The notes below the pieces were generated by a model that was not told the DNA's origin, ran no database searches, and was given only the letters and a program-made list of their open reading frames with translations. Positions 1 to 64,000 of a DNA stretch of 64,000 nt are shown piece by piece. The DNA comes from Knoellia flava TL1 (GTDB lineage: Bacteria > Actinomycetota > Actinomycetes > Actinomycetales > Dermatophilaceae). The position numbers were made by a program, and so were the translations under genes. Each line of letters begins with the position of its first letter. The stretch's first letter is position 1. The DNA is taken from the NCBI RefSeq assembly GCF_000768675.1, contig NZ_AVPI01000010.1, positions 1-64,000 on the forward strand. The letters run 5' to 3'.

Positions 1-3000
1 TCGTCACCGACACCCACCTGCGCGGTGAGCGCGGGACGCCGGTGACGCTGCCCGACCTCGTCGCCCGCTGGTGCCGTGGGGGAGAGCGTCGCGACGAGTG
101 GGAGCGCCACCCCGAGCCGAGCCGGCTGCGGGTCCTGCTCGGGCCCGACTCCGACGTCGGGCGGGCCGTCCTCGCCCGGCGCACGAGCGAGGCCCGGGCC
201 CGGCTCGAGGCGTGGCGACGCCTCCTGCCCCCTGAGGCGCTCGCGGTCGAGATCGTCATGGGCGGCGGGCCCGAGGGCACGCCCGGGTCGCGCAACCACG
301 CCCGCCGGATGCTCGGGCTCGCCGACGAGGCACGGGTCCCGGCCGTGCTCACCGCGGCGGTCCGGCACGCCGACCGTGACGGCGTCCGCACCGTCGACGT
401 CCTCGATGCCGCTCGCCGGCTCGTCGTCCTCGACTCGCGCCACCTCGACCGGGTCACCGACGCCGGGCACCTCGCGAGCAGCGAGGAGATGTGGGCCCGC
501 GCCCTCGAGGTGGCCGGCGACGCCGGGCGCGCCGCCCAGCTCGTCGGTGCCACCCTCGCACTCGGCGACGAGTGCGTCCTGGACAGCCGGGCCGACCTCG
601 GCATCGGCGCGGTCCACCTGCCCGAGCCCGGGATCCTCGGCATCGACGCCGGGGTCGACCCGCACCGGGTCCTCACCGAGCGGTGCCACGCCGCGGTCGC
701 GACCCGGTTCCCCGCGCAGGGTGAGGCGGCACGGCATACGGTCCTCTCCCGTCTCGACGACGAGCTGCGCGTCATCGCCGAGCTCGGCTACCCGACCTAC
801 TTCCTCACCGTCGCCGAGGTCACCGACCTCATCAGGGAGCGCGGGGTGCGGGTCGCGGCGCGAGGATCGGGCGCCGGGTCGCTCGTCAACTACCTCCTCG
901 GCATCAGTGGCGTCGACCCGATCCGGCACGACCTGCTCATGGAGCGGTTCTGCTCGCCGCTGCGGGCCGAGCTGCCCGACATCGACGTCGACGTGGAGTC
1001 GGCCCGCCGGACCGAGATCTACGAGGCGGTGCTCGACCGCTTCGGCGGCGACCGGGTGACGTGCGTGTCGATGATGGACACCTACAAGGTGCGTCACGCC
1101 ATCCGCGACGTCGGCGCCGCGCTCGGCATGCCGCCCATCGAGGTCGACGAGATCGCGAAGGCGTTCCCCCACATCCGCGCCAAGGATGCCCGCAGCGCGA
1201 TCGCCGACCTGCCCGAGCTGCGCTCCCGCGGGCTCGACGCGCCCCGGCTCGACACCTTCTTCGAGCTCGTCGAGCGGCTCGACGGGCTGCCGCGCCACAT
1301 CGCGCTGCACCCGTGCGGTGTCGTCCTGTCCAACACCGGCCTGCTCGACCGCACCCCGGTCGAGGCGAGCTGGCTGGGATTCCCGATGAGCCAGTTCGAC
1401 AAGGACGACGTCGAGACGCTCGGGCTGCTCAAGCTCGACGTCCTCGGCATCCGGATGCAGTCGGCGATGGCGCACGCCGTCGCCGAGGTGCGCCGGGTCG
1501 ACGGGGTAGAGGTCGACCTCGACGACGAGGCCCAGGTGCCGCTCGACGACGAGGCGACCTACCGGCTCATCCGCACCGCCCACACCCTCGGCTGCTTCCA
1601 GATCGAGAGCCCGGGGCAGCGCGAGCTCATCGGCAAGTTCGGGCCCGAGCGCTTCGGCGACCTCATCATCGACATCTCGCTCTTCCGCCCCGGCCCGGTG
1701 AAGTCCGACATGATCACGCCGTTCCTCGAGAGCCGACACGGCTGGAGCAAGCGGCGGATCCTCCACCCGACCCTCGAGCCGGCCCTCGCCGAGACCGAGG
1801 GCGTCGTCGTCTTCCACGAGCAGGTGCTGCGCATCGTCGCCGAGACGACCGGCGTCACCCTCGCCCAGGCCGACGAGGTGCGTCGGACGATGGGCACCCC
1901 CAAGGGGCAGGAGGAGATCGAGGCGTGGTGGCGACCGGCCGCGAGGGCGCGCGGCTACGCCCCCGAGGACGTCGACCACATCTGGGCGGTGCTCAAGTCG
2001 TTCGCCTCGTTCGGCTTCTGCAAGGCGCACGCCGCCGCCTTCGCACTGCCGACCTACCACTCGGCGTGGCTCAAGACCCACCACCCGGCGGCGTTCCTCG
2101 CCGGCGTGCTCACCCACGACCCGGGGATGTATCCCAAGCGGCTCATCCTCGACGACGCCCGCTCGCTCGGCATCGCGGTCCTCGGGCTCGACGTCAACGG
2201 CTCCGGCGACACCTACCGGATCGAGCGCCTCGAGGGTGGCGGTGACCGGTCGTTCACGCCGGTGCACCCGGACCTGCCCGACGCGAGCGACTACGGCATC
2301 CGGCTCTCGCTCACCGACGTCAAGGGCATCAGTGACGCCGAGGTCGCGAGCATCGTTGCGGGACAGCCCTACTCGGACCTCGGCGACTTCTGGTCCCGCG
2401 CCACGGTGAGCCGTCCCGTCGTCGAGCGGCTCGTCCTCGCCGGGGCGTTCGACGCCATGCACGGCATCGGCGCCACCGGCTCGGGCCTGGGCCGGCGCGG
2501 CCGGATCACCCGCCGCGACCTCCTGCTCCACGTCGGCGAGCTCGACCGGTGGGAGCGGGCGACCCGGCAGGGACGGGGCAGCCGGTCGGGCCGCGCGGTC
2601 GGGGGCGGACGGCATACGCCTCCGCCGGCCATCGGGGGCACCGAGGTGCGCGAACGCGCAGCTGCCCAGTCGCAGGCGGCAAGGCCGGTCGTCGCGGCCG
2701 CGGACCAGTCGGTCCAGCTCACCCTCGACCTCGGCGACCGGCCCGAGCTCACGCCCGGGACCGGGCTGCCCGAGATGACCGGCACCGAGCGGATCCGGGC
2801 CGAGCTCGACGTCCTCGGGCTCGACGCGTCGGCCCACGTCGTCGAGTTCTACGGACCGATGCTCGACGCGCTCGGGGTCGTCCGCAGCCGCGACCTGCTC
2901 AGGTCACGCAGCCGGAGCGAGGTGTGGGTCGCCGGGGTCAAGGTCGCGACCCAGACCCCGCCGATCCGCTCGGGTCGCCGCGTCGTCTTCCTCACCCTCG

Positions 3001-3455
3001 ACGACGCGACCGGTCCGGTCGACGCGACGTTCTTCGAGGACGTCCAGGGCCCGTATGCCGCCACGGTCTTCCACTCGTGGCTCCTCCTCGTCCGTGGTGT
3101 CGTCCGGCGCACCGGGCCGCGCGGGATCTCGGTGCGGGCGACGGGCGCGTGGGAGCTCGCCGGGCTCTGGGACGCGTGGCGCGACGGTGGGCACGACGCC
3201 GTCGTGCGTGCACTCGAGGCCGCCGACGCCGAAGCCGTCGCCAGGGCCGAGGCGGGGGAGCGCGAGGCCGACACCGGGGGCCGGCGCCGGGTGCTCGTGC
3301 ATGCGTCGGGGTTCCGCCAGTCGCCCTACGCCGACATCAAGCCCGCCGGATCGCCGGCGCGCGACGGCCACCGGGTCGCGTCGGTCGTCGTGCCCGAGCA
3401 CGGCACGCCGACGCGCAAGCTGTGGCACTCCAGCCCCGGCAGCTCGGGCCACTGA
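1..3455 (+). CDS. dnaE2: Error-prone DNA polymerase III alpha subunit DnaE2 (ImuC), 5' end cut by window edge
   Basis: C-family DNA polymerase used for translesion synthesis and damage-induced mutagenesis, normally with ImuA'/ImuB. The reading frame is open from base 3, so the real start and the N-terminal PHP domain lie upstream; the GTG at 42 is internal. The palm domain shows the catalytic aspartates in PDIDVDVES at about residue 325 of the visible part. The motif CFQIESPGQ and a helix-hairpin region follow. A QLTLDL stretch near visible residue 905 resembles a beta-clamp binding motif. A C-terminal OB-fold (VWVAGVKVAT to FLTLDDATG) is typical of DnaE2. At least 1150 residues are visible. 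The stop codon shares one base with the next gene's ATG, so the two are probably co-transcribed. Replicative DnaE1 is unlikely given the family-specific C-terminus and the repair neighbourhood. Confidence 0.9.
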   Translation, partial: VTDTHLRGERGTPVTLPDLVARWCRGGERRDEWERHPEPSRLRVLLGPDSDVGRAVLARRTSEARARLEAWRRLLPPEALAVEIVMGGGPEGTPGSRNHARRMLGLADEARVPAVLTAAVRHADRDGVRTVDVLDAARRLVVLDSRHLDRVTDAGHLASSEEMWARALEVAGDAGRAAQLVGATLALGDECVLDSRADLGIGAVHLPEPGILGIDAGVDPHRVLTERCHAAVATRFPAQGEAARHTVLSRLDDELRVIAELGYPTYFLTVAEVTDLIRERGVRVAARGSGAGSLVNYLLGISGVDPIRHDLLMERFCSPLRAELPDIDVDVESARRTEIYEAVLDRFGGDRVTCVSMMDTYKVRHAIRDVGAALGMPPIEVDEIAKAFPHIRAKDARSAIADLPELRSRGLDAPRLDTFFELVERLDGLPRHIALHPCGVVLSNTGLLDRTPVEASWLGFPMSQFDKDDVETLGLLKLDVLGIRMQSAMAHAVAEVRRVDGVEVDLDDEAQVPLDDEATYRLIRTAHTLGCFQIESPGQRELIGKFGPERFGDLIIDISLFRPGPVKSDMITPFLESRHGWSKRRILHPTLEPALAETEGVVVFHEQVLRIVAETTGVTLAQADEVRRTMGTPKGQEEIEAWWRPAARARGYAPEDVDHIWAVLKSFASFGFCKAHAAAFALPTYHSAWLKTHHPAAFLAGVLTHDPGMYPKRLILDDARSLGIAVLGLDVNGSGDTYRIERLEGGGDRSFTPVHPDLPDASDYGIRLSLTDVKGISDAEVASIVAGQPYSDLGDFWSRATVSRPVVERLVLAGAFDAMHGIGATGSGLGRRGRITRRDLLLHVGELDRWERATRQGRGSRSGRAVGGGRHTPPPAIGGTEVRERAAAQSQAARPVVAAADQSVQLTLDLGDRPELTPGTGLPEMTGTERIRAELDVLGLDASAHVVEFYGPMLDALGVVRSRDLLRSRSRSEVWVAGVKVATQTPPIRSGRRVVFLTLDDATGPVDATFFEDVQGPYAATVFHSWLLLVRGVVRRTGPRGISVRATGAWELAGLWDAWRDGGHDAVVRALEAADAEAVARAEAGEREADTGGRRRVLVHASGFRQSPYADIKPAGSPARDGHRVASVVVPEHGTPTRKLWHSSPGSSGH

Positions 3456-4546
3456 TGACACCCCGCCGTGCCGCCCCTGTCCCACTCGCCGAGCGGCTCT
3501 TCGACATCCGCACGATCTATCACGAGCCCGGCATCGAGAGTTTCGACCGAGCCCGCGAGGTCCTCGACCGTCACCCCGACGCCGAGCGGGTCGTCGTGCC
3601 GTCCCACACCGCGATCCCGGGCCTCTACGGCAACGAGGGCAACGTCGTGGACTGGGTCCGGACCAAGCGCGAGGTGCTCGTCCTCGGTGAGAAGAAGTCC
3701 CTCGCCGCCCGGCCCAACGGGCGGTCGAGCGACTGGATCGCCCCGTCGACCGCGAACGGCTGCGCCATGTCCTGCTCCTACTGCTACGTGCCCCGGCGCA
3801 AGGGCTTCGCCAACCCGGTGACGGTGTTCGCCAACATCGACCGCATCACCGGCTACCTCGAGCGCCACGCGGGCCGTCAGGGTCCCAAGACGGTGCCCAA
3901 CCAGTGCGACCCGACGCACTGGGTCTATGACATCGGCGAGAACAGCGACTGCTCCGCCGACGCGCTGCTCTCCGACAACGTCTCCGACCTCGTCGGCCTC
4001 TTCGCACGGCTGCCGAACGCGAAGGCGAGCTTCGCCACCAAGCTCGTCAACCGGCAGCTCCTCGACCTCGACCCGCGGGGCGGGACGCGTGTGCGCTTCA
4101 GCCTCATGCCCGAGGCGATGTCCCGCGTCGTCGACGTCCGCACCTCGAAGGTCGCCGAGCGGATCACCGCGATCGACGACTTCGTCGAGGCCGGCTACGA
4201 GGTGCACCTCAACCTCAGCCCGGTGATCGTGCACGAGGGCTGGCTCGAGGAGTGGGCGCACCTGCTCGACCAGCTGGCCGACGGGACGAGTTCCCGGACA
4301 CGCGCACAGCTCGCGGCCGAGATCATCTTCCTCACCCACAACGAGGCCCTGCACGAGGTGAACCTCGGCTGGCACCCGCGCGGGGAGGAGCTGCTCTGGC
4401 GGCCCGACCTGCAGGAGCCGAAGCGCAGCCAGAGCGGGCAGGACAACGTCCGCTACCGGAGCCGGTGGAAGGGCCGGTGGGTGGCCCAGCTCGAGGAGCT
4501 CGTCGCCGAGAGGCTTCCCGGGTGCCGCATCCGCTACGCCTTCTGA
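3455..4546 (+). CDS. Spore photoproduct lyase-like radical SAM protein
   Basis: 363-residue radical SAM protein. The [4Fe-4S]/SAM motif CAMSCSYC places cysteines at about 103, 107 and 110. Another cysteine in NQCDPTHW (about 151) sits near the place of the hydrogen-donor cysteine of Bacillus SplB. The family repairs the spore photoproduct (5-thyminyl-5,6-dihydrothymine); in non-sporulating actinobacteria the substrate of these homologues is not established. The start is the ATG at 3455, which overlaps the dnaE2 stop by one base; the frame stays open far upstream inside dnaE2, but that part is a shadow. Position after dnaE2 supports a UV or DNA-damage role (inference). Family assignment is firm, substrate is not. 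Confidence 0.82.
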   Translation: MTPRRAAPVPLAERLFDIRTIYHEPGIESFDRAREVLDRHPDAERVVVPSHTAIPGLYGNEGNVVDWVRTKREVLVLGEKKSLAARPNGRSSDWIAPSTANGCAMSCSYCYVPRRKGFANPVTVFANIDRITGYLERHAGRQGPKTVPNQCDPTHWVYDIGENSDCSADALLSDNVSDLVGLFARLPNAKASFATKLVNRQLLDLDPRGGTRVRFSLMPEAMSRVVDVRTSKVAERITAIDDFVEAGYEVHLNLSPVIVHEGWLEEWAHLLDQLADGTSSRTRAQLAAEIIFLTHNEALHEVNLGWHPRGEELLWRPDLQEPKRSQSGQDNVRYRSRWKGRWVAQLEELVAERLPGCRIRYAF

Positions 4547-4566
4547 GACGCCTTCTGAGACGCCTT
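4536..4566 (+). repeat. 12-bp tandem repeat over the stop codon
   Basis: The unit ACGCCTTCTGAG occurs at 4536-4547 and 4548-4559, followed by a partial third copy. It covers the stop codon of the radical SAM gene, so each unit brings its own in-frame TGA. This looks like simple slippage. Confidence 0.7.
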
Positions 4567-4633
4567 TCCACGACCCGGCGGGCCCTGGCGGGAGTGGTCA
4601 GGAATCGAGAAGCGCGGGCCGGTCGCCCGAACC

Positions 4634-4639
4634 TACGGT
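4634..4639 (+). promoter_or_regulatory. -10 element TACGGT, probably leaderless
   Basis: TACGGT matches TANNNT and ends six bases before the ATG at 4646, with no Shine-Dalgarno sequence. This is the geometry of a leaderless transcript that starts at or next to the start codon. Confidence 0.55.
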
Positions 4640-4645
4640 GGGTGC

Positions 4646-5146
4646 ATGACGACGAAGAGCAGCACGAAGACCGCGACCACCAAGGCCACCAAGGCCCCTG
4701 CTTCGGCGGGCACGAAGACCACCTCCGAGGGCTTCAGCGCCGACGAGCGGGCCGCGATGAAGGAGCGCGCCAAGGAGCTCCGGGCCGAGGCGAAGGGCGC
4801 CAAGGACCGGGCCAAGGGCGAGGCCGACCTGCGCGCCAAGATCGACGAGATGCCCGAGGCCGACAAGGTCCTCGCCGAGGCGATCCACGCCATCGTCACC
4901 GAGCACGCACCCGAGCTCCTGCCCAAGACCTGGTACGGCATGCCGGCCTACGCCGACGCCGACGGCAAGGCCGTCTGCTTCTTCAAGGCGGCCTCGAAGT
5001 TCGGATCCCGCTACGCCGAGCTCGGCTTCAACGAGCAGGCGAGCCTCGACGACGGCACGATGTGGCCGACTGCCTACGCCATCACCACCTTGAGCAAGGC
5101 CGACGAGAAGCTCATCGCGACACTCGTGAGGAAGGCCGTGGGCTGA
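4646..5146 (+). CDS. DUF1801 family (YdhG-like) protein
   Basis: 166-residue soluble protein. The N-terminal 40 residues are a low-complexity Lys/Thr/Ala tail (KTATTKATKAPASAG), followed by a charged helical stretch and a C-terminal DUF1801 fold with the signature PKTWYGMPAYA and CFFKAASKF. The family includes frataxin-like and YdhG-type proteins; no enzymatic activity is established. A -10-like box six bases upstream supports this start. It lies between the repair genes and a methyltransferase and seems to be transcribed alone. Confidence 0.75.
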   Translation: MTTKSSTKTATTKATKAPASAGTKTTSEGFSADERAAMKERAKELRAEAKGAKDRAKGEADLRAKIDEMPEADKVLAEAIHAIVTEHAPELLPKTWYGMPAYADADGKAVCFFKAASKFGSRYAELGFNEQASLDDGTMWPTAYAITTLSKADEKLIATLVRKAVG

Positions 5147-5169
5147 GCGGAGGTGTCGGTCACGGCAAC

Positions 5170-5175
5170 TACGCT
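5170..5175 (+). promoter_or_regulatory. -10 element TACGCT, probably leaderless
   Basis: TACGCT ends six bases before the ATG at 5182; no ribosome binding site is present. Leaderless geometry. Confidence 0.55.
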
Positions 5176-5181
5176 TGCAGG

Positions 5182-5958
5182 ATGACCGAGGACGCGACGA
5201 CCGCACGCCGCACCGGCGTCTCGACCTCGCCACGGACCGCCGCCATGTGGGCCGCCGTCGACGGGGTCGTGCGCGAGCGGAGCGCCGAGCTCGGCCGCCC
5301 GCTGCGGGTCGTCGACCTCGGGGGCGGCACCGGCGGCCTCGCGGTCCCGCTCGCCGTCGCCGGCCACGACGTCACCGTCGTCGACCCCAGTCCCGACGCC
5401 CTCGCCTCGCTGCGGCGCCGGGCCGCCGAGGCCCAGGCGTCCTCGCGGGTCAGCGCCGTCCAGGGTGACGCCGAGACCCTCGAGTCGCTCGTCGGACGCG
5501 ACCGTCCCGACCTCGTCCTCTGCCACGCCACGCTCGAGTACGTCGACGACCCGGGGGCGACCCTCCGCCTCGTCGCGGCGGTGCTCGCGCCCGGCGGCAT
5601 CCTCAGCCTCGTCGTGCCGCAGCGCTCCGCCGCCGTCCTCGCCCGCGCCATCGCCGGCCAGTTCGCGCAGGCCCGCGCCGCCCTCGACCGCCCCGACGGG
5701 CGATGGGGCGACGCCGACCCGGTGCCGCGGCGCTTCGACCGCAGCACCGTCCTCGACCTTCTCGAGACCGCCGGCCTCACGCCGACGGTGGCACACGGCA
5801 TACGGATCTTCAGCGACCTCGTGCCGTCCGCGCTCGTCGACTCCGACGCCGACCGCGCGGCGCTGCTCGACCTCGAGCGGGCCGTCGTGGCGCACCCCGA
5901 GTTCGCCGTCCTGGCCGACCTCGGCACCTCCCTGCACGTCATCGCCGCGCGCACCTGA
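5182..5958 (+). CDS. Class I SAM-dependent methyltransferase
   Basis: 258-residue Rossmann methyltransferase. Motif I is VDLGGGTGGLA (about residues 43-53), an acidic residue ends strand 2 (TVVDPSP), and HATLEYVDDP marks motif IV. The layout resembles CmoM/SmtA-type tRNA or small-molecule methyltransferases, but nothing seen fixes the substrate. A leaderless-type -10 sits six bases upstream. The stop is seven bases before dinB, so the two genes probably form an operon. Confidence 0.8.
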   Translation: MTEDATTARRTGVSTSPRTAAMWAAVDGVVRERSAELGRPLRVVDLGGGTGGLAVPLAVAGHDVTVVDPSPDALASLRRRAAEAQASSRVSAVQGDAETLESLVGRDRPDLVLCHATLEYVDDPGATLRLVAAVLAPGGILSLVVPQRSAAVLARAIAGQFAQARAALDRPDGRWGDADPVPRRFDRSTVLDLLETAGLTPTVAHGIRIFSDLVPSALVDSDADRAALLDLERAVVAHPEFAVLADLGTSLHVIAART

Positions 5959-5965
5959 GGCGGCC

Positions 5966-7219
5966 GTGAGCCGTCGGCAGTTCAGCCTTCCCGAGCGCTC
6001 GTCGAGCGAGCCGCCGGACGACACGGGGTGCACGGTCCTCCACGTCGACATGGACGCGTTCTATGCCTCGGCGACCCTGCTCTCGCACCCCGAGCTCGTC
6101 GGGACGCCGGTCATCATCGGCGGTGGCAACCGTGGGGTCGTGCTGTCGGCGACCTACGAGGCGCGCCGCTTCGGGGTCGCCTCGGCGATGCCGATGACCC
6201 GCGCCCGCCGCCTCTGCCCGCAGGCGACCGTCCTCGCGCCCGACCACCGCCTGTATGCCGCGATCTCGGCCGCCGTCATGGAGACCTTCCGTGCCGTGAC
6301 CCCCGAGATCGAGCCGCTGTCGCTCGACGAGGCGTTCCTCGACGTGTCGGGTGCCGTCCGCCGGCTCGGGTCGCCGGCGACCATCGGGGCGCGGATCCGC
6401 GACACCGTCCACGACGAGCAGGGCATCACGTGCTCGGTCGGTGTCGCGTCGACGAAGTTCGTGGCCAAGATCGCCTCGGGCCTGGCCAAGCCCGACGGCA
6501 TGGTCGTCGTGCCCCGCGACGAGGTCATCCCGTTCGTGCAGCAGCTCCCTGTCGGCGCACTCTGGGGGGTGGGTGAGAAGACCGAGGAGCAGCTGCTCCG
6601 GCTGGGTCTGCGCACGGTCGCCGACATCGCGCACACCCCGCTGCCCACGCTCGTGCGCGGGCTCGGCGACGCCACCGGCCACCACCTCCACGAGCTCGCG
6701 TGGGGCCGCGACCCCCGCTCGGTGCAGCGCGAGAGCCGCGAGAAGAGCATCGGGGCCGACGAGACGTTCGAGTACGACATCGACGACCCCCGCGAGATCC
6801 ACCGGCACCTGCTCAAGCTGAGCGACAAGGTGGCCGCGCGGCTGCGGGCGGCCCGGATGACGGGGCGGACGGTGTCGATCAAGGTGCGGTTCTCGGACTT
6901 CACGACGATCACCCGGGCGCGCACGCTGCGCGAGCCGACAGACACGAGCCGCGAGATCTACGAGACGGCGACCTCGCTCTTCGACGCCCTCGGGCTCCAG
7001 CGAGCGCGGATCCGGCTCGTCGGGGTCCGGCTCGAGAAGCTCGTCGGGGTCGAGGCTGCGCCGATCCAGGGGATGCTCGGCGAGGCCGACCATGGCTGGC
7101 GTGACGCCGACCGGGCCGTCGACCGGGCCAGCGCGCGCTTCGGGGCGGGATCGGTGCGACCGGCCAGCCTGATCGGTCGAGGCCGATCTTCCACGCGCGG
7201 CGATCGCGACCTATCCTGA
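5966..7219 (+). CDS. dinB: DNA polymerase IV (Y-family)
   Basis: 417-residue Y-family translesion polymerase. The catalytic carboxylates are in VDMDAFYAS (about residue 28) and SLDEAFLDV (about 120). A helix-hairpin-helix thumb region (VGEKTEEQLLRLGL) and the little-finger domain follow. The GTG at 5966 lies seven bases after the methyltransferase stop and gives the normal N-terminus, with a short Ser-rich extension before the first motif. The C-terminal tail is Arg/Ser-rich. No SOS box is visible directly upstream. With dnaE2 this makes two error-prone polymerases within 7 kb. Confidence 0.93.
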   Translation: MSRRQFSLPERSSSEPPDDTGCTVLHVDMDAFYASATLLSHPELVGTPVIIGGGNRGVVLSATYEARRFGVASAMPMTRARRLCPQATVLAPDHRLYAAISAAVMETFRAVTPEIEPLSLDEAFLDVSGAVRRLGSPATIGARIRDTVHDEQGITCSVGVASTKFVAKIASGLAKPDGMVVVPRDEVIPFVQQLPVGALWGVGEKTEEQLLRLGLRTVADIAHTPLPTLVRGLGDATGHHLHELAWGRDPRSVQRESREKSIGADETFEYDIDDPREIHRHLLKLSDKVAARLRAARMTGRTVSIKVRFSDFTTITRARTLREPTDTSREIYETATSLFDALGLQRARIRLVGVRLEKLVGVEAAPIQGMLGEADHGWRDADRAVDRASARFGAGSVRPASLIGRGRSSTRGDRDLS

Positions 7220-7223
7220 GATG

Positions 7224-7241
7224 ACCAGCACGGATGCTGGT
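7224..7241. other. Small hairpin between dinB and the DUF3040 gene
   Basis: ACCAGCA (7224-7230), loop CGGA, TGCTGGT (7235-7241): a perfect 7-bp stem with a 4-base loop, just after the dinB stop. No T-run follows. It may be a weak terminator for dinB or part of the next gene's leader; TATCCT at 7212-7217 could be that gene's -10. Confidence 0.4.
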
Positions 7242-7332
7242 GAAGCAACGAAACCGCAGCGCCGATCGTTGTCCTTGGTGGAAGATCGTCACTGAGGCCG
7301 CAGATCACGCGCCGCACACCCTGGAGGACGCC

Positions 7333-7737
7333 GTGCCGCTTTCGGAGCACGAGCAGAGGATGCTCGAGCAGTTGGAGCAGGCCCTCGCTGCCGAGGACCC
7401 GAAGTTTGCCTCGAGCATGGAAGGGTCCCGACGGGGTGGACCGACCCGATTGCGATGGGTCGTCGCGGTCGTCGGTGTGCTCGCGGGGCTCGGGCTCGTC
7501 CTCGTGGGCATCAACACGACGATGTGGGTCGGCGCGGCCGGCTTCGCGGTCATGGTCGCCGCCGTCGCGTTCGCACTCCATCCGCCGCGCCGGGGTGGCG
7601 GCGGCAAGCTCGCGGTCGTGCGCGACGACGGCACCACCGGACCTGCCAGCTCGGGGCGCAAGCAGAAGAGCGGCTCGGGGTTCATGGACAAGCTCGACGA
7701 CCGCTGGGACCGCCGCGGACGCGACGGCTGGAGCTGA
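7333..7737 (+). CDS. DUF3040 family membrane protein
   Basis: 134-residue protein beginning PLSEHEQRMLEQLEQAL, the DUF3040 signature, with two predicted membrane helices (about residues 37-58 and 62-78) and a basic, low-complexity C-terminal tail. The GTG at 7333 is chosen because GGAGG lies five bases upstream and the family starts here. In many actinobacteria this family is encoded near polymerase IV and the cell-division cluster. Function unknown. Confidence 0.82.
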   Translation: MPLSEHEQRMLEQLEQALAAEDPKFASSMEGSRRGGPTRLRWVVAVVGVLAGLGLVLVGINTTMWVGAAGFAVMVAAVAFALHPPRRGGGGKLAVVRDDGTTGPASSGRKQKSGSGFMDKLDDRWDRRGRDGWS

Positions 7738-7750
7738 CCCGCACGCCACG

Positions 7751-7822
7751 ACTTATTGCCCGAATGGGACACGTTGACGGCAGCCTTCGGCTGGCGGGCC
7801 GTGTCCCATTCGGGCAATAAGT
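7751..7822. repeat. Perfect 23-bp inverted repeat, copy A of a structured repeat family
   Basis: Arms at 7751-7773 and 7800-7822 are perfect reverse complements and enclose 26 bases, which contain a second hairpin (CAGCC TTC GGCTG). It lies between two convergent genes and could terminate both. The outer sequence (ACTT.TTGC and GCAAT.AGTCGA) recurs at 32154-32225 with a different but still paired stem interior. No coding gene overlaps it. Confidence 0.85.
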
Positions 7823-7832
7823 CGAACCCTGG

Positions 7833-8327
7833 TCAGGTGGCGAGGACGCCGATGACCCAGGTCGTCGCGATCGCGAGCCCGGCGCACAGCTCGATGCCCA
7901 TGCTCAGCGCGATGGCCTTGAGCGCGTGCTTGGTGCGGCTCCACGCCTGGGCGCGGTCGCGGCTGCGCCCGTGCTCGACGAGGTAGATGCCGAGGACGAA
8001 CCCGACGAAGAAGCCGACGACCGGGATGACGAACATGCCGACGATGCCCAGGAGCACCGCGAGCAGCAGCGTCGAGGTCTTGACTCCCTGTCGACGGAGC
8101 CGCCGTCCCGGGATGAGGAACTGCACGGCGACGCCGGCCAGGTAGATGGCCAGGCAGACGAAGAAGAAGGTCCAGGCGGTGGCGCCGCCGGTCTCGTAGG
8201 CCCAGAGGAGTACCCCGAGCACGGCGACGAGCAGGCCGGGGATGACCGGAACGACGATGCCGACGATCCCCACGAGAATGAGGATCGCCGGCACCCAGAC
8301 GTCGGTGCCCTCCGGCAGGAGGTTCAC
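7833..8327 (-). CDS. DUF456 family integral membrane protein
   Basis: 164 residues, almost entirely hydrophobic, with about four predicted membrane helices. Glycine-rich repeated elements (ILVGIVGIVVPVIPG and GMFVIPVVGFFVG) are typical of DUF456. The start is taken as the GTG at 8327 (VNLLPEGTDVW), which gives the usual family length; longer starts would overlap the upstream gene. It is ten bases downstream of the zinc-ribbon gene and probably co-transcribed with it. Function unknown. Confidence 0.72.
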   Translation of the reverse strand: MNLLPEGTDVWVPAILILVGIVGIVVPVIPGLLVAVLGVLLWAYETGGATAWTFFFVCLAIYLAGVAVQFLIPGRRLRRQGVKTSTLLLAVLLGIVGMFVIPVVGFFVGFVLGIYLVEHGRSRDRAQAWSRTKHALKAIALSMGIELCAGLAIATTWVIGVLAT

Positions 8328-8337
8328 GCGGTCGAGG

Positions 8338-8556
8338 TCAGACGTCGATGTCCGCGACGGTGGGCGGCTCCGTGAGTCGGTCGCTCTCGTCGACGATCTC
8401 CGCGTGGTCGCGGAGCTTGGGCAGGTGCTCGCGCCCGTGGTGGGCGCAGAAGAGCAGCTCACCGCCGACGTGGAGCGTGGCGCGAACATAGGCCTGGGCA
8501 CCACAGCGGTCGCAGCGGTCCGCGGCGGTCAGGGTGGGTGCCAGTGCGGTCGTCAC
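8338..8556 (-). CDS. Small zinc-ribbon protein (DUF7455-like)
   Basis: 72 residues with CDRCGAQAYVRA and, 20 residues on, FCAHHGREH, a CxxC...CxxH pattern that could bind zinc. The GTG at 8556 is chosen because GAGGAGG precedes it at good spacing. The family is widespread in actinobacteria and often, as here, divergent from a type II topoisomerase B subunit. The DUF name is from memory; the metal site is inferred from residue spacing. Confidence 0.72.
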   Translation of the reverse strand: MTTALAPTLTAADRCDRCGAQAYVRATLHVGGELLFCAHHGREHLPKLRDHAEIVDESDRLTEPPTVADIDV

Positions 8557-8586
8557 ATCGGCCTCCTCGGCTGATCTCGTCAGTGG

Positions 8587-8606
8587 GCCCACGCGGTTGC
8601 GTGGGC
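8587..8606. promoter_or_regulatory. 8-bp hairpin in the divergent region upstream of parE
   Basis: GCCCACGC, loop GGTT, GCGTGGGC: a perfect stem 30 bases upstream of the zinc-ribbon gene start and 235 bases from parE. It could be a leader hairpin or an operator. A GTTGCAAC palindrome lies close by. The rest of 8607-8841 shows no gene and one CGGCATAC copy. Confidence 0.4.
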
Positions 8607-8841
8607 GTCAAGCGTTGCAACAGTCAAACACGCCGGACTCTTCCCGCGTGGGAGGCGCCCGTGATGTGACCGTTCCGATGCCACAACGGAATCTTCGCCG
8701 CTGGGTCCGACAGCGCGCCTCGCCGGGGCCGTCGGACCACGGGGCTAGCCTGAGGCGACGCCCGGCGGGCGGACGGCATACGGTCGCCGTCGACGCCCCG
8801 GGCACTCCCGGCAACCGCCACGCACGACCCGATAGGAACGC

Positions 8842-10989
8842 ATGAGCCCCGCCTCCACCGCCAAGAAGGCCGCGACGACCAAGTCGTCGTCCGACTACAG
8901 CGCGCACCACCTGCAGGTCCTGGAGGGGCTCGAGGCGGTCCGCAAGCGGCCGGGCATGTACATCGGGTCGACCGACAGCCGCGGGCTCATGCACTGCCTC
9001 TGGGAGATCATCGACAACGCCGTCGACGAGGCCCTCGGCGGCCACGGCGACCGGATCGAGGTCATCCTCCACAAGGACGGGTCCGTCGAGGTCCGCGACC
9101 AGGCGCGCGGCATCCCGGTCGACATCGAGCCGCGCACGGGTCTCACCGGCGTCGAGGTCGTCTTCACCAAGCTCCACGCCGGCGGCAAGTTCGGCGGCGG
9201 CTCCTACACCGCCTCGGGTGGCCTGCACGGCGTCGGCGCCTCCGTCGTCAACGCCCTCTCCGCCCGGCTCGACGTCGAGGTCGACCGCGGCGGCAAGACC
9301 TACGCGATGAGCTTCCGGCGCGGCGAGCCCGGCTACTTCCCGGACGTGGCGACCCACGACAAGAGCCCCGACCACGAGTTCACGCCCTACGAGCGGAGCA
9401 GCGAGCTCGCCGTCGTCGGCAAGGCCAAGCGCGGCGCGACCGGCACGCGGATCCGCTACTGGGCCGACCCGCAGATCTTCCTCAAGAACGCGGAGTTCGA
9501 CTACGACAGTCTCGTCGCACGCGCCCGTCAGACCTCGTTCCTCGTCCCCGGGCTCACCCTCGTCATCCGCGACGAGCGCGGCCTGCCCGGCACGGCGGGG
9601 GAGCACGGCCCGCACGAGGAGGTCTTCGTCCACGACGGCGGCATCAGCGAGTTCGCCGAGTTCCTCGCGCCCGACCCGTCGGTCACCGACGTGTGGCGGC
9701 TCCAGGGCACCGGCAGCTTCACCGAGACCGTGCCGGTCCTCGACTCCAAGGGCCACATGACGCCGCAGGACGTCGACCGCGAGTGCGAGGTCGACATCGC
9801 GGTCCGCTGGGGGACCGGCTACGACGCGAAGGTCAGCTCCTTCGTCAACATCATCGCGACCCCCAAGGGCGGCACGCACCTGGCCGGCTTTGAGCAGGCG
9901 CTGCTCAAGGTCTTCCGCAAGCAGCTCGAGGTCAACGCCCGCCGGCTCAAGGTCGGCAGCGACAAGGTCGACAAGGACGACATCCTCGCCGGGCTCACCG
10001 CCGTCGTCACGGTGCGGCTGGCCGAGCCGCAGTTCGAGGGCCAGACCAAGGAGGTGCTCGGCACCAACGCCGTCCGTGCCATCGTCGCCAAGGTCGTCGA
10101 GAAGGAGCTCACCTCCGTCCTCACCTCGACCAAGCGCGGCGAGAAGCAGCAGGCCGCGACGCTGCTCGAGAAGGTCACCGCCGAGATGAAGTCGCGGATC
10201 AGCGCGCGGCTGCACAAGGAGACCCAGCGCAAGAAGAACGCGCTCGAGACCTCGTCGCTGCCGGCCAAGCTCGCCGACTGCCGGAGCAACGACGTCGAGC
10301 GGACCGAGCTCTTCATCGTCGAGGGTGACAGCGCCCTCGGCACCGCCAAGCTCGCCCGTGACTCCGACGTCCAGGCGCTCCTGCCGATCCGAGGCAAGAT
10401 CCTCAACGTCCAGAAGGCCTCGCTCACCGACATGCTCGGCAACGCCGAGTGCGCGGCGATCATCCAGGTCATCGGCGCCGGTTCCGGCCGCACGTTCGAC
10501 GTCGACGCCGCCCGCTACGGCAAGGTCATCATCATGACCGACGCCGACGTGGACGGCGCCCACATCCGCACGCTGCTGCTCACGCTCTTCTTCCGCTACA
10601 TGCGCCCGCTCGTCGAGGCCGGCAAGGTCTATGCCGCCGTCCCACCGCTGCACCGCATCGAGGTCGCCGGCGCGGGTGCCCGCAAGGGCGAGCTCATCTA
10701 CACCTACTCCGAGGGCGAGATGCGCCGGACGGTCGCCTCCCTCACCAAGCGCGGCCGCACCATCAAGCAGCCGATGCAGCGCTACAAGGGCCTCGGTGAG
10801 ATGGACGCCGACCAGCTCGCCGAGACGACGATGGACCCGCGACACCGCACCCTGCGCAAGGTCACCATGGCCGACGCCGAGAACGCCGAGCGCATCTTCG
10901 AGCTCCTCATGGGCACCGACGTCGCCCCGCGGCGAGACTTCATCGTGCAGGGTTCGGCCAAGCTCGACCGCGAGCGCATCGACGCCTGA
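8842..10989 (+). CDS. parE: DNA topoisomerase IV subunit B (ParE/GyrB family)
   Basis: 715-residue ATPase subunit of a type IIA topoisomerase. The GHKL ATPase has EIIDNAVDEAL (Asn-Asp motif), the GGLHGVGASVVNALS lid and GGGKFGGGSY. The TOPRIM domain shows FIVEGDSALG, LPIRGKILNV and MTDADVDGAHI. The C-terminus carries YKGLGEMDADQLAETTM. Length fits ParE of actinobacteria. A matching A subunit is encoded 6.4 kb away on the opposite strand (17430-19868), so the pair is split by transport genes. It decatenates daughter chromosomes. A GyrB identity cannot be fully excluded but ParC nearby argues for ParE. Confidence 0.88.
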   Translation: MSPASTAKKAATTKSSSDYSAHHLQVLEGLEAVRKRPGMYIGSTDSRGLMHCLWEIIDNAVDEALGGHGDRIEVILHKDGSVEVRDQARGIPVDIEPRTGLTGVEVVFTKLHAGGKFGGGSYTASGGLHGVGASVVNALSARLDVEVDRGGKTYAMSFRRGEPGYFPDVATHDKSPDHEFTPYERSSELAVVGKAKRGATGTRIRYWADPQIFLKNAEFDYDSLVARARQTSFLVPGLTLVIRDERGLPGTAGEHGPHEEVFVHDGGISEFAEFLAPDPSVTDVWRLQGTGSFTETVPVLDSKGHMTPQDVDRECEVDIAVRWGTGYDAKVSSFVNIIATPKGGTHLAGFEQALLKVFRKQLEVNARRLKVGSDKVDKDDILAGLTAVVTVRLAEPQFEGQTKEVLGTNAVRAIVAKVVEKELTSVLTSTKRGEKQQAATLLEKVTAEMKSRISARLHKETQRKKNALETSSLPAKLADCRSNDVERTELFIVEGDSALGTAKLARDSDVQALLPIRGKILNVQKASLTDMLGNAECAAIIQVIGAGSGRTFDVDAARYGKVIIMTDADVDGAHIRTLLLTLFFRYMRPLVEAGKVYAAVPPLHRIEVAGAGARKGELIYTYSEGEMRRTVASLTKRGRTIKQPMQRYKGLGEMDADQLAETTMDPRHRTLRKVTMADAENAERIFELLMGTDVAPRRDFIVQGSAKLDRERIDA

Positions 10990-11153
10990 GCACCAGCCGG
11001 GACGCGCGGAGCCGCCCCACCGAGGCGACCGACGGCGCTGACGGGAGCACCCGGCATACGGGCGCGTCTGTCGTTGCCCTGAGCCGTGATGTGGGACACA
11101 GTGGGCCGGAACAGGCGTCGGCATCCCCGGGGCCCTGATAGAGGAGGGCAACG

Positions 11154-12653
11154 ATGAGCGGGACCACCGACGATCGCGGCAGGACCGGAGTCGTGGAGGC
11201 ACCGGCGGGGGACCAACCCGAGCTCAAGCGGGTCATGGGGCCGAAGCTCCTGCTCCTCTTCATCGTCGGTGACATCCTCGGCACCGGCGTCTACGCGCTC
11301 ACCGGCTCGGTCGCCGGTGAGGTCGGCGGCGCGGCCTGGGCGCCGTTCCTCGCGGCGTTCGCCGTCGCGACGATCACCGCGTTCTCCTACCTCGAGCTCG
11401 TGACGAAGTACCCGCAGGCGGCCGGCGCCGCGCTCTACACGCACAAGGCGTTCGGGATCCACTTCTTCACGTTCATCGTCTGCTTCGCGGTCATGTGCTC
11501 GGGCATCACGTCCGCGTCGACCGCCTCCAACGCCTTCGCGGGCTTCCTGCGCGACGGCTTCGGCCTCAAGGAGCAGTGGCCGGCCGGCTCGACGCCGCTG
11601 CTGCTCATCGCGCTCGGCTTCATGGCCCTCGTAGCCGCGATCAACTTCCGCGGCGTCGGCGAGAGCGTCAAGGCCAACGTCGTGCTCACCCTCGTGGAGC
11701 TCTCCGGTCTGCTCCTCGTCATCTTCATCGGCCTGTATGCCGTGACCGAGGGCAAGGCGGACTTCTCCCGGACCGTGGTCTTCGAGTCTCCGAGCGACAA
11801 GAGCGCCTTCTTCGCGGTGACGGCGGCGACCTCGCTCGCGTTCTTCGCGATGGTCGGCTTCGAGGACTCGGTCAACATGGCCGAGGAGACCAAGGACCCC
11901 GAGAAGACCTTCCCGCGGATCATGCTCACCGGCCTCGGGATCACCGGCCTCATCTACGTCCTCGTGTCGATCACCGCGGTGGCCCTCGTGCCCGTCGGCA
12001 CGCTCTCGAACCCCGACGAGGGGTCCGCCCTCACGCAGGTCGTCGCGGCGGGCGCGCCGGACTTCCCGTTCGACAAGGTCTTCCCGTTCATCGGCATGTT
12101 CGCCGTGGCCAACTCCGCGCTCATCAACATGCTCATGGCGAGCCGGCTGCTCTACGGCATGGCCAAGCAGGAGGTCCTGCCACCGTTCCTCGGCAAGGTG
12201 CACCCGGGACGTCGCACGCCGTGGGCCGCCATCCTCTTCACGACGGCGATCGCCTTCGGCCTCATCATCTACGTCGTCCGGGCCAACGCGAGCGAGGAGG
12301 GCGCGAGCACGGTGGCGCTGCTCGGTGGCACGACTGCGCTGCTCCTGCTCTGCGTCTTCACGGTCGTCAATATCGCCGTGCTCGTCCTGCGACGTGACTC
12401 CGTCTCGCACTCGCACTTCCGGGCGCCGAGCGTCCTGCCCTACCTCGGTGCGGCGCTGTGCGCCTTCCTCGCCGGGCCGTGGGCTCGCAGCGAGGAGCAG
12501 CAGGAGCAGTACAAGATCGCCGGCGGGCTGCTCGCCGTCGGTGTCGTGCTCTGGGCTCTGACGTGGGTCGTCAACCGGTTCTTCTTCGCCAAGAAGACCT
12601 ACATGCGCGACCCGGAGGAGCTCGACGACCCCGACCACCTGCACCACACCTGA
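11154..12653 (+). CDS. APC superfamily amino-acid permease
   Basis: 499-residue secondary transporter with about 12 predicted helices. The first helix carries GDILGTGVYALTG, the unwound Gly-rich substrate site of the APC fold; other family features are GFEDSVNMAEETKDPEKTFPRIM and ASRLLYGMAKQEVLP. The C-terminal tail is acidic and His-rich (DDPDHLHHT). GAGGAGGG precedes the ATG. Substrate not determinable; cationic or neutral amino acids are likely by family. It stands alone between parE and the LacI operon. Confidence 0.85.
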   Translation: MSGTTDDRGRTGVVEAPAGDQPELKRVMGPKLLLLFIVGDILGTGVYALTGSVAGEVGGAAWAPFLAAFAVATITAFSYLELVTKYPQAAGAALYTHKAFGIHFFTFIVCFAVMCSGITSASTASNAFAGFLRDGFGLKEQWPAGSTPLLLIALGFMALVAAINFRGVGESVKANVVLTLVELSGLLLVIFIGLYAVTEGKADFSRTVVFESPSDKSAFFAVTAATSLAFFAMVGFEDSVNMAEETKDPEKTFPRIMLTGLGITGLIYVLVSITAVALVPVGTLSNPDEGSALTQVVAAGAPDFPFDKVFPFIGMFAVANSALINMLMASRLLYGMAKQEVLPPFLGKVHPGRRTPWAAILFTTAIAFGLIIYVVRANASEEGASTVALLGGTTALLLLCVFTVVNIAVLVLRRDSVSHSHFRAPSVLPYLGAALCAFLAGPWARSEEQQEQYKIAGGLLAVGVVLWALTWVVNRFFFAKKTYMRDPEELDDPDHLHHT

Positions 12654-12665
12654 GCGAACCCGTGT

Positions 12666-12702
12666 CGTCGTGCCCGTCGTGCCCTGCACGGCGGGCACGA
12701 CG
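12666..12702. terminator. Bidirectional terminator hairpin
   Basis: CGTCGTGCCCG (12666-12676) pairs with CGGGCACGACG (12692-12702), an 11-bp perfect stem with a 15-base loop. It lies in the 60-base gap between the convergent permease and LacI genes. Confidence 0.7.
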
Positions 12703-12713
12703 GCGTTCTGGGC

Positions 12714-13760
12714 TCAGCCCGCGGCGGGCGGGGGAGCGGTGCTCTGCCGGACGACGAGCTCGGTGTCGACGACGACCTCGGTCTCGGTGCCGTCCGGGGT
12801 GTCGACGCCGAGGGCGTGGAGGAGGATCTCGGCGGCCTGGCGGCCCTGGGCGGCGACGTCCTGGCGCACCGTCGTCAGCCCGAGCACCGCGCTCAGCGCG
12901 TGGTCGTCGATGCCGATCACGGACAGGTCCTCCGGGATGCGCAGCCCCTCGGCGCGGGCGGCGGCCATGACGCCGATCGCCATCTCGTCGGAGGCGGCCG
13001 CGACGGCCGTGGGGCGTTCGGGCGAGGAGAGCAGCGTGCGGGTGTCGTGGGCGGCGCTGTCGGCGGTCCAGTCGGAGCCGAGGATCCACTGCTTGTGCTC
13101 GGCGAGGCCGTGCACCCGCATGACGTCGCGGAACGCGTCGAGACGCGCCTGCGGGGTCTGGATGTGCGCGACGTTGGACGGCACGGCGCCCACGTAGGCG
13201 ATGCGCTCGTGCCCGAGGGAGACGAGGTGCTCGGTCGCGAGCCGCATGGCCTGTGCGTCGTCGATGCGGACGTTGGGCCGGTCGGCGACGGGGGTGCCGA
13301 TGGCCACGAGCGGCAGGCCCAGGCGGTCGACGAGCTCGAGCTCCTCGTCGGTCATGGGGAGGTTGAGCGTGATGACGCCGTCGACGCGCTTCCACAGCAT
13401 GTTCTGCGAGAGCGGGAGGCGCCGGTCGTAGGACTCGTCCTCGAGGTCGAAGAGGAGCACGTGGTGGCCGTGGCGCCGGAGGGTCTTCTCGATCGCGCTC
13501 ACGAGGGTGGCGAAGAACCACCGGGTGAGGAACGGCGCGACGACGCCGACGACCTGCGTGCGACCCGAGGCGAGGGAGGTGGCCGTCGGGCTCGCGACGT
13601 AGTCGAGCTCGGTCGCGACCTTGAAGACGCGTTCCCGGGTGCGCGGGCTGACTCGGTCGAGACCGCGGAGCGCGCGGGAGACCGTGGCCACGGAGACCCC
13701 GGCCTCCCGCGCGACATCCGTGATGGTGCTCATCCGCCGACGGCGGTCGGGAGCAGGCAT
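12714..13760 (-). CDS. LacI family transcriptional regulator of the adjacent sugar importer
   Basis: 348 residues. The N-terminal helix-turn-helix is TITDVAREAGVSVATVSRAL (residues 12-31), followed by the hinge and a periplasmic-binding-protein-like ligand domain (VVGVVAPFLTRWFF to DDHALSAVLGLTTVRQD). It is the last gene of a four-gene minus-strand run (binding protein, two permeases, regulator), three bases after the second permease. The ATG at 13760 has GAAGGG upstream; an internal ATG at 13733 has none. The likely operator is the TGTAA...TTACA palindrome upstream of the operon. The inducer is probably a glucoside or oligosaccharide (inference). Confidence 0.87.
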   Translation of the reverse strand: MPAPDRRRRMSTITDVAREAGVSVATVSRALRGLDRVSPRTRERVFKVATELDYVASPTATSLASGRTQVVGVVAPFLTRWFFATLVSAIEKTLRRHGHHVLLFDLEDESYDRRLPLSQNMLWKRVDGVITLNLPMTDEELELVDRLGLPLVAIGTPVADRPNVRIDDAQAMRLATEHLVSLGHERIAYVGAVPSNVAHIQTPQARLDAFRDVMRVHGLAEHKQWILGSDWTADSAAHDTRTLLSSPERPTAVAAASDEMAIGVMAAARAEGLRIPEDLSVIGIDDHALSAVLGLTTVRQDVAAQGRQAAEILLHALGVDTPDGTETEVVVDTELVVRQSTAPPPAAG

Positions 13761-13763
13761 CGG

Positions 13764-14714
13764 TCAGCCCTTCAGACCACCAGCGAGCAGCCCGCGGACG
13801 AAGAAGCGCTGCAACGCGAGGAACACGACGACCGGCACGATCATCGAGATGAAGGCACCCGCCGAGAGCAGGTACCACGCACTGCCACGCGTGCCCGCCA
13901 GCTCGGCCACCCGGACGGTGATCGGCGCGACCTCGGGCGTGCCGCCGATGAAGATGAGCGAGACGAGCAGGTCGTTCCAGACCCAAAGGAACTGGAAGAT
14001 CCCGAACGCCGCGATCGCCGGCGTGAGCAGGGGCAGGAGGATCTTGAAGAAGATCGTCACGTGCCCGGCGCCGTCCACCCGGGCGGCCTCCATGAGCTCA
14101 CCCGGGAGCTCGCGCATGAAGTTGTGGATGAGGAACGTCGCCAGTGGCAGGGCGAAGATCGTGTGGGATATCCACACCGACCAGTACGAGTTCCCGAGCC
14201 CGAGCTTGTTGGTGTAGATGTCGAGCAGCGGGATGAGCGCGATCTGCAGCGGCACGATCTGGAGCGCGAAGACGGCGACGAAGAGCGCGTTGCGACCCGG
14301 GAAGGGCACCCAGGCGAACGCGTAGGCCGCGAGCGACGCGAGGAAGATCGGCAGCATGACCGCCGGGATCGTGATGACGATCGTGTTGACGAAGTACTGC
14401 GTGAAGCTCGCGGAGCTGCCGGGCTCGAGGGCCTGGCGGTAGTTCTCGAGGGTGAAGGCGCCGGGGTTGGCGAACGCGTTCCACCACCCGTCCCGGTTGA
14501 TGTCGCGCTGCGAGCGGAACGACGTGACGAGGAGCCCGACCGTCGGGGTCGTCCACAGCACGGCGATGATGACCGCGACGAGGCTGGCCCACCGCGAGTT
14601 GAGGGCGCTGGCGGCGTCGCCGGTGGCGGACCGCTTGGCCTTCTTGGCCTTCGGGGCGGGGGTGACCTCGTCGGAGACCGACTCGGGCGTGGCCGCCGGT
14701 TGCAGGGTGCTCAC
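13764..14714 (-). CDS. CUT1 sugar ABC transporter permease (MalG-like)
   Basis: 316 residues with six predicted helices after a Lys/Ala-rich cytoplasmic N-terminus (PKAKKAKRS). The EAA loop that contacts the ATPase reads ELMEAARVDGAGHVTIFFKI. The protein ends QRFFVRGLLAGGLKG, the common C-terminus of MalG-type subunits. The start is the GTG at 14714, four bases after the first permease, and the stop is three bases before the regulator. It imports a sugar together with its partner permease and the lipoprotein; no ATPase gene is in this operon. Confidence 0.88.
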   Translation of the reverse strand: MSTLQPAATPESVSDEVTPAPKAKKAKRSATGDAASALNSRWASLVAVIIAVLWTTPTVGLLVTSFRSQRDINRDGWWNAFANPGAFTLENYRQALEPGSSASFTQYFVNTIVITIPAVMLPIFLASLAAYAFAWVPFPGRNALFVAVFALQIVPLQIALIPLLDIYTNKLGLGNSYWSVWISHTIFALPLATFLIHNFMRELPGELMEAARVDGAGHVTIFFKILLPLLTPAIAAFGIFQFLWVWNDLLVSLIFIGGTPEVAPITVRVAELAGTRGSAWYLLSAGAFISMIVPVVVFLALQRFFVRGLLAGGLKG

Positions 14715-14717
14715 GAC

Positions 14718-15734
14718 TCAGGCCTCCTTGCGCATCTGGACGATGTTGTAGGTGACGATCGGGATGACGAGGACGAAGAGCAGCACGGCCATGGCAGCAC
14801 CGAGCCCGGGGGCGTCGTAGCGGAAGCTCTGGTTGTAGAACTCGTTGGCGACCACCGACGTGTCGAACTGACCGGCCGTCATGGTCCGGACGATGTCGAA
14901 GACCTTGAGCGTGCCGATACCGATCGTCGTGAGGACGACGACGAGGGCGGCGCGGATGCTCGGCAGGGTGATGTAGCGGAACATCCGGAAGCCGTAGACG
15001 CCGTCGAGGTGCGCGGCCTCGATGATGTCGTCGGGGATGGCCTTGATCGCGGCGGAGAGGATCGTCATCGCGAAGCCCGCCTGGATCCACACCATGACGA
15101 GGATGAGCATGAGCGTGTTGACGGGTGCGTCGAGGAGGAACTGCCGCGTCTCGAACCCGAACATCTTGAGGATCTGGTTGAGCAGGCCGATCTGGGGGCG
15201 CTCGGTCTGCTTGTACTGGTAGACGAACTTCCAGATGATGCTCGCGCCGACCATGGAGATCGCCATCGGCAGGAAGATGAGGGCCTTGGCGAAGGCCTCG
15301 CCCCGGGCGCGGTCGATGAGGATCGCGTAGAGGAGCCCGATCGCGGTCGCGAGGAACGGCACGAGGATGACCCAGAGGGCCGTGTTGCGCAGCACCGTGA
15401 TGAGCTCGGGCTGGCTGAACATCGCCGAGTAGTTGTCGAACGAGAAGCTGCCCTCGCCGGACTTGCCCCGCAGTGACTGCAGGATCGTGAGGATGGCGGG
15501 GTACATGAGACCCACGGCGAGGAGCAGGATCGCGGGGCCCGCGAAGAGGGCGCCCTGGACCTTCTCGCCCGAGCGGCCCTTGAAGAGCGACGCGAGGAAC
15601 AGGACGAGGCCGAAGATCGCGGCGAAGAACGCGATCGCGAAGAACATGAGCACGAACTTGCCGGCCGTGCTCTCGGCGCGCAGCAACGGCTCGGGAATTG
15701 CGGACGGCGCGGCGCTCAGAAGGCTCGCGACCAT
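14718..15734 (-). CDS. CUT1 sugar ABC transporter permease (MalF-like)
   Basis: 338 residues. The start is the ATG at 15734 because GGAGGTGG lies just upstream; an open frame extends a few codons further. The N-terminus has an extra pair of helices (FVLMFFAIAFFAAIFG and ALFAGPAILLLAVG) before the core, as in several actinobacterial MalF subunits. The EAA loop is DIIEAAHLDGVYGFRMFRYI. It follows the binding-protein gene after a 93-base gap that holds a very stable hairpin, which may lower its expression relative to the lipoprotein. Confidence 0.87.
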   Translation of the reverse strand: MVASLLSAAPSAIPEPLLRAESTAGKFVLMFFAIAFFAAIFGLVLFLASLFKGRSGEKVQGALFAGPAILLLAVGLMYPAILTILQSLRGKSGEGSFSFDNYSAMFSQPELITVLRNTALWVILVPFLATAIGLLYAILIDRARGEAFAKALIFLPMAISMVGASIIWKFVYQYKQTERPQIGLLNQILKMFGFETRQFLLDAPVNTLMLILVMVWIQAGFAMTILSAAIKAIPDDIIEAAHLDGVYGFRMFRYITLPSIRAALVVVLTTIGIGTLKVFDIVRTMTAGQFDTSVVANEFYNQSFRYDAPGLGAAMAVLLFVLVIPIVTYNIVQMRKEA

Positions 15735-15771
15735 GACTCCACCTCCGGTGTGAGGGAGCAGCAAGAGGGAA

Positions 15772-15804
15772 GCCGGGGTGGGGTGGAACCCACCCCACCC
15801 CGGC
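15772..15804 (-). promoter_or_regulatory. Strong intercistronic hairpin between binding-protein and permease genes
   Basis: GCCGGGGTGGGGTGG (15772-15786) and CCACCCCACCCCGGC (15790-15804) form a 15-bp perfect, nearly all-GC stem with a 3-base loop. It lies just after the stop of the solute-binding protein. Such hairpins commonly cause partial termination or 3'-end protection, keeping the lipoprotein in excess over the permeases (known for malE-malF; inference here). Confidence 0.75.
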
Positions 15805-15827
15805 GTGGACCCGATCAGGGGATCAGG

Positions 15828-17207
15828 TCAGGACTTCGGCCAGCTGTTCTCGATGAAGTCGAGGGTCGCCTTGTCGTCCTGGCCGGTGATCCAGTTGACC
15901 ATGCCCTTCCAGAAGGTGCCTGCGCCGACGGCGCCGGGCATGAGGTCGGAGCCGTCGAACCGGAAGGTCGCGCTCTTGTCCGTGAGGGTCTTCGCGGACA
16001 GGTTGTCGATCGGGTTCTTGAGCAGCTCCGGGTCGACGTTGACGTTCGCCGTGAGGCAGCCACCGGTACCACAGGTCTTGGCACGCTCCGTCGCCCACTC
16101 CGTGGAGGAGAGGTAGGTCTGGAACGCCTTGACCTCGGGACGGTCGGCGAAGGCCGCGGTGACCTCACCGGCGCCGAGCACCGGCTTGGAGGACTCGTCC
16201 TTGGCCGGCAGGTAGAAGGCCCACACGTCGCCGTCCTCGGCGACCTTGGTGCCCTCGGGGAAGTTCGCCGAGTAGAACGAGGCCTGGCGGTGCATGAAGC
16301 AGGTGCCGTCGAGGATCGGGAGGCCGGCGTCCTGGAAGGAGGTCGACGCGATCGTCTTGACGTCACCCTGGCCGCCGTTGACGTACTTCGGGTTCTTGAG
16401 GATCTTGCCGACCTCGGCGAGCGCCGTGGCGACGGCCGGGTCGTTGAACGGGATCTCGTGGTTGACCCACTTGTCATAGGTCTCCGGGCCCGCCGTGCGG
16501 AGCATGACGTCCTCGACCCAGTCGGTGGCCGGCCAGCCGGTGGCGTCACCGGACTCGATGCCGGCACACCACGGCTTGGCGTCGGGGTTGTCGGTCGCGA
16601 TCTTGTCGGTGAGCGTGAGGAGCTCGTCCCACGTCTTGGGGACCTCGTAGCCCTTGTCCTTGAACGCGGTGGGGGAGTACCACACGTAGGACTTGACGTT
16701 GGCGCCGAGCGGGGCGGCGTAGAACTTGCCGTCGACGGTGCCGTAGGTCTTCCAGTCGGGCATGTTCTTGTCGACGTTGGCCTCGGTCTCCGGCGGCGCG
16801 GGGATGACCTTGCCGGTCGCCACGAGCGTCTTGAGGAGGCCGGGCTGCGGGAGGTAGGCGATGTCGGGGGCGTTGCCACCCTTGACGCGCACGGAGATCT
16901 GGGCCTCCATCTCGCGCGAGCCTTCGTACTTGATCTTGACGCCGGTGCAGTCCTCGAACGGCTTGTAGGACGCGATGTGCGGCCCGTCCTCCGGGGCGAC
17001 GATCGTCGTGTAGACCGACACCTCCTTGCCCTTGAGGTCGCCGAACTTCTCGTAGACCGAGCAGTCGATCTTCGTGGCGCCCGAGTCGGAGCCGCCGGCG
17101 TCGTCGCTGCCGCCGTCGTCGGACCCGCCACAGGCGGCCAGTCCGAGGGAGACCGCCGCGAGGGTCGCGAGGACCTTCGCCGAGCGGCGCTGTGTGTTGT
17201 GGGCCAT
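15828..17207 (-). CDS. Sugar ABC transporter substrate-binding lipoprotein
   Basis: 459 residues. A signal peptide ends in the lipobox LAAC, followed by a GGSDDGGSDDAGGSDSG linker to the membrane anchor. The mature part is a type-1 extracellular binding protein with GNAPDIAYLPQPG and TWDELLTLTDKI. Four cysteines in the mature part may form disulfides. The ATG at 17207 is chosen because GGAGG lies upstream and the signal peptide begins there. It is the first gene of the LacI-regulated operon. Substrate not readable; a glucoside or oligosaccharide fits the family. Confidence 0.88.
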   Translation of the reverse strand: MAHNTQRRSAKVLATLAAVSLGLAACGGSDDGGSDDAGGSDSGATKIDCSVYEKFGDLKGKEVSVYTTIVAPEDGPHIASYKPFEDCTGVKIKYEGSREMEAQISVRVKGGNAPDIAYLPQPGLLKTLVATGKVIPAPPETEANVDKNMPDWKTYGTVDGKFYAAPLGANVKSYVWYSPTAFKDKGYEVPKTWDELLTLTDKIATDNPDAKPWCAGIESGDATGWPATDWVEDVMLRTAGPETYDKWVNHEIPFNDPAVATALAEVGKILKNPKYVNGGQGDVKTIASTSFQDAGLPILDGTCFMHRQASFYSANFPEGTKVAEDGDVWAFYLPAKDESSKPVLGAGEVTAAFADRPEVKAFQTYLSSTEWATERAKTCGTGGCLTANVNVDPELLKNPIDNLSAKTLTDKSATFRFDGSDLMPGAVGAGTFWKGMVNWITGQDDKATLDFIENSWPKS

Positions 17208-17284
17208 TGCCCGCCTCCATCTGTTGCAGGGGACGCGCCGCGGCCTTCTCCCGACCTCGGCACTGAGGGTGATCCGTCTCGCAG

Positions 17285-17300
17285 TGTAAAAGCGGTTACA
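17285..17300. promoter_or_regulatory. LacI-family operator upstream of the sugar importer
   Basis: TGTAAAAGCGGTTACA is a 16-bp imperfect palindrome with perfect TGTAA/TTACA ends and a central GC, as in LacI/GalR-type operators. It sits 78 bases before the binding-protein start and is a rare AT-rich patch. The LacI gene that ends the operon is the natural ligand-responsive repressor. Confidence 0.75.
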
Positions 17301-17374
17301 TACGTGAGTCATCACTTCTGGGAGATTGTCCGGTCACGATCGCGTAACACGCGCGGCGAGCGTGGCGTGGCCGT

Positions 17375-17399
17375 CCGGCATACGAACGCCGTATACCGG
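17375..17399. terminator. Hairpin after parC
   Basis: CCGGCATACG (17375-17384) and CGTATACCGG (17390-17399) pair with one mismatch around a 5-base loop, 31 bases after the parC stop. It is likely a terminator that separates parC from the sugar operon. The left arm contains a copy of the CGGCATAC octamer. Confidence 0.5.
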
Positions 17400-17429
17400 C
17401 CCGACCGGATCGGTGGACCGGCGCTCGCC

Positions 17430-19868
17430 TCAGGCGGGCGGCGCGCCGATGCCGGTGATGACCGAGGAGCCCTGGACGCCGGAGCCGTCGCGGCGACCGG
17501 TGGCCTCGGGCAGCTCGATGGCGACGCCGCCGGCCCCGCTCGCGCGGGCCGGGGTGGCGCCGACCCAGGCGAGGACGAGGGTGTCCTCGCCCTTGAGGAA
17601 GCGGTGGGCGCGGACGCCGCCGGTGCCGCGGCCCTTGGCGGGGTACTCGGCGTAGGGGGTGGCCTTGATGGCGCCGGGCTGGGTGCCCGGGAGTGCGTCG
17701 GCCGAGCCGGAGGCGGTGACGACGACGGCCTCGCGCCTCGGGTCGACGACACCGAAGAAGGCGACGCGCTGGCCGGAGGCGACCCTCACGCCCGCCATGC
17801 CGCCGGCGGTGCGGCCCTGGGGCCGGACCGAGGACGCGGGGAAGCGGAGCAGCTGGGCGTCGGAGGTGACGAAGACGAGGTCCTCGTCGCCGGTGACGAC
17901 CTGGCCGACGCCGACGACGGAGTCGCCGTCCCTGAGCGAGATGATCTCCCAGTCGTGCGCCTTGGGCTGGTCGGCGGTGACCCGCTTGACGACGCCCTGC
18001 GCCGTGCCGAGGGCGAGACCGGGACCGTCGGGGTCGAGCGAGACGATGCCGACCGGCTCCTCGCCGCGCGGAAGGTCGACGTAGGCCGCGAGCGGCGCAC
18101 CGCCCGAGAGCGAGGGGGCTCCGCCGAGCGGTGGGAGCGCCGGCAGCTCGAGCGCGCTGATCCGGACCATCCGGCCGCGGCTCGTCACGAGGCCGACCTC
18201 GCCGCGGGCCGTCGTGCGGACGGCGCCGACGACGGCGTCGTGCTTGGCGCGTGGGCCCTCGGCGGGGATCGGCTCGGCGTTCGAGGTGCGCGCGAGCAGG
18301 CCGGTCGAGGAGAGGAGGACGAAGCACGGGTCGTCGCTCACCTCGAGCGGTGTCGCGGCGCTCACCGGGTTGCCGGCGGACTCGAGGAGGACGGTGCGGC
18401 GCGGGGTGCCGTACTTCTTGGCGACCTCGGCGAGCTCGCTCGAGACGGTGCGGTGGAGCAGCTTCTCGTCGCCGAGGATGGCCTCGAGCTCCTCGATCTG
18501 CTTCTGCAGCTCGTCGCGGCGCTGCTCGAGCTCGAGGCGGGAGAACTTCGTGAGGCGGCGCAGCTGGAGGTCGAGGATGTGGTTGGCCTGGACCTCGCTG
18601 AGGTCGAAGACGTCCATGAGCCGGGACCGGGCGGTGGCGGTGTCCTCGCTGCTGCGGATGAGCTGGATGACCTCGTCGATGTCGAGGATCGCGATGAGGA
18701 GCCCCTCGACGAGGTGGAGCTGGTCCTTGGCCTTGCCGAGGCGGTGGGCGGTGCGGCGGCGCACGACGTCGATGCGGAACTCGACGTAGTGGCGCAGCAG
18801 GTCCTTGAGCCCGAGGGTCTGCGGCTGCCCGTCGACGAGCGCGACGTTGTTGATGCCGAAGGAGTCCTCCATCGGCGTGAGCCTGTAGAGCTGCTCGAGG
18901 ACGGCCTCGGGGTTGAAGCCGTTCTTGACCTCGATGACGAGGCGGAGGCCGTGCTTGCGGTCGGTGAGGTCCTTGACGTCGCTGATGCCCTGGAGCTTCT
19001 TGCCCTGGACAAGGGTCTTCATCCGCTCGATGACCTTCTCGGGGCCGACGAGGTAAGGGAGCTCGGTGACGACGATCCCGGACTTGCGCGGGGTGATCTT
19101 CTCGATGCGTGCCGTCGCGCGGGTGCGGAACGTGCCCTTGCCGGTGAGGTAGGCGTCGCGGATGCCGTCGAGGCCGACGATCCGGCCGCCGAGCGGCAGG
19201 TCGGGTCCGGGGACGAACTTCATGAGGTCGTCGAGGCTGCAGTCGGGGTGGGCGATGAGGTGGCGGGCGGCCCCGATGACCTCGACGAGGTTGTGCGGCG
19301 CCATGTTGGTCGCGAACCCGACGGCGATGCCGCTCACGCCGTTGACGAGCAGGTTGGGGTAGGCCGCGGGTAGCACGCCGGGCTGGAGCAGCTGGTCGTC
19401 GTAGTTGGGGACGAAGTCGACGGTGTCCTCGTCGAGGCTCGCCGTCATGACGAGGGCGGCGGGCGCCAGCCTCGCCTCGGTGTAGCGGGAGGCCGCCGGG
19501 CCGTCGTCGAGGGAGCCGAAGTTGCCGTGGCCGTCGACGAGCGGCAGCCGCATCGTGAACGGCTGGGCCATGCGGACGAGGGCGTCGTAGATCGCGGTGT
19601 CGCCGTGGGGGTGGTACTTGCCCATGACGTCGCCGACGACGCGCGAGGACTTCACGTGGCCACGGTCGGGGCGCAGCCCCATCTCGCTCATCGAGTAGAG
19701 GATCCGACGCTGTACCGGCTTGAGCCCGTCACGCACGTCCGGCAGGGCCCGCGAGTGGATGACAGACACGGAGTACTCGAGGAAGGCGTTCTGCATCTCG
19801 AGCCCGACGTCGATGTCGACGATGTTCTCGGCGATCTCTTCGGGCGGTGTCGTCGTGCGCTTGGCCAT
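17430..19868 (-). CDS. parC: DNA topoisomerase IV subunit A (ParC/GyrA family)
   Basis: 812-residue breakage-reunion subunit. The winged-helix active site is [12 protein letters not shown] with the catalytic tyrosine. The quinolone-resistance-determining region reads [26 protein letters not shown]; its usual Ser/Asp positions hold Asp-Thr (HGDTAIYD). A coiled-coil gate and a C-terminal beta-pinwheel ([17 protein letters not shown]) follow. Start at 19868 gives [11 protein letters not shown], the usual actinobacterial ParC N-terminus, although no clear ribosome site precedes it. Works with ParE (8842-10989). Confidence 0.88.
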
Positions 19869-19936
19869 GGAGGTTCGGGCTTGCCTTTTTGTCGGGTGGT
19901 CCCACGACGCGTCGTGGGCGATCACTCCATCTTCAC

Positions 19937-20575
19937 TCAGCCGTCCGACGGTGCCGCCGCCGACTCGCCGAACCTCCCGACGTGCAGCACGTCACCGATC
20001 GGGCGCCGTCCCCGCGCGAGCGAGGGGCTGCGCACCCGTTCCGCCTCGTGACCCAGGGCGACGACGCCGACGACGCGCCGGTCGGGCGGGACGGCATACG
20101 CGGTCCTGACGGCGTCGTGACGCGCGGCCGGGACGCCGAAGAAGAGCGCGCCGAGGCCGGCGTCGACAGCGCCGAGGAGGAGGATCATCGCGGCCATGGC
20201 CGTGTCGGTGTCCCAGTAGGGGATGGGCCAGCGCTCGAGAGAGCGGTCGGTCCAGCCCTTGTCCGGCTCCGCATAGCGGTCGAGGTATGCCGTGGGGTCG
20301 GCGAGCATGAGCAGCAGCACCGGCGCCGCGGAGACCCCGCGCAGCCACGCGTCGGGCTCACGGTCGGTCTCGCGGGTCGCCTCCCAGAAGCGCTCGCGGT
20401 CCGCCGGGTCGAGGAGGGCGAGGACGTCCCAGCCCTGCGTGTGGCCGGCGCTCGGGGCGCGCTGGGCGAGCCGGACGAGGTCGACGACCGTGTCGAGCGG
20501 GACCTCCCGGTCGGGGTCGAACCGGCGCACCATCCGACGGCGCGACACCGCGTCGAGAAGTTCCATGCCTCCCAT
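19937..20575 (-). CDS. Nitroreductase family FMN-dependent oxidoreductase
   Basis: 212 residues. N-terminal [16 protein letters not shown] and [14 protein letters not shown] are FMN-binding features of the family; [15 protein letters not shown] and VVGVVALGH are conserved C-terminal elements. This subgroup is similar to BluB/CobT-like and F420-unrelated nitroreductases, and the natural substrate is unknown. The start codon at 20575 is only 14 bases from the divergent start at 20590, so the promoters must overlap coding DNA or the transcripts must be nearly leaderless. Confidence 0.78.
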
Positions 20576-20589
20576 GGTCTCGTGCCACG

Positions 20590-23265
20590 ATGACGGGCAT
20601 GACCCTGGACGTCGAGCTCCCGCCGGGCTACCCGGTGCAGTGGGAGGCCGACGTCGTCCTGCGCGACGGCAGCGTGGCCCACCTGCGACCGATCCGGCCG
20701 AGCGACGAGGCGGCGATCCACGAGTTCCACTCGCGCCAGTCGGAGGAGTCGATCTACCTTCGGTTCTTCGCCCCGCTCAAGCGGCTGTCCGACAAGGACG
20801 TCCACCGCTTCACCCACGTCGACTACGAGGACCGGGTCGCGCTCGTCCTCACCCTGCGCGACGACATCATCGGGATCGGTCGCTACGACCGCATCGAGCC
20901 CGGCTCGGCGGAGGTGGCGTTCAACGTCAGCGACCACTACCAAGGGCGAGGTGTCGGGTCGGTGCTCCTCGAGCACCTCGCCGCCATCGCGCAGGAGTTC
21001 GGCATCACCCGCTTCACCGCGGAGGTGCTGCCGCAGAACCGCAAGATGCTCACCGTCTTCTCCGAGGCCGGCTACGAGGTGAGCCGCAAGGTCGAGGACG
21101 GCATCGTCGCCCTCCACTTCGACATCGAGCCCACCGACCGCTCCAAGGCCGTGGCGATGTCGCGCGAGCACCGCGCCGAGGCCATCAGCGTGAGCCGGAT
21201 CCTGCGCCCGCGCAGGGTTGCGGTCATCGGCGCCGGCCGGTCCGAGACGTCGATGGGCCACCACTTCCTCAAGAACCTCCTCGACGCCGGATTCACCGGT
21301 GAGGTGCACCCGGTCAACGCCAAGGCGAAGAAGATCCTCGGACGCCGGACCTTCGGTACGATCGGCGACGTCCCGGGCCCGGTCGACCTCGCGGTGGTCG
21401 CCGTGCCGGCCGAGAAGGTCCTCAAGGTCGTCGACGACTGTGCGGCGGCTGGTGTCGGCTCGCTGCTCGTCATCAGCTCGGGCTTCGGCGAGGGCGGGGG
21501 AGAGGGCGACGAGCTCCAGGCCGAGCTGGTGCGGCGGGTCCGCGGGTCGGGGATGCGGATCGTCGGGCCCAACTCCTTCGGGCTCATCAACACCGACCGC
21601 GAGTTCTCGCTCAACGCGTCGCTCTCGCCGGTCATGCCGCCAGCGGGGCACCTCGGGCTCTTCGCCCAGTCGGGTGCGCTCGGCATCGCCGTGCTGGCGT
21701 CGGCGGCCCGCCGCAACCTCGGGATCTCGGTCTTCGCCTCGGCCGGCAACCGCGTCGACGTCTCCGGCAACGACCTCATGCAGTACTGGATCGACGACGA
21801 CGGCACCCATGCCGTGGGCCTCTACCTCGAGTCGATGGGCAACCCGCGCAAGTTCTCGCGGATCGCCCGCAACCTCGGGCTCATCAAGCCGGTCATCGTC
21901 GTCCAGTCCGGTGTGTCGTCCTACGGCGTCCCGCCCGGTCATCGCGTCCGCACGACGAAGGTCCGCCCGGCGGTCTTCTCCGCGATGCTCCGCCAGGCGG
22001 GCACGATCCGGGTCTCCAACGTCCACCAGATGTTCGACGTCGCCCAGCTCCTCGTGCACCAGCCGCTGCCGTCCGGACGGCGGGTCGCCGTCGTCGGCAA
22101 CTCCTCGGCCCTCGGGGCCCTGTCGGCCGGTGCCGTCGCCGGGCGCGGGCTCACCGTGACCCACGGCCCGGTCAACCTGCCCTCGGAGGCGAGCGCCGAG
22201 GAGTTCCGCGAAGCCCTGGCGCGCGCGTTCGACGACCCCGACGTCGACTCGGTGCTCACCTGCTTCATCCCGCCGATCGTCGCCCACGACGAGGACGTGA
22301 CCGAGGCCGTGCGCCGGGCCGCGCGTGGCTCGGACAAGACGTGCGTCGCGACCTTCCTCGGCATGCGTGGCGTCGACTCGTCGACCTCGATGGACGAGGG
22401 CGGTGACACCGGGCAGGCCATCCCGATCTACGCCATGCCCGAGGACGCCGCCTACGCGCTCGCCAAGGCGACGAAGTACGCAGAGTGGCGCAACAAGGAC
22501 CACGGCGTGCCCGTGGCGCCCGCCGGCATCAACCGCCGGGTCGCGGAGGACGTGGTCCACACGGTGCTCTCGGTCAGCCCCGAGGGGCGCAGGCTCGACG
22601 CCGACGAGACCGCGGCGCTGCTCACGGCATACGGGATCGAGGTCTGGCCCTCGCGGAAGGCGACGACGGTCGAGGAGGCGGTGGCCGCCGCCGACGAGAT
22701 CGGCTACCCCGTCGTCGTGAAGTCGACCGCGCCGATGCTGCGGCACCAGGGCGGCGTCACCGGGGTGCGGGTCGACCTCGGGTCGGAGCACGCCGTGCGC
22801 GAGGCGTGGGCGTCGCTGCACGAGCGGCTCTCGCCGCTGGCGGCCGGCCAGCTGGAGGTGCAGCGCATGGCGACGCCCGGGGTCGCGTGCGTCGTCACCG
22901 CCGACGAGGACGCCCTCTTCGGGCCGGTCGTGAGCTTCGGGGTCTCCGGGCTGCCGACCGAGCTGCTCGACGACATCGCGCACCGGATCCCGCCGCTCAC
23001 CGATGTCGCCGTCTCCGAGCTCATCTCCTCGGTCAAGGCCGCGCCGGTGCTCCACGGACACCGCGGGTCGACACCCGTCCACCGCGCCGCGCTCGCGGAC
23101 CTCATCGCGCGCGTGTCGGTCATCAGCGACGACATGCCCGAGGTCGTCTCGCTCAGGCTCAACCCGGTCAACGCGCACCCGGGCGGGGTGGAGGTGCTCG
23201 GCGCCGAGGTCACCGTCGCGCCGGTCGAGCGTCGGGCCGACCCGGGGCGGCGCTCGCTCACCTGA
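20590..23265 (+). CDS. GNAT acetyltransferase fused to an acyl-CoA synthetase (ADP-forming)-like region; Pat-type protein lysine acetyltransferase
   Basis: 891 residues. Domains in order: GNAT acetyltransferase (about 24-180, acetyl-CoA loop QGRGVGSVLLEHL), CoA-binding Rossmann domain (about 205-300), ligase/flavodoxin-like domains (about 320-480) and ATP-grasp (about 655-885, VVVKSTAPMLRHQGGV). Related proteins (Salmonella Pat, actinobacterial homologues) acetylate and inactivate acetyl-CoA synthetase. In active ADP-forming synthetases a phospho-histidine lies in an SHTG motif; the matching place here reads GHRVRTTKVRPAVF, so the ligase part is probably regulatory. An alternative ATG is at 20599; neither has a good ribosome site. 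Confidence 0.82.
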   Translation: MTGMTLDVELPPGYPVQWEADVVLRDGSVAHLRPIRPSDEAAIHEFHSRQSEESIYLRFFAPLKRLSDKDVHRFTHVDYEDRVALVLTLRDDIIGIGRYDRIEPGSAEVAFNVSDHYQGRGVGSVLLEHLAAIAQEFGITRFTAEVLPQNRKMLTVFSEAGYEVSRKVEDGIVALHFDIEPTDRSKAVAMSREHRAEAISVSRILRPRRVAVIGAGRSETSMGHHFLKNLLDAGFTGEVHPVNAKAKKILGRRTFGTIGDVPGPVDLAVVAVPAEKVLKVVDDCAAAGVGSLLVISSGFGEGGGEGDELQAELVRRVRGSGMRIVGPNSFGLINTDREFSLNASLSPVMPPAGHLGLFAQSGALGIAVLASAARRNLGISVFASAGNRVDVSGNDLMQYWIDDDGTHAVGLYLESMGNPRKFSRIARNLGLIKPVIVVQSGVSSYGVPPGHRVRTTKVRPAVFSAMLRQAGTIRVSNVHQMFDVAQLLVHQPLPSGRRVAVVGNSSALGALSAGAVAGRGLTVTHGPVNLPSEASAEEFREALARAFDDPDVDSVLTCFIPPIVAHDEDVTEAVRRAARGSDKTCVATFLGMRGVDSSTSMDEGGDTGQAIPIYAMPEDAAYALAKATKYAEWRNKDHGVPVAPAGINRRVAEDVVHTVLSVSPEGRRLDADETAALLTAYGIEVWPSRKATTVEEAVAAADEIGYPVVVKSTAPMLRHQGGVTGVRVDLGSEHAVREAWASLHERLSPLAAGQLEVQRMATPGVACVVTADEDALFGPVVSFGVSGLPTELLDDIAHRIPPLTDVAVSELISSVKAAPVLHGHRGSTPVHRAALADLIARVSVISDDMPEVVSLRLNPVNAHPGGVEVLGAEVTVAPVERRADPGRRSLT

Positions 23266-23300
23266 GCCCGGCGACGGCAGGCACGTCGTGACCGGTGCGG

Positions 23301-23306
23301 CAGAAT
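23301..23306 (+). promoter_or_regulatory. -10-like element CAGAAT, possible leaderless start
   Basis: CAGAAT ends seven bases before the ATG at 23314. It deviates from TANNNT in the first base and is the weakest member of the set. Confidence 0.35.
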
Positions 23307-23313
23307 GGGACGC

Positions 23314-23907
23314 ATGAAGCGCTCGTTCGACGTCCCGACCCTCCCGGGAGACCTCACCGACGCGATCGAGCGGGCCGGCTACTACCCCGCGCTCGTCGCC
23401 GACGTCGTCTCGGCCGCACTGGCCGGTGAGGCCGTGCGCTCGCACCTCGTGCACCTCGAGACGACCTTCGACCGCGACGTCATCCGACGCCACGTCACCG
23501 TCCTCGTCCTCACGTCGACGCGCCTCGTCATCGCGCACGCCGACGACCACGCCGACGAGGCCGCGGGTGCCTCCGAGCAGGAGGTCGCGACGGCGACGAC
23601 CGAGAGCGTGCCCCTGTCGGCCGTCCGCGGCGTCATGCTCACCCACGTCGTCGCCGACCCGCAGAACTACGTGCCGGGATCGCTCGGCCGCGAGCTCACC
23701 CTCACCCTCGGGTGGGGCGCCGTGAGCCGGGTCGACCTGCTGCCCGCCACGTGCGGTGAGCCCGGGTGCGACGCCGACCACGGCTACGACGGCACGATCT
23801 CGAGCGACGACCTCGCCCTCCGGGTGTCGGCGACCGCCGATGGCGACCCGGCCCTCGAGCAGGCCATCGCCTTCGCGCACGCCCTCTCCGCCTCGCTCGG
23901 CGAGTGA
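23314..23907 (+). CDS. DUF5998 family protein
   Basis: 197 residues, soluble, acidic; conserved ERAGYYPALVADVVSAALAGE and DDLALRVSATADGD. The sequence ends CGEPGCDADHGYDGTISSDDLALRV..., with two closely spaced cysteines and a His that might bind metal. It is one of a conserved actinobacterial pair: its stop overlaps the next gene (phosphodiesterase) by four bases. Function unknown. Start at 23314 rather than nine bases upstream because of the -10-like box. Confidence 0.72.
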   Translation: MKRSFDVPTLPGDLTDAIERAGYYPALVADVVSAALAGEAVRSHLVHLETTFDRDVIRRHVTVLVLTSTRLVIAHADDHADEAAGASEQEVATATTESVPLSAVRGVMLTHVVADPQNYVPGSLGRELTLTLGWGAVSRVDLLPATCGEPGCDADHGYDGTISSDDLALRVSATADGDPALEQAIAFAHALSASLGE

Positions 23908-25064
23908 CCTCGCCGGTGCCGGGCCCTGCGCCCGCCCCGGCCTATGCCGAGGGTGGCCTCGGCGACGTGCTGCCGTCCGTCGTCGCGGCGATGGGGGTCG
24001 TCGGCCCGACCGGTTCGCCGTCTGCTCACTGGGAGCTGCCGCCCGCACGCAGTGCCGTCGTCGTCCTCGTCGACGGGCTCGGCCACGACCTCCTGCGACG
24101 CCGCGGCGGACACGCACCGTGGCTGCGCTCGCACTTCTCCGGCGCCCGCCGCATCGCCTCGGGTTTCCCGTCGACGACTCCGGTCTCCATGGGCTCGTTC
24201 GGCACCGGCCTCGCTCCGGGGTCGCACGGCCTCGTCGGGTTCGAGGTGCTCGTGCCGGGGGAGGACCGGCTCCTCAACGAGCTGTCGTGGGAGGACGGCC
24301 CGGTGCCCGAGCGATGGCAGCCGCGGCCTACGTGGTTCGAGACAGCCGCAGCCGCCGGGGTCGACGTCGTGCGCATCGGTCCCGGCTTCTTCGACGGCTC
24401 CGGCCTCACGCGGGCCGCGCTGCGCGGCGGCAGGTTCGTCGCCGCGCAGGCCCTCGACGCACGGGTCGACGCCACGCTCGCGCACGCCCGCTCGCGCGGC
24501 CGCACCCTCACCTACCTCTACTGGGGCGACCTCGACAAGGTCGGTCACGTCCACGGCTGCGAGTCGTGGCAGTGGGGCGACGAGCTCGAGACGATCGACC
24601 GCGCCCTGGCGCGCCTGGCCGAGGGGCTGCCCGACGACTGCTCGCTGACGATCACGGCCGACCACGGCATGGTCGACGTGCCGATGGCCAACCGCCTCGA
24701 CCTCGCCCACGACGCCGAGCTCGCCGAGGGGGTGCGGCACTCGGGCGGCGAGCCGCGCGCGCCCCAGCTCTACTGCGAGCCCGGCGCCGTCGACGACGTC
24801 CTCACGACGTGGCGCTCCCGGGTCGGCGACCTCGCCTGGGTGCTCTCGCGCGACGAGGCCGTGTCGGGCGGCCTCTTCGGAACGGTGCACGCCGAGCACC
24901 TTCCACGCATCGGTGATGTCGTCGTCGCGATGAAAGGCCCGCACGCCATCGTCGACTCGCGCCACCACCGCCCGGAGCTGCTCGCTCTCGTCGGTCTCCA
25001 CGGCTCGCTCACCGACGACGAGGTGCCCGTGCCGATGTTCCACGTCGCGGCCCGCGCGACATAG
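23904..25064 (+). CDS. Alkaline-phosphatase-superfamily phosphodiesterase/nucleotide pyrophosphatase
   Basis: 386 residues. Metal and nucleophile signatures of the superfamily: VVLVDGLGHDLL (first Asp), FPSTTPVSMGS (catalytic Thr), YWGDLDKVGHVHG and ADHGMVDVP (Asp/His ligands). No signal peptide, so probably cytoplasmic. It begins with GTG overlapping the DUF5998 stop by four bases. Its TAG stop forms the first three bases of the -10 box of tdk. Likely hydrolyses phosphodiester or pyrophosphate bonds; substrate unknown. Confidence 0.8.
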   Translation: MTSPVPGPAPAPAYAEGGLGDVLPSVVAAMGVVGPTGSPSAHWELPPARSAVVVLVDGLGHDLLRRRGGHAPWLRSHFSGARRIASGFPSTTPVSMGSFGTGLAPGSHGLVGFEVLVPGEDRLLNELSWEDGPVPERWQPRPTWFETAAAAGVDVVRIGPGFFDGSGLTRAALRGGRFVAAQALDARVDATLAHARSRGRTLTYLYWGDLDKVGHVHGCESWQWGDELETIDRALARLAEGLPDDCSLTITADHGMVDVPMANRLDLAHDAELAEGVRHSGGEPRAPQLYCEPGAVDDVLTTWRSRVGDLAWVLSRDEAVSGGLFGTVHAEHLPRIGDVVVAMKGPHAIVDSRHHRPELLALVGLHGSLTDDEVPVPMFHVAARAT

Positions 25065-25067
25065 GGT
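25062..25067 (+). promoter_or_regulatory. -10 element TAGGGT of tdk, embedding the previous stop codon
   Basis: TAGGGT ends eight bases before the GTG of tdk; no ribosome site. The TAG is also the stop codon of the phosphodiesterase gene. Confidence 0.55.
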
Positions 25068-25075
25068 GTCGCCTC

Positions 25076-25753
25076 GTGGCTGAGCTCGTGTTCTTCTCCG
25101 GGACGATGGACTGCGGCAAGTCGACCCTTGCGCTCCAGATGGACCACAACCACCGGGCTCGCTCGCGAGAGGGCCTCATCTTCACCAAGCTCGACCGCAT
25201 GGGCGAGTCGGTGCTCAGCTCCCGGCTCGGGCTGTCGACCCAGGCCCACGAGGTCGACGACGACCTCGACTTCTGGGACGTCGTCGTCGAGCACCTCACC
25301 CGTGGACAGCGGGCCGACTACCTCATCTGCGACGAGGCGCAGTTCTACACCGCCGCCCAGATCGAGCAGCTCGCCCGGATCGTCGACGAGCTCGGCATCG
25401 ACGTCAACTGCTTCGGCATCACCGCCGACTTCCGCACCGAGCTCTTCCCCGGGTCCAAGCGGCTCTTCGAGCTCGCCGACCGGGTCCAGGTGCTCCAGGT
25501 CGCCGCGCTGTGCTGGTGCGGTGGGCGCGCGACCCACAACGCCCGCATCATCGACGGCGTCATGGTCGTCGAGGGGGAGCAGGTCGTCGTCGGCGACACT
25601 GCGGCGGCGACGGACACGCTCGTCGAGTACGAGGTGCTCTGCCGGCGCCACTACATGCGCCGCATGAGCAGCCACGCCGCCCGTCAGGCCTCGTCCACCC
25701 CGGATGTGCTGCCCTTCGACCTCGACGTCTGCCCCGTCCCGCCCCAAGGCTGA
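25076..25753 (+). CDS. tdk: Thymidine kinase (TK1-like, type II)
   Basis: 225 residues. P-loop SGTMDCGKST (residues 8-17), Walker-B-type DEAQF (about 85), lasso zinc cysteines in CWCGGRA and CRRHY, and the GDTAAATDTLVEYEVLC substrate loop. It phosphorylates thymidine in pyrimidine salvage. A leaderless-type -10 precedes the GTG. It has a C-terminal extension of about 20 residues beyond the usual core (TPDVLPFDLDVCPVPPQG). It converges on sepH. Confidence 0.9.
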   Translation: MAELVFFSGTMDCGKSTLALQMDHNHRARSREGLIFTKLDRMGESVLSSRLGLSTQAHEVDDDLDFWDVVVEHLTRGQRADYLICDEAQFYTAAQIEQLARIVDELGIDVNCFGITADFRTELFPGSKRLFELADRVQVLQVAALCWCGGRATHNARIIDGVMVVEGEQVVVGDTAAATDTLVEYEVLCRRHYMRRMSSHAARQASSTPDVLPFDLDVCPVPPQG

Positions 25754-25823
25754 CCTCCTCGGGCCAGACGCCCGTATGCCGTCCGCTCACTTGACTCGCG
25801 TCGGTCACCCTTCGTGGGTGGTC

Positions 25824-25926
25824 GCGTTCAGGTCCTGGTTCGCCGCAGGTCCATCCGCACGTCGCGCGCTGAGCGCGCTCCGCGCTCCCGCCAGTCCCAG
25901 CCAGCGGCGAACCAGCACCTGATCGC
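25824..25926. repeat. Long imperfect inverted repeat with inner hairpin, tdk-sepH gap
   Basis: The arms 25824-25846 and 25904-25926 match in 20 of 23 positions as reverse complements. In the loop, GCGCGC TGA GCGCGC (25864-25878) is a perfect hairpin. The element fills much of the 278-base gap between convergent tdk and sepH. It could be a transcription barrier or a REP-like repeat. No gene is supported in 25754-26031; an open frame antisense to it is a shadow. Confidence 0.65.
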
Positions 25927-25938
25927 TCCCGCTGGGAC

Positions 25939-25986
25939 GGCACCTTGCGTACGAAGGCCTCATCACGGCATACAAGGCGCCTTTTG
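25939..25986 (+). terminator. Terminator-like hairpin followed by a T-run
   Basis: GGCACCTTGCGTACG (25939-25953) and GGCATACAAGGCGCC (25967-25981) form an imperfect stem, followed by TTTTGC on the plus strand. It would serve tdk. The right arm starts with a copy of the GGCATAC motif. Confidence 0.5.
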
Positions 25987-26031
25987 CTCTTCTGCGAGGT
26001 TCGCGAGCCGCCCTCGTCGTGACGGGGCGGG

Positions 26032-27207
26032 TCAGGAGCTGTTGGCTCCGCGGCCTCCGCCGAACATGATGTCGTCCCAGCTGGGCACGCTCTTGCGACC
26101 GTTCCGTCGACCGGAGGGCTTGCGGGCGGGGGTCGGCGGCGCCACCGGCTCGGGCTCGGGCCCGGGAGTGGAGTCCTGGGTCTCGACCTCGTCGGTGGGC
26201 TCGGTGGTCTCGGGCTCGTCGGGGTCGGGCTCGGGGGTGTCGGCGAGCTCGGCGAGCTCGGCGGGGGCGTGGTCGCGATCGTCGAGGTGGGCGGCGACGG
26301 GGTGCTTGCCGCGAGCGGCCGGAGGCTCGGGTGCGTCGGCGGGGTCGAGGGCGAGCTCCTCGAGGGGGAGGGCGTCGTCGCGGGGTGACTCCTCGCCCGG
26401 GGTGTGCGTCGGTGCGGGGCGACCGCGCCCACGTCCACGGCGCGAGCGGTGCGACTGCTCGCGCATCGCCGCCATGAGGTCGATGGGCTGCTGCGAGCCG
26501 GGGCGGCGGGTGGGGCGGGCCTCCTCGACGCCACCCTCGGCCTCGACGTCGAAGACCGCGCTCGTCGCGTTGGCCGTCGTCGCCACGTGGGGCGTGGGGA
26601 TGGCGGAGTCGCCGCGCGACTCCTCGCTGAGCCAGCGGGCCTCGTCGTTCGTGGCGAGGAGTGACTTGAGCCGGGGGTCGAAGGTCCACGCCGCCGTGCG
26701 CTCGCGCCCACCGGCGGGGAACGTGGCCGTCACGGTCCAGCGGCCGTCGTCGAGACGGGAGGAGTCCCAGCGGACGAGCTCGCCGGCGACGCCGCGGCCC
26801 TTGAACCGCTCCTCGGCGCGGGACCCGAGGGTCTGCTCGGTCACGGTGCCCGCGCTCGGGCCCGACACGACGCGGGTCGTGCCGACGACGCAGGCCCGGG
26901 CCTGGTTGGCGACGTACTCGCGCTCGGCGAGGACGGGTCCCTCGAAGCGCTGGACCTTCTGCACGGTCCAGCCCGCGCGGTCGGCGACCTCCTCGGTCGA
27001 CAGGCCGGCGCGGATGAGCGCCTGCACGTCGCGCGGGCGCAGCCCGCCGTCGATCTCGATCTGCAGCTGGCCGAGGCGAGGGCGGTCGCGACGGGCGGCA
27101 GCGCGCATCGCCTCGTCGAGGGGCACCCGGTAGCGCTGGCCCTCGACGTCGGAGAGAAGGACGTGCTCGCCGTCCTCGTGGACGCCGATGAGACGAAGGT
27201 CCTTCAT
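26032..27207 (-). CDS. sepH: Cell-division regulator SepH
   Basis: 391 residues. The N-terminal DUF3071 domain contains a helix-turn-helix-like segment (RPRDVQALIRAGLSTEEVAD to GWTVQKVQRFEGP). A long disordered Pro/Glu-rich region (PEPDPDEPETTEPTDE) follows and ends in the conserved tail RKSVPSWDDIMFG. In Streptomyces and mycobacteria SepH binds FtsZ and promotes filament assembly. The ATG at 27207 has GGGAG six bases upstream. Neighbouring hemH, an inositol-phosphatase gene, a DUF4193 gene and dut are the usual companions in actinobacteria (recalled). Confidence 0.87.
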   Translation of the reverse strand: MKDLRLIGVHEDGEHVLLSDVEGQRYRVPLDEAMRAAARRDRPRLGQLQIEIDGGLRPRDVQALIRAGLSTEEVADRAGWTVQKVQRFEGPVLAEREYVANQARACVVGTTRVVSGPSAGTVTEQTLGSRAEERFKGRGVAGELVRWDSSRLDDGRWTVTATFPAGGRERTAAWTFDPRLKSLLATNDEARWLSEESRGDSAIPTPHVATTANATSAVFDVEAEGGVEEARPTRRPGSQQPIDLMAAMREQSHRSRRGRGRGRPAPTHTPGEESPRDDALPLEELALDPADAPEPPAARGKHPVAAHLDDRDHAPAELAELADTPEPDPDEPETTEPTDEVETQDSTPGPEPEPVAPPTPARKPSGRRNGRKSVPSWDDIMFGGGRGANSS

Positions 27208-27307
27208 CTGAACTCCCGGGCCGTGGACTGGACACCTCGACTGTGCCACCTCGGACCCTCGTGACAAAGCAGCCCACGCCGGGGGTGATCGGCGATCCGG
27301 TGCTCGT

Positions 27308-27313
27308 TAGGTT
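27308..27313 (+). promoter_or_regulatory. -10 element TAGGTT, leaderless hemH
   Basis: TAGGTT ends six bases before the hemH ATG; no ribosome site. Confidence 0.55.
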
Positions 27314-27319
27314 GTCGTC

Positions 27320-28438
27320 ATGGCCATTTCGACCGACGACGACGCCCTCGCCCCCTACGACGCAGTCCTCCTGCTCTCCTTCGGCGGGCCCGAGGCGCCC
27401 GACGAGGTCATGCCGTTCCTGCGCCGCGTGACGGCCGGGCGCGACATCCCCGAGGAGCGGCTGCAGGAGGTCGCGACCCACTACCACCACTTCGGTGGCC
27501 GCAGCCCGATCAACGACCAGAACCGCGCGCTCCTCGAGGCGCTGCAGGCCGAGATCGCCGCTCGTGGCTCGCGCATCCCGGTGCTCTGGGGCAACCGCAA
27601 CAGCGACCCCTTCGTCGTCGACACCCTCCGCGCCGCCCGCGCCGAGGGCCTGCTGCGCCTCTGCACGGTCGTCACGTCGGCCTACTCGTCCTACTCCGGC
27701 TGCCGCCAGTACCGCGAGGACCTCGCCGCCGCGACCGAGGAGCTCGGCGTCGCCGCGGCCGACTTCGTCATCGACAAGATCCGCCCCTACGCGCTGCACC
27801 CGGGGTTCGTCGCGGTCAACACCGAGCGCCTCGTCGCCACGGTCGAGGGCCTCGACGACCTCGACCCGGCGACGACCCGGCTGCTCTTCGTCACCCACTC
27901 GGTGCCCGAGGCGATGGACGACACCTCGGGCCCGGGGGACGGCGACGGCAACCTCTATGTCGAGCAGCACCTCCGCACCGCCGCCCTCGTCACGCAGGGC
28001 CTCGCCGAGCGCAGCGGGGTCACCCTCGAGCAGGAGCTCGTCTTCTGCTCGCGCTCCGGCAGCCCGCGCACGCCGTGGCTCGAGCCCGACGTCAACGACC
28101 GCATCGAGGAGCTCGCCGGCGAGGGGGTGCGCACCGTCGTCCTCGCGCCCATCGGCTTCGTCTCCGACCACATGGAGGTCGTCAACGACCTCGACCGCGA
28201 GGCGCGCGAGACGGCGGAGCGGGTCGGCGTGCGGTTCGCCCGCGTCCCCACCGCCGGGACGCACCCGCTCTTCGTCGAGGCGCTCGTCGACCTCGTCCAC
28301 GAGCGTGCCGCCGAGGCGCGCGAGGAGGTCGTCATCCCCGCCCAGGCCGACGCCGGGGACGTGCGGCCGTCGATCTGCGCGAGCGGCTGCTGCCCCAACC
28401 TGCGTGCGGCGAAGCCGGCGCTCTGCGGGCGGGACTGA
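27320..28438 (+). CDS. hemH: Ferrochelatase (actinobacterial coproporphyrin ferrochelatase type)
   Basis: 372 residues. LLLSFGGPEAPDEVMPFLRRVT at the N-terminus, the catalytic His in FVTHSVPEAM and Glu in the C-lobe (PIGFVSDHMEVVNDLD). In actinobacteria this enzyme inserts iron into coproporphyrin III (CpfC). A [2Fe-2S] cluster, known in mycobacterial homologues, is suggested by SGCRQY in the middle and CASGCCPN near the C-terminus. Acts in the cytoplasm or at the membrane face. One base separates it from the next gene. Confidence 0.9.
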   Translation: MAISTDDDALAPYDAVLLLSFGGPEAPDEVMPFLRRVTAGRDIPEERLQEVATHYHHFGGRSPINDQNRALLEALQAEIAARGSRIPVLWGNRNSDPFVVDTLRAARAEGLLRLCTVVTSAYSSYSGCRQYREDLAAATEELGVAAADFVIDKIRPYALHPGFVAVNTERLVATVEGLDDLDPATTRLLFVTHSVPEAMDDTSGPGDGDGNLYVEQHLRTAALVTQGLAERSGVTLEQELVFCSRSGSPRTPWLEPDVNDRIEELAGEGVRTVVLAPIGFVSDHMEVVNDLDREARETAERVGVRFARVPTAGTHPLFVEALVDLVHERAAEAREEVVIPAQADAGDVRPSICASGCCPNLRAAKPALCGRD

Positions 28439-28439
28439 C

Positions 28440-29288
28440 ATGGACCTCTCCCTCCCCGACGACACCCTCGCCGCCGCCCTCGAGGCCCTCGCCGCCGACG
28501 TCGCCCGGTCCGCCGGCCGGCTCGTCGTCGACGAGCGCCCCGACGCCGTCGAGGTCGCCGCGACGAAGTCGACCGCCACCGACGTCGTCACCGCGATGGA
28601 CCAGGCCTCGCAGGACCACCTCCTCTCGCGCCTGCGCGAGGCGCGACCCGACGACGCCGTCATGGGCGAGGAGGACGGGGGAGCGGCGGGCACGTCCGGC
28701 ATCACGTGGGTCGTCGACCCGATCGACGGCACCGTCAACTACCTCTACGGCATCCCGGCGTATGCCGTCTCCGTCGCCGCCGTCGTCGGCGACCCCACCC
28801 AGCACGGCGGGTGGCGCCCGTTCGCCGCCGCGGTCTACAACCCCGTGACCGACGAGCTCTACCGCGCCCGGAGCGGAGGTGGCGCCTTCCTCGTCGTCGG
28901 TGACGAGCAGGCGCCGCTCGTGCCCACCTCGTGTGACTCCCTCGGTCAGGCCCTCGTCGCCACCGGCTTCGGGTATGCCGCGGAGCGCCGCGAGCGGCAG
29001 GGCCGCCTGCTGCTCGACCTCCTCCCGCAGGTGCGCGACATCCGCAGGGCGGGCAGCGCCGCGCTTGACCTGTGCGCCGTTGCGGCCGGCCGCGTCGACG
29101 CCTACTACGAGACCGGGCTCAACCCCTGGGACCTGGCCGGTGGCTGGCTCGTGGCCCATGAGGCCGGTGCCGTCGTCGGCGGGCTCGACGGCCCCGGCGA
29201 GTCCCTCACGTGGGCGTGCGCGCCCGGCCTGCGGACGAAGTTCGCCGAAGTCGTCGAAGTCGGCACCAGAACCCACCTCGAGGGCTAG
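28440..29288 (+). CDS. Inositol monophosphatase family protein
   Basis: 282 residues of the lithium-sensitive, Mg-dependent phosphatase fold. Metal ligands lie in MGEEDG (about residue 75), WVVDPIDGTVNY (about 91-102) and the C-terminal NPWDLAGGWLVAHEAG. It may act on inositol phosphate, fructose-1,6-bisphosphate or histidinol phosphate; sequence alone cannot decide. Starts one base after hemH, so co-transcribed. Confidence 0.85.
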   Translation: MDLSLPDDTLAAALEALAADVARSAGRLVVDERPDAVEVAATKSTATDVVTAMDQASQDHLLSRLREARPDDAVMGEEDGGAAGTSGITWVVDPIDGTVNYLYGIPAYAVSVAAVVGDPTQHGGWRPFAAAVYNPVTDELYRARSGGGAFLVVGDEQAPLVPTSCDSLGQALVATGFGYAAERRERQGRLLLDLLPQVRDIRRAGSAALDLCAVAAGRVDAYYETGLNPWDLAGGWLVAHEAGAVVGGLDGPGESLTWACAPGLRTKFAEVVEVGTRTHLEG

Positions 29289-29338
29289 TGTCGGCCCCGC
29301 TGTGGCGGTATCCACGGCGATGGTGCACAATCGCCGCT

Positions 29339-29414
29339 CGCACGGGCACAAAAACGACCGTCCGTGCGTTGACTGGGCGAAGCAGGGACGGCAGGGACCG
29401 GAGAACGACTCCGG
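29339..29414 (+). other. Two hairpins in the leader of the DUF4193 gene
   Basis: CGCACGG (29339-29345) with CCGTGCG (29362-29368), 16-base loop; and CCGGAG (29398-29403) with CTCCGG (29409-29414), 5-base loop, about 30 bases before the ATG. They may terminate the upstream operon or shape the leader. The 157-base gap holds no gene. Confidence 0.35.
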
Positions 29415-29445
29415 CACCCACCCCATGGACATGGGAAGGAGCGCA

Positions 29446-29745
29446 ATGGCGACCGACTACGACGCGCCACGCAAGACCGACGACGAGCTGTCCGAGGACT
29501 CCATCGAGGAGCTGAAGACCCGTCGCAACGACAAGCGGTCCTCCAGCGTCGACGTCGACGAGACCGAGCAGGCCGAGGGCTTCGAGCTCCCGGGCGCGGA
29601 CCTCTCGGGCGAGGAGATGTCGGTGCGGGTCATCCCGCGCCAGGCCGACGAGTTCACGTGCTCGAGGTGCTTCCTCGTGCACCACCGCAGCCAGCTGGCC
29701 TCCGAGAAGAACGGCCAGATGGTCTGCAGCGAGTGCGCAGCCTGA
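29446..29745 (+). CDS. DUF4193 family zinc-ribbon protein
   Basis: 99 residues, acidic, with [14 protein letters not shown] and, 18 residues on, CSECAA: a CxxC...CxxC zinc ribbon. Conserved [22 protein letters not shown]-terminus. The family is nearly universal in actinobacteria; function unknown, though zinc ribbons of this size often contact RNA polymerase or RNA. The ATG has GGAAGGAG at ideal spacing, unlike its leaderless neighbours, suggesting high translation. Confidence 0.83.
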
Positions 29746-29784
29746 GCACCGGTGACGGCGGTCCGCGAGGGCCGCTGCGCGAGA

Positions 29785-29790
29785 TAGGGT
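29785..29790 (+). promoter_or_regulatory. -10 element TAGGGT of dut
   Basis: TAGGGT ends eight bases before the GTG of dut, without a ribosome site. Confidence 0.5.
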
Positions 29791-29798
29791 CAGTCCCC

Positions 29799-30293
29799 GT
29801 GACTGGCCCTTCTCGCATTCCGGTCGCCTTCCGGCGGCTCGTCCCGGAGGCCCGCGTCCCGGCATACGCGTCCGAGGGGGACGCCGGCGCCGACCTCACC
29901 GCGGTGACCGAGGTGACCCTCGCACCGGGCGAGCGCGCGCTCGTCCCGACCGGGATCGCCGTCGCGCTCCCGCCGGGCATCGTCGGCCTCGTCCACCCGC
30001 GGTCCGGCCTCGCCGCGCGGCACGGTGTCACGGTCGTCAACGCCCCCGGCACGGTCGACTCCGGCTACCGCGGCGAGATCCTCGTCAACCTCGTCAACCT
30101 CGACCCGCGCGAGCCGTTCACCGTCTCCGTGGGCGACCGGATCGCGCAGCTCGTCGTCCAGGAGTACGCGCACGCCGAGTTCTCCGAGGCCGACTCGCTC
30201 CCGGACAGCGTCCGGGGGGACACTGGACATGGATCCACCGGGGGATTCGGCACGACGCCCCCGCCCAACCTCGAGGAAGTGACCACGCAGTGA
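29799..30293 (+). CDS. dut: Deoxyuridine 5'-triphosphate nucleotidohydrolase (dUTPase)
   Basis: 164 residues, trimeric dUTPase. The five motifs are readable: [30 protein letters not shown] and GHGSTGGFG. It hydrolyses dUTP to dUMP and keeps uracil out of DNA, complementing tdk 4 kb upstream. The GTG start has a leaderless-type -10. The stop overlaps the next gene's GTG by four bases. Confidence 0.93.
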
Positions 30294-31060
30294 GCATCTT
30301 TCGCCGGCGCAAGGCCGATGCGGAGACCGCAGCAGAGCCCGGGACCGACACGGAGCTCGACGCCGTCGACGGCGCCGAGGACGTCGAGACCGACGACGCG
30401 CCCGAGGTGACCCCGGACGCGCCGGTCGACCGGAGCGCCGGACCGTTCGACGCCACCGAGGTGGAGGACGACGATGGCCGGCTCGACCTGGGCGCGCTGC
30501 GCATCCGCGGCGCGGAGGGAATGGAGCTCCGCCTCGAGATCGACCAGGAGCAGCAGCACGTCATCGCCGCGACGGCGGTGCTCGGCGAGTCCGCCCTCCA
30601 GATGCAGGCGTTCGCGGCTCCCCGCTCCGGCGGGGTGTGGGCCGACATCCGTGCCGAGATCGCGGCCGCCATCGAGACCCAGGGCGGCACCGCGGACCTC
30701 GAGGACGGCCCGCTCGGCACCGAGCTGCGCACCCGCATGCCCAGCGCCGGCCCCGACGGCCGCACGGTCTTCGCCCCGGCGCGCTTCCTCGGCGTCGACG
30801 GCCCGCGCTGGTTCCTGCGCGGCGTCGTCTCCGGTCGCGGCGCCATCGACGACGACGCGGCCGCGCCGCTGCTCGACGTCTTCCGCGAGACGGTCGTCGT
30901 GCGCGGCAGCGACCCCATGGCACCGCGCGAGCTGCTGCCGCTGCGCCTCCCGCAGGAGGAGGCCACCCCGATGCCCGGCGTCCCCGGCGCCGAGGGCCCG
31001 ACCTCGACCGATGAGCTCAATCCCTTCGAGCGCGGACCCGAGATCACCGAGGTGAGGTGA
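30290..31060 (+). CDS. DUF3710 family protein
   Basis: 256 residues. A disordered acidic N-terminus (residues 8-65) precedes a conserved domain with [18 protein letters not shown] and [15 protein letters not shown]. The fold resembles surface or scaffold domains; no catalytic residues are evident. Always found downstream of dut in related genomes (recalled). Overlaps dut by four bases and the next gene by one. Confidence 0.78.
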
Positions 31061-31428
31061 TGGGCCTCAAGGAGCGCATCCGCGACCTCGCCCGCACCGA
31101 GTCCCAGCTCGAGGCGGCCGAGATCCGCGAGCGCACCCTGTCCGACCCGGGCGCGGCCGTGGCCTGTGCCGGCGAGCTCGTCGAGCGCCGCCCGGCGACC
31201 GTGGCCGGCTGCGTCCGGTGCATCACCATCCCGCCGCGCCAGAGCGTCCCGGTCCTCGTCGCCGAGCTCTTCGACGGCGAGCGCTCGGTCAACCTCGTCT
31301 GGGTGGGCCGGCGCCACATCGCGGGCATCGACCCCGGTGTCTTCCTCACCGCTGAGGGCCGGATCGCCAAGGTCAAGGGCCAGCCGACGATCTTCAACCC
31401 GACCTACCAGATCGTGCCGACCAAGTGA
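31060..31428 (+). CDS. OB-fold nucleic-acid-binding-like protein
   Basis: 122 residues. A basic, helical N-terminus (LKERIRDLARTES) and an OB-like beta region (AGCVRCITIPPRQSVPVLVAELFDGERSVNLVWVG then LTAEGRIAKVKGQ). The ATG at 31060 shares a base with the previous stop (TGATG) and has GAGG seven bases upstream. Likely binds nucleic acid, by fold only. Confidence 0.75.
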   Translation: MGLKERIRDLARTESQLEAAEIRERTLSDPGAAVACAGELVERRPATVAGCVRCITIPPRQSVPVLVAELFDGERSVNLVWVGRRHIAGIDPGVFLTAEGRIAKVKGQPTIFNPTYQIVPTK

Positions 31429-32138
31429 GCCGAGACGTGACCCCCGAGGTGACGCCGACCGACCGCGCGGCCGCGGAGACGGTCGAGCAGCTCATCCGGC
31501 ACCGCCTCTCGCACGCGCTCGGCGGCTGGCGCGGGTCCATCGAGACCGCGCTCCCGACCGTCGCGTTCATCGCGCTGTGGAGCTGGCGACAGGACCTCAA
31601 GCTCGCCGTCTGGTCCGCCGTCGGCGTCGCACTCGTCCTCGCCGTGGCGCGGCTCGTCCAGCGCTCCAGCCTCCAGCACGTCCTCGGCGCCGTCTTCGCG
31701 ACCGCCATCGCGGCCTTCTTCGCGATGCGCAGCGGCAAGGCCGAGGACGCGTTCCTGCCCGGCATGCTGCTCTCGGGCGCCTACCTCGTCGGGACCGTCG
31801 TCTCGATCTTCGCTCGGTGGCCGGTCGTCGGCTTCCTCGTCGGCGCCGGCGACCCGCGGGCCGCGGAGGACCCCTTCGCGTGGCGTCGCGACCCCGGCAT
31901 GGTCCGGGTCTGCTCGCGTCTCACCTGGGTCCTCGTCGCGCTGTATGCCGTGCGCCTCTCGATCCAGGTCCCGCTCTACCTCGCCGCGCAGGTCGAGGCG
32001 CTCGGTGTCGCCAAGATCGTCCTCGGCTGGCCGCTGTGGATCGCCGGGGTGGCGGTCATGGGCTGGCTGCTCATGCGGGGGAGCACCCCGCAGGAGGTCC
32101 TGGCTCCCGACACCGAGCCGGCCTCCGACGACGCCTGA
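31425..32138 (+). CDS. DUF3159 family membrane protein
   Basis: 237 residues with five or six predicted membrane helices. Conserved HALGGWRGSIETALPTVAF at the start of the first helix and WRRDPGMVRVCSRLTWVLVALYAVRL later. Possible intracellular-septation-protein-A-like fold (inference). GTG start overlaps the OB-fold gene by four bases; it is the last gene of the dut operon and converges on the TrkA gene. Confidence 0.77.
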   Translation: MSRDVTPEVTPTDRAAAETVEQLIRHRLSHALGGWRGSIETALPTVAFIALWSWRQDLKLAVWSAVGVALVLAVARLVQRSSLQHVLGAVFATAIAAFFAMRSGKAEDAFLPGMLLSGAYLVGTVVSIFARWPVVGFLVGAGDPRAAEDPFAWRRDPGMVRVCSRLTWVLVALYAVRLSIQVPLYLAAQVEALGVAKIVLGWPLWIAGVAVMGWLLMRGSTPQEVLAPDTEPASDDA

Positions 32139-32153
32139 TCCGGACGCACCCGC

Positions 32154-32225
32154 ACTTCTTGCGCAGGAGCGACATCCAGGGCCCCGAAACAGGTCTCGCG
32201 GTGTCGCTCCTGCGCAATCAGTCGA
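32154..32225. repeat. Inverted repeat, copy B of the structured repeat family
   Basis: TTGCGCAGGAGCGACA (32159-32174) and TGTCGCTCCTGCGCAA (32202-32217) are perfect 16-bp arms with flanking ACTT and AGTCGA. It lies between convergent genes. Compared with copy A (7751-7822), the outer TTGC/GCAA and GACA/TGTC stay fixed while the inner bases differ and remain paired. Confidence 0.82.
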
Positions 32226-32261
32226 GGAAAGACCGGGTGTACGCCGGGTGGGCGACTGCCG

Positions 32262-32948
32262 TCAGTCGTCGATCTCGCGCTTCTGGCGGGTGCCGGGGCT
32301 GAGCATCGACTCGAGGTCGGACTCGCCCTCGGTCGTCGTGATGAAGAGCAGCTCGTCGAGCGGCTCGAGGGCGTCGTCGCGGCTCGGTGCGATGGGGTGG
32401 CCGCCGCGGATGATGCCGGTGAGGACCGTGTCGGGAGGGAAGGCGATGTCACCGACGCGCGTGCCGGCATACGGGCTTCCGGTCGGAAGGGTCATCTCGA
32501 CCATCGCGGCGTGACCCTGCTGGAACTCGAAGATCCGCACGAGGTCGCCGACGGACACGGCCTCCTCGATGAGGGCCGTCATGAGGCGCGGCGTCGAGAC
32601 GGCGACGTCGACGCCCCAGGCCTCGTCGAACATCCACTCGTTCTTGGGGTTGTTGACGCGGGCGACGGTGCGCGGGACGCCGAACTCGGTCTTGGCGAGG
32701 AGCGACACGACGAGGTTGGCCTTGTCGTCACCGGTGGCCGCGACGACGACGTCGCAGTCGGCGACCCCGGCCTCGGTGAGCGCCGAGAGCTCGCAGGCGT
32801 CGGCCTGGAGCCAGGCCGCGTCGGGCACCTTGGCGACCCGCTCGCCGTCGGCCTCGCGGTCGATGAGGAGGAGCTGGTGGCCGTTGCGGATGAGCTCGCG
32901 GGCGATGGAGCGGCCCACGCTCCCGGCCCCGGCGATGACGACGCGCAT
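32262..32948 (-). CDS. TrkA-type potassium transport regulatory subunit (second of pair)
   Basis: 228 residues with an RCK_N Rossmann domain (VVIAGAGSVGRSIARELIRNGH, NAD(H)-binding glycines) and an RCK_C domain (about 145-215). The acidic residue after strand 2 is DREAD. Together with the neighbouring gene it matches the CeoB/CeoC pair of mycobacteria, cytoplasmic NAD(H)- or ATP-sensing gates on a Trk/Ktr channel or other K+ transporter. It follows its partner after 25 bases on the same strand. Confidence 0.85.
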   Translation of the reverse strand: MRVVIAGAGSVGRSIARELIRNGHQLLLIDREADGERVAKVPDAAWLQADACELSALTEAGVADCDVVVAATGDDKANLVVSLLAKTEFGVPRTVARVNNPKNEWMFDEAWGVDVAVSTPRLMTALIEEAVSVGDLVRIFEFQQGHAAMVEMTLPTGSPYAGTRVGDIAFPPDTVLTGIIRGGHPIAPSRDDALEPLDELLFITTTEGESDLESMLSPGTRQKREIDD

Positions 32949-32973
32949 GTGCTGGTCCTTGGGTGTCGTGAGG

Positions 32974-33636
32974 TCAGTGCGCCGGGGGAGCGGCGTCGAG
33001 GGTGCGCTCGGCCTCGGCGAGGCGGTCGCGGTCGAGCGAGAAGTGGACGAGGTCGCCGTCCTGGTAGACGGTGTCGGCCTTCGGGAGCATCCCCTCGCCG
33101 AGCCGGCTCAGATAGGCGACACGGCCGCCGACGACGCTCTCGAGCTCGAAGATGCGGCGCCCGACCCAGGCCGCGTTGACCGGCATCTCGGCGATGACGA
33201 TCCGGCCGCTGGGGTCGGTGTACTCGGGCACGTGCCCCTGGGGCAGGAGGCGGCGCAGGACCTGGTCGCTCGTCCACTTCACCGTGGCGACGGTGGGGAT
33301 GCCGAGGCGCTGGTAGATCTCGGCGCGGCCGGGGTCGTAGATGCGGGCGACGACGTTCTCGACGCCGAACTTCTCGCGTGCGACGCGCGCGGCGAGGATG
33401 TTGGAGTTGTCACCGCTGGAGACCGCCGCGAACGCGTAGGCGTTGGCGATCCCCGCCTCGCGCAGGGTGTCCCTGTCGAAGCCGACCCCGACGACGCGAC
33501 GACCCTCGAAGGAGGTGCCGAGCCTGCGGAACGCGGTCTCGTCCTGGTCGATGATGGCGACCTCGTGGCCGGCCCGCTCGAGGGCCCTGGCCAGAGACGC
33601 ACCGACGCGGCCGCAGCCCATGATGACGAAATGCAC
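32974..33636 (-). CDS. TrkA-type potassium transport regulatory subunit (first of pair)
   Basis: 220 residues; RCK_N domain begins FVIMGCGRVGASLARALERAGH with GxGxxG, and the strand-2 acid is IIDQDE. RCK_C spans about 140-210. It is the first gene of a two-gene operon divergent from a KimA-like permease with a 63-base gap. No TrkH/KtrB pore subunit is in the window, so the transporter gated may be the adjacent permease (inference). Confidence 0.85.
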   Translation of the reverse strand: MHFVIMGCGRVGASLARALERAGHEVAIIDQDETAFRRLGTSFEGRRVVGVGFDRDTLREAGIANAYAFAAVSSGDNSNILAARVAREKFGVENVVARIYDPGRAEIYQRLGIPTVATVKWTSDQVLRRLLPQGHVPEYTDPSGRIVIAEMPVNAAWVGRRIFELESVVGGRVAYLSRLGEGMLPKADTVYQDGDLVHFSLDRDRLAEAERTLDAAPPAH

Positions 33637-33687
33637 GATCCGACGCTACACCGGCTCGTGCATGGCGCGAGCACCGTCACGGGTGCA

Positions 33688-33693
33688 TAGAGT
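33688..33693 (+). promoter_or_regulatory. -10 element TAGAGT, leaderless permease gene
   Basis: TAGAGT ends six bases before the GTG at 33700; no ribosome site. Confidence 0.55.
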
Positions 33694-33699
33694 GGCGCC

Positions 33700-35709
33700 G
33701 TGACTTCCTCTGGTCGCGTGGTCAAACGCGTCATCCTCGGCCGGGCCATGCGCTCGGACCGCCTGGGCGAGACCCTCCTCCCCAAGCGCCTCGCCCTTCC
33801 CGTCTTCGCCAGTGACGCGCTGTCGTCGGTCGCCTACGCACCGGACGAGATCCTGCTGACCCTCGGCCTCGCCGGAGGCGCCCTCGCCGCGACGCACTCG
33901 TGGGAGATCGCCCTCGCGGTCGTCCTCGTCATGGCGGTCGTCGTCCTCAGCTACCGGCAGAACGTCCACGCCTACCCCTCCGGCGGCGGGGACTACGAGG
34001 TGGCCAGCGTCAACCTCGGCCCGAAGGCGGGGCTCACCGTCGGCAGCGCCCTGCTCGTCGACTACGTCCTCACCGTCGCCGTGTCGGTCTCGGCAGGCAT
34101 CCAGAACGCCGCGTCCGCCTTCACCTTCCTGCGCGGTCACGAGGTGGCCGCGGCGATCACGCTCGTCGTGCTCCTCACGGCGATGAACCTGCGGGGTGTG
34201 CGGGAGTCCGGCAAGGCCTTCGCCGTCCCGACCTACCTCTTCATGGTCACCGTCATCGGCATGGCGGTCGTCGGCTTCTTCCGCGAGGCGGCGGGAACGC
34301 TGCCCAAGGCCGAGAGCGCGGCCCTCGAGCTCGCTCCCGAGCCGGGCATGGGCGCTCTCGGCACTGCCGCGATGGCGTTCCTGCTGCTGCGGGCGTTCTC
34401 GTCCGGCTGTGCGGCGCTCACCGGAGTCGAGGCGATCTCCAACGGCGTCCCCGCTTTCCAGAAGCCCAAGAGCCGCAACGCCGCGACGACCCTGCTCCTC
34501 ATGGGCGGCATCGCCATCACGATGCTCGCCTCGATGATCGCCCTGGCGCAGTGGACCGAGGTCAAGATCGCCGAGGACCCCGAGACCCAGCTGCTGAGGG
34601 ACGGGGTGCCCGTGGGCGATGGCTACGTCCAGGACACGGTGATGGGCCAGGTGTCCAAGGCCGTCTTCGACGGGTTCCACCCCGGCGTCGTCCTCGTCTC
34701 CGTCGTCACCGGCCTCATCCTCTTCCTCGCCGCCAACACGGCCTTCAACGGGTTCCCGGTGCTCGGGTCGATCCTCGCGCGCGACGGCTTCCTGCCACGC
34801 CAGCTGCACACCCGCGGCGACCGCCTCGCGTTCTCCAACGGCATCCTCATCCTCGCCGGAGCGGCTGCCGCCCTCATCGCGCTCTACGACGCGCAGGTCA
34901 CCAAGCTCATCCAGCTCTACATCGTGGGCGTCTTCGTGTCGTTCACCCTGAGCCAGATCGGCATGATCCGGCACTGGAACCGCCACCTGGCCGTCGAGCG
35001 CAATGCCCAGGTCCGCGCCCGGATGCACCGCAGCCGGATCATCAACGCCATCGGCGCCGGCATGTCGGGGCTGGTCCTCCTCGTCGTCCTGGCGACGAAG
35101 TTCCTTCACGGTGCCGGTTATGCCATCGCGGCCATGGCCGTCCTCTTCGTGCTGATGATGCGGATCAAGCGGCACTACGACCGGGTGCGCGCCGAGCTGC
35201 GGGTCGAGGAGTCGGACACCAAGCAGCAGATGCTGCCCTCGCGGGTCCACGCGATCGTCCTCGTCTCCAAGATCCACAAGCCGACCCTTCGGGCGCTGGC
35301 CTACGCCCGGGCCACCCGGCCCTCGGTCCTCGAGGCGCTCACCGTCGACGTCGAGCCCGAGGAGACCAAGCTGCTCCAGGCAGAGTGGGACCGGCGCCAG
35401 ATCCCGGTGCCGCTCAAGGCGCTCGACAGCCCCTACCGCGAGGTGACGCGCCCCGTCGTCGACTACGTCAAGTCGATCCGCTCGGGCAGCCCGCGCGACA
35501 TCGTCGTCGTCTACATCCCCGAGTACGTCCTCGGCCACTGGTGGGAGCAGGCCCTGCACAACCAGAGCGCGCTCCGCCTCAAGGGACGGCTCCTCTTCAC
35601 GCCGGGCGTCATGGTGTCGAGCGTGCCGTGGCAGCTCGCGTCGTCGGCCGGCATGGAGGAGCGCCTCGACGGTCCGGTCGCCGGCGACGTCCGGCGCGGC
35701 GAGGGATGA
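33700..35709 (+). CDS. APC-superfamily permease with large cytosolic C-terminal domain, KimA-like potassium importer
   Basis: 669 residues. About 12 helices (to about residue 490), then a 175-residue soluble domain with an alpha/beta, USP-like start (VHAIVLVSKIHKPTLRALAYAR). First-helix signature FASDALSSVAYAPDEILLTLG and YPSGGGDYEVA fit the KimA/YdaO branch, which imports K+ with protons and is inhibited by c-di-AMP in Bacillus. Divergence from two TrkA genes strongly supports a K+ role; amino-acid transport is the alternative. The stop overlaps the next gene by four bases (ATGA). Confidence 0.78.
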   Translation: MTSSGRVVKRVILGRAMRSDRLGETLLPKRLALPVFASDALSSVAYAPDEILLTLGLAGGALAATHSWEIALAVVLVMAVVVLSYRQNVHAYPSGGGDYEVASVNLGPKAGLTVGSALLVDYVLTVAVSVSAGIQNAASAFTFLRGHEVAAAITLVVLLTAMNLRGVRESGKAFAVPTYLFMVTVIGMAVVGFFREAAGTLPKAESAALELAPEPGMGALGTAAMAFLLLRAFSSGCAALTGVEAISNGVPAFQKPKSRNAATTLLLMGGIAITMLASMIALAQWTEVKIAEDPETQLLRDGVPVGDGYVQDTVMGQVSKAVFDGFHPGVVLVSVVTGLILFLAANTAFNGFPVLGSILARDGFLPRQLHTRGDRLAFSNGILILAGAAAALIALYDAQVTKLIQLYIVGVFVSFTLSQIGMIRHWNRHLAVERNAQVRARMHRSRIINAIGAGMSGLVLLVVLATKFLHGAGYAIAAMAVLFVLMMRIKRHYDRVRAELRVEESDTKQQMLPSRVHAIVLVSKIHKPTLRALAYARATRPSVLEALTVDVEPEETKLLQAEWDRRQIPVPLKALDSPYREVTRPVVDYVKSIRSGSPRDIVVVYIPEYVLGHWWEQALHNQSALRLKGRLLFTPGVMVSSVPWQLASSAGMEERLDGPVAGDVRRGEG

Positions 35710-37010
35710 GCGACCCGAACGCACCCGTGCCCGCTGACGACCTCGCCGTCGGCGACGTGGTCGAGGTCGAGGCGGGGTCGATCGCCCACGGCGGTTTCGT
35801 CGTCGCGCGCCACGAGGGCCGGGTTCTCTTCGTCCGCCACGCCATCCCCGGCGAGCGGGTGCGCGCCCGCGTCACCGAGGGCGGCTCCGGCGACCGCTTC
35901 CTGCGCGCCGACGCCGTCGAGGTGCTCGACGCCTCACCCGAGCGCGTCACGCCTCCCTGCCCGTATGCCGGCCCCGGACTCTGCGGCGGCTGCGACTTCC
36001 AGCACGTCGCCCTCCCGGAGCAGCGCCGCCTCAAGGCGGCAGTCGTCGAGGAGCAGCTGCGACGGCTCGCCCACGTCGACCGTGAGGTCGTCGTCGAGCC
36101 GGTGCCCGGCGACGTGGACGGTCTGCGCTGGCGGACCCGCACCGAGTTCGCGGTCGACGGCGCGGGGCGGGCGGGCATGCGACGTCACCGCAGCCACGAC
36201 GTGCTGCCGGTCGTCGACTGCCTCATCGCGGGCGAGCGGGTCATCGGAACCGGTGTGCTGCAGGGGAACTGGGCCGGGGAGAAGGTCGTCGACGTCGTCG
36301 CGCCGTCTGAGGGTCCGGCGGTCGTCGTGCGCGTGCCGTCGGATGAGACCGAGGTGCCCGTCGTCACCGAGACGATTGCGGCACAGGCCCTCTCGCGTCA
36401 GTTCGACGTGAGCGCGCGTGGTTTCTGGCAGGTCCACCCCGGGGCGGCGGCCACCTTCGTCGACGCCGTGATCGACGGGCTCCAGCCCCGCGAGGGGGAG
36501 CGATGCCTCGACCTCTATGCCGGCGTCGGTGTCTTCGCGTCCGCCTTGGCCGCGGCCGTCGGCCCCGCCGGCCAGGTGGTCGCGGTCGAGTTCGACGCCA
36601 CCGCCGTCGCGCAGGCCCGGATCAACGTCGAGCCCACGCCGTGGGTCCACTACGTCCAGGGCCGGGTCGACCACGTCTTCGGCGTCGAGTCCACCGGCCG
36701 CGTCGCGGGGTCCCGCCGGGGCCGCCGACGCGGTGCCCCGCGCCGACCGCACAGCGACCTGCCACCCTCGGCCGACGTCGTCGTCCTCGACCCGCCACGC
36801 ACCGGTGCGGGCAAGGCGGTCGTCGACGCCGTCGTCGCGCTGTCGCCGCGGGCTCTCGCCTACGTCGCCTGCGACCCGGCAGCGATGGCGCGGGACACGG
36901 CATACCTTCTCGAGCGCGGCTACGCGCTCACCTCGCTCCGCGCGTTCGACGCCTTCCCGATGACGCACCACGTCGAGTGCGTCGCGATCTTCGAGCGGCC
37001 GGCGGGGTGA
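35706..37010 (+). CDS. TRAM-domain RNA (uracil-5)-methyltransferase, RumA/TrmA family
   Basis: 434 residues. An N-terminal TRAM OB-fold (about 12-75), then iron-sulfur cysteines in PPCPYAGPGLCGGCDFQH and VVDCLIAG, an RNA-binding middle domain, and the SAM domain with DLYAGVGVFASALA and catalytic YVACDPAAMARD. It should methylate C5 of uridine in rRNA or tRNA. An Arg-rich insertion (GSRRGRRRGAPRRPH, about 337-351) may contact RNA. It is translationally coupled to genes on both sides. Confidence 0.87.
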   Translation: MSDPNAPVPADDLAVGDVVEVEAGSIAHGGFVVARHEGRVLFVRHAIPGERVRARVTEGGSGDRFLRADAVEVLDASPERVTPPCPYAGPGLCGGCDFQHVALPEQRRLKAAVVEEQLRRLAHVDREVVVEPVPGDVDGLRWRTRTEFAVDGAGRAGMRRHRSHDVLPVVDCLIAGERVIGTGVLQGNWAGEKVVDVVAPSEGPAVVVRVPSDETEVPVVTETIAAQALSRQFDVSARGFWQVHPGAAATFVDAVIDGLQPREGERCLDLYAGVGVFASALAAAVGPAGQVVAVEFDATAVAQARINVEPTPWVHYVQGRVDHVFGVESTGRVAGSRRGRRRGAPRRPHSDLPPSADVVVLDPPRTGAGKAVVDAVVALSPRALAYVACDPAAMARDTAYLLERGYALTSLRAFDAFPMTHHVECVAIFERPAG

Positions 37011-37867
37011 GCTCCGACGCGGCGTTCCGCGTCCTCGACGCCGGGACCCGCGCGTTCTGGCGCACGGTCGGTCGCAGCGTCGACCTCGACGGCGAGCACG
37101 CCTGGCTGCGCGCCCCGGCGGTCGGGGCAGGGGTCATCGGGCCGTCGTGGCTCGACGCCGCAGCGGCGGCGGTCGGGGGGAGCGTCGAGCGAGGCGGGGA
37201 GCGTGGTCTCGTGCCGAACCTGTCGGTGCTCGACGGCCCCGGGCTCGACACGGCCTCCCTCGACCCGCAGGTCCGCGACTTCTACGAGCACACCGACCGC
37301 TGGACCATGGACGCGTGGTCGAGCTGGTCGCCGCTCTTCCAGCCCGGCGGGATGCTCGTCGAGCACCTCTTCGGCCGCCGGCTCCAACAGCTCGCGCTGC
37401 CGGTGCAGCCGCTCGACGTGAGCCACGGCATCGACAGCGAGATCGTTGGGATCCTCGACCGGGACGGCCGTCAGGTCGCCGCCGCGTGGCTGCGTCGCCT
37501 CCGCCGCACCGGCCAGTTCCTCTTCAGCGGTGCGTATGCCGTCCGCTCCCTTCCCGGTGCCGACCGGCCGAGCATGCACGTCACCTTCCCGCTCGAGAAG
37601 GGCAACGTCCAGGTGTTCCTGCGGCCCGACATCCGCCCGGACGGCGCACTCGTGCTGTCGTCGGCGAGCCGCGCGTTCGGGGGAGACGGTGCCTACGTCG
37701 TCGTGCACGGCCCGGGCGGGCGAGCGTGGGCGGCACGCACGCCGATCTCAGAGGAGTTCGTCGTGCACGTCGACGACGCCGGCGAGCTGCGCACCGACCA
37801 CGAGCTGCGAGTGGGGCGGGCCCGCGCCCTGCGCCTGCACTACCGGATGAGCCTGGCCCGCGCCTGA
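37007..37867 (+). CDS. Conserved hypothetical protein
   Basis: 286 residues, no signal peptide or membrane helix. Trp-rich central region (TDRWTMDAWSSWSPLFQPGG) and HLFGRRLQQLALPVQPLDVSHGIDSEI look like a beta-rich ligand-binding or enzyme domain, but I do not recognise the family. GTG start overlaps the methyltransferase stop by four bases, so expression is coupled. It might modify or bind an RNA or nucleotide (weak inference). Confidence 0.7.
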   Translation: MSSDAAFRVLDAGTRAFWRTVGRSVDLDGEHAWLRAPAVGAGVIGPSWLDAAAAAVGGSVERGGERGLVPNLSVLDGPGLDTASLDPQVRDFYEHTDRWTMDAWSSWSPLFQPGGMLVEHLFGRRLQQLALPVQPLDVSHGIDSEIVGILDRDGRQVAAAWLRRLRRTGQFLFSGAYAVRSLPGADRPSMHVTFPLEKGNVQVFLRPDIRPDGALVLSSASRAFGGDGAYVVVHGPGGRAWAARTPISEEFVVHVDDAGELRTDHELRVGRARALRLHYRMSLARA

Positions 37868-37977
37868 CCTGATCGTCGGCGCAGCCGAGGCGCGCTCCGC
37901 CGCTGCCGTTCGGCGACCCATGGTCTTTCACAGCCTTTTCCCACCTTCGGGCGGCGGTTTGTCGCGCACTCTTGAGG

Positions 37978-38015
37978 GGTGGGCGCAGTCCAGCCCCTGC
38001 CGCGTGCCGCCCACC
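37978..38015 (+). other. Leader hairpin upstream of the moxR-type gene
   Basis: GGTGGGCG (37978-37985) and CGCCCACC (38008-38015), 8-bp perfect stem, 22-base loop, 27 bases before the TTG start. The 175-base gap shows no other structure or gene. Might be an upstream terminator or leader. Confidence 0.35.
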
Positions 38016-38042
38016 TCGCGCACCTTTTCCCTGGAGGACTCC

Positions 38043-39134
38043 TTGAGCCACCACGCCGACCACACGCACGGGACCGTGCATCCGCGCCGGGACGAGCACT
38101 CCGGGCGCCCCCGCGTGGGTGCGGCCGACCTCGAGCGCACCCTCTTCGAGGTCAAGAAGGTCGTCGTCGGCCAGGACCGCATGGTCGAGCGGATGCTCGT
38201 GGGGCTGCTCGCCCGCGGTCACGTCCTGCTCGAGGGGGTGCCCGGCGTGGCCAAGACGCTCGCCGTCCGCACCCTCGCCGACGCCATCGGCGGGACCTTC
38301 GCCCGGCTGCAGTTCACGCCCGACCTCATGCCGGGCGACATCACCGGGACGCGGGTCTGGCGGCCGTCGACCGACGCCTTCGACACCGAGCGCGGACCGA
38401 TCTTCGCCAACCTCGTCCTCGCCGACGAGATCAACCGGGCACCGGCAAAGGTCCAGTCGGCGCTGCTCGAGGCGATGGCCGAGCGCCAGGTGACGATCGG
38501 CGGGACGACCTTCCCGCTGCCGCGACCCTTCCTCGTGCTCGCAACGCAGAACCCGATCGAGTCCGAAGGTGTCTACCAGCTGCCCGAGGCCCAGCGTGAC
38601 CGCTTCCTCCTCAAGATCGACGTCGACTACCCGAGCGACGTCGAGGAGCTGACGATCCTCCAGCGGATGAGCGTCGACCCGCCCCGGGCCCAGCTCACCC
38701 TCGAGCTGGAGCAGGTCGAGGAGCTCCAGCACGCGACCGACAGGGTCTTCGTCCACCACGCGGTCGCGCAGTACGCGGTGGCGCTCGTCGTCGCGACCCG
38801 CGAGCCGCACCGCTTCGGCCTCGGCCACCTCGACGGCGTCGTCGACTTCGGGGTGAGCCCGCGCGCGACGCTAGGCCTCGTCGCTGCCGGGCGGGCCCTC
38901 GCCCTGCTGCGAGGACGCGACTACGTCCTGCCCGGCGACATCTCCGACATCGCGCCCGACGTCATGTCCCACCGCGTCGTGCTCTCCTTCGAGGCGGTGG
39001 CCGACGGTGTCGACCCGCGGTCGGTCGTCGGCGCCGTCCTCGCAGCCGTCCCCGTGCCCGAGGTGGCGCCGGGCCAGCACGACCGGGCGCCATCGCACGA
39101 CCACGCGAGGACGGGGCCACCCGGTCATGTCTGA
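38043..39134 (+). CDS. MoxR-family AAA+ ATPase
   Basis: 363 residues. Walker A EGVPGVAKT, Walker B VLADEIN, sensor 1 LATQNPIE and the MoxR-typical MPGDITG and LPEAQRDRF. N-terminal His-rich tail (SHHADHTHG). A TTG start is assigned because GGAGG lies five bases upstream of TTG at 38043 and no ATG/GTG fits. MoxR ATPases act as chaperones with VWA proteins; the DUF58 and VWA genes follow directly. Overlaps the DUF58 gene by eight bases. Confidence 0.85.
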   Translation: MSHHADHTHGTVHPRRDEHSGRPRVGAADLERTLFEVKKVVVGQDRMVERMLVGLLARGHVLLEGVPGVAKTLAVRTLADAIGGTFARLQFTPDLMPGDITGTRVWRPSTDAFDTERGPIFANLVLADEINRAPAKVQSALLEAMAERQVTIGGTTFPLPRPFLVLATQNPIESEGVYQLPEAQRDRFLLKIDVDYPSDVEELTILQRMSVDPPRAQLTLELEQVEELQHATDRVFVHHAVAQYAVALVVATREPHRFGLGHLDGVVDFGVSPRATLGLVAAGRALALLRGRDYVLPGDISDIAPDVMSHRVVLSFEAVADGVDPRSVVGAVLAAVPVPEVAPGQHDRAPSHDHARTGPPGHV

Positions 39135-40074
39135 GCCGCTGCGCGACCTCCCGCGGGACGGGGACCGGGCCTTCCGGTCCCTCGACCTCGTCGTGCGTCG
39201 TCGCCTCAACGGCCTGCTCCAGGGCGACCGGTCGGGCATGCGGCTCGGTGCTGGCTCGGAGCCCGAGGAGGTCGTGCGCTACCGCCCCGGCGAGGACGAC
39301 GTGCGCCGCATGGACTGGAACGTCACCGCGCGCACCGGTGACGCGCACGTCTGGCGCCCGCTGGCCGAGCACGAGCTCGACACGTGGGTCCTCGTCGACG
39401 AGACGCCGAGCATGGACTTCGGGACGGCCCTGTCCGAGAAGCGCGACGTCGCCGCCCTCGTCGCGGCGTCGGTCGGCCTGCTCACCGACGGGCCGGGCAA
39501 CCGGGTCGGCGTCGCCCACCTCACGCCCAAGGGGCTCGAGTGGGACGCGCCCCTGCCGGGTCGGGTGAGCGCCCGCCGCACCCTGCGCTCGGTGGCGGGG
39601 GCGGCGCGTGCCGAACGCCAGGTCGACCCGACAACGCTGGGCGAGGCCGTCGGGGCGCTCGAGCGGCGTCACCGGCGACCGGGGCTGCGCGTCGTCGTGA
39701 GCGACTTCGTCGACCCGGAGGGGGCGCACGAGCGGCCGTTCGCGTGGGAGCCGGCGCTGCGCCGGCTGTCGGCGAGGCACGACGTCGTCGTCATCGAGGT
39801 CCTCGACCCCCGCGAGCTCGAGCTGCCCGACCTCGGCCTCGTCGTCCTGCGCGACCCGGAGTCGGGACGGGCGCGCGAGGTCCACACGAGCCCGACCGTC
39901 CGTCGGCGCTACGCCGAGCTGGCCTCCGCCCACCGGGCCGCCGTCGCCGACGCGGTGCGGGCCGTCGGCGCCGGGCACGTCGTCGTGCGCACCGACTCGG
40001 ACTGGGTCCGCGACCTCGCCCGCTACATCCTCTCGCGGCGTCGCACGCGCCGGGTCGACCGGAGGGCGCGCTGA
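39127..40074 (+). CDS. DUF58 domain protein
   Basis: 315 residues. GDRSGMRLGAGSEPEEVVRYRPGEDDVRRMDWNVTART is the DUF58 signature; a VWA-like C-terminal part holds LVDETPSMDFG, a degenerate MIDAS. The protein has no membrane segment. With MoxR upstream and a VWA membrane protein downstream it forms the common MoxR-DUF58-VWA complex, implicated in maturation or insertion of surface or metalloproteins. Stop shares one base with the next ATG. Confidence 0.85.
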   Translation: MSEPLRDLPRDGDRAFRSLDLVVRRRLNGLLQGDRSGMRLGAGSEPEEVVRYRPGEDDVRRMDWNVTARTGDAHVWRPLAEHELDTWVLVDETPSMDFGTALSEKRDVAALVAASVGLLTDGPGNRVGVAHLTPKGLEWDAPLPGRVSARRTLRSVAGAARAERQVDPTTLGEAVGALERRHRRPGLRVVVSDFVDPEGAHERPFAWEPALRRLSARHDVVVIEVLDPRELELPDLGLVVLRDPESGRAREVHTSPTVRRRYAELASAHRAAVADAVRAVGAGHVVVRTDSDWVRDLARYILSRRRTRRVDRRAR

Positions 40075-41021
40075 TGGACCTGCTCGCCCCGCTCTGGCTC
40101 CTGCTGCTCCTTCCCCTCCTCGCGCTCGCCGTCACCTACGTCGTGCTCCAGCGTCGACGACGCCGGTATGCCGTCCGCTTCGCCTCCCTGCCGCTCCTCG
40201 AGAAGGTGGCCCCCGAGCAACCCGGATGGCGGCGGCACGCCCCCGCCGCGGCGTTCGTCCTCGCGCTCGCCGCGCTGGCCCTCGCCGCCGCCCGGCCCGT
40301 CATCGACGTCCGGGTGCCGCACGAGAGGGCCACCCTTATCGTCGCCATCGACGTCTCGCGCTCGATGGAGGCCACCGACGTCGAGCCATCGCGGATGGAG
40401 GCCGCCCGTCAGGCAGCGGCCGCGTTCATCGAGAGCCTGCCCGAGACGTTCAACGTCGGGCTCGTGACCTTCTCCGGGGCGACGTCGGTCGTCGCCACCC
40501 CGACGACCGACCACGAGGCCGTGGCCGCCGCCCTCGAGGGCCTGCCGATGGCCAACAGCACCGCCATCGGCGAGGCCGTCTTCACCTCGCTCGACCAGGT
40601 CGCCGCCATGGCCAGGGGCGAGGAGGACGTCGACGTCCCGGCTCGGATCGTCCTGCTCTCCGACGGCACGAACACGACCGGGCGCAGCCCCGACGAGGCT
40701 GCTGTCGCGGCCACCGAGGCCGCGGTGCCGGTGTCGACGATCGCCTACGGCACCCAGGACGGGACGGTCGAGATCCAGGGCAACATCGTCCCCGTCCCGG
40801 TGGACGTCGCGGCCCTCGCCGCCCTCGCCGAGGACACGGGGGGCCAGGCCTACACCGCGGAGAGCGGCGACGAGCTCGCCGAGGTCTACGACGACATCGG
40901 GTCCTCGATCGGGTGGCGCACCGAACCACGCGAGATCACCCCCTACCTCTCGGCCGCCGGGTTCCTCCTCGGCCTTGCCGCCGGCGCCATGTCACTGCGC
41001 TGGTTCGCGCGGCTCCCGTGA
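40074..41021 (+). CDS. VWA-domain membrane protein (BatA-like)
   Basis: 315 residues. Two N-terminal helices (about 5-25 and 59-76), an exposed VWA domain with intact MIDAS (DVSRSMEATD, and SDGTNTTG), and a C-terminal helix (about 290-312). The basic segment between the first two helices is cytoplasmic, so the VWA domain faces outward. Third gene of the MoxR operon. Resembles BatA/BatB aerotolerance-type proteins. Confidence 0.85.
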   Translation: MDLLAPLWLLLLLPLLALAVTYVVLQRRRRRYAVRFASLPLLEKVAPEQPGWRRHAPAAAFVLALAALALAAARPVIDVRVPHERATLIVAIDVSRSMEATDVEPSRMEAARQAAAAFIESLPETFNVGLVTFSGATSVVATPTTDHEAVAAALEGLPMANSTAIGEAVFTSLDQVAAMARGEEDVDVPARIVLLSDGTNTTGRSPDEAAVAATEAAVPVSTIAYGTQDGTVEIQGNIVPVPVDVAALAALAEDTGGQAYTAESGDELAEVYDDIGSSIGWRTEPREITPYLSAAGFLLGLAAGAMSLRWFARLP

Positions 41022-41046
41022 GCAGTCCTCGAGCAGCAGAGAGGCG

Positions 41047-42036
41047 ATGGCAGCGATGACGCACCCGTCGACGACACCTCCACCCGAGCGATGGGACGCG
41101 CCCCCGCCCCCGGCCCCGCCCCGGCCTCCGCCGCTGTTCGCACCACCCCCGCTGCCGGTCCCGTCGGACGACTGGCGCGGTCTCGGTGAGCCGGCCGGAC
41201 CCGACTTCCTCCGACGTGGCCTGCCCTCGCCGCTGGGTCCGCGGCCGGCCGAACCCGTCGACGTCACCACGGACCCGTCCGACGGCGAGCGGCGTGGCCC
41301 GCGCCTGCCCACGCTGCTCCTCGTCGCAGCACTGAGCGGGGGAGTCGCGGGCACCGGTGCTGCGCTCCTGCTGGGCGACGACGATGCCCCGCCGTCGTCG
41401 CGCATCGCCGTCGAGCGACCCTCTGCCCGCACCCCGGCCTCCGGCGGCGGCACCGAAGAAGGCGCGGCGCAGGCGATCCTCCCGAGCGTCGTCCAGGTGC
41501 GCGCAGGCGGCACGACCGGATCCGGCTTCGTGCTGGACGACCGCGGGCACGTCATGACCAACCACCACGTCATCGACGACGCGACGGCCGTGACGCTGCA
41601 GCTCGCGGACGGCCGCCTCGTCGGGGCCCGGGTCATGGGCAGCAGCGAGGCGGACGACATCGCCGTCCTCGAGACCGACCCGCAGGGGCTCGAACCCGCG
41701 CGGATCGGTCAGTCGGGCTCACTGCGGATCGGCCAGCCGGTCATCGCGGTCGGCTCGCCCCTCGGGCTCGACGGCACCGTGACCGGCGGGATCATCAGCG
41801 CCGTCGACCGGGACGCCCGGCTCGGCGGGGGAGCGAGCCAGCGCGTCATCCAGACCGACGCCTCGATCAACCCGGGCAACTCGGGTGGCCCGCTCGTCAA
41901 CCTCGACGGCCAGGTCGTCGGCGTCAACACCGCCATCGCGACCGTCGGCGGCCGCACCGCGGGATCGATCGGCATCGGCTTCGCCGTCCCCATCGACCGG
42001 GCGGTCGCCGTGGCCGAGGACATCATCGACGGGTGA
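41047..42036 (+). CDS. HtrA/DegP-like serine protease lacking a PDZ domain
   Basis: 329 residues. A Pro-rich cytoplasmic N-terminus (PPPPAPPRPPPLFAPPPLPVP), one membrane helix (about residues 89-109) and an S1C protease domain: His in MTNHHVID, Asp in DDIAVLE, Ser in NPGNSGGPLV. HtrA proteins normally continue into a PDZ domain; here the gene stops right after the protease domain (GFAVPIDRAVAVAEDIIDG). Likely an extracytoplasmic quality-control or signalling protease. An alternative ATG at 41056 is in frame; AGAGAGG is nearby. Confidence 0.82.
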   Translation: MAAMTHPSTTPPPERWDAPPPPAPPRPPPLFAPPPLPVPSDDWRGLGEPAGPDFLRRGLPSPLGPRPAEPVDVTTDPSDGERRGPRLPTLLLVAALSGGVAGTGAALLLGDDDAPPSSRIAVERPSARTPASGGGTEEGAAQAILPSVVQVRAGGTTGSGFVLDDRGHVMTNHHVIDDATAVTLQLADGRLVGARVMGSSEADDIAVLETDPQGLEPARIGQSGSLRIGQPVIAVGSPLGLDGTVTGGIISAVDRDARLGGGASQRVIQTDASINPGNSGGPLVNLDGQVVGVNTAIATVGGRTAGSIGIGFAVPIDRAVAVAEDIIDG

Positions 42037-42074
42037 GCGGACGGCATACGCGGTGGTGGGCGGACGGCATACGC
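42037..42074. repeat. Two direct copies of a 15-mer with the CGGCATAC octamer
   Basis: GCGGACGGCATACGC occurs at 42037-42051 and 42060-42074, right after the protease stop codon. No further structure is seen between here and the acnA promoter. Confidence 0.7.
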
Positions 42075-42145
42075 CACGTGGTCGGGTGGGTCGTGCGCGA
42101 GGCGACGGTTCCTCCTGTTCCACCGTCCGCGCCGACGTGGGAGGG

Positions 42146-42188
42146 TTGGACACGACGACCTCCGGCCTAGTATCTTGACGTCAAGATA
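42146..42188 (+). promoter_or_regulatory. acnA promoter with an 18-bp palindromic operator
   Basis: TTGGAC (42146-42151), 16-base spacer, TAGTAT (42168-42173). A perfect palindrome, TATCTTGACGTCAAGATA (42171-42188), overlaps the -10 and the expected start site, the classic position for a repressor. The transcript would begin about 55 bases before the GTG. The regulator is unknown; TetR, MarR or similar dimers would fit. Confidence 0.78.
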
Positions 42189-42235
42189 AATCAGGTGGAC
42201 CGACACACGCGATGACGCGCGGAAGGAGCAGGCTC

Positions 42236-45034
<2,799 letters not shown>

Positions 45035-45056
45035 CGAGACCCGTCGCACAGACGAC

Positions 45057-45094
45057 GACGCCGGTATGCCGTGACCTCACGGCATACCGGCGTC
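45057..45094. terminator. 38-base perfect palindrome after acnA
   Basis: An 18-bp perfect stem (45057-45074 and 45077-45094) with a 2-base centre, 22 bases after the acnA stop. Each arm carries one GTATGCCG/CGGCATAC octamer. Likely the acnA terminator. Confidence 0.72.
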
Positions 45095-45227
45095 TCGCGT
45101 TCCCGGGTGGGCGGGTCTCGTGCTCAGGCTTCCGGAAAACCACCCGTTCGGGGGGTGTTCTGGGACCCTGACCTGCGCTTTGGTGGTGTTAACGGTCCCG
45201 TACTAGTTCGGCTGGGGGGTGGAACCG

Positions 45228-46175
45228 ATGACCTTGTGGTCCCGACGTGTCAGTTCGGTCCGGCTCCTGCTCTGCGCCGTCTTCATGGGAGTCGCGTTCA
45301 TCCTCGCCTCGTGGACCTCGGCCCGGGCCGACGACAAGGGACTGCTGTCATCCGTGACCGGGTCGGCTCCGACGGTGGGGCGGGTCGTCGAGAAGGCCAC
45401 CGACGGGGTTGTGTCGACGTCCGCGGCCGTGCCGGTCGTCGAGCTCGAGCCAGTGGTTTCGCCCGTCGTCGCCGAGGTCGAGAAGGTCTCCGAGAAGCCC
45501 CTCGCCGCGGTGGACCGAACGACGGCAGACACCGTCGAGACGACGTCGAAAGCGTTGTCCGACAGCACTGCTCGCATCACCGCGACCGTGAAGGACGTCG
45601 CCCACGTGAGGGCGGCCATCGTCGATCCGGTGGTCGAGGTCGTCGAGGTGGTCGTGCCGATCGAGCCGCACGGGGACCCGACTGACCCGGCTCCTCTGCC
45701 AGGCCTCCCCGACGTCGTTGATGAGGTCCTCGACGTCATCGAGCCAGACGGCGGAGCGCCGGGTGCGTCCCGGGACCTCGTTGCCGTGGCGAAGCCGGTG
45801 GCCGTCGCACCCGTCACGACCGCGGTATCGAGTCCCACGGCTGTGATGGCGCAGACGTCATCGGGTAAGGATTCCTCTCGCGCAGTGCTGTCGGACCTCT
45901 CTGGGACCAAGCCCGCGCCGGAGATGACGCCCGGGCACGGGGTCCGTTCATCCGGTGAGCGGCTTCCAGCCGGCTTGCCCGGTGGACCCCTCGGCGTGGT
46001 GGCTGAAGGGGCGATTGCCCCGAGCTCTGGCGGTTCGTCGACCTCCGGCGGAGCCGATGGCGCCCTGATGGCGCCACTGTTCGACCTTCCGGAGCTCGCC
46101 TCCGTCTCCGTGGCGAGTGTCCAGCTCTGCCACGCCCCGGGTCCGTGTGCCGACCCGGGTTCTCGACCTGGTTGA
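45228..46175 (+). CDS. Secreted, low-complexity protein upstream of the chaplin-like gene
   Basis: 315 residues. A signal peptide (RRVSSVRLLLCAVFMGVAF, cleavage near SARA-DDKG) and a long Val/Ala/Ser/Thr-rich region with heptad-like segments (VVEKATDG, AEVEKVSEKP). A Gly/Ser-rich part follows, with a C-terminal cysteine pair (QLCHAPGPCADPG). I recognise no family. The start is the ATG at 45228 with GGTGGA upstream; a GTG nine bases earlier is possible. An 86-base structured gap separates it from the chaplin-like gene, with which it probably works at the cell surface (inference). Confidence 0.7.
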   Translation: MTLWSRRVSSVRLLLCAVFMGVAFILASWTSARADDKGLLSSVTGSAPTVGRVVEKATDGVVSTSAAVPVVELEPVVSPVVAEVEKVSEKPLAAVDRTTADTVETTSKALSDSTARITATVKDVAHVRAAIVDPVVEVVEVVVPIEPHGDPTDPAPLPGLPDVVDEVLDVIEPDGGAPGASRDLVAVAKPVAVAPVTTAVSSPTAVMAQTSSGKDSSRAVLSDLSGTKPAPEMTPGHGVRSSGERLPAGLPGGPLGVVAEGAIAPSSGGSSTSGGADGALMAPLFDLPELASVSVASVQLCHAPGPCADPGSRPG

Positions 46176-46245
46176 TGCCGCTCCGGCGCCGCTTCTTGGC
46201 GCCGTTCGAGCCCTTGCCCGCGTCAGCGGGCGCCAAAGCATCAAC
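46171..46245 (+). ncRNA. Predicted three-way-junction RNA leader of the chaplin-like gene
   Basis: An outer 8-bp stem (GTTGATGC 46171-46178 with GCATCAAC 46238-46245) encloses two hairpins: GGCGCC, 7-base loop, GGCGCC (46185-46203) and GCCCGC GTCA GCGGGC (46216-46231). The stop codon of the upstream gene lies within the outer stem. Seventeen bases after it comes the start at 46262, preceded by AAAGGA. It may be a regulatory leader or an mRNA processing or stability element. Confidence 0.55.
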
Positions 46246-46261
46246 TTCGAAAGGAACGACC

Positions 46262-47680
46262 ATGCACGTATCCATGAGACGGGGGCTCCAGATCGCCCTC
46301 GTGGTCGGCGGAGGGGTTCTCTTCTCCGCCCAGGCACAGGCCGACGACACGACGGGCTCGCAGAGCCTGCTCGGCGGCAACCAAGTGGTGGCACCGGTGT
46401 CGGTGCCGGTGACGGTGAGCGGGAACTCGGTCTCCGTGGTCGGGGACTCGTCCTCGTCGGGTTCGGACGCCGGCTCGTCGACCGGTGGTGGCGGTGGCGC
46501 TGCCTCGTCGACGTCGGGTGAGGACTCGGCGGCCGGAGGGAACCAGGCCTCGGCGCCGGTGTCGGTGCCCGTCACGGTGAGCGGGAACTCGGTCTCTGTG
46601 CTCGGGGACTCGTCCTCGTCGGGTTCGGAGTCAAGCTCGTCGTCCGGTGGCGCGAGCGGTGGTTCGGCTGCGGGTGAGACCTCGGGTGAGGACTCGGTTG
46701 CGGGTGGGAACCAGGTGACCGCTCCGGTCACGGCTCCGGTGACGGCCGGCGGCAACGCCGTGTCGGTGATCGGCGACTCGTCGTCGTCGGGTTCGGACGC
46801 CGACTCGTCGAGCGGTGGCACGAGCGGTGGTTCGACCGCTGCTGGTGAGACCTCGGGTGAGGACTCGGCCGTGGGTGGGAACCAGGTGAGCGCGCCGGTG
46901 ACTGCTCCGGTGACCGCCGGTGGCAACGCCGTGTCGGTGATCGGTGACTCGTCCTCGTCGGGTTCGGACGCCGGCTCGTCGTCCGGTGGCACGAGCGGTG
47001 GTTCGGCTGCGGGTGAGACCTCGGGTGAGGACTCGGCCGTGGGTGGGAACCAGGTGAGCGCGCCGGTGACTGCTCCGGTGACCGCCGGTGGCAACGCCGT
47101 CTCCGTCATCGGTGACGCGACGAGCACAGGCTCCGACACGTCCGCGCCCTCGACCGGTGGAAGCACCAGCCAGCCGGGCACCTCCGGTGACGACTCGACC
47201 GGCGGGGGCAATCAGGTGGACCTGCCGGTCGCCGCTCCTGTGACGATCGGCGGCAACGCCGTGTCCGTCGTCGGCGACGCCACGACAGAGGGCTCGACGA
47301 CGCCCTCCGACCCGACGACTCCGACCGAACCGACGGACCCCGGAACCCCGGGAGAGCCGACGGACCCCGGAACCCCGGGAGAGCCGACCGACCCGGGAAC
47401 CCCCGGAGAGCCGACCGACCCCGGAGTGCCGACCGAGCCGGGCAACCCCGCGGACCCGGGAGACACGGGCGACCGTGGTGACGACCAGGGCGCGAGCCGC
47501 AGCAACGGCCCGACCCGGACGTCGATCACGACAGTCGCCGCGGACGGCTCGATGGGTGAGCTCGCCCAGACGGGGGCCGATGTCACCGTCCTCGTCGGGT
47601 CCGCCCTCGCCCTTCTCCTGCTCGGCGGTCTCCTCTCCGGTGCGTCCCGCCGCCGGCTCGCGGAGGTGGCGCAGGGCTGA
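46262..47680 (+). CDS. Multi-module chaplin-like wall-anchored protein with LAQTG sorting signal
   Basis: 472 residues. Signal peptide (to about residue 28, FSAQAQA-DD), then six modules beginning near residues 38, 92, 148, 205, 261 and 314. Each reads GGNQVxAPVxxPVTxxGN followed by GNxVSVxGD, close to the chaplin pattern (LSGN, VPVHVPVNVCGN, VIG). The cysteines of chaplins are absent. Ser/Gly spacers (GDSSSSGSD) separate the modules. A Pro/Glu/Thr repeat (EPTDPGTPG, about 350-395) spans the wall, then LAQTG (434-438), a hydrophobic helix and RRR, a sortase-E-type signal. Modules 4 and 5 are nearly identical in DNA (168-base period), indicating recent duplication. Confidence 0.8.
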   Translation: MHVSMRRGLQIALVVGGGVLFSAQAQADDTTGSQSLLGGNQVVAPVSVPVTVSGNSVSVVGDSSSSGSDAGSSTGGGGGAASSTSGEDSAAGGNQASAPVSVPVTVSGNSVSVLGDSSSSGSESSSSSGGASGGSAAGETSGEDSVAGGNQVTAPVTAPVTAGGNAVSVIGDSSSSGSDADSSSGGTSGGSTAAGETSGEDSAVGGNQVSAPVTAPVTAGGNAVSVIGDSSSSGSDAGSSSGGTSGGSAAGETSGEDSAVGGNQVSAPVTAPVTAGGNAVSVIGDATSTGSDTSAPSTGGSTSQPGTSGDDSTGGGNQVDLPVAAPVTIGGNAVSVVGDATTEGSTTPSDPTTPTEPTDPGTPGEPTDPGTPGEPTDPGTPGEPTDPGVPTEPGNPADPGDTGDRGDDQGASRSNGPTRTSITTVAADGSMGELAQTGADVTVLVGSALALLLLGGLLSGASRRRLAEVAQG

Positions 47681-47695
47681 GTCGAGCGGAGGCTC

Positions 47696-47731
47696 GGCCG
47701 GGGTCGCGTCCACGTGGCGCGCACCCCGGCC
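47696..47731 (+). terminator. Terminator hairpin after the chaplin-like gene
   Basis: GGCCGGGGT (47696-47704) pairs perfectly with ACCCCGGCC (47723-47731), with inner CGCG pairing. Located 15 bases after the stop. Confidence 0.65.
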
Positions 47732-47766
47732 CGGCCGCGCCCATGTGCCGTGCCACGAAGCGGCGC

Positions 47767-47772
47767 TAGTGT
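47767..47772 (+). promoter_or_regulatory. -10 element TAGTGT, leaderless debranching-enzyme gene
   Basis: TAGTGT ends six bases before the ATG at 47779; no ribosome site. Confidence 0.55.
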
Positions 47773-47778
47773 CGGACG

Positions 47779-49851
47779 ATGACGGAGTCGGGCACCGGCC
47801 CATCGCACCGCTACGTGCAGCCCTGGCTCCACGAGTTCGAGATCGCGGTGCGGGGGAACGTCACCAGCGTCTCGGACCGGCACGGGGACATGGGGGCCGC
47901 CGGGACCGGGCTCTTCGTGGACGACCGCCGGGTCCTCTCGCTGTGGGACGTGCGCGTCGACGGTGAGCGACCCGACTGGCTCGCGGCGGCGAGCTCCGGC
48001 CCCCGGACCACCGTCTCCACCCTCCTGCGTTCGCTCGGCGACCCCGGGGCGGACCCGACCGTCGAGCTCGTCCGCGAGCGCACCCTCGTCGACGGTGGGA
48101 TGCACGAGAGCCTGCGGATCGCCTCGCACGCCGCGGATCACGTCGAGCTCGAGCTGACGATCCGGCTCGGGGGCGACGGCGCGGACGTGGCGACCGTCAA
48201 GGGTGGCGCCTCGAACAGTCTGTTGGTGCCCGAAACCTCTGGTCGCGGTCTGACGTGGGAGGACGAGCGTCATGCGACGACGTTCACCGCCGACGACGGG
48301 AGGACCTCCCTCGCCGTCGACGGGACGACGGACTGGGTCTGGTCGACGACGGTCGCGCCGGGCGGCACGTCCACCCTCCGGACGAGCCTCCTGACGGAGC
48401 GACGGGGCGAGCCGGTCTTCGCCACCGACCCCGGCTGGGACGGGATCGCCTGGGACTTCGTCTCGCTGGACTCCGTCGACCCCCGACCGGGTCACCTCAT
48501 GGCGCAGTCCGTCGCCGACCTGCGCGGCCTCCTGCTCACCGATCCCGAGTCGCCGCAGGACGTCTTCGCCGCGGCCGGGACCCCGTGGTACCTCACCCTC
48601 TTCGGCCGCGACTCCCTGTGGGCGGCTCGCCTCATGCTGCCCTTCGGCACCGACCTCGCCCGGGGCACGCTCCGCTCGCTGGCCCGTCGACAGGGCACCG
48701 CGACCGACCCCGTCACCGCCTCGGCGCCCGGCAAGATCCTCCATGAGGTGCGCCGCAGCACCTACGTCGACCCCGTGACGGGGATGAGGCTGCCACCGGT
48801 CTACTACGGCTCGGTCGACGCCACGCCGCTCTGGGTCAGGCTGCTCCACGACGCGTGGCGGTGGGGCCTCGACGACGAGGTCGTCCGCGAGCTCGAGCCG
48901 ACCCTGCGCGGCGCCCTGGCGTGGATGCGCACCGAGGCCGAGAGCGGCGACGGACTTCTGCGCTACGTCGACGAGAGCGGCTCGGGACTCGCGAACCAGG
49001 GCTGGAAGGACTCGGGGGACTCGATGCGGCGCAGCGACGGCACCATCGCCGACGCGCCCATCGCCCTCGTGGAGACGCAGGCGTATGCCGTCGCCGCGGC
49101 TCGCGGGGCGGCCGACCTCCTCGAGACCGTCCTGGGGGAGTCCGGGGACGACTGGCGCGCCTGGGCCGACGACCTCACCGCGACCGTGCGCGAGCGGTTC
49201 TGGGTCGACTCGTCGTCGGTGCGTCACCTGTCGATGGCGATCGCCGGCGACGGCCGTCCCGTCGACGGGGTCGGCAGCAACATGGGCCACGTCCTCGGGA
49301 CGGGTGTGCTCACCGCCGCCGAGGCCCGTCGCGCGGCCCACACGCTGACGTCGCCCGACATGCTCGGTCCCGCAGGCGTGCGCACGCTCTCGCGGGACAA
49401 CCCGGCATACAACCCCGTCGGCTACCACACGGGGTCGGTGTGGACGCACGACAACGCCATCGCCGCGCTCGGCCTCGCGAAGGAGGGGTTCGGCGTCGAG
49501 GCGGCTCGCGTCCTCGATGCCCTGGTCCACGTCGGCTCGTGGACCGGCAACCGCTGGCCCGAGCTGTTCGGCGGTGAGCTCCTCATGGGTCGCCCCATGC
49601 CGTACCCGGCCTCGTGCCGGCCGCAGGCCTGGGCCGCAGCCTCCGCCGGCGCGCTCGTCGAGGTCGCCCTGGGCCTCGACGCGGACGCGCCCCGGCGGAC
49701 CCTTCGACTCGCGCCGATCAGCCCGGCGCCGTTCGGCGCGATGACCGTCCGGGGGGTCCGCGTGGGTGAGGTCGAGGTGTCGGTCTCGGTCGACGCCGAG
49801 GGCGAGGTGACCGACGTGCAGGCGGAGGGGGTCGACGTCGTCGTCGGCTGA
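47779..49851 (+). CDS. Glycogen-debranching-enzyme N-terminal domain with six-hairpin glycosidase
   Basis: 690 residues. The N-terminal beta-sandwich (about 15-215, AAGTGLFVDDRRVLSLWDVRVDG) matches the glycogen debranching N-terminal domain; an (alpha/alpha)6 catalytic domain follows (about 240-620) with WYLTLFGRDSLWAARLMLPF, NQGWKDSGDSMRR and YNPVGYHTGSVWTHDNAI. Likely acts on alpha-glucans (amylo-alpha-1,6-glucosidase-like). No signal peptide, so cytoplasmic. Acts perhaps on glycogen or trehalose-derived glucan, linking it to the trehalose-type importer 1.6 kb away (inference). Confidence 0.82.
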   Translation: MTESGTGPSHRYVQPWLHEFEIAVRGNVTSVSDRHGDMGAAGTGLFVDDRRVLSLWDVRVDGERPDWLAAASSGPRTTVSTLLRSLGDPGADPTVELVRERTLVDGGMHESLRIASHAADHVELELTIRLGGDGADVATVKGGASNSLLVPETSGRGLTWEDERHATTFTADDGRTSLAVDGTTDWVWSTTVAPGGTSTLRTSLLTERRGEPVFATDPGWDGIAWDFVSLDSVDPRPGHLMAQSVADLRGLLLTDPESPQDVFAAAGTPWYLTLFGRDSLWAARLMLPFGTDLARGTLRSLARRQGTATDPVTASAPGKILHEVRRSTYVDPVTGMRLPPVYYGSVDATPLWVRLLHDAWRWGLDDEVVRELEPTLRGALAWMRTEAESGDGLLRYVDESGSGLANQGWKDSGDSMRRSDGTIADAPIALVETQAYAVAAARGAADLLETVLGESGDDWRAWADDLTATVRERFWVDSSSVRHLSMAIAGDGRPVDGVGSNMGHVLGTGVLTAAEARRAAHTLTSPDMLGPAGVRTLSRDNPAYNPVGYHTGSVWTHDNAIAALGLAKEGFGVEAARVLDALVHVGSWTGNRWPELFGGELLMGRPMPYPASCRPQAWAAASAGALVEVALGLDADAPRRTLRLAPISPAPFGAMTVRGVRVGEVEVSVSVDAEGEVTDVQAEGVDVVVG

Positions 49852-49874
49852 GTGACGGGAGGTCGCGCCGACGG

Positions 49875-49880
49875 CATACT
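49875..49880 (+). promoter_or_regulatory. -10-like element CATACT within a CGGCATAC octamer
   Basis: CATACT ends six bases before the ATG at 49887 and overlaps the octamer CGGCATAC. Confidence 0.4.
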
Positions 49881-49886
49881 GGGGCG

Positions 49887-50555
49887 ATGGTGCGGGTCCT
49901 CGCCATCGCCGACGAGGTGGACCACTCCCTCGTGGGGGAGCGGCTCACCCGGATGCGACCCGACCTCGTCGTCAGCGCGGGCGACCTGCCGTGGGACTAC
50001 ATCGAGTCCGTCGCCTCGGCGGTGGACGTCCCCGTCGTCTTCGTCCCGGGCAACCACGACCCGGAGGTGTCGAGCAGCAAGGTCTCGCGCGCGGGGCTGC
50101 ACCTCGACGCCGGGATGCCCTGTCCGGCACCGCGACCGGTCGGAGCCGTCAACGCCGACGGTCTCGTCGTCGAGGCGGCCGGGCTGCGCATCGCCGGCCT
50201 CGGTGGGTGCGTGAGGTACAGGCAGGGACCGAACATGTACTCGCAGCGCGAGTACCACCTGCGGGCCCGTCGGCTGTCGTGGCGCGCCCGCGGTGGCTGG
50301 TCACCGGCCCGTCGGCTCCCGTCGGTGGACATCCTGCTCACCCACGCGCCGCCGCTCGGCCTCGGTGACGAGGAGGACGGTCCCCACGTCGGCATCGCCG
50401 CGCTTCATGGCCTGCTCGACCGGCTGCGCCCGACGTGGCTGCTGCACGGGCACATCCACCCGCACGGACAGCCGCGCCCCGACCGGCAGGTGGGCGTCAC
50501 CACCATCCGCAACGTCGTCCCCGTGCGGCTCTTCGAGATCGAGCGAGGCGAGTGA
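49887..50555 (+). CDS. Calcineurin-like metallophosphoesterase
   Basis: 222 residues with metal motifs SAGDLPW, GNHDPE, LTHAPP and HGHIHPH. The first motif lacks the usual N-terminal DxH (here IADEVDH), which occurs in a subgroup of the family. Basic central helix (RARRLSWRARGGWSPARRLP). It precedes the ParB-fold gene by one base, so the two are probably an operon. Substrate unknown: nucleic acid or phosphodiester. Confidence 0.8.
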   Translation: MVRVLAIADEVDHSLVGERLTRMRPDLVVSAGDLPWDYIESVASAVDVPVVFVPGNHDPEVSSSKVSRAGLHLDAGMPCPAPRPVGAVNADGLVVEAAGLRIAGLGGCVRYRQGPNMYSQREYHLRARRLSWRARGGWSPARRLPSVDILLTHAPPLGLGDEEDGPHVGIAALHGLLDRLRPTWLLHGHIHPHGQPRPDRQVGVTTIRNVVPVRLFEIERGE

Positions 50556-50556
50556 C

Positions 50557-51399
50557 ATGGCGTCCGACACCGGGTTCCCGCGGGCCGACGCCGAGGCCGA
50601 CTTCCTCAAGGTCCGCCGGCAGCAGCGCATGTCGGGCCTCGCGCGCAAGATGCGCGGGGACGAGGGCCGGGTCCTCGCCCTCGACGAGGTCCTCAAGGCG
50701 GTCGGCAACCGCGGCGAGCAGTCGCTCGGCGTCCAAAGCATCCCGGTCGAGCGCATCGTCGGGTCGGTCGACAAGGTGCGTGAGTTCGACCCGAGCTTCC
50801 GACCCACCTCCGGACGCAACCGGGCCCGGTGGGAGCGGCTCGCGGAGGCGGTGCGGCGGGGCCAGCCGATCCCGCCGATCGACGTCTACCAGGTCGGTGA
50901 CATGTACTTCGTCCGCGACGGGCACCACCGGGTCTCGGTCGTGCGGGCGCTCGGCGACTCGCTCATCGAGGCAGACGTCACCCGGATCCGCACGACGCTC
51001 GACCCGGCCGGCATACGGGGTCGCGGCGACCTGCGTGGCAAGGCGATGCGCAAGCTCTTCCTCGAGCGCGTCCCGCTCGACAAGCTCGCGCGGGGCGAGG
51101 TGAAGTGCAAGGACCCGGCGAACTACCCGCTGCTCGCCGAGATGGTCGAGGCCTGGGCGGCTCGGCTCATGTTCCGCGAGGAGGTCCTCCTCAGCGCGTC
51201 GCACGCCGCGTCGCGGTGGTACGCCGAGGAGTTTCAGATGGTCATGGAGCTCGCGCGCGGCGGGTTCGTCGAGGAGGGGGAGGCCGAGGGCGACGCCTAC
51301 GTGCGGCTCGCGGGCACGCGCTACCAGCTCTTCGGCGAGCACGTCTGGTCCGAGGAGGTCTTCGAGGAGATCGCGCGGGTACGCGCAAAGGGCAAGTGA
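50557..51399 (+). CDS. ParB/Srx-fold nuclease-like protein
   Basis: 280 residues. The ParB-N-type motif VRDGHHRVSVVRALGDSLIEADVTRI lies at about residues 122-147, preceded by IPVERIVGSVDKVREFD, so the ParB fold is recognisable; no helix-turn-helix or dimer domain like that of chromosomal ParB. Basic first third (KVRRQQRMSGLARKMRG). The family includes DNA-binding CTPases and nucleases; which applies here is unknown. Coupled to the metallophosphoesterase. Converges on sugC. Confidence 0.75.
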   Translation: MASDTGFPRADAEADFLKVRRQQRMSGLARKMRGDEGRVLALDEVLKAVGNRGEQSLGVQSIPVERIVGSVDKVREFDPSFRPTSGRNRARWERLAEAVRRGQPIPPIDVYQVGDMYFVRDGHHRVSVVRALGDSLIEADVTRIRTTLDPAGIRGRGDLRGKAMRKLFLERVPLDKLARGEVKCKDPANYPLLAEMVEAWAARLMFREEVLLSASHAASRWYAEEFQMVMELARGGFVEEGEAEGDAYVRLAGTRYQLFGEHVWSEEVFEEIARVRAKGK

Positions 51400-51409
51400 G
51401 CCCGGGTCG

Positions 51410-51443
51410 CCGCACGGCGTGAGGGGTGGTGCACGCCGTGCGG
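51410..51443. terminator. Bidirectional terminator hairpin
   Basis: CCGCACGGCGTG (51410-51421) and CACGCCGTGCGG (51432-51443) form a perfect 12-bp stem with a 10-base loop, in the 58-base gap between the convergent ParB-fold gene and sugC. Confidence 0.78.
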
Positions 51444-51457
51444 TGCATCAGCTCAGG

Positions 51458-52675
51458 TCAGGCGCGCGACTCCTCGGACCCGGTCTTCTCGCGCTCGACG
51501 CCCTCGAGGAGGTTCTGGCCGCTCTTGGCGTCGAAGATCTGCATCTGCGACGTGTCGTACCAGAGCTCGGCGTCCTCACCCTGCTTCGTGCGGGCTGCCG
51601 GGTCGAGGCGCGCCGTGACCGAGGTGCCGTCGCCGCCGGCCATGTCGTTGCCCGAGTCTGCGGCGAGGTCGTCGAGGTCGGCCGAGTGGGCGCCCTCACC
51701 ACGGACGGTGAAGTAGGCATAGATGTCCGAGCCCATGGCCTCGACGATGTCGACCGGGGCCGTGAACCGTGCGCCGCCCTTGGCCTCGGGCACGAGGCGC
51801 GCGTCCTCGAAGTGCTCGGGACGGATGCCGACGATGACGTCCTTGCTGCTCGCGTTCGCGCCCTCGAGGGCCTGGCGCAGCCGGTCGGGGAGCTGGGCGT
51901 CGCCGAGCGCGGTGACGACCTTGCCTCCGCCCTCGAGCCGGCCGGGGAGGAAGTTCATCGACGGGCTGCCGATGAAGCCGGCGACGAAGAGGTTGGTCGG
52001 GTGCTCGTAGAGCTCGGTGGGGGAGCCGACCTGCTGGACGACGCCGCCACGCATGACGACGACCCGGTCGCCCAGCGTCATCGCCTCGGTCTGGTCGTGC
52101 GTGACATAGATCGTCGTCGTGCCGAGGTTCTTCTGGATGCGCGAGACCTGGGTGCGCATCTGGACCCGCAGCTTGGCGTCGAGGTTGGAGAGCGGCTCGT
52201 CCATGAGGAACGCCTTGGGGGAGCGGACGATCGCCCGTCCCATGGCGACCCGCTGGCGCTGGCCACCGGAGAGGTTCGAGGGACGCCGGTCGAGGTGCTG
52301 GCCCAGCTCGAGCATCTCGGCGGCCTCGCCCACCTTCTTGGCGATCGTGGCCTTGTCGACGCCGGCGAGCTTGAGCGGGAAGCCCATGTTCTCGCCGACG
52401 GTCATGTGCGGGTAGAGGGCGTAGGACTGGAACACCATGGCGATGTCGCGGTCCTTGGGCGCCTTGTCGTTGACGACCTCACCGTCGATGAGGAGCCGGC
52501 CCTGGGTGATGTCCTCCAGCCCGGCCACCATGTTGAGGGTCGTCGACTTCCCGCACCCCGAGGGACCGACGAGGATGATGAACTCCCCGTCGGCGATCTC
52601 GAGGTTGAAGTTGTCGACGGCCAGCGCGCCGTCGGGATAGCGCTTGACGACGTTGTCGAGGACGATCTCTGCCAT
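51458..52675 (-). CDS. sugC: Sugar ABC transporter ATPase (SugC/UgpC/MsmK-like)
   Basis: 405 residues. Walker A GPSGCGKST, Q-loop FQSYALYPHM, signature LSGGQRQR, Walker B FLMDEPLSNLDAK, H-loop YVTHD, and a C-terminal TOBE domain (about 240-400). AAGGAGCAGTC precedes the ATG. It is the last gene of a four-gene operon ordered binding protein, two permeases, ATPase, as in mycobacterial lpqY-sugA-sugB-sugC. The importer at 13.7-17.2 kb has no ATPase, so this one may serve both (inference). Confidence 0.86.
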   Translation of the reverse strand: MAEIVLDNVVKRYPDGALAVDNFNLEIADGEFIILVGPSGCGKSTTLNMVAGLEDITQGRLLIDGEVVNDKAPKDRDIAMVFQSYALYPHMTVGENMGFPLKLAGVDKATIAKKVGEAAEMLELGQHLDRRPSNLSGGQRQRVAMGRAIVRSPKAFLMDEPLSNLDAKLRVQMRTQVSRIQKNLGTTTIYVTHDQTEAMTLGDRVVVMRGGVVQQVGSPTELYEHPTNLFVAGFIGSPSMNFLPGRLEGGGKVVTALGDAQLPDRLRQALEGANASSKDVIVGIRPEHFEDARLVPEAKGGARFTAPVDIVEAMGSDIYAYFTVRGEGAHSADLDDLAADSGNDMAGGDGTSVTARLDPAARTKQGEDAELWYDTSQMQIFDAKSGQNLLEGVEREKTGSEESRA

Positions 52676-52707
52676 GACTGCTCCTTGGGTCTCGAACTCG
52701 GTCGCTG

Positions 52708-53541
52708 TCAGCCCTTGACGGCGCCGGACGTCAGTCCGGCCACGATCCGTCGCTGGAAGAGCAGCACGAAGATGACGATGGGGATGGTGATGACGACCGC
52801 GGCTGCGGCGATGGGCCCGGTGGGCTTCTCGAACGTCGTGGCGCCGGTGAAGTAGGACATCGCCGCGGGGACGGTGCGGGAGGCCGAGGTCGAGGTGAGC
52901 GAGATCGCGAAGAGGAAGTCGTTCCAGCAGCCGATGAAGACGAGGATGGCCGTCGTGAAGACGCCGGGCATCGCCAGCGGGGTGATGACCTGTCGGAACG
53001 CCTGGTAGGGCGTGGCGCCGTCCATCTTCGCCGCCTTCTCGAGCTCCCACGGGATCTCCCTGAAGAACGCCGACAGGGTGTAGATCGCGAGCGGGAGGGC
53101 GAAGGTGATGTAGGGGATGATGAGGCCGGCCCAGGTGTCGAAGAGGCCCAGCGTCGTCTCGATCTTGAACAGCGGTGTCACGAGCGCGATCTGGGGGAAC
53201 ATCGAGATGAGCAGCGACATGGCGACGATGGCCCTCTTGCCCGGGAAGTCGAGCCGCGCGATGGCGTAGGCGGCCATGGTGCCGAAGACGATCGCCACGA
53301 AGGTCGCGATGAGGCAGATGCCGATCGAGTTGATGAGCGCCCGGGTGAAGTCGGGGTTGTCGAAGATCTGCTGGTAGCTCGCCCACGACGGTGACACGGG
53401 GAGGAACTTGCCGTCGTTGAGGGTCGCCGAGTCCTTGAGCGACAGCGACACGATCCAGATGACCGGGACGAAGGCGTAGATGAGGACGAGGACGTTGACC
53501 ATCGTCCAGGTGAGCTTCCGCCGAGGTGTCTCCTGCTCCAT
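52708..53541 (-). CDS. sugB: Sugar ABC transporter permease (SugB-like)
   Basis: 277 residues with six predicted helices. The EAA loop is [20 protein letters not shown], and the C-terminus [15 protein letters not shown] is typical of MalG-type subunits. The ATG at 53541 is one base after sugA. Partner of SugA in trehalose-type uptake; the permease pair with SugC and LpqY fits the trehalose importer of mycobacteria. Confidence 0.85.
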
Positions 53542-53542
53542 G

Positions 53543-54529
53543 TCAGCGCCTTCCGCCGTCGTCGGACCCCGGTGCCGCGGCGCCGAAGAGCTTGATGAAG
53601 ATGAACGCGATGATCGCGATGGACAGGAAGATGAGGACGGCCATCGTCGACCCGATGCCGAGGTTGAGGCCGCGGATGAGGTTGTTGTAGCCGACCATCG
53701 ACACCGACGCCGTCTCGTTCGCGCCTCCGGTGAGGACGAAGATGTTGTCGAAGATCCGGAACGCGTCGAGCGTGCGGAAGAGCAGCGCCACGAGGATCGA
53801 CGGCTTGATGAGCGGCACGGTGATCTGCCAGAACCGCTGCCACGCGGAGCCGCCGTCCATCGCCGCCGCCTTGTGCAGGTCCTCCGGGACGAGCGCGAGG
53901 CCGGCCATGAGCAGGAGCGCCATGAAGGGCACGGTCTTCCACACCTCGGCGAGGATGATGATCGCGATCGAGGACCACTTGCCGGTGAGCGGTGCGTTGT
54001 CGCCGGCGAGCCAGCCGAGGTCCTGCGTCCAGGCGAACCGCCACGAGAACGCGGCCACGACGGTGACGATCGCGTAGGGCACGAGCGCCGAGGTCCGCAC
54101 GAGCCCGCGTCCGACGATGGTGCGGTGCATGACGATCGCCAGCAGCATGCCGAAGACGAGCTCGAGTGCGGCGCTGATGACCGTGATGAGCAACGTGATG
54201 CCGAACGCCTGCCACCAGATCGAGCTGGACAGGACGGTCACGTAGTTCTCGAGGCCGACGAACTCGTTGGCGTCCGGGGTGCGCAGGTCGGCCCGGTTGA
54301 GCGAGAGCCAGAAGGCATAGACGATCGGGTATGCCGTCACGGCCAGCATGATGATGACCGCCGGTGCGACGAGCTTGAGGCCGAGGTTGCGCTCGGCCCG
54401 CTTGCCCTCGCTGAAGCGCTTCTTGGCGATCTCGGTGCCCTCGTCGGGCCCGGTCCCGGAGCCTTTGGTGTCCTCCTCGATGACGCGGGCGCCCGCAGCC
54501 TCCGCCGCGGCCGAACCAGTGCTGCTCAC
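53543..54529 (-). CDS. sugA: Sugar ABC transporter permease (SugA-like)
   Basis: 328 residues. A 35-residue polar N-terminus ([14 protein letters not shown]), then six helices; [21 protein letters not shown] is the first. The EAA loop is [20 protein letters not shown]. The GTG at 54529 overlaps the lipoprotein stop by four bases. It carries MalF-type features but lacks the large periplasmic loop of E. coli MalF. Confidence 0.84.
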
Positions 54530-55809
54530 GGCAGGATCCCCTTTCCTTCGAGGGTCTGCGCGATGAGGTCACGCAGCTCTGACGTGGAGGACTCCGGGTC
54601 GATCGAGCCGGGCGGCGACAGGTTCGTCGACACCAGCGTCGAGATGTTCTGGTAGAGCGGGGTCCTCGGACGGGGGACGGCGTTCTTGAGCTCCTCGAGC
54701 ATGACGTCGCCCATCGGGTACTGCTCGCGGAACTCGGCGTTGTCCGTGTAGATCCTCTCGAGCACCGGCGCGTCACCGGCGTCGATGGCGGCCTTGACCT
54801 GGTGCTCCTCCTTGCGGAGGCACATGGCCGCCTCGTAGGTCTCCTCCGGGTGCTTGCTGTAGGTGCTGACCGCGTAGTTCATGCCCCCGAGGGTGACCTT
54901 GGGCGGCTCGCCCGCCTCGACCGTCGGGAAGGTCGTGTAGCCGAGGTCGCCCGCGACCTCGGGGTTGGCCTCCCGCATCGCCGAGAGGACGTAGGGCCAG
55001 TTGAGCGCGAACGCCGCGCGCCCGGCCTGGAGGTCGGCGAAGACCTCGGGCTCCTGCGCGTTCGAGAGCGAGTCGCTCACGAGACCGGAGGTCGCGAGCT
55101 TCTTGAGCAGACCGAGTCCCTGCACGGCCTTGTCGTCGAGGGTGACCTTGGTGCTGTCCTCGTTGACGAACGTCCCGCCGTAGGCGTTGAGGACGTTGTT
55201 GACGTTGACGACGTATCCCTCGTACTGCGCGGCGGTAAAAGCGATCTGGAACGGCTTGCCACCGTCCTTGAGCGCCTGGGCCTGCTCGAGGAGCTGGTCC
55301 CACGTCTCCGGAGGCTCGGGCACCAGACTTTTGCGGTACCAGAGGATCTGGACGTTCGTCGTGCGCGGGATCGCGTAGAGCTTGTCCTTCCACGTCGCCG
55401 TGTCGACCGGGGGCTGGAGGACGCCCTCGACGGCGGCCGACTTCTGCTCGCCCGTGAGCTCGCGGATCCAGCCGGCCTCGGCGAACTCGGCGGTCCACGT
55501 GACGTCCATGCCGAGCAGGTCCATGCTGTCGTCCTTGGCGGCGAGGCGCCGGACGAACTGCTCGCGCTGGCCGTCGGCGTCGCTCGGCAGGAGGTTGCCG
55601 ACGATCGTGTACTTGCCCCCCGCCTCTTTGTTGCAGGCGTCGATGAGCTCGTTGAACTTCACCGCCGACGCGCCACCGTAGAGGTTGATGACCGTGCCGT
55701 CCGGGCCACCTCCGCAAGCCGCGGTCAACCCGGCCGTGAGGGCGATCACCCCAGCGCTCGCGGTCACACGTCGGGTCCGGCGGCGCCGGCTCTGGATGGC
55801 TCTGGACAT
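54526..55809 (-). CDS. lpqY: Trehalose-type substrate-binding lipoprotein (LpqY-like)
   Basis: 427 residues. Signal peptide with the lipobox LTAACGGG (Cys about 32). The mature part has WTAEFAEAGW and NVQILWYRKSLVPEPPETW, both close to mycobacterial LpqY as recalled, and NWPYVLSAM. The binding protein heads an operon with sugA, sugB and sugC. GAGGAGG precedes the ATG at 55809. In mycobacteria this system recycles trehalose. Several palindromes lie upstream. Confidence 0.84.
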   Translation of the reverse strand: MSRAIQSRRRRTRRVTASAGVIALTAGLTAACGGGPDGTVINLYGGASAVKFNELIDACNKEAGGKYTIVGNLLPSDADGQREQFVRRLAAKDDSMDLLGMDVTWTAEFAEAGWIRELTGEQKSAAVEGVLQPPVDTATWKDKLYAIPRTTNVQILWYRKSLVPEPPETWDQLLEQAQALKDGGKPFQIAFTAAQYEGYVVNVNNVLNAYGGTFVNEDSTKVTLDDKAVQGLGLLKKLATSGLVSDSLSNAQEPEVFADLQAGRAAFALNWPYVLSAMREANPEVAGDLGYTTFPTVEAGEPPKVTLGGMNYAVSTYSKHPEETYEAAMCLRKEEHQVKAAIDAGDAPVLERIYTDNAEFREQYPMGDVMLEELKNAVPRPRTPLYQNISTLVSTNLSPPGSIDPESSTSELRDLIAQTLEGKGILP

Positions 55810-55821
55810 GTTGCCCTCCTC

Positions 55822-55889
55822 GATCACGTCAGTGTGATCTGGGTCTCACCCAATACCTTCTCGGAAGGTAGCGCAACCGGTCGACCGGT
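55822..55889. promoter_or_regulatory. Cluster of three palindromes upstream of lpqY
   Basis: GATCAC-N6-GTGATC (55822-55839), TACCTTC-TCG-GAAGGTA (55854-55870) and the perfect palindrome ACCGGTCGACCGGT (55876-55889) occur in the 86 bases before lpqY. They are candidate operators for a regulator encoded elsewhere, and the promoter must lie among them. On the minus strand, TTGCGC and TATTGG are possible -35/-10 elements. Confidence 0.5.
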
Positions 55890-55895
55890 GGGGTC

Positions 55896-57107
55896 TCAGC
55901 CTGTGGCGAGGTCCACGACATCCCCGACGACGACGACCGCCGGCGACTCGACCCGGCGGAAGAGCGCCGTGTCGGCGATGTCCTCGAGCGTCCCGAAGGT
56001 CACCCGCTGGTCGGGCAGGAAGCCGCGCTCGACGATCGCCACGGGGCAATCGGCGGACCGTCCGGCGGCGATGAGCCGGGTCGCGCTGTCCCGCAGCGTG
56101 GAGACGCCCATGAGGAGGACGAGCGTGTGGTCGCTGCCCGGCGGGAGCGACGGGATCTGCTCGTGTCCCGAGACGACGGTGAAGGCCTTGGCCACGCCAC
56201 GGTGGGTCAGCGGGATGCCCGCGGCCGCAGGCACAGCGACCGCGCTCGTCACCCCGGGAACCACCTCGACCGGTATGCCGTGTGCCTCGCACGCGAGGCG
56301 CTCCTCACCTCCGCGACCGAGGACGTAGGGGTCGCCACCCTTGAGCCGCGCGACACCGTGGCCACGGCTCGCCTCCTCGACGAGGATCTCGTTGATCCGG
56401 TCCTGGGGGACGGGGTGGTGGCCGGGGGTCTTGCCCACATCGATGACCCGCACCGACTCGGGCAGGCGCGACACGACGGCGCGCGGCGCGAGCCGGTCGA
56501 CGACGACGACGTCGGCGGTGGCCAGCAGCTCGTGCCCACGGCTCGTGAGCAGGCCGTCCGAGCCGGGCCCGCCGCCGACGAGGGCGACCCACCCCTGCTC
56601 GCGACGACGCGCGGGACGCAGGTCGAGCGCCCCCGTGTGCAGGGCGAGGTCGATCGAGTCGCGCACCCGGGCCGAGCGCCCGTCGTCCTCGGTGTGGACG
56701 GCGACCGTGACCGCACCGTCCGGGGTCTGAACCCGGGTGAGGGCGGGAACGCTCGCCGCGCTCGCGCGGACGTCGGTGGCGTCGACGCACCAGAGCCGCA
56801 GCTCGTCGGCGGCGGCCCGGACCGCGGCGTCGGCCCCGGGGTCGCCGGTGGCGGTGTGCACGAGCCACGCGCCGTCGAGGTCGGCCGGCCCCGCCCAGTC
56901 GCGCCGCACCCAAGTGGTGCGGTCGGTGTGCGCGTCGAGCAGCTCGGAGACCTCCTCGCAGACCCACGGCGAGACGACCCGGACGTCGGCCCCCTCGTCG
57001 AGGAACGACCGCACGCGCTCACCCGTGACGGGGCCTCCGCCGAGGGCGACGACGAGCCGTCCGCCGAGGTCGAGGACGACGGGGAGCGCGCCCCTCAGAT
57101 GTCCCAC
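55896..57107 (-). CDS. Uroporphyrinogen-III C-methyltransferase with N-terminal precorrin-2 dehydrogenase-like domain (CysG-like)
   Basis: 403 residues. The N-terminal third is a SirC/Met8-like Rossmann domain (VVALGGGPVTGERVRSFLDEGADVRVVSP); the rest is a SUMT domain with GGGPGSDGLLTSRGHELL, LKGGDPYVLGRGGEE and VVPGVTSAVAVPAAAGIPLTHRG. It makes precorrin-2 and sirohydrochlorin for siroheme, the cofactor of the sulfite reductase at the start of the same operon. The GTG at 57107 overlaps the cysN end by 13 bases. The exact start is uncertain. Confidence 0.83.
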   Translation of the reverse strand: MGHLRGALPVVLDLGGRLVVALGGGPVTGERVRSFLDEGADVRVVSPWVCEEVSELLDAHTDRTTWVRRDWAGPADLDGAWLVHTATGDPGADAAVRAAADELRLWCVDATDVRASAASVPALTRVQTPDGAVTVAVHTEDDGRSARVRDSIDLALHTGALDLRPARRREQGWVALVGGGPGSDGLLTSRGHELLATADVVVVDRLAPRAVVSRLPESVRVIDVGKTPGHHPVPQDRINEILVEEASRGHGVARLKGGDPYVLGRGGEERLACEAHGIPVEVVPGVTSAVAVPAAAGIPLTHRGVAKAFTVVSGHEQIPSLPPGSDHTLVLLMGVSTLRDSATRLIAAGRSADCPVAIVERGFLPDQRVTFGTLEDIADTALFRRVESPAVVVVGDVVDLATG

Positions 57108-58450
57108 GGCTCGTCGCCTTCGGGTCGGGTCGGCGCGTCCGCGGCGGTGGGCAGCGTCGCGCCGACCATGCCCGCGGCGACCGTCCGGCCGTCGTGGGCG
57201 TCGATGAGGAGGAAGGAGCCACCGCGCCGTGACGTGGAGTAGTTCTCGACCGGCACCGGGCTCGCGAGCCGCAGGCGGACGGGCCCGATGTCGTTGAGCG
57301 ACAGCGTCTCCGCGGCGACGGAGTGCAGCCCGTCGAGATCGAGTGCTCCCTCGATGGCGCGCACCGCGGTCTGCACCGTGCGCGACCCGTGCTTGAGCAG
57401 GAGCCGCTGGCCCGAACGGAGCGGCGCGTCGCCGAGCCAGCAGACGACGGCCTCGATGTCCTGGGTGGGCTCGGGTGCGTCCGCGGCCGAGGCGATGACG
57501 TCGCCGCGGGAGATGTCGATGTCGTCGGCGAGCCGCAGGGTCACCGACTGCGGCGCGAACGCCTCGTCGAGCGAACGCTCGGCGAGGTCGATGCCCACGA
57601 CCGTCGACCGCGTCCCGGACGGCAGGGCGACGACCTCGTCGCCGACCCGGACGACGCCCGAGGCGACGTGGCCGGCATACCCCCGGTAGTCGCGGTGGGT
57701 GGCCTCGCGCGCCGCTCCCTGGGGGCGGATGACGAGCTGCACGGGGAGGCGGAAGGCCTCGTGCTCGGGGTCGTCGGCGGGCGGCAGGTCCTCGAGGAGC
57801 TCGAGGAGGCTGGGGCCGGCATACCAAGGCGTTCTCGTGGAGCGCTCGGCGATGTTGTCGCCGTCGAGGGCGCTCACCGGGATGGCCGTGGCGTCCTCGA
57901 CGCCGAGTTCGCGGGCGACGGCCTGCACCTCGGCGTTGACCCGTTCGAAGACCTCCTTCGAGAAGTCGACGAGGTCGATCTTGTTGACGGCGACGACGAC
58001 GTGCGGCACGCGCAGCAGGGCCGTGACGGCGAGGTGGCGGCGGGTCTGTTCGAGGACGCCGCGGCGGGCGTCGACGAGGAGGACGACGACGTCGGCGGTC
58101 GAGCTGCCGGTGACGGTGTTGCGCGTGTACTGCACGTGACCCGGGCAGTCGGCGAGGACGAAGCTGCGGCGGGCGGTCGCGAAGTAGCGGTAGGCGACGT
58201 CGATGGTGATGCCCTGCTCGCGCTCGGCGCGCAGGCCGTCGGTGAGGAGGGCGAGGTCCGCTGCGGTGAGCCCGCGGTCGCGAGAGACGCGCTCGACGGC
58301 CGCGAGCTGGTCTGAGAGCACCGACTTCGTGTCGTGGAGGAGGCGGCCGACGAGGGTCGACTTGCCGTCGTCCACGGAGCCTGCCGTCGCGAGGCGGAGC
58401 AGGGTGCCGGCCCGGGGGAGGGCGTCGTGCTCGGTCGTCGTGGAGCTCAT
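57095..58450 (-). CDS. cysN: Sulfate adenylyltransferase subunit 1 (GTPase)
   Basis: 451 residues. EF-Tu-like GTPase with GSVDDGKST (P-loop), DCPGH and NKIDL, followed by two beta-barrel domains. It drives APS formation with CysD. No CysC APS-kinase domain is fused to the C-terminus, consistent with an APS-reductase route. The ATG at 58450 overlaps the cysD stop by one base. Confidence 0.92.
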   Translation of the reverse strand: MSSTTTEHDALPRAGTLLRLATAGSVDDGKSTLVGRLLHDTKSVLSDQLAAVERVSRDRGLTAADLALLTDGLRAEREQGITIDVAYRYFATARRSFVLADCPGHVQYTRNTVTGSSTADVVVLLVDARRGVLEQTRRHLAVTALLRVPHVVVAVNKIDLVDFSKEVFERVNAEVQAVARELGVEDATAIPVSALDGDNIAERSTRTPWYAGPSLLELLEDLPPADDPEHEAFRLPVQLVIRPQGAAREATHRDYRGYAGHVASGVVRVGDEVVALPSGTRSTVVGIDLAERSLDEAFAPQSVTLRLADDIDISRGDVIASAADAPEPTQDIEAVVCWLGDAPLRSGQRLLLKHGSRTVQTAVRAIEGALDLDGLHSVAAETLSLNDIGPVRLRLASPVPVENYSTSRRGGSFLLIDAHDGRTVAAGMVGATLPTAADAPTRPEGDEPWDI

Positions 58451-59418
58451 CAGAAATAGCCTTCCTTCTTGCGGTCCTCCATGGCGGCCTCGGAGACCCG
58501 GTCGTCGGCGCGCGTGGCGCCGCGCTCGGTGAGGGTCGAGGCGGCGACCTCGACGACGATGTCGGCGTTGGTGCGCGCGGGTGACTCGACGGCGCCGGTG
58601 CAGGACATGTCGCCGACGGTGCGGTAGCGCACGACCCGGGTCTCCACCTGCTCGCCCTCGCGCGGCTGCGAGTGCGGTCCGACCGCCAGCCACATGCCGT
58701 CGCGGGAGAAGACCTCGCGCTCGTGGGCGTAGTAGAGGGAGGCGAGCGGGATGTCTTCGCGCTCGATGTAGCGCCAGACGTCGAGCTCGGTCCAGTTGCT
58801 GATCGGGAAGACGCGCACGTGCTCGCCGGGCCGGTGGCGGGGGTTGTAGAGGTTCCACAGCTCGGGCCGCTGGTTCTTCGGGTCCCACTGGCCGAACTCG
58901 TCGCGCAGCGAGACGACCCGCTCCTTGGCTCGTGCCTTCTCCTCGTCGCGGCGGCCGCCGCCGAAGACGCCGTCGAAGCGGTGCTCGTTGATGGCGTCGA
59001 GGAGCGGCACCGTCTGGAGGGCGTTGCGCAGGCCGTCGGCGCGCTCGCGCAGGCGGCCGTCGTCGAGGTAGTCCTGGACGCTCGCGACCTCGAGCCGCAG
59101 ACCCAGCCGCTCGACGGTCTCGTCGCGGTAGTCGAGCACCTCGGGGAAGTTGTGGCCGGTGTCGACGTGGAGGACGGGGAAGGGGATCGGCGCCGGCCAG
59201 AACGCCTTCGCGGCCAGGTGCAGCATGACGACAGAGTCCTTGCCGCCGCTGAAGAGCAGCACCGGCCTCTCGAGCTCGCCGACGACCTCACGGATGATGA
59301 GGATCGCCTCGGCCTCGAGTGCGTCGAGCTGGTCGAGGACGTGTGCCCCCGGCGCCTCGGCTGCCACCCCGGCGGCGGCGGTGAGGCTGGCGGTGTCGGA
59401 CACGGTGGCTGCGCTCAT
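58450..59418 (-). CDS. cysD: Sulfate adenylyltransferase subunit 2
   Basis: 322 residues of the PP-loop ATP pyrophosphatase family: LLFSGGKDSVVMLHLA (P-loop), HVDTGHNFPEVLDYRDE and GGRRDEEKARAKERV. It adenylates sulfate with ATP to APS. An alternative ATG 15 bases upstream would lengthen it by five residues, but 59418 matches the ATGA overlap with cysH. Confidence 0.92.
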   Translation of the reverse strand: MSAATVSDTASLTAAAGVAAEAPGAHVLDQLDALEAEAILIIREVVGELERPVLLFSGGKDSVVMLHLAAKAFWPAPIPFPVLHVDTGHNFPEVLDYRDETVERLGLRLEVASVQDYLDDGRLRERADGLRNALQTVPLLDAINEHRFDGVFGGGRRDEEKARAKERVVSLRDEFGQWDPKNQRPELWNLYNPRHRPGEHVRVFPISNWTELDVWRYIEREDIPLASLYYAHEREVFSRDGMWLAVGPHSQPREGEQVETRVVRYRTVGDMSCTGAVESPARTNADIVVEVAASTLTERGATRADDRVSEAAMEDRKKEGYF

Positions 59419-60131
59419 GTGTGGATCCCGCATTCGGTCTTGGCGAGGCCGGACCAGCGTCCGGCTCGGGCGTCCTCACCCGGGGCGACCCGGCGGGTGC
59501 AGGGCTCGCACCCGATCGACGGGTAGCCGTCGAACATGAGGAGGTTGACGGGCACGGAGTGCTCGGTGGCGTATGCCGTGACGTCGTCGAGCGACCACGT
59601 CACCAAGGGGTTGACCTTGACGAGCCCGTGCTTCTCGTCGAAGGTCACGAGCGGCGTGTGGGTCCGGGTCGGGGCCTCGTCGCGGCGGACCCCGGTGACC
59701 CAGGCCTCGTAGCCGGCGAGTGTGCGGGCGAGCGGCTCCATCTTGCGCATCGCGCAGCACAGCGCGGGGTCGCGGTCGTGGAGGCTCGGACCGAACTTCG
59801 CGTCCTGCTCGGCGACGGTGAGCTCGGGCAGGACGTCGACGACGGTGACGTCGAGCTCGTCCGCGACGCGCGCACGCGTGCCGAGGGTGTCGGCGAAGTG
59901 GTAGCCGGTCTCGAGGAAGAGCACGTCGACACCGGGCGCGTGCTGCGAGACCAGGTGCGGCAGAACGCCTTCGGCCATCGAGCAGGCGACGGCGAGCGTC
60001 CCGGGGAAGGTCTCGGCGGCCCAGCGGGCGACGGCCAGCGCGTCGGTGTCGTCGAGCAGTGATCCCTCGGCGGCGAGGGCCCGCAGCTCCTCCTCGCTGC
60101 GCTTGGTGCCGGTGCCGCTGTCGGTCGTCAT
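59415..60131 (-). CDS. cysH: Assimilatory adenylylsulfate (APS) reductase
   Basis: 238 residues. The paired cysteines CC in DPALCCAMRKMEPL and the CxxC in GCEPCTRR mark a [4Fe-4S] APS reductase rather than a PAPS reductase; the catalytic cysteine is in KTECGIH at the C-terminus. PP-loop-like core AVACSMAEGV. It reduces APS to sulfite. ATGA overlaps join it to nirA upstream and cysD downstream. Confidence 0.9.
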   Translation of the reverse strand: MTTDSGTGTKRSEEELRALAAEGSLLDDTDALAVARWAAETFPGTLAVACSMAEGVLPHLVSQHAPGVDVLFLETGYHFADTLGTRARVADELDVTVVDVLPELTVAEQDAKFGPSLHDRDPALCCAMRKMEPLARTLAGYEAWVTGVRRDEAPTRTHTPLVTFDEKHGLVKVNPLVTWSLDDVTAYATEHSVPVNLLMFDGYPSIGCEPCTRRVAPGEDARAGRWSGLAKTECGIHT

Positions 60132-61828
60132 GTCAGGTCCTCCTCGTCGGCGCGGTGGGCCCAGGCGGCGAAGGACTCGCCCTCGGTGCGCTGGTCGACG
60201 AAGCGCCGGACGAGGCGCTCGACGTAGTCGGTGAGGTCGGTCGCGGGGACCTTGAGACCGCGGACGGTGCGCCCGAGCCCGGCCTCGTCGCGCTCGGGGG
60301 AGGCGAGGCCGCCGCCGAGGTGGACCTGGAAGCCGGGGACGCTCTCGCCGGCGTCGTCGGTCGTGATGAGGCCCTTGAGCCCGATGTCGGCGGTCTGGAT
60401 GCGGGCGCACGAGTTCGGGCACCCGTTGACGTGCAGCGCGATCGGCTGGTCGAGCTCGATGCCAGCGAGGCGCTCCTCGAGTGCGGCGATGACGGCGGTC
60501 GCCGTGTCCTTGGTGTCGACGATGGCGAGCTTGCAGTACTCGATGCCGGTGCAGGCCATCGTCGAGCGGCGGAACGAGCTCGGCGTTGCGCTGAGCCCCA
60601 GATCGGCGAGCCCGGCGACGAGCACGTCGACGCCGTCGGCCGGAACGCCGAGGACGACGAGCTTCTGGTGCGCGGTGAGCCGGACGGCGTCCGCACCGAC
60701 GCGCTCGACGAGGTCGGCCAGCGTCGTGAGGATCGTCCCGCTGACCCGTCCGACGGTGGGCGCGGCGCCGACATAGAACCGGCCGTCCTTCTGGGCGTGG
60801 ACGCCGACGTGGTCGCCGGGTCCCTTGGCGGGTGCGGGCGGCGGGCCGTCGGGCAGGGTGCGCCCGAGGTACTCGGTCTCGAGGACCTCACGGAACTTCG
60901 CGGGACCCCACTCGGCGAGGAGGAACTTGAGGCGGGCCTTGGTGCGCATCCGCCGGTAGCCGTAGTCGCGGAAGATCGAGATGACGCCGTGCCACACGTC
61001 GGGCGCGTCCGCCTCGGAGACGAAGACGCCGATCCGCTCGGCGAGGCGCGGCGCCGTCGACAGCCCGCCACCGACCCACAGGTCGAAGCCGGGTCCCAGG
61101 TCGGGATGGACCACACCGACGAGTGAGACGTCGTTGATCTCGTGGACGACGTCGAGGCTGGGGTGCCCCGTGATCGCCGTCTTGAACTTGCGGGGGAGGT
61201 TCGACAGCTCCGGGTCGCCGAGCCAGCGGCTCGTGATCGTCCTGATCACCTCGGTGGGGTCGATGATCTCGTCGGCGGCGATCCCCGCGACCGGGCTGCC
61301 GAGGAAGGCGCGCGGGGTGTCGCCGCAGGCTTCGGTCGTCTGCAGGCCGACGGCCTCGAGCCGGCGCCAGATCTCGGGGACGTCCTCGATGGCGATCCAG
61401 TGGTACTGGATGTTCTGGCGGTCGCTGATGTCGGCGCTCTCGCGCGCGAAGTCGGTGGAGATGTCGCCGAGGACACGCAGCTGGGTGGGGGAGAGGGCCT
61501 GGCCGTCGGTGCGGACCCGGAGCATGAAGTACGAGTCCTCGAGCTCGTGCGGCTCGAGCTGCGCGGTGCGCCCGCCGTCGATCCCGGGCTTGCGCTGCGT
61601 GTAGAGACCCCACCACCGGAACCGGCCGTGGAGGTCGTCGCCCGGGATGGAGTCGAACCCCTCGCGCGCGTAGGTCGTCTCGATCCGCTCGCGGACGTTG
61701 AGCCCGTTGTCCTCGGCCTTGAACGCCTCGTTCGGGTTGAGCGGCTCGCGACCGTCGACAGCCCACTGGCCGTTGGACCGGCCGGTGCGCGGCGGTCGCA
61801 GGGTGCGGCCGGAGGCGACGCTCGTCAT
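60128..61828 (-). CDS. nirA: Ferredoxin-dependent sulfite/nitrite reductase
   Basis: 566 residues. Two nitrite/sulfite reductase half-domains; the siroheme/[4Fe-4S] cysteines lie in ACTGIEYCKLAI and NGCPNSCAR. It reduces sulfite to sulfide, using siroheme from the same operon. The ATG at 61828 is chosen over an upstream one because of GAGGA. First gene of nirA-cysH-cysD-cysN-cobA. Because the operon makes sulfite, it is a sulfite rather than nitrite reductase (inference from context). Confidence 0.87.
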   Translation of the reverse strand: MTSVASGRTLRPPRTGRSNGQWAVDGREPLNPNEAFKAEDNGLNVRERIETTYAREGFDSIPGDDLHGRFRWWGLYTQRKPGIDGGRTAQLEPHELEDSYFMLRVRTDGQALSPTQLRVLGDISTDFARESADISDRQNIQYHWIAIEDVPEIWRRLEAVGLQTTEACGDTPRAFLGSPVAGIAADEIIDPTEVIRTITSRWLGDPELSNLPRKFKTAITGHPSLDVVHEINDVSLVGVVHPDLGPGFDLWVGGGLSTAPRLAERIGVFVSEADAPDVWHGVISIFRDYGYRRMRTKARLKFLLAEWGPAKFREVLETEYLGRTLPDGPPPAPAKGPGDHVGVHAQKDGRFYVGAAPTVGRVSGTILTTLADLVERVGADAVRLTAHQKLVVLGVPADGVDVLVAGLADLGLSATPSSFRRSTMACTGIEYCKLAIVDTKDTATAVIAALEERLAGIELDQPIALHVNGCPNSCARIQTADIGLKGLITTDDAGESVPGFQVHLGGGLASPERDEAGLGRTVRGLKVPATDLTDYVERLVRRFVDQRTEGESFAAWAHRADEEDLT

Positions 61829-61856
61829 GGGGTCCTCGATCCGTGATAGGTGCCGA

Positions 61857-61874
61857 ATGCTGATCGAAAGCATA
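61857..61874 (-). promoter_or_regulatory. nirA -10 with overlapping inverted repeat
   Basis: On the minus strand TATGCT (61874-61869) is a candidate -10, about 40 bases before the nirA ATG. ATGCT-N7-AGCAT (61857-61873) overlaps it and could be a repressor site. Confidence 0.45.
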
Positions 61875-61953
61875 AGAGCGAGTTATGGCACCCGGAGAGG
61901 GTGGTCCACGATGTGGCCGCGCCGAGACAGGTCCTCGACACCTTTCACCGGGG

Positions 61954-61974
61954 TATCATCGAACACATGTTCGA
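61954..61974 (+). promoter_or_regulatory. Perfect SOS (LexA) box over the start codon, with leaderless -10
   Basis: TCGAACACATGTTCGA (61959-61974) matches the actinobacterial LexA consensus TCGAAC-N4-GTTCGA in all 12 conserved positions. The ATG of the following gene lies inside it. TATCAT (61954-61959) overlaps its first base and ends seven bases before the ATG, fitting a leaderless promoter that LexA would block directly. Confidence 0.85.
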
Positions 61975-62398
61975 CCCCTCGACGCCGCCTCCACTGCGGC
62001 GCTCGGCGAGCCCGGGTGCACCCGGGGGGTCGCGCCGGCCGGGGCCGCCGGGCTGGCCCGACCGCGTCCCGCCGCCCGAGGCGCCGGGCTGGCAGGTGCC
62101 GGCCGTCGGCTGGCTGCTCGACCACTGCCCGTCGGACTACCGCATGTATGCCGTGTGGCGCCGTCACCCGGTCGCCCTCGCCTGGGTGACCACGCACCAC
62201 CTGGACGCCCAGCTGGGAGCGATGCGGACGGCATACAGGGGGCTTCGGGTCGACCTCGCCGACCACGTCGAGCCCGAGGGGATCGCGGCCTCGCTGGCGG
62301 CGCTCGAGGCCGAGGGTGCCCGGCTCGTCGCGGCCCGCCGGGCGGCCGGTCTGCTCCTCGAGGCCATGCAGGGGCACACGTTCGTGCCGCGCCTCTGA
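61967..62398 (+). CDS. SOS-regulated hypothetical protein
   Basis: 143 residues. A Pro/Gly/Arg-rich disordered N-terminus (residues 5-45), then a helical domain: WLLDHCPSDYRMYAVWRRHPVALAWV, and an amphipathic C-terminal part ending EAMQGHTFVPRL. No catalytic motif, signal or membrane helix. The start is the ATG inside the SOS box; a longer frame upstream would cross the promoter. Divergent from nirA. I do not recognise the family. SOS control suggests a role in DNA damage response, cell-division delay or mutagenesis. Confidence 0.8.
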   Translation: MFDPSTPPPLRRSASPGAPGGSRRPGPPGWPDRVPPPEAPGWQVPAVGWLLDHCPSDYRMYAVWRRHPVALAWVTTHHLDAQLGAMRTAYRGLRVDLADHVEPEGIAASLAALEAEGARLVAARRAAGLLLEAMQGHTFVPRL

Positions 62399-62528
62399 GG
62401 GTCCCTTGACCGAGGTATACGTTGAGTAAGGAGTTGCCCAAGTCCCTTCCGTGGCGACATCAGGAGCGGTTGTGATGAAGGAGTCGCGCCGCCCGCGCGA
62501 CGTCTCTCGACACGACAAGGAAGTCCCC

Positions 62529-64000
62529 ATGCGTCGATCGCTCTCCGCACTCGCCTGCCTCGCCACGGGCTCGGCCGTGCTGGCCACCGCCCTCCCGGCG
62601 ACCGCCCGCCCCGCCGACCCCATCGGTCCACTCCGCCAGCTCGACGTCGCCTCGGTCGGCGCCAGCGCGGAGCAGGCCCTGCGCTCCGCGCCGGGTCTCG
62701 TGCGGCTCGCGGCCGGGGAGGACCTCGTGGCGACGTCGGCGGTCGGTGAGGCGTCCGGCGTGCGGCACGTCCGGATGAACCGCTCCTACCATGGGCTGCC
62801 GGTCCTCGGTGGCGACCTCGTCGCGCACCTCGGCGCCGACGGCGACGTCGACTCGGTGAGCCAGACGCTCACCGCGCCTCTGAGCATGAGCACCTCACCC
62901 ACGATCTCGGCCGCGAAGGCGCGCTCGGCGGCAGCCGCGACCCTTCCTGCGGGAGTCTCCCTCGACAAGGCGGCTCCGACCCTGGCGGTCGACGCCATCG
63001 CGGGCACGCCCCGGCTCGTCTGGGACGTCCGCGCCAGCGGTGTCCGCGAGAGCGGCACCCCGAGCCGGCTGCACACGTGGGTCGACGCGACCACGGGCTC
63101 CGTCGTCGGGTCGGCCGACGAGATCCACGAGGCCGACGGCAGCGGGGCGTCGCTCTACAGCGGCACGGTGACGATCCAGACGACGCTGTCCGGCTCGACC
63201 TACCAGCTCAAGGACACGACCCGGGGCAGCTCGCAGGTCACCGACATGGGCAACAAGACCGACAGCGCGTTCTGCACGGTCCTCGGCGTCGGCTGCTCGA
63301 CCGGGACGCTGTTCACCGATCCCGACAACGTCTGGGGCAACGGCACCAACGCCAACCGGCAGAGCGCCGCCGTCGACGCGGCATACGGGCAGGCCCGCAC
63401 GTGGGACTACTTCAAGAACGCCCACGGCCGCAACGGCATCTGGAACACCGGCCAGGGCTCGCCGAGCCGGGTGCACTACGGCTCGAACTACGTCAACGCC
63501 TTCTGGGACGGCAAGCAGATGACCTACGGCGACGGCGACGGCAGCTCGTTCGGCCCGCTCGTCTCGCTCGACGTCGCCGGGCACGAGATGAGCCACGGAG
63601 TCACCGAGAACTCGGCGAACCTCACCTACTCCGGCGAGTCCGGCGGCCTCAACGAGTCGACGAGCGACATCTTCGGCTCGATGGTCGAGTTCAGCGCGAA
63701 CAACCCGAACGACCCGGGCGACTACCTCATCGGTGAGGAGTTCGACCTCGCCGAGGGCCTCGGCTTCCGCCGCATGGACAACCCGAGCAGCGACGGCAAG
63801 TCGGTCAACTGCTGGAGCTCGTCGGTGGGCAACCTCGACGTCCACTACTCCTCGGGCGTCGGCAACCACTTCTTCTACCTGCTCGCCGAGGGCTCGGGTG
63901 CCAAGACGTTCGGCGGCAAGGCGCACAGCTCGACGACGTGCAACGGCTCGACGCTGACCGGCATCGGGCGGGACGCCGCGGCGAAGATCTGGTACCGCGC
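62529..64000 (+). CDS. Secreted M4 (thermolysin-like) metallopeptidase, 3' end cut by window edge
   Basis: 490 codons visible. Signal peptide (RRSLSALACLATGSAVLATALPATA), then a fungalysin/thermolysin-type propeptide (about 40-190) and the catalytic domain. Zinc motif HEMSH at 352-356; the third ligand is Glu 376 in GLNESTSD, 24 residues after the first His, as in thermolysin. The ATG at 62529 has AAGGAA upstream; an in-frame ATG at 62475 would precede the signal peptide by 18 residues. TTGACC at 62406 and TATACG are possible promoter elements. It lacks a stop in the window. Confidence 0.87.
   Translation, partial: MRRSLSALACLATGSAVLATALPATARPADPIGPLRQLDVASVGASAEQALRSAPGLVRLAAGEDLVATSAVGEASGVRHVRMNRSYHGLPVLGGDLVAHLGADGDVDSVSQTLTAPLSMSTSPTISAAKARSAAAATLPAGVSLDKAAPTLAVDAIAGTPRLVWDVRASGVRESGTPSRLHTWVDATTGSVVGSADEIHEADGSGASLYSGTVTIQTTLSGSTYQLKDTTRGSSQVTDMGNKTDSAFCTVLGVGCSTGTLFTDPDNVWGNGTNANRQSAAVDAAYGQARTWDYFKNAHGRNGIWNTGQGSPSRVHYGSNYVNAFWDGKQMTYGDGDGSSFGPLVSLDVAGHEMSHGVTENSANLTYSGESGGLNESTSDIFGSMVEFSANNPNDPGDYLIGEEFDLAEGLGFRRMDNPSSDGKSVNCWSSSVGNLDVHYSSGVGNHFFYLLAEGSGAKTFGGKAHSSTTCNGSTLTGIGRDAAAKIWYR

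What the first reader, a model, noticed from the sequence alone, without database searches (positions are those of the whole stretch)
61954..62398. Perfect LexA box on the start codon of an uncharacterised gene
TCGAAC-N4-GTTCGA is intact and contains the ATG, and a TATCAT -10 overlaps it, so LexA would sit on both promoter and translation start. The product (143 residues, Pro/Arg-rich head and helical tail) has no recognised family. It would join the SOS regulon with dnaE2-type mutasome genes and might be a division inhibitor, a mutagenesis accessory or a nucleoid factor. It is next to sulfur genes, not repair genes, so annotation would miss it.
Basis: partly seen in the sequence, partly recalled or inferred. 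Interest (0 to 1): 0.76.

Follow-up and report, generated by a model that had tools for sequence, protein, structure and literature searches.

The report
Conserved DNA-damage gene with LexA start-site switch
A small bacterial protein of unknown function is very probably switched on by DNA damage: the SOS repressor's binding site is fused to its start codon, and many relatives keep the same gene under either that switch or an entirely different damage switch.

Summary
TCGAACACATGTTCGA lies at 61959-61974, overlaps a TATCAT -10 (61954-61959) and contains the ATG (61967) of a 143-aa ORF. The genome (a Knoellia relative) has 7 perfect boxes against 0 for the reversed pattern; boxes with 0-1 mismatch also precede lexA, recA, a DUF6504/SAV_6107/dnaE2-type cluster, a 2OG oxygenase and DUF222/HNH genes. 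In 65 of these 70 the -10 shares its last T with the box; in 56 an in-frame ATG/GTG lies inside it, so the mRNA is probably leaderless. Of 132 orthologues, 26 others carry a PafBC-type (RecA-independent damage) promoter close to the start; 47 have neither. Two unrelated damage regulators on one gene is strong, though indirect, evidence for a damage-response role. The product is a soluble, mostly helical protein without a detectable relative of known function, ending in a conserved FVPRL tail. Its role is unknown; I favour a docking protein over an enzyme or membrane division inhibitor. Damage induction is not shown.

The parts
61954..61959 (+). -10 hexamer TATCAT; its last T is the first base of the LexA box
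   Evidence: TANNNT at this place in 65 of 70 LexA-box orthologues
61959..61974 (+). perfect LexA (SOS) box TCGAAC-ACAT-GTTCGA
   Evidence: kept in orthologues
61967..61969 (+). ATG start codon inside the box (its G opens the right half-site), 7 nt after the -10: predicted transcription start = start codon (leaderless; inferred)
61967..62398 (+). ORF with the box at its start, 143 aa, orphan family
61967..62041 (+). variable Pro/Arg-rich head (residues 1-25), mostly disordered in the model
62042..62368 (+). conserved core (residues 26-134): PPGWPxxVPPP..GW motif and helices 43-53, 56-59, 62-66, 68-96, 103-134
62381..62395 (+). conserved C-terminal tail FVPRL
   Evidence: tail of this type in 108 of 132 orthologues

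Best explanation
This is very probably a DNA-damage gene under direct LexA repression. One 21-bp cassette (TANNAT/CGAAC-NN-RTG-TTCGA) serves as -10 element, LexA operator, transcription start and start codon of a probably leaderless mRNA. LexA bound there would cover the -10 and +1 and block open-complex formation; RecA-driven LexA cleavage would free it. In sister lineages a -10 and a leaderless start are kept but the LexA box is absent and a PafBC element (TGTCRG, 10 nt upstream of the -10) stands instead, so damage-induced timing would be kept while the regulator is exchanged. Shown here: the sequences, their conservation and their near mutual exclusion. Inferred: LexA and PafBC binding, induction, leaderless transcription. 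The product is inferred to be a soluble non-enzymatic helical protein that docks on a partner through its core and its conserved FVPRL tail (this last step is a guess, about 0.35).
For: Perfect box in place; 7 perfect boxes vs 0 control in the genome. Boxes with 0-1 mismatch before lexA (two), recA, DUF6504/SAV_6107/dnaE2-type genes and a 2OG oxygenase, and at DUF222/HNH genes of the same genome. Orthologues: LexA box with at most 1 mismatch in 59 of 132 upstream windows (17 genera); the surrounding 483 kb hold 1 such box, i.e. about 0.07 expected (my arithmetic); 11 of 23 further order-level loci have it. Of these 70, 65 share the -10 overlap and 56 have the in-frame start inside the box. PafBC motif TGTCRG-N10-NANNNT on the sense strand in 27 of 132 (26 of them near the start, 18 genera), on the antisense strand in 1 of 132, about 0.8 expected; it co-occurs with a good LexA box only once, and there it is remote. 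24 of the 27 end 6-7 nt before the first in-frame start codon. Motif as given in a passage of PMC8151990, first base of the -10 relaxed by me. On the tree the LexA label needs 9 changes, at least 4 forced by starred branches; LexA and PafBC rows alone need 6 changes. The strict PafBC motif is enriched in this genome: 35 sites vs 2 for the reversed pattern, one of them before recA.
Against: No expression or binding data. 47 of 132 orthologues have neither motif by my criteria; 19 of them group together on the tree (SH-aLRT 87), mostly with a similar -10 by eye but no regulator site. Of the 47, 10 have a 2-mismatch LexA match (7 of them genus g298; one, L196, is remote), one has a TGTCAC variant, L176 has only 69 bp upstream and L219 reads N there. 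9 of 9 distant homologues of large-genome actinomycetes have no box. In most of the other order-level families looked at neither motif was found. Counts of genomes are not independent. The tree is a quick one on 121 columns with 48 of 126 inner branches open. The protein role is unsupported by any homologue.
Confidence: 0.85

Rival explanations
1. The box really serves the divergent sulfite/nitrite reductase gene, and the small ORF only lies beside it.
For: The reductase starts at 61873 on the other strand and the box lies 86 bp upstream of it; LexA boxes are palindromic.
Against: The box keeps its place at the -10 and start of this gene family in genera where no reductase was seen nearby, for example beside dxs; the reductase has a palindrome of its own at its called start.
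Confidence: 0.04
2. The match is only coding constraint: MFD/MFE at the N terminus writes the right half-site.
For: In 56 of 70 the right half-site codes the first residues.
Against: The left half-site and -10 precede the start codon; in 14 of 70 no in-frame start codon lies in the box and the box is still there, e.g. L142, L134, L140; orthologues without the box start with other residues.
Confidence: 0.02
3. The product is an SOS cell-division inhibitor.
For: Small SOS-controlled orphan genes often are (recalled: SulA, YneA, DivS, SidA).
Against: No membrane segment (largest 19-residue hydropathy 1.13), unlike the YneA/DivS/SidA types (recalled); no Pfam or NCBIfam match.
Confidence: 0.12
4. 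The product is a nucleic-acid or nucleoid-binding factor.
For: Whole-protein pI 9.2 with a Pro/Arg-rich head; invariant or near-invariant arginines R59, R87, R94, R119, R125.
Against: The basic head is missing in many orthologues; core pI 6.6; no DNA-binding fold found.
Confidence: 0.15

Closest known systems
LexA/SOS regulon of actinobacteria (e.g. Streptomyces venezuelae, PMC9380542)
   Same: Same 16-bp operator (tCGAAC-N4-GNNCGa in a passage of that paper); this genome has boxes at recA, lexA and a dnaE2-type cluster.
   Different: The gene family does not appear in the passages I saw of that paper (not searched for by name, as it has none); here the operator is fused with -10 and start codon of a probably leaderless mRNA, unlike recA, lexA, the dnaE2-type cluster and the oxygenase gene of this genome.
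PafBC regulon (RecA-independent DNA-damage response; PMC8151990, PMC11804915, passages)
   Same: 26 of 132 orthologues carry the PafBC promoter motif near the start.
   Different: The window's own gene has no PafBC motif; it has the LexA box instead.
SAV_6107-like HEPN proteins of the dnaE2-type SOS cluster (PF18726)
   Same: Small actinobacterial protein in a cluster behind a perfect LexA box of the same genome.
   Different: No profile similarity (hhalign probability 0.9%).
SOS division inhibitors (SulA, YneA, DivS, SidA; recalled)
   Same: Small and SOS-controlled.
   Different: No membrane segment, no family match.

Membership tests
LexA (SOS) regulon | actinobacterial LexA operator at the promoter | tested here: met
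   exact box overlapping -10 and start
LexA (SOS) regulon | operator kept in orthologues | tested here: met
   9 of 9 in the genus (8 perfect, 1 with one mismatch), 59 of 132, 11 of 23 more; absent in the others
LexA (SOS) regulon | host has lexA and recA with like boxes | tested here: met
LexA (SOS) regulon | LexA binds and damage induces the gene | not testable with these tools
   needs bench work
PafBC regulon | TGTCRG-N10-TANNNT promoter | tested here: not met
   absent from the window gene; present (relaxed -10) near the start in 26 of 132 orthologues
SAV_6107-like HEPN | profile match to PF18726 | tested here: not met
YneA/DivS/SidA-type division inhibitors | single membrane-spanning segment (recalled) | tested here: not met
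   largest 19-residue hydropathy 1.13
SulA | SulA family match | tested here: not met
   no Pfam or NCBIfam match up to E = 1

The most novel reading that the evidence does not exclude
An undescribed actinobacterial damage-response protein whose gene keeps a -10 and leaderless start while its control is swapped repeatedly between a LexA repressor site at +1 and a PafBC activator site at -26, with intermediates that carry traces of both (L175, L109); the protein is then an effector that selection insists must be damage-induced, by whichever regulator is at hand.
Probability: 0.6. Interest if true: 0.75.

Novelty: new variant of a known kind. Interest (0 to 1): 0.62.

Why it matters
It adds a widespread orphan family (125 of 149 genomes of the taxonomic family, own genome included) to the probable DNA-damage response and makes its function testable. 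It also gives a natural series in which one gene has passed between the two damage regulators of actinobacteria, which would let one ask how such a swap happens without loss of damage control. The fused operator/leaderless start is a compact repression design.

Tried and rejected
First pass left minus-strand loci unturned and wrongly showed no box in several loci; corrected. Box as operator of the reductase, and box as coding constraint: rejected (see rivals). Relation to SAV_6107 HEPN: none. PDB sequence search: best hit a SAM-domain protein at E 0.01, the other 13 at 0.6 or worse, not taken as homology. Foldseek: no hit at E <= 0.001 in PDB or BFVD. PHROGs, Pfam, PADLOC over 24 members: only stray single-member hits. 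Phages: no match; plasmids: 4 records with partial matches. The phylum search (14 of 396) scored only 11 candidates per genome, so it is a lower bound. Literature: no paper on this family was seen in searches; the family has no name to search for and the library holds open-licence PMC papers only, so this is weak. In the radiation-resistant Knoellia paper PMC11433714 the words LexA, SOS, transcriptom- and hypothetical do not occur (passages only).

Rows dropped: of 125 matching family genomes (own genome included), G508 (E 2e-4) was left out; second matches in G009 and G504 (L220, fetched) were not counted. Of 58 matching genomes, 30 got loci; 7 of these repeat genomes already counted, 23 are new; L257 has no upstream DNA and counts as a miss; the matching genomes without a locus were not examined unless already.

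Full report
What is there. The window reads ggTATCATcgaacacATGttcgac at 61952-61975. The 16-bp palindrome TCGAACACATGTTCGA (61959-61974) is exact, shares one base with the TATCAT hexamer and contains the ATG of a 143-residue ORF. By chance the window should hold several 2-mismatch look-alikes, and does; the exact form is rare: 7 places in the 3.56-Mb genome, none for the reversed pattern, and 26 against 8 with up to one mismatch. The nearest named relatives are mostly Knoellia strains, with one record called Janibacter sp. HTCC2649.

The LexA system of this genome. lexA is present. Boxes with 0-1 mismatch lie before lexA (two), before recA, before a cluster coding DUF6504, a SAV_6107-like HEPN protein and a PHP-domain protein like the start of DnaE2 (by eye), before a 2OG-Fe(II) oxygenase (AlkB-like by eye) and at three DUF222/HNH-type genes (families). 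So the motif marks expected SOS targets, and this ORF is among the 7 perfect ones. Two of the 7 (L005, L007) lie at contig ends and were not assigned; most of the 19 one-mismatch sites were not examined, and given the control (8) many will be chance.

Conservation of the box. The protein is found in 34 of 58 close relatives, 125 of 149 genomes of the taxonomic family, 58 of 198 of the order and 14 of 396 of the phylum at low sensitivity, the window's own genome counted each time. In the genus, 8 of 9 genomes have a perfect box and 1 has one mismatch, all at the start codon. Over 132 orthologues (49 genera; 124 of the 125 family matches plus 8 order-level ones), 59 have a box with at most one mismatch, against 1 in 483 kb of surrounding DNA. 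Of 23 further order-level loci, 11 have it, among them 9 of 10 in one other family, f15, and 2 in family f8. Over these 155, 70 have the box.

Architecture. In 65 of the 70 the -10 TANNNT ends on the first base of the box, and in 56 of 70 an ATG or GTG in frame with the ORF lies at box positions 9-11. The gap of 7 nt from the -10 to the start codon implies that the mRNA begins at the start codon; this is inference. The boxes at recA, lexA, the dnaE2-type cluster and the oxygenase gene of this genome are not built this way; two DUF222 boxes (L001, L003) do hold a GTG that is in frame by my count, without the shared TANNNT.

A second damage regulator. Many orthologues without the LexA box have TGTCRG-N10-NANNNT just upstream of the start. 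This is the PafBC promoter motif as given in a passage of PMC8151990 (TGTCGG or TGTCAG, 10 N, TA, 3 N, T), with the first base of the -10 relaxed by me. It occurs on the sense strand in 27 of 132 windows (26 near the start, in 18 genera) and on the antisense strand in 1, with about 0.8 expected from the surroundings. In 24 of the 27 the motif ends 6-7 nt before the first in-frame start codon, so this class too looks leaderless. Only one genome has both a good LexA box and a PafBC match, and there the latter is remote (L211). One promoter, L175, has the PafBC element and a 2-mismatch box on one shared -10; L109 has a TGTCGG one base off spacing plus a 1-mismatch box (by eye). On a quick protein tree the LexA label needs 9 changes, at least 4 of them forced by starred branches, and LexA and PafBC rows alone need 6. 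The strict PafBC motif is enriched in this genome as well (35 against 2 reversed), with one copy before recA.

Against. 47 of 132 have neither motif; 10 of these have a 2-mismatch LexA match (7 in genus g298), and two cannot be judged (L176 short, L219 N). A group of 19 genomes (SH-aLRT 87) has mostly a similar -10 by eye and no regulator site. Outside f1, f15 and f8, only one order-level locus (L147, PafBC) showed a motif. Nine of nine distant homologues in large-genome actinomycetes (probably Streptomyces, my inference) lack a box.

Context. dxs (1-deoxyxylulose-5-phosphate synthase, one fragment checked) lies within the fetched stretch in 32 of 48 genera, and is the next called ORF downstream in 28 of its 34 occurrences; aconitase (one fragment checked) lies nearby in 20 genera. 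The sulfite reductase stands beside the gene in 5 genera, this one included. So neighbours do not explain the gene; its promoter does.

The protein. 24 diverse members share PGWP-x2-V, W49-LLD, P55, R59, H78, R94, E116, R119; over 132 members L50, D52, P55, R59, L71, R94, E116 are invariant. The model (pLDDT 80, pTM 0.71, 10 sequences) has a disordered head, short helices and a long helical hairpin 68-96/103-134. The tail FVPRL or a near form is kept in 108 of 132 though its end is disordered in the model, which suggests a docking peptide; genera g20, g289 and g298 differ there. No relative by Pfam, NCBIfam, PHROGs, PADLOC, PDB sequence or fold at useful significance. No membrane segment; pI 9.2, core 6.6. 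I recognise no catalytic set among the conserved residues.

Verdict. The SOS assignment is supported by independent tests; the second regulator makes a damage role very likely; the biochemical function stays open, and my preferred reading (a soluble docking protein) is a guess from anatomy.

Papers: PMC9380542 outline and passages; PMC8151990, PMC6789036, PMC11804915, PMC11433714 passages; all others only as search listings. The names SulA, YneA, DivS, SidA and their traits are recalled.

Noticed in passing
window 5154-5184: Exact PafBC motif TGTCGG-N10-TACGCT (5154-5175) ending 6 nt before the ATG (5182) of a methyltransferase gene followed by a dinB-type (IMS family) polymerase gene: a second probable leaderless damage operon in the same window.
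   Followed up: partly
window 61871-61887: Palindrome CATAAGAGCGAGTTATG overlapping the called start of the sulfite/nitrite reductase gene; only 2 exact sites of this form in the genome (control 0), and by eye present in relatives with the same neighbour: candidate operator of a sulfur regulator.
   Followed up: partly
window 61904-61916: GTCCACGATGTGG, a near-palindrome by eye kept in several Knoellia relatives between the two divergent genes; unassigned.
   Followed up: no
L001, L003, L004 (match at 1501-1516 in each): At least three of the seven perfect LexA boxes of the genome stand at DUF222/HNH-type genes.
   Followed up: partly
L175 upstream of the orthologue: Promoter with a PafBC element and a 2-mismatch LexA box on one shared -10 and start codon, a possible regulator-swap intermediate.
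   Followed up: partly
L057 2210-2314: recA of this genome has both a 1-mismatch LexA box (2210) and a PafBC motif (2293) upstream.
   Followed up: no
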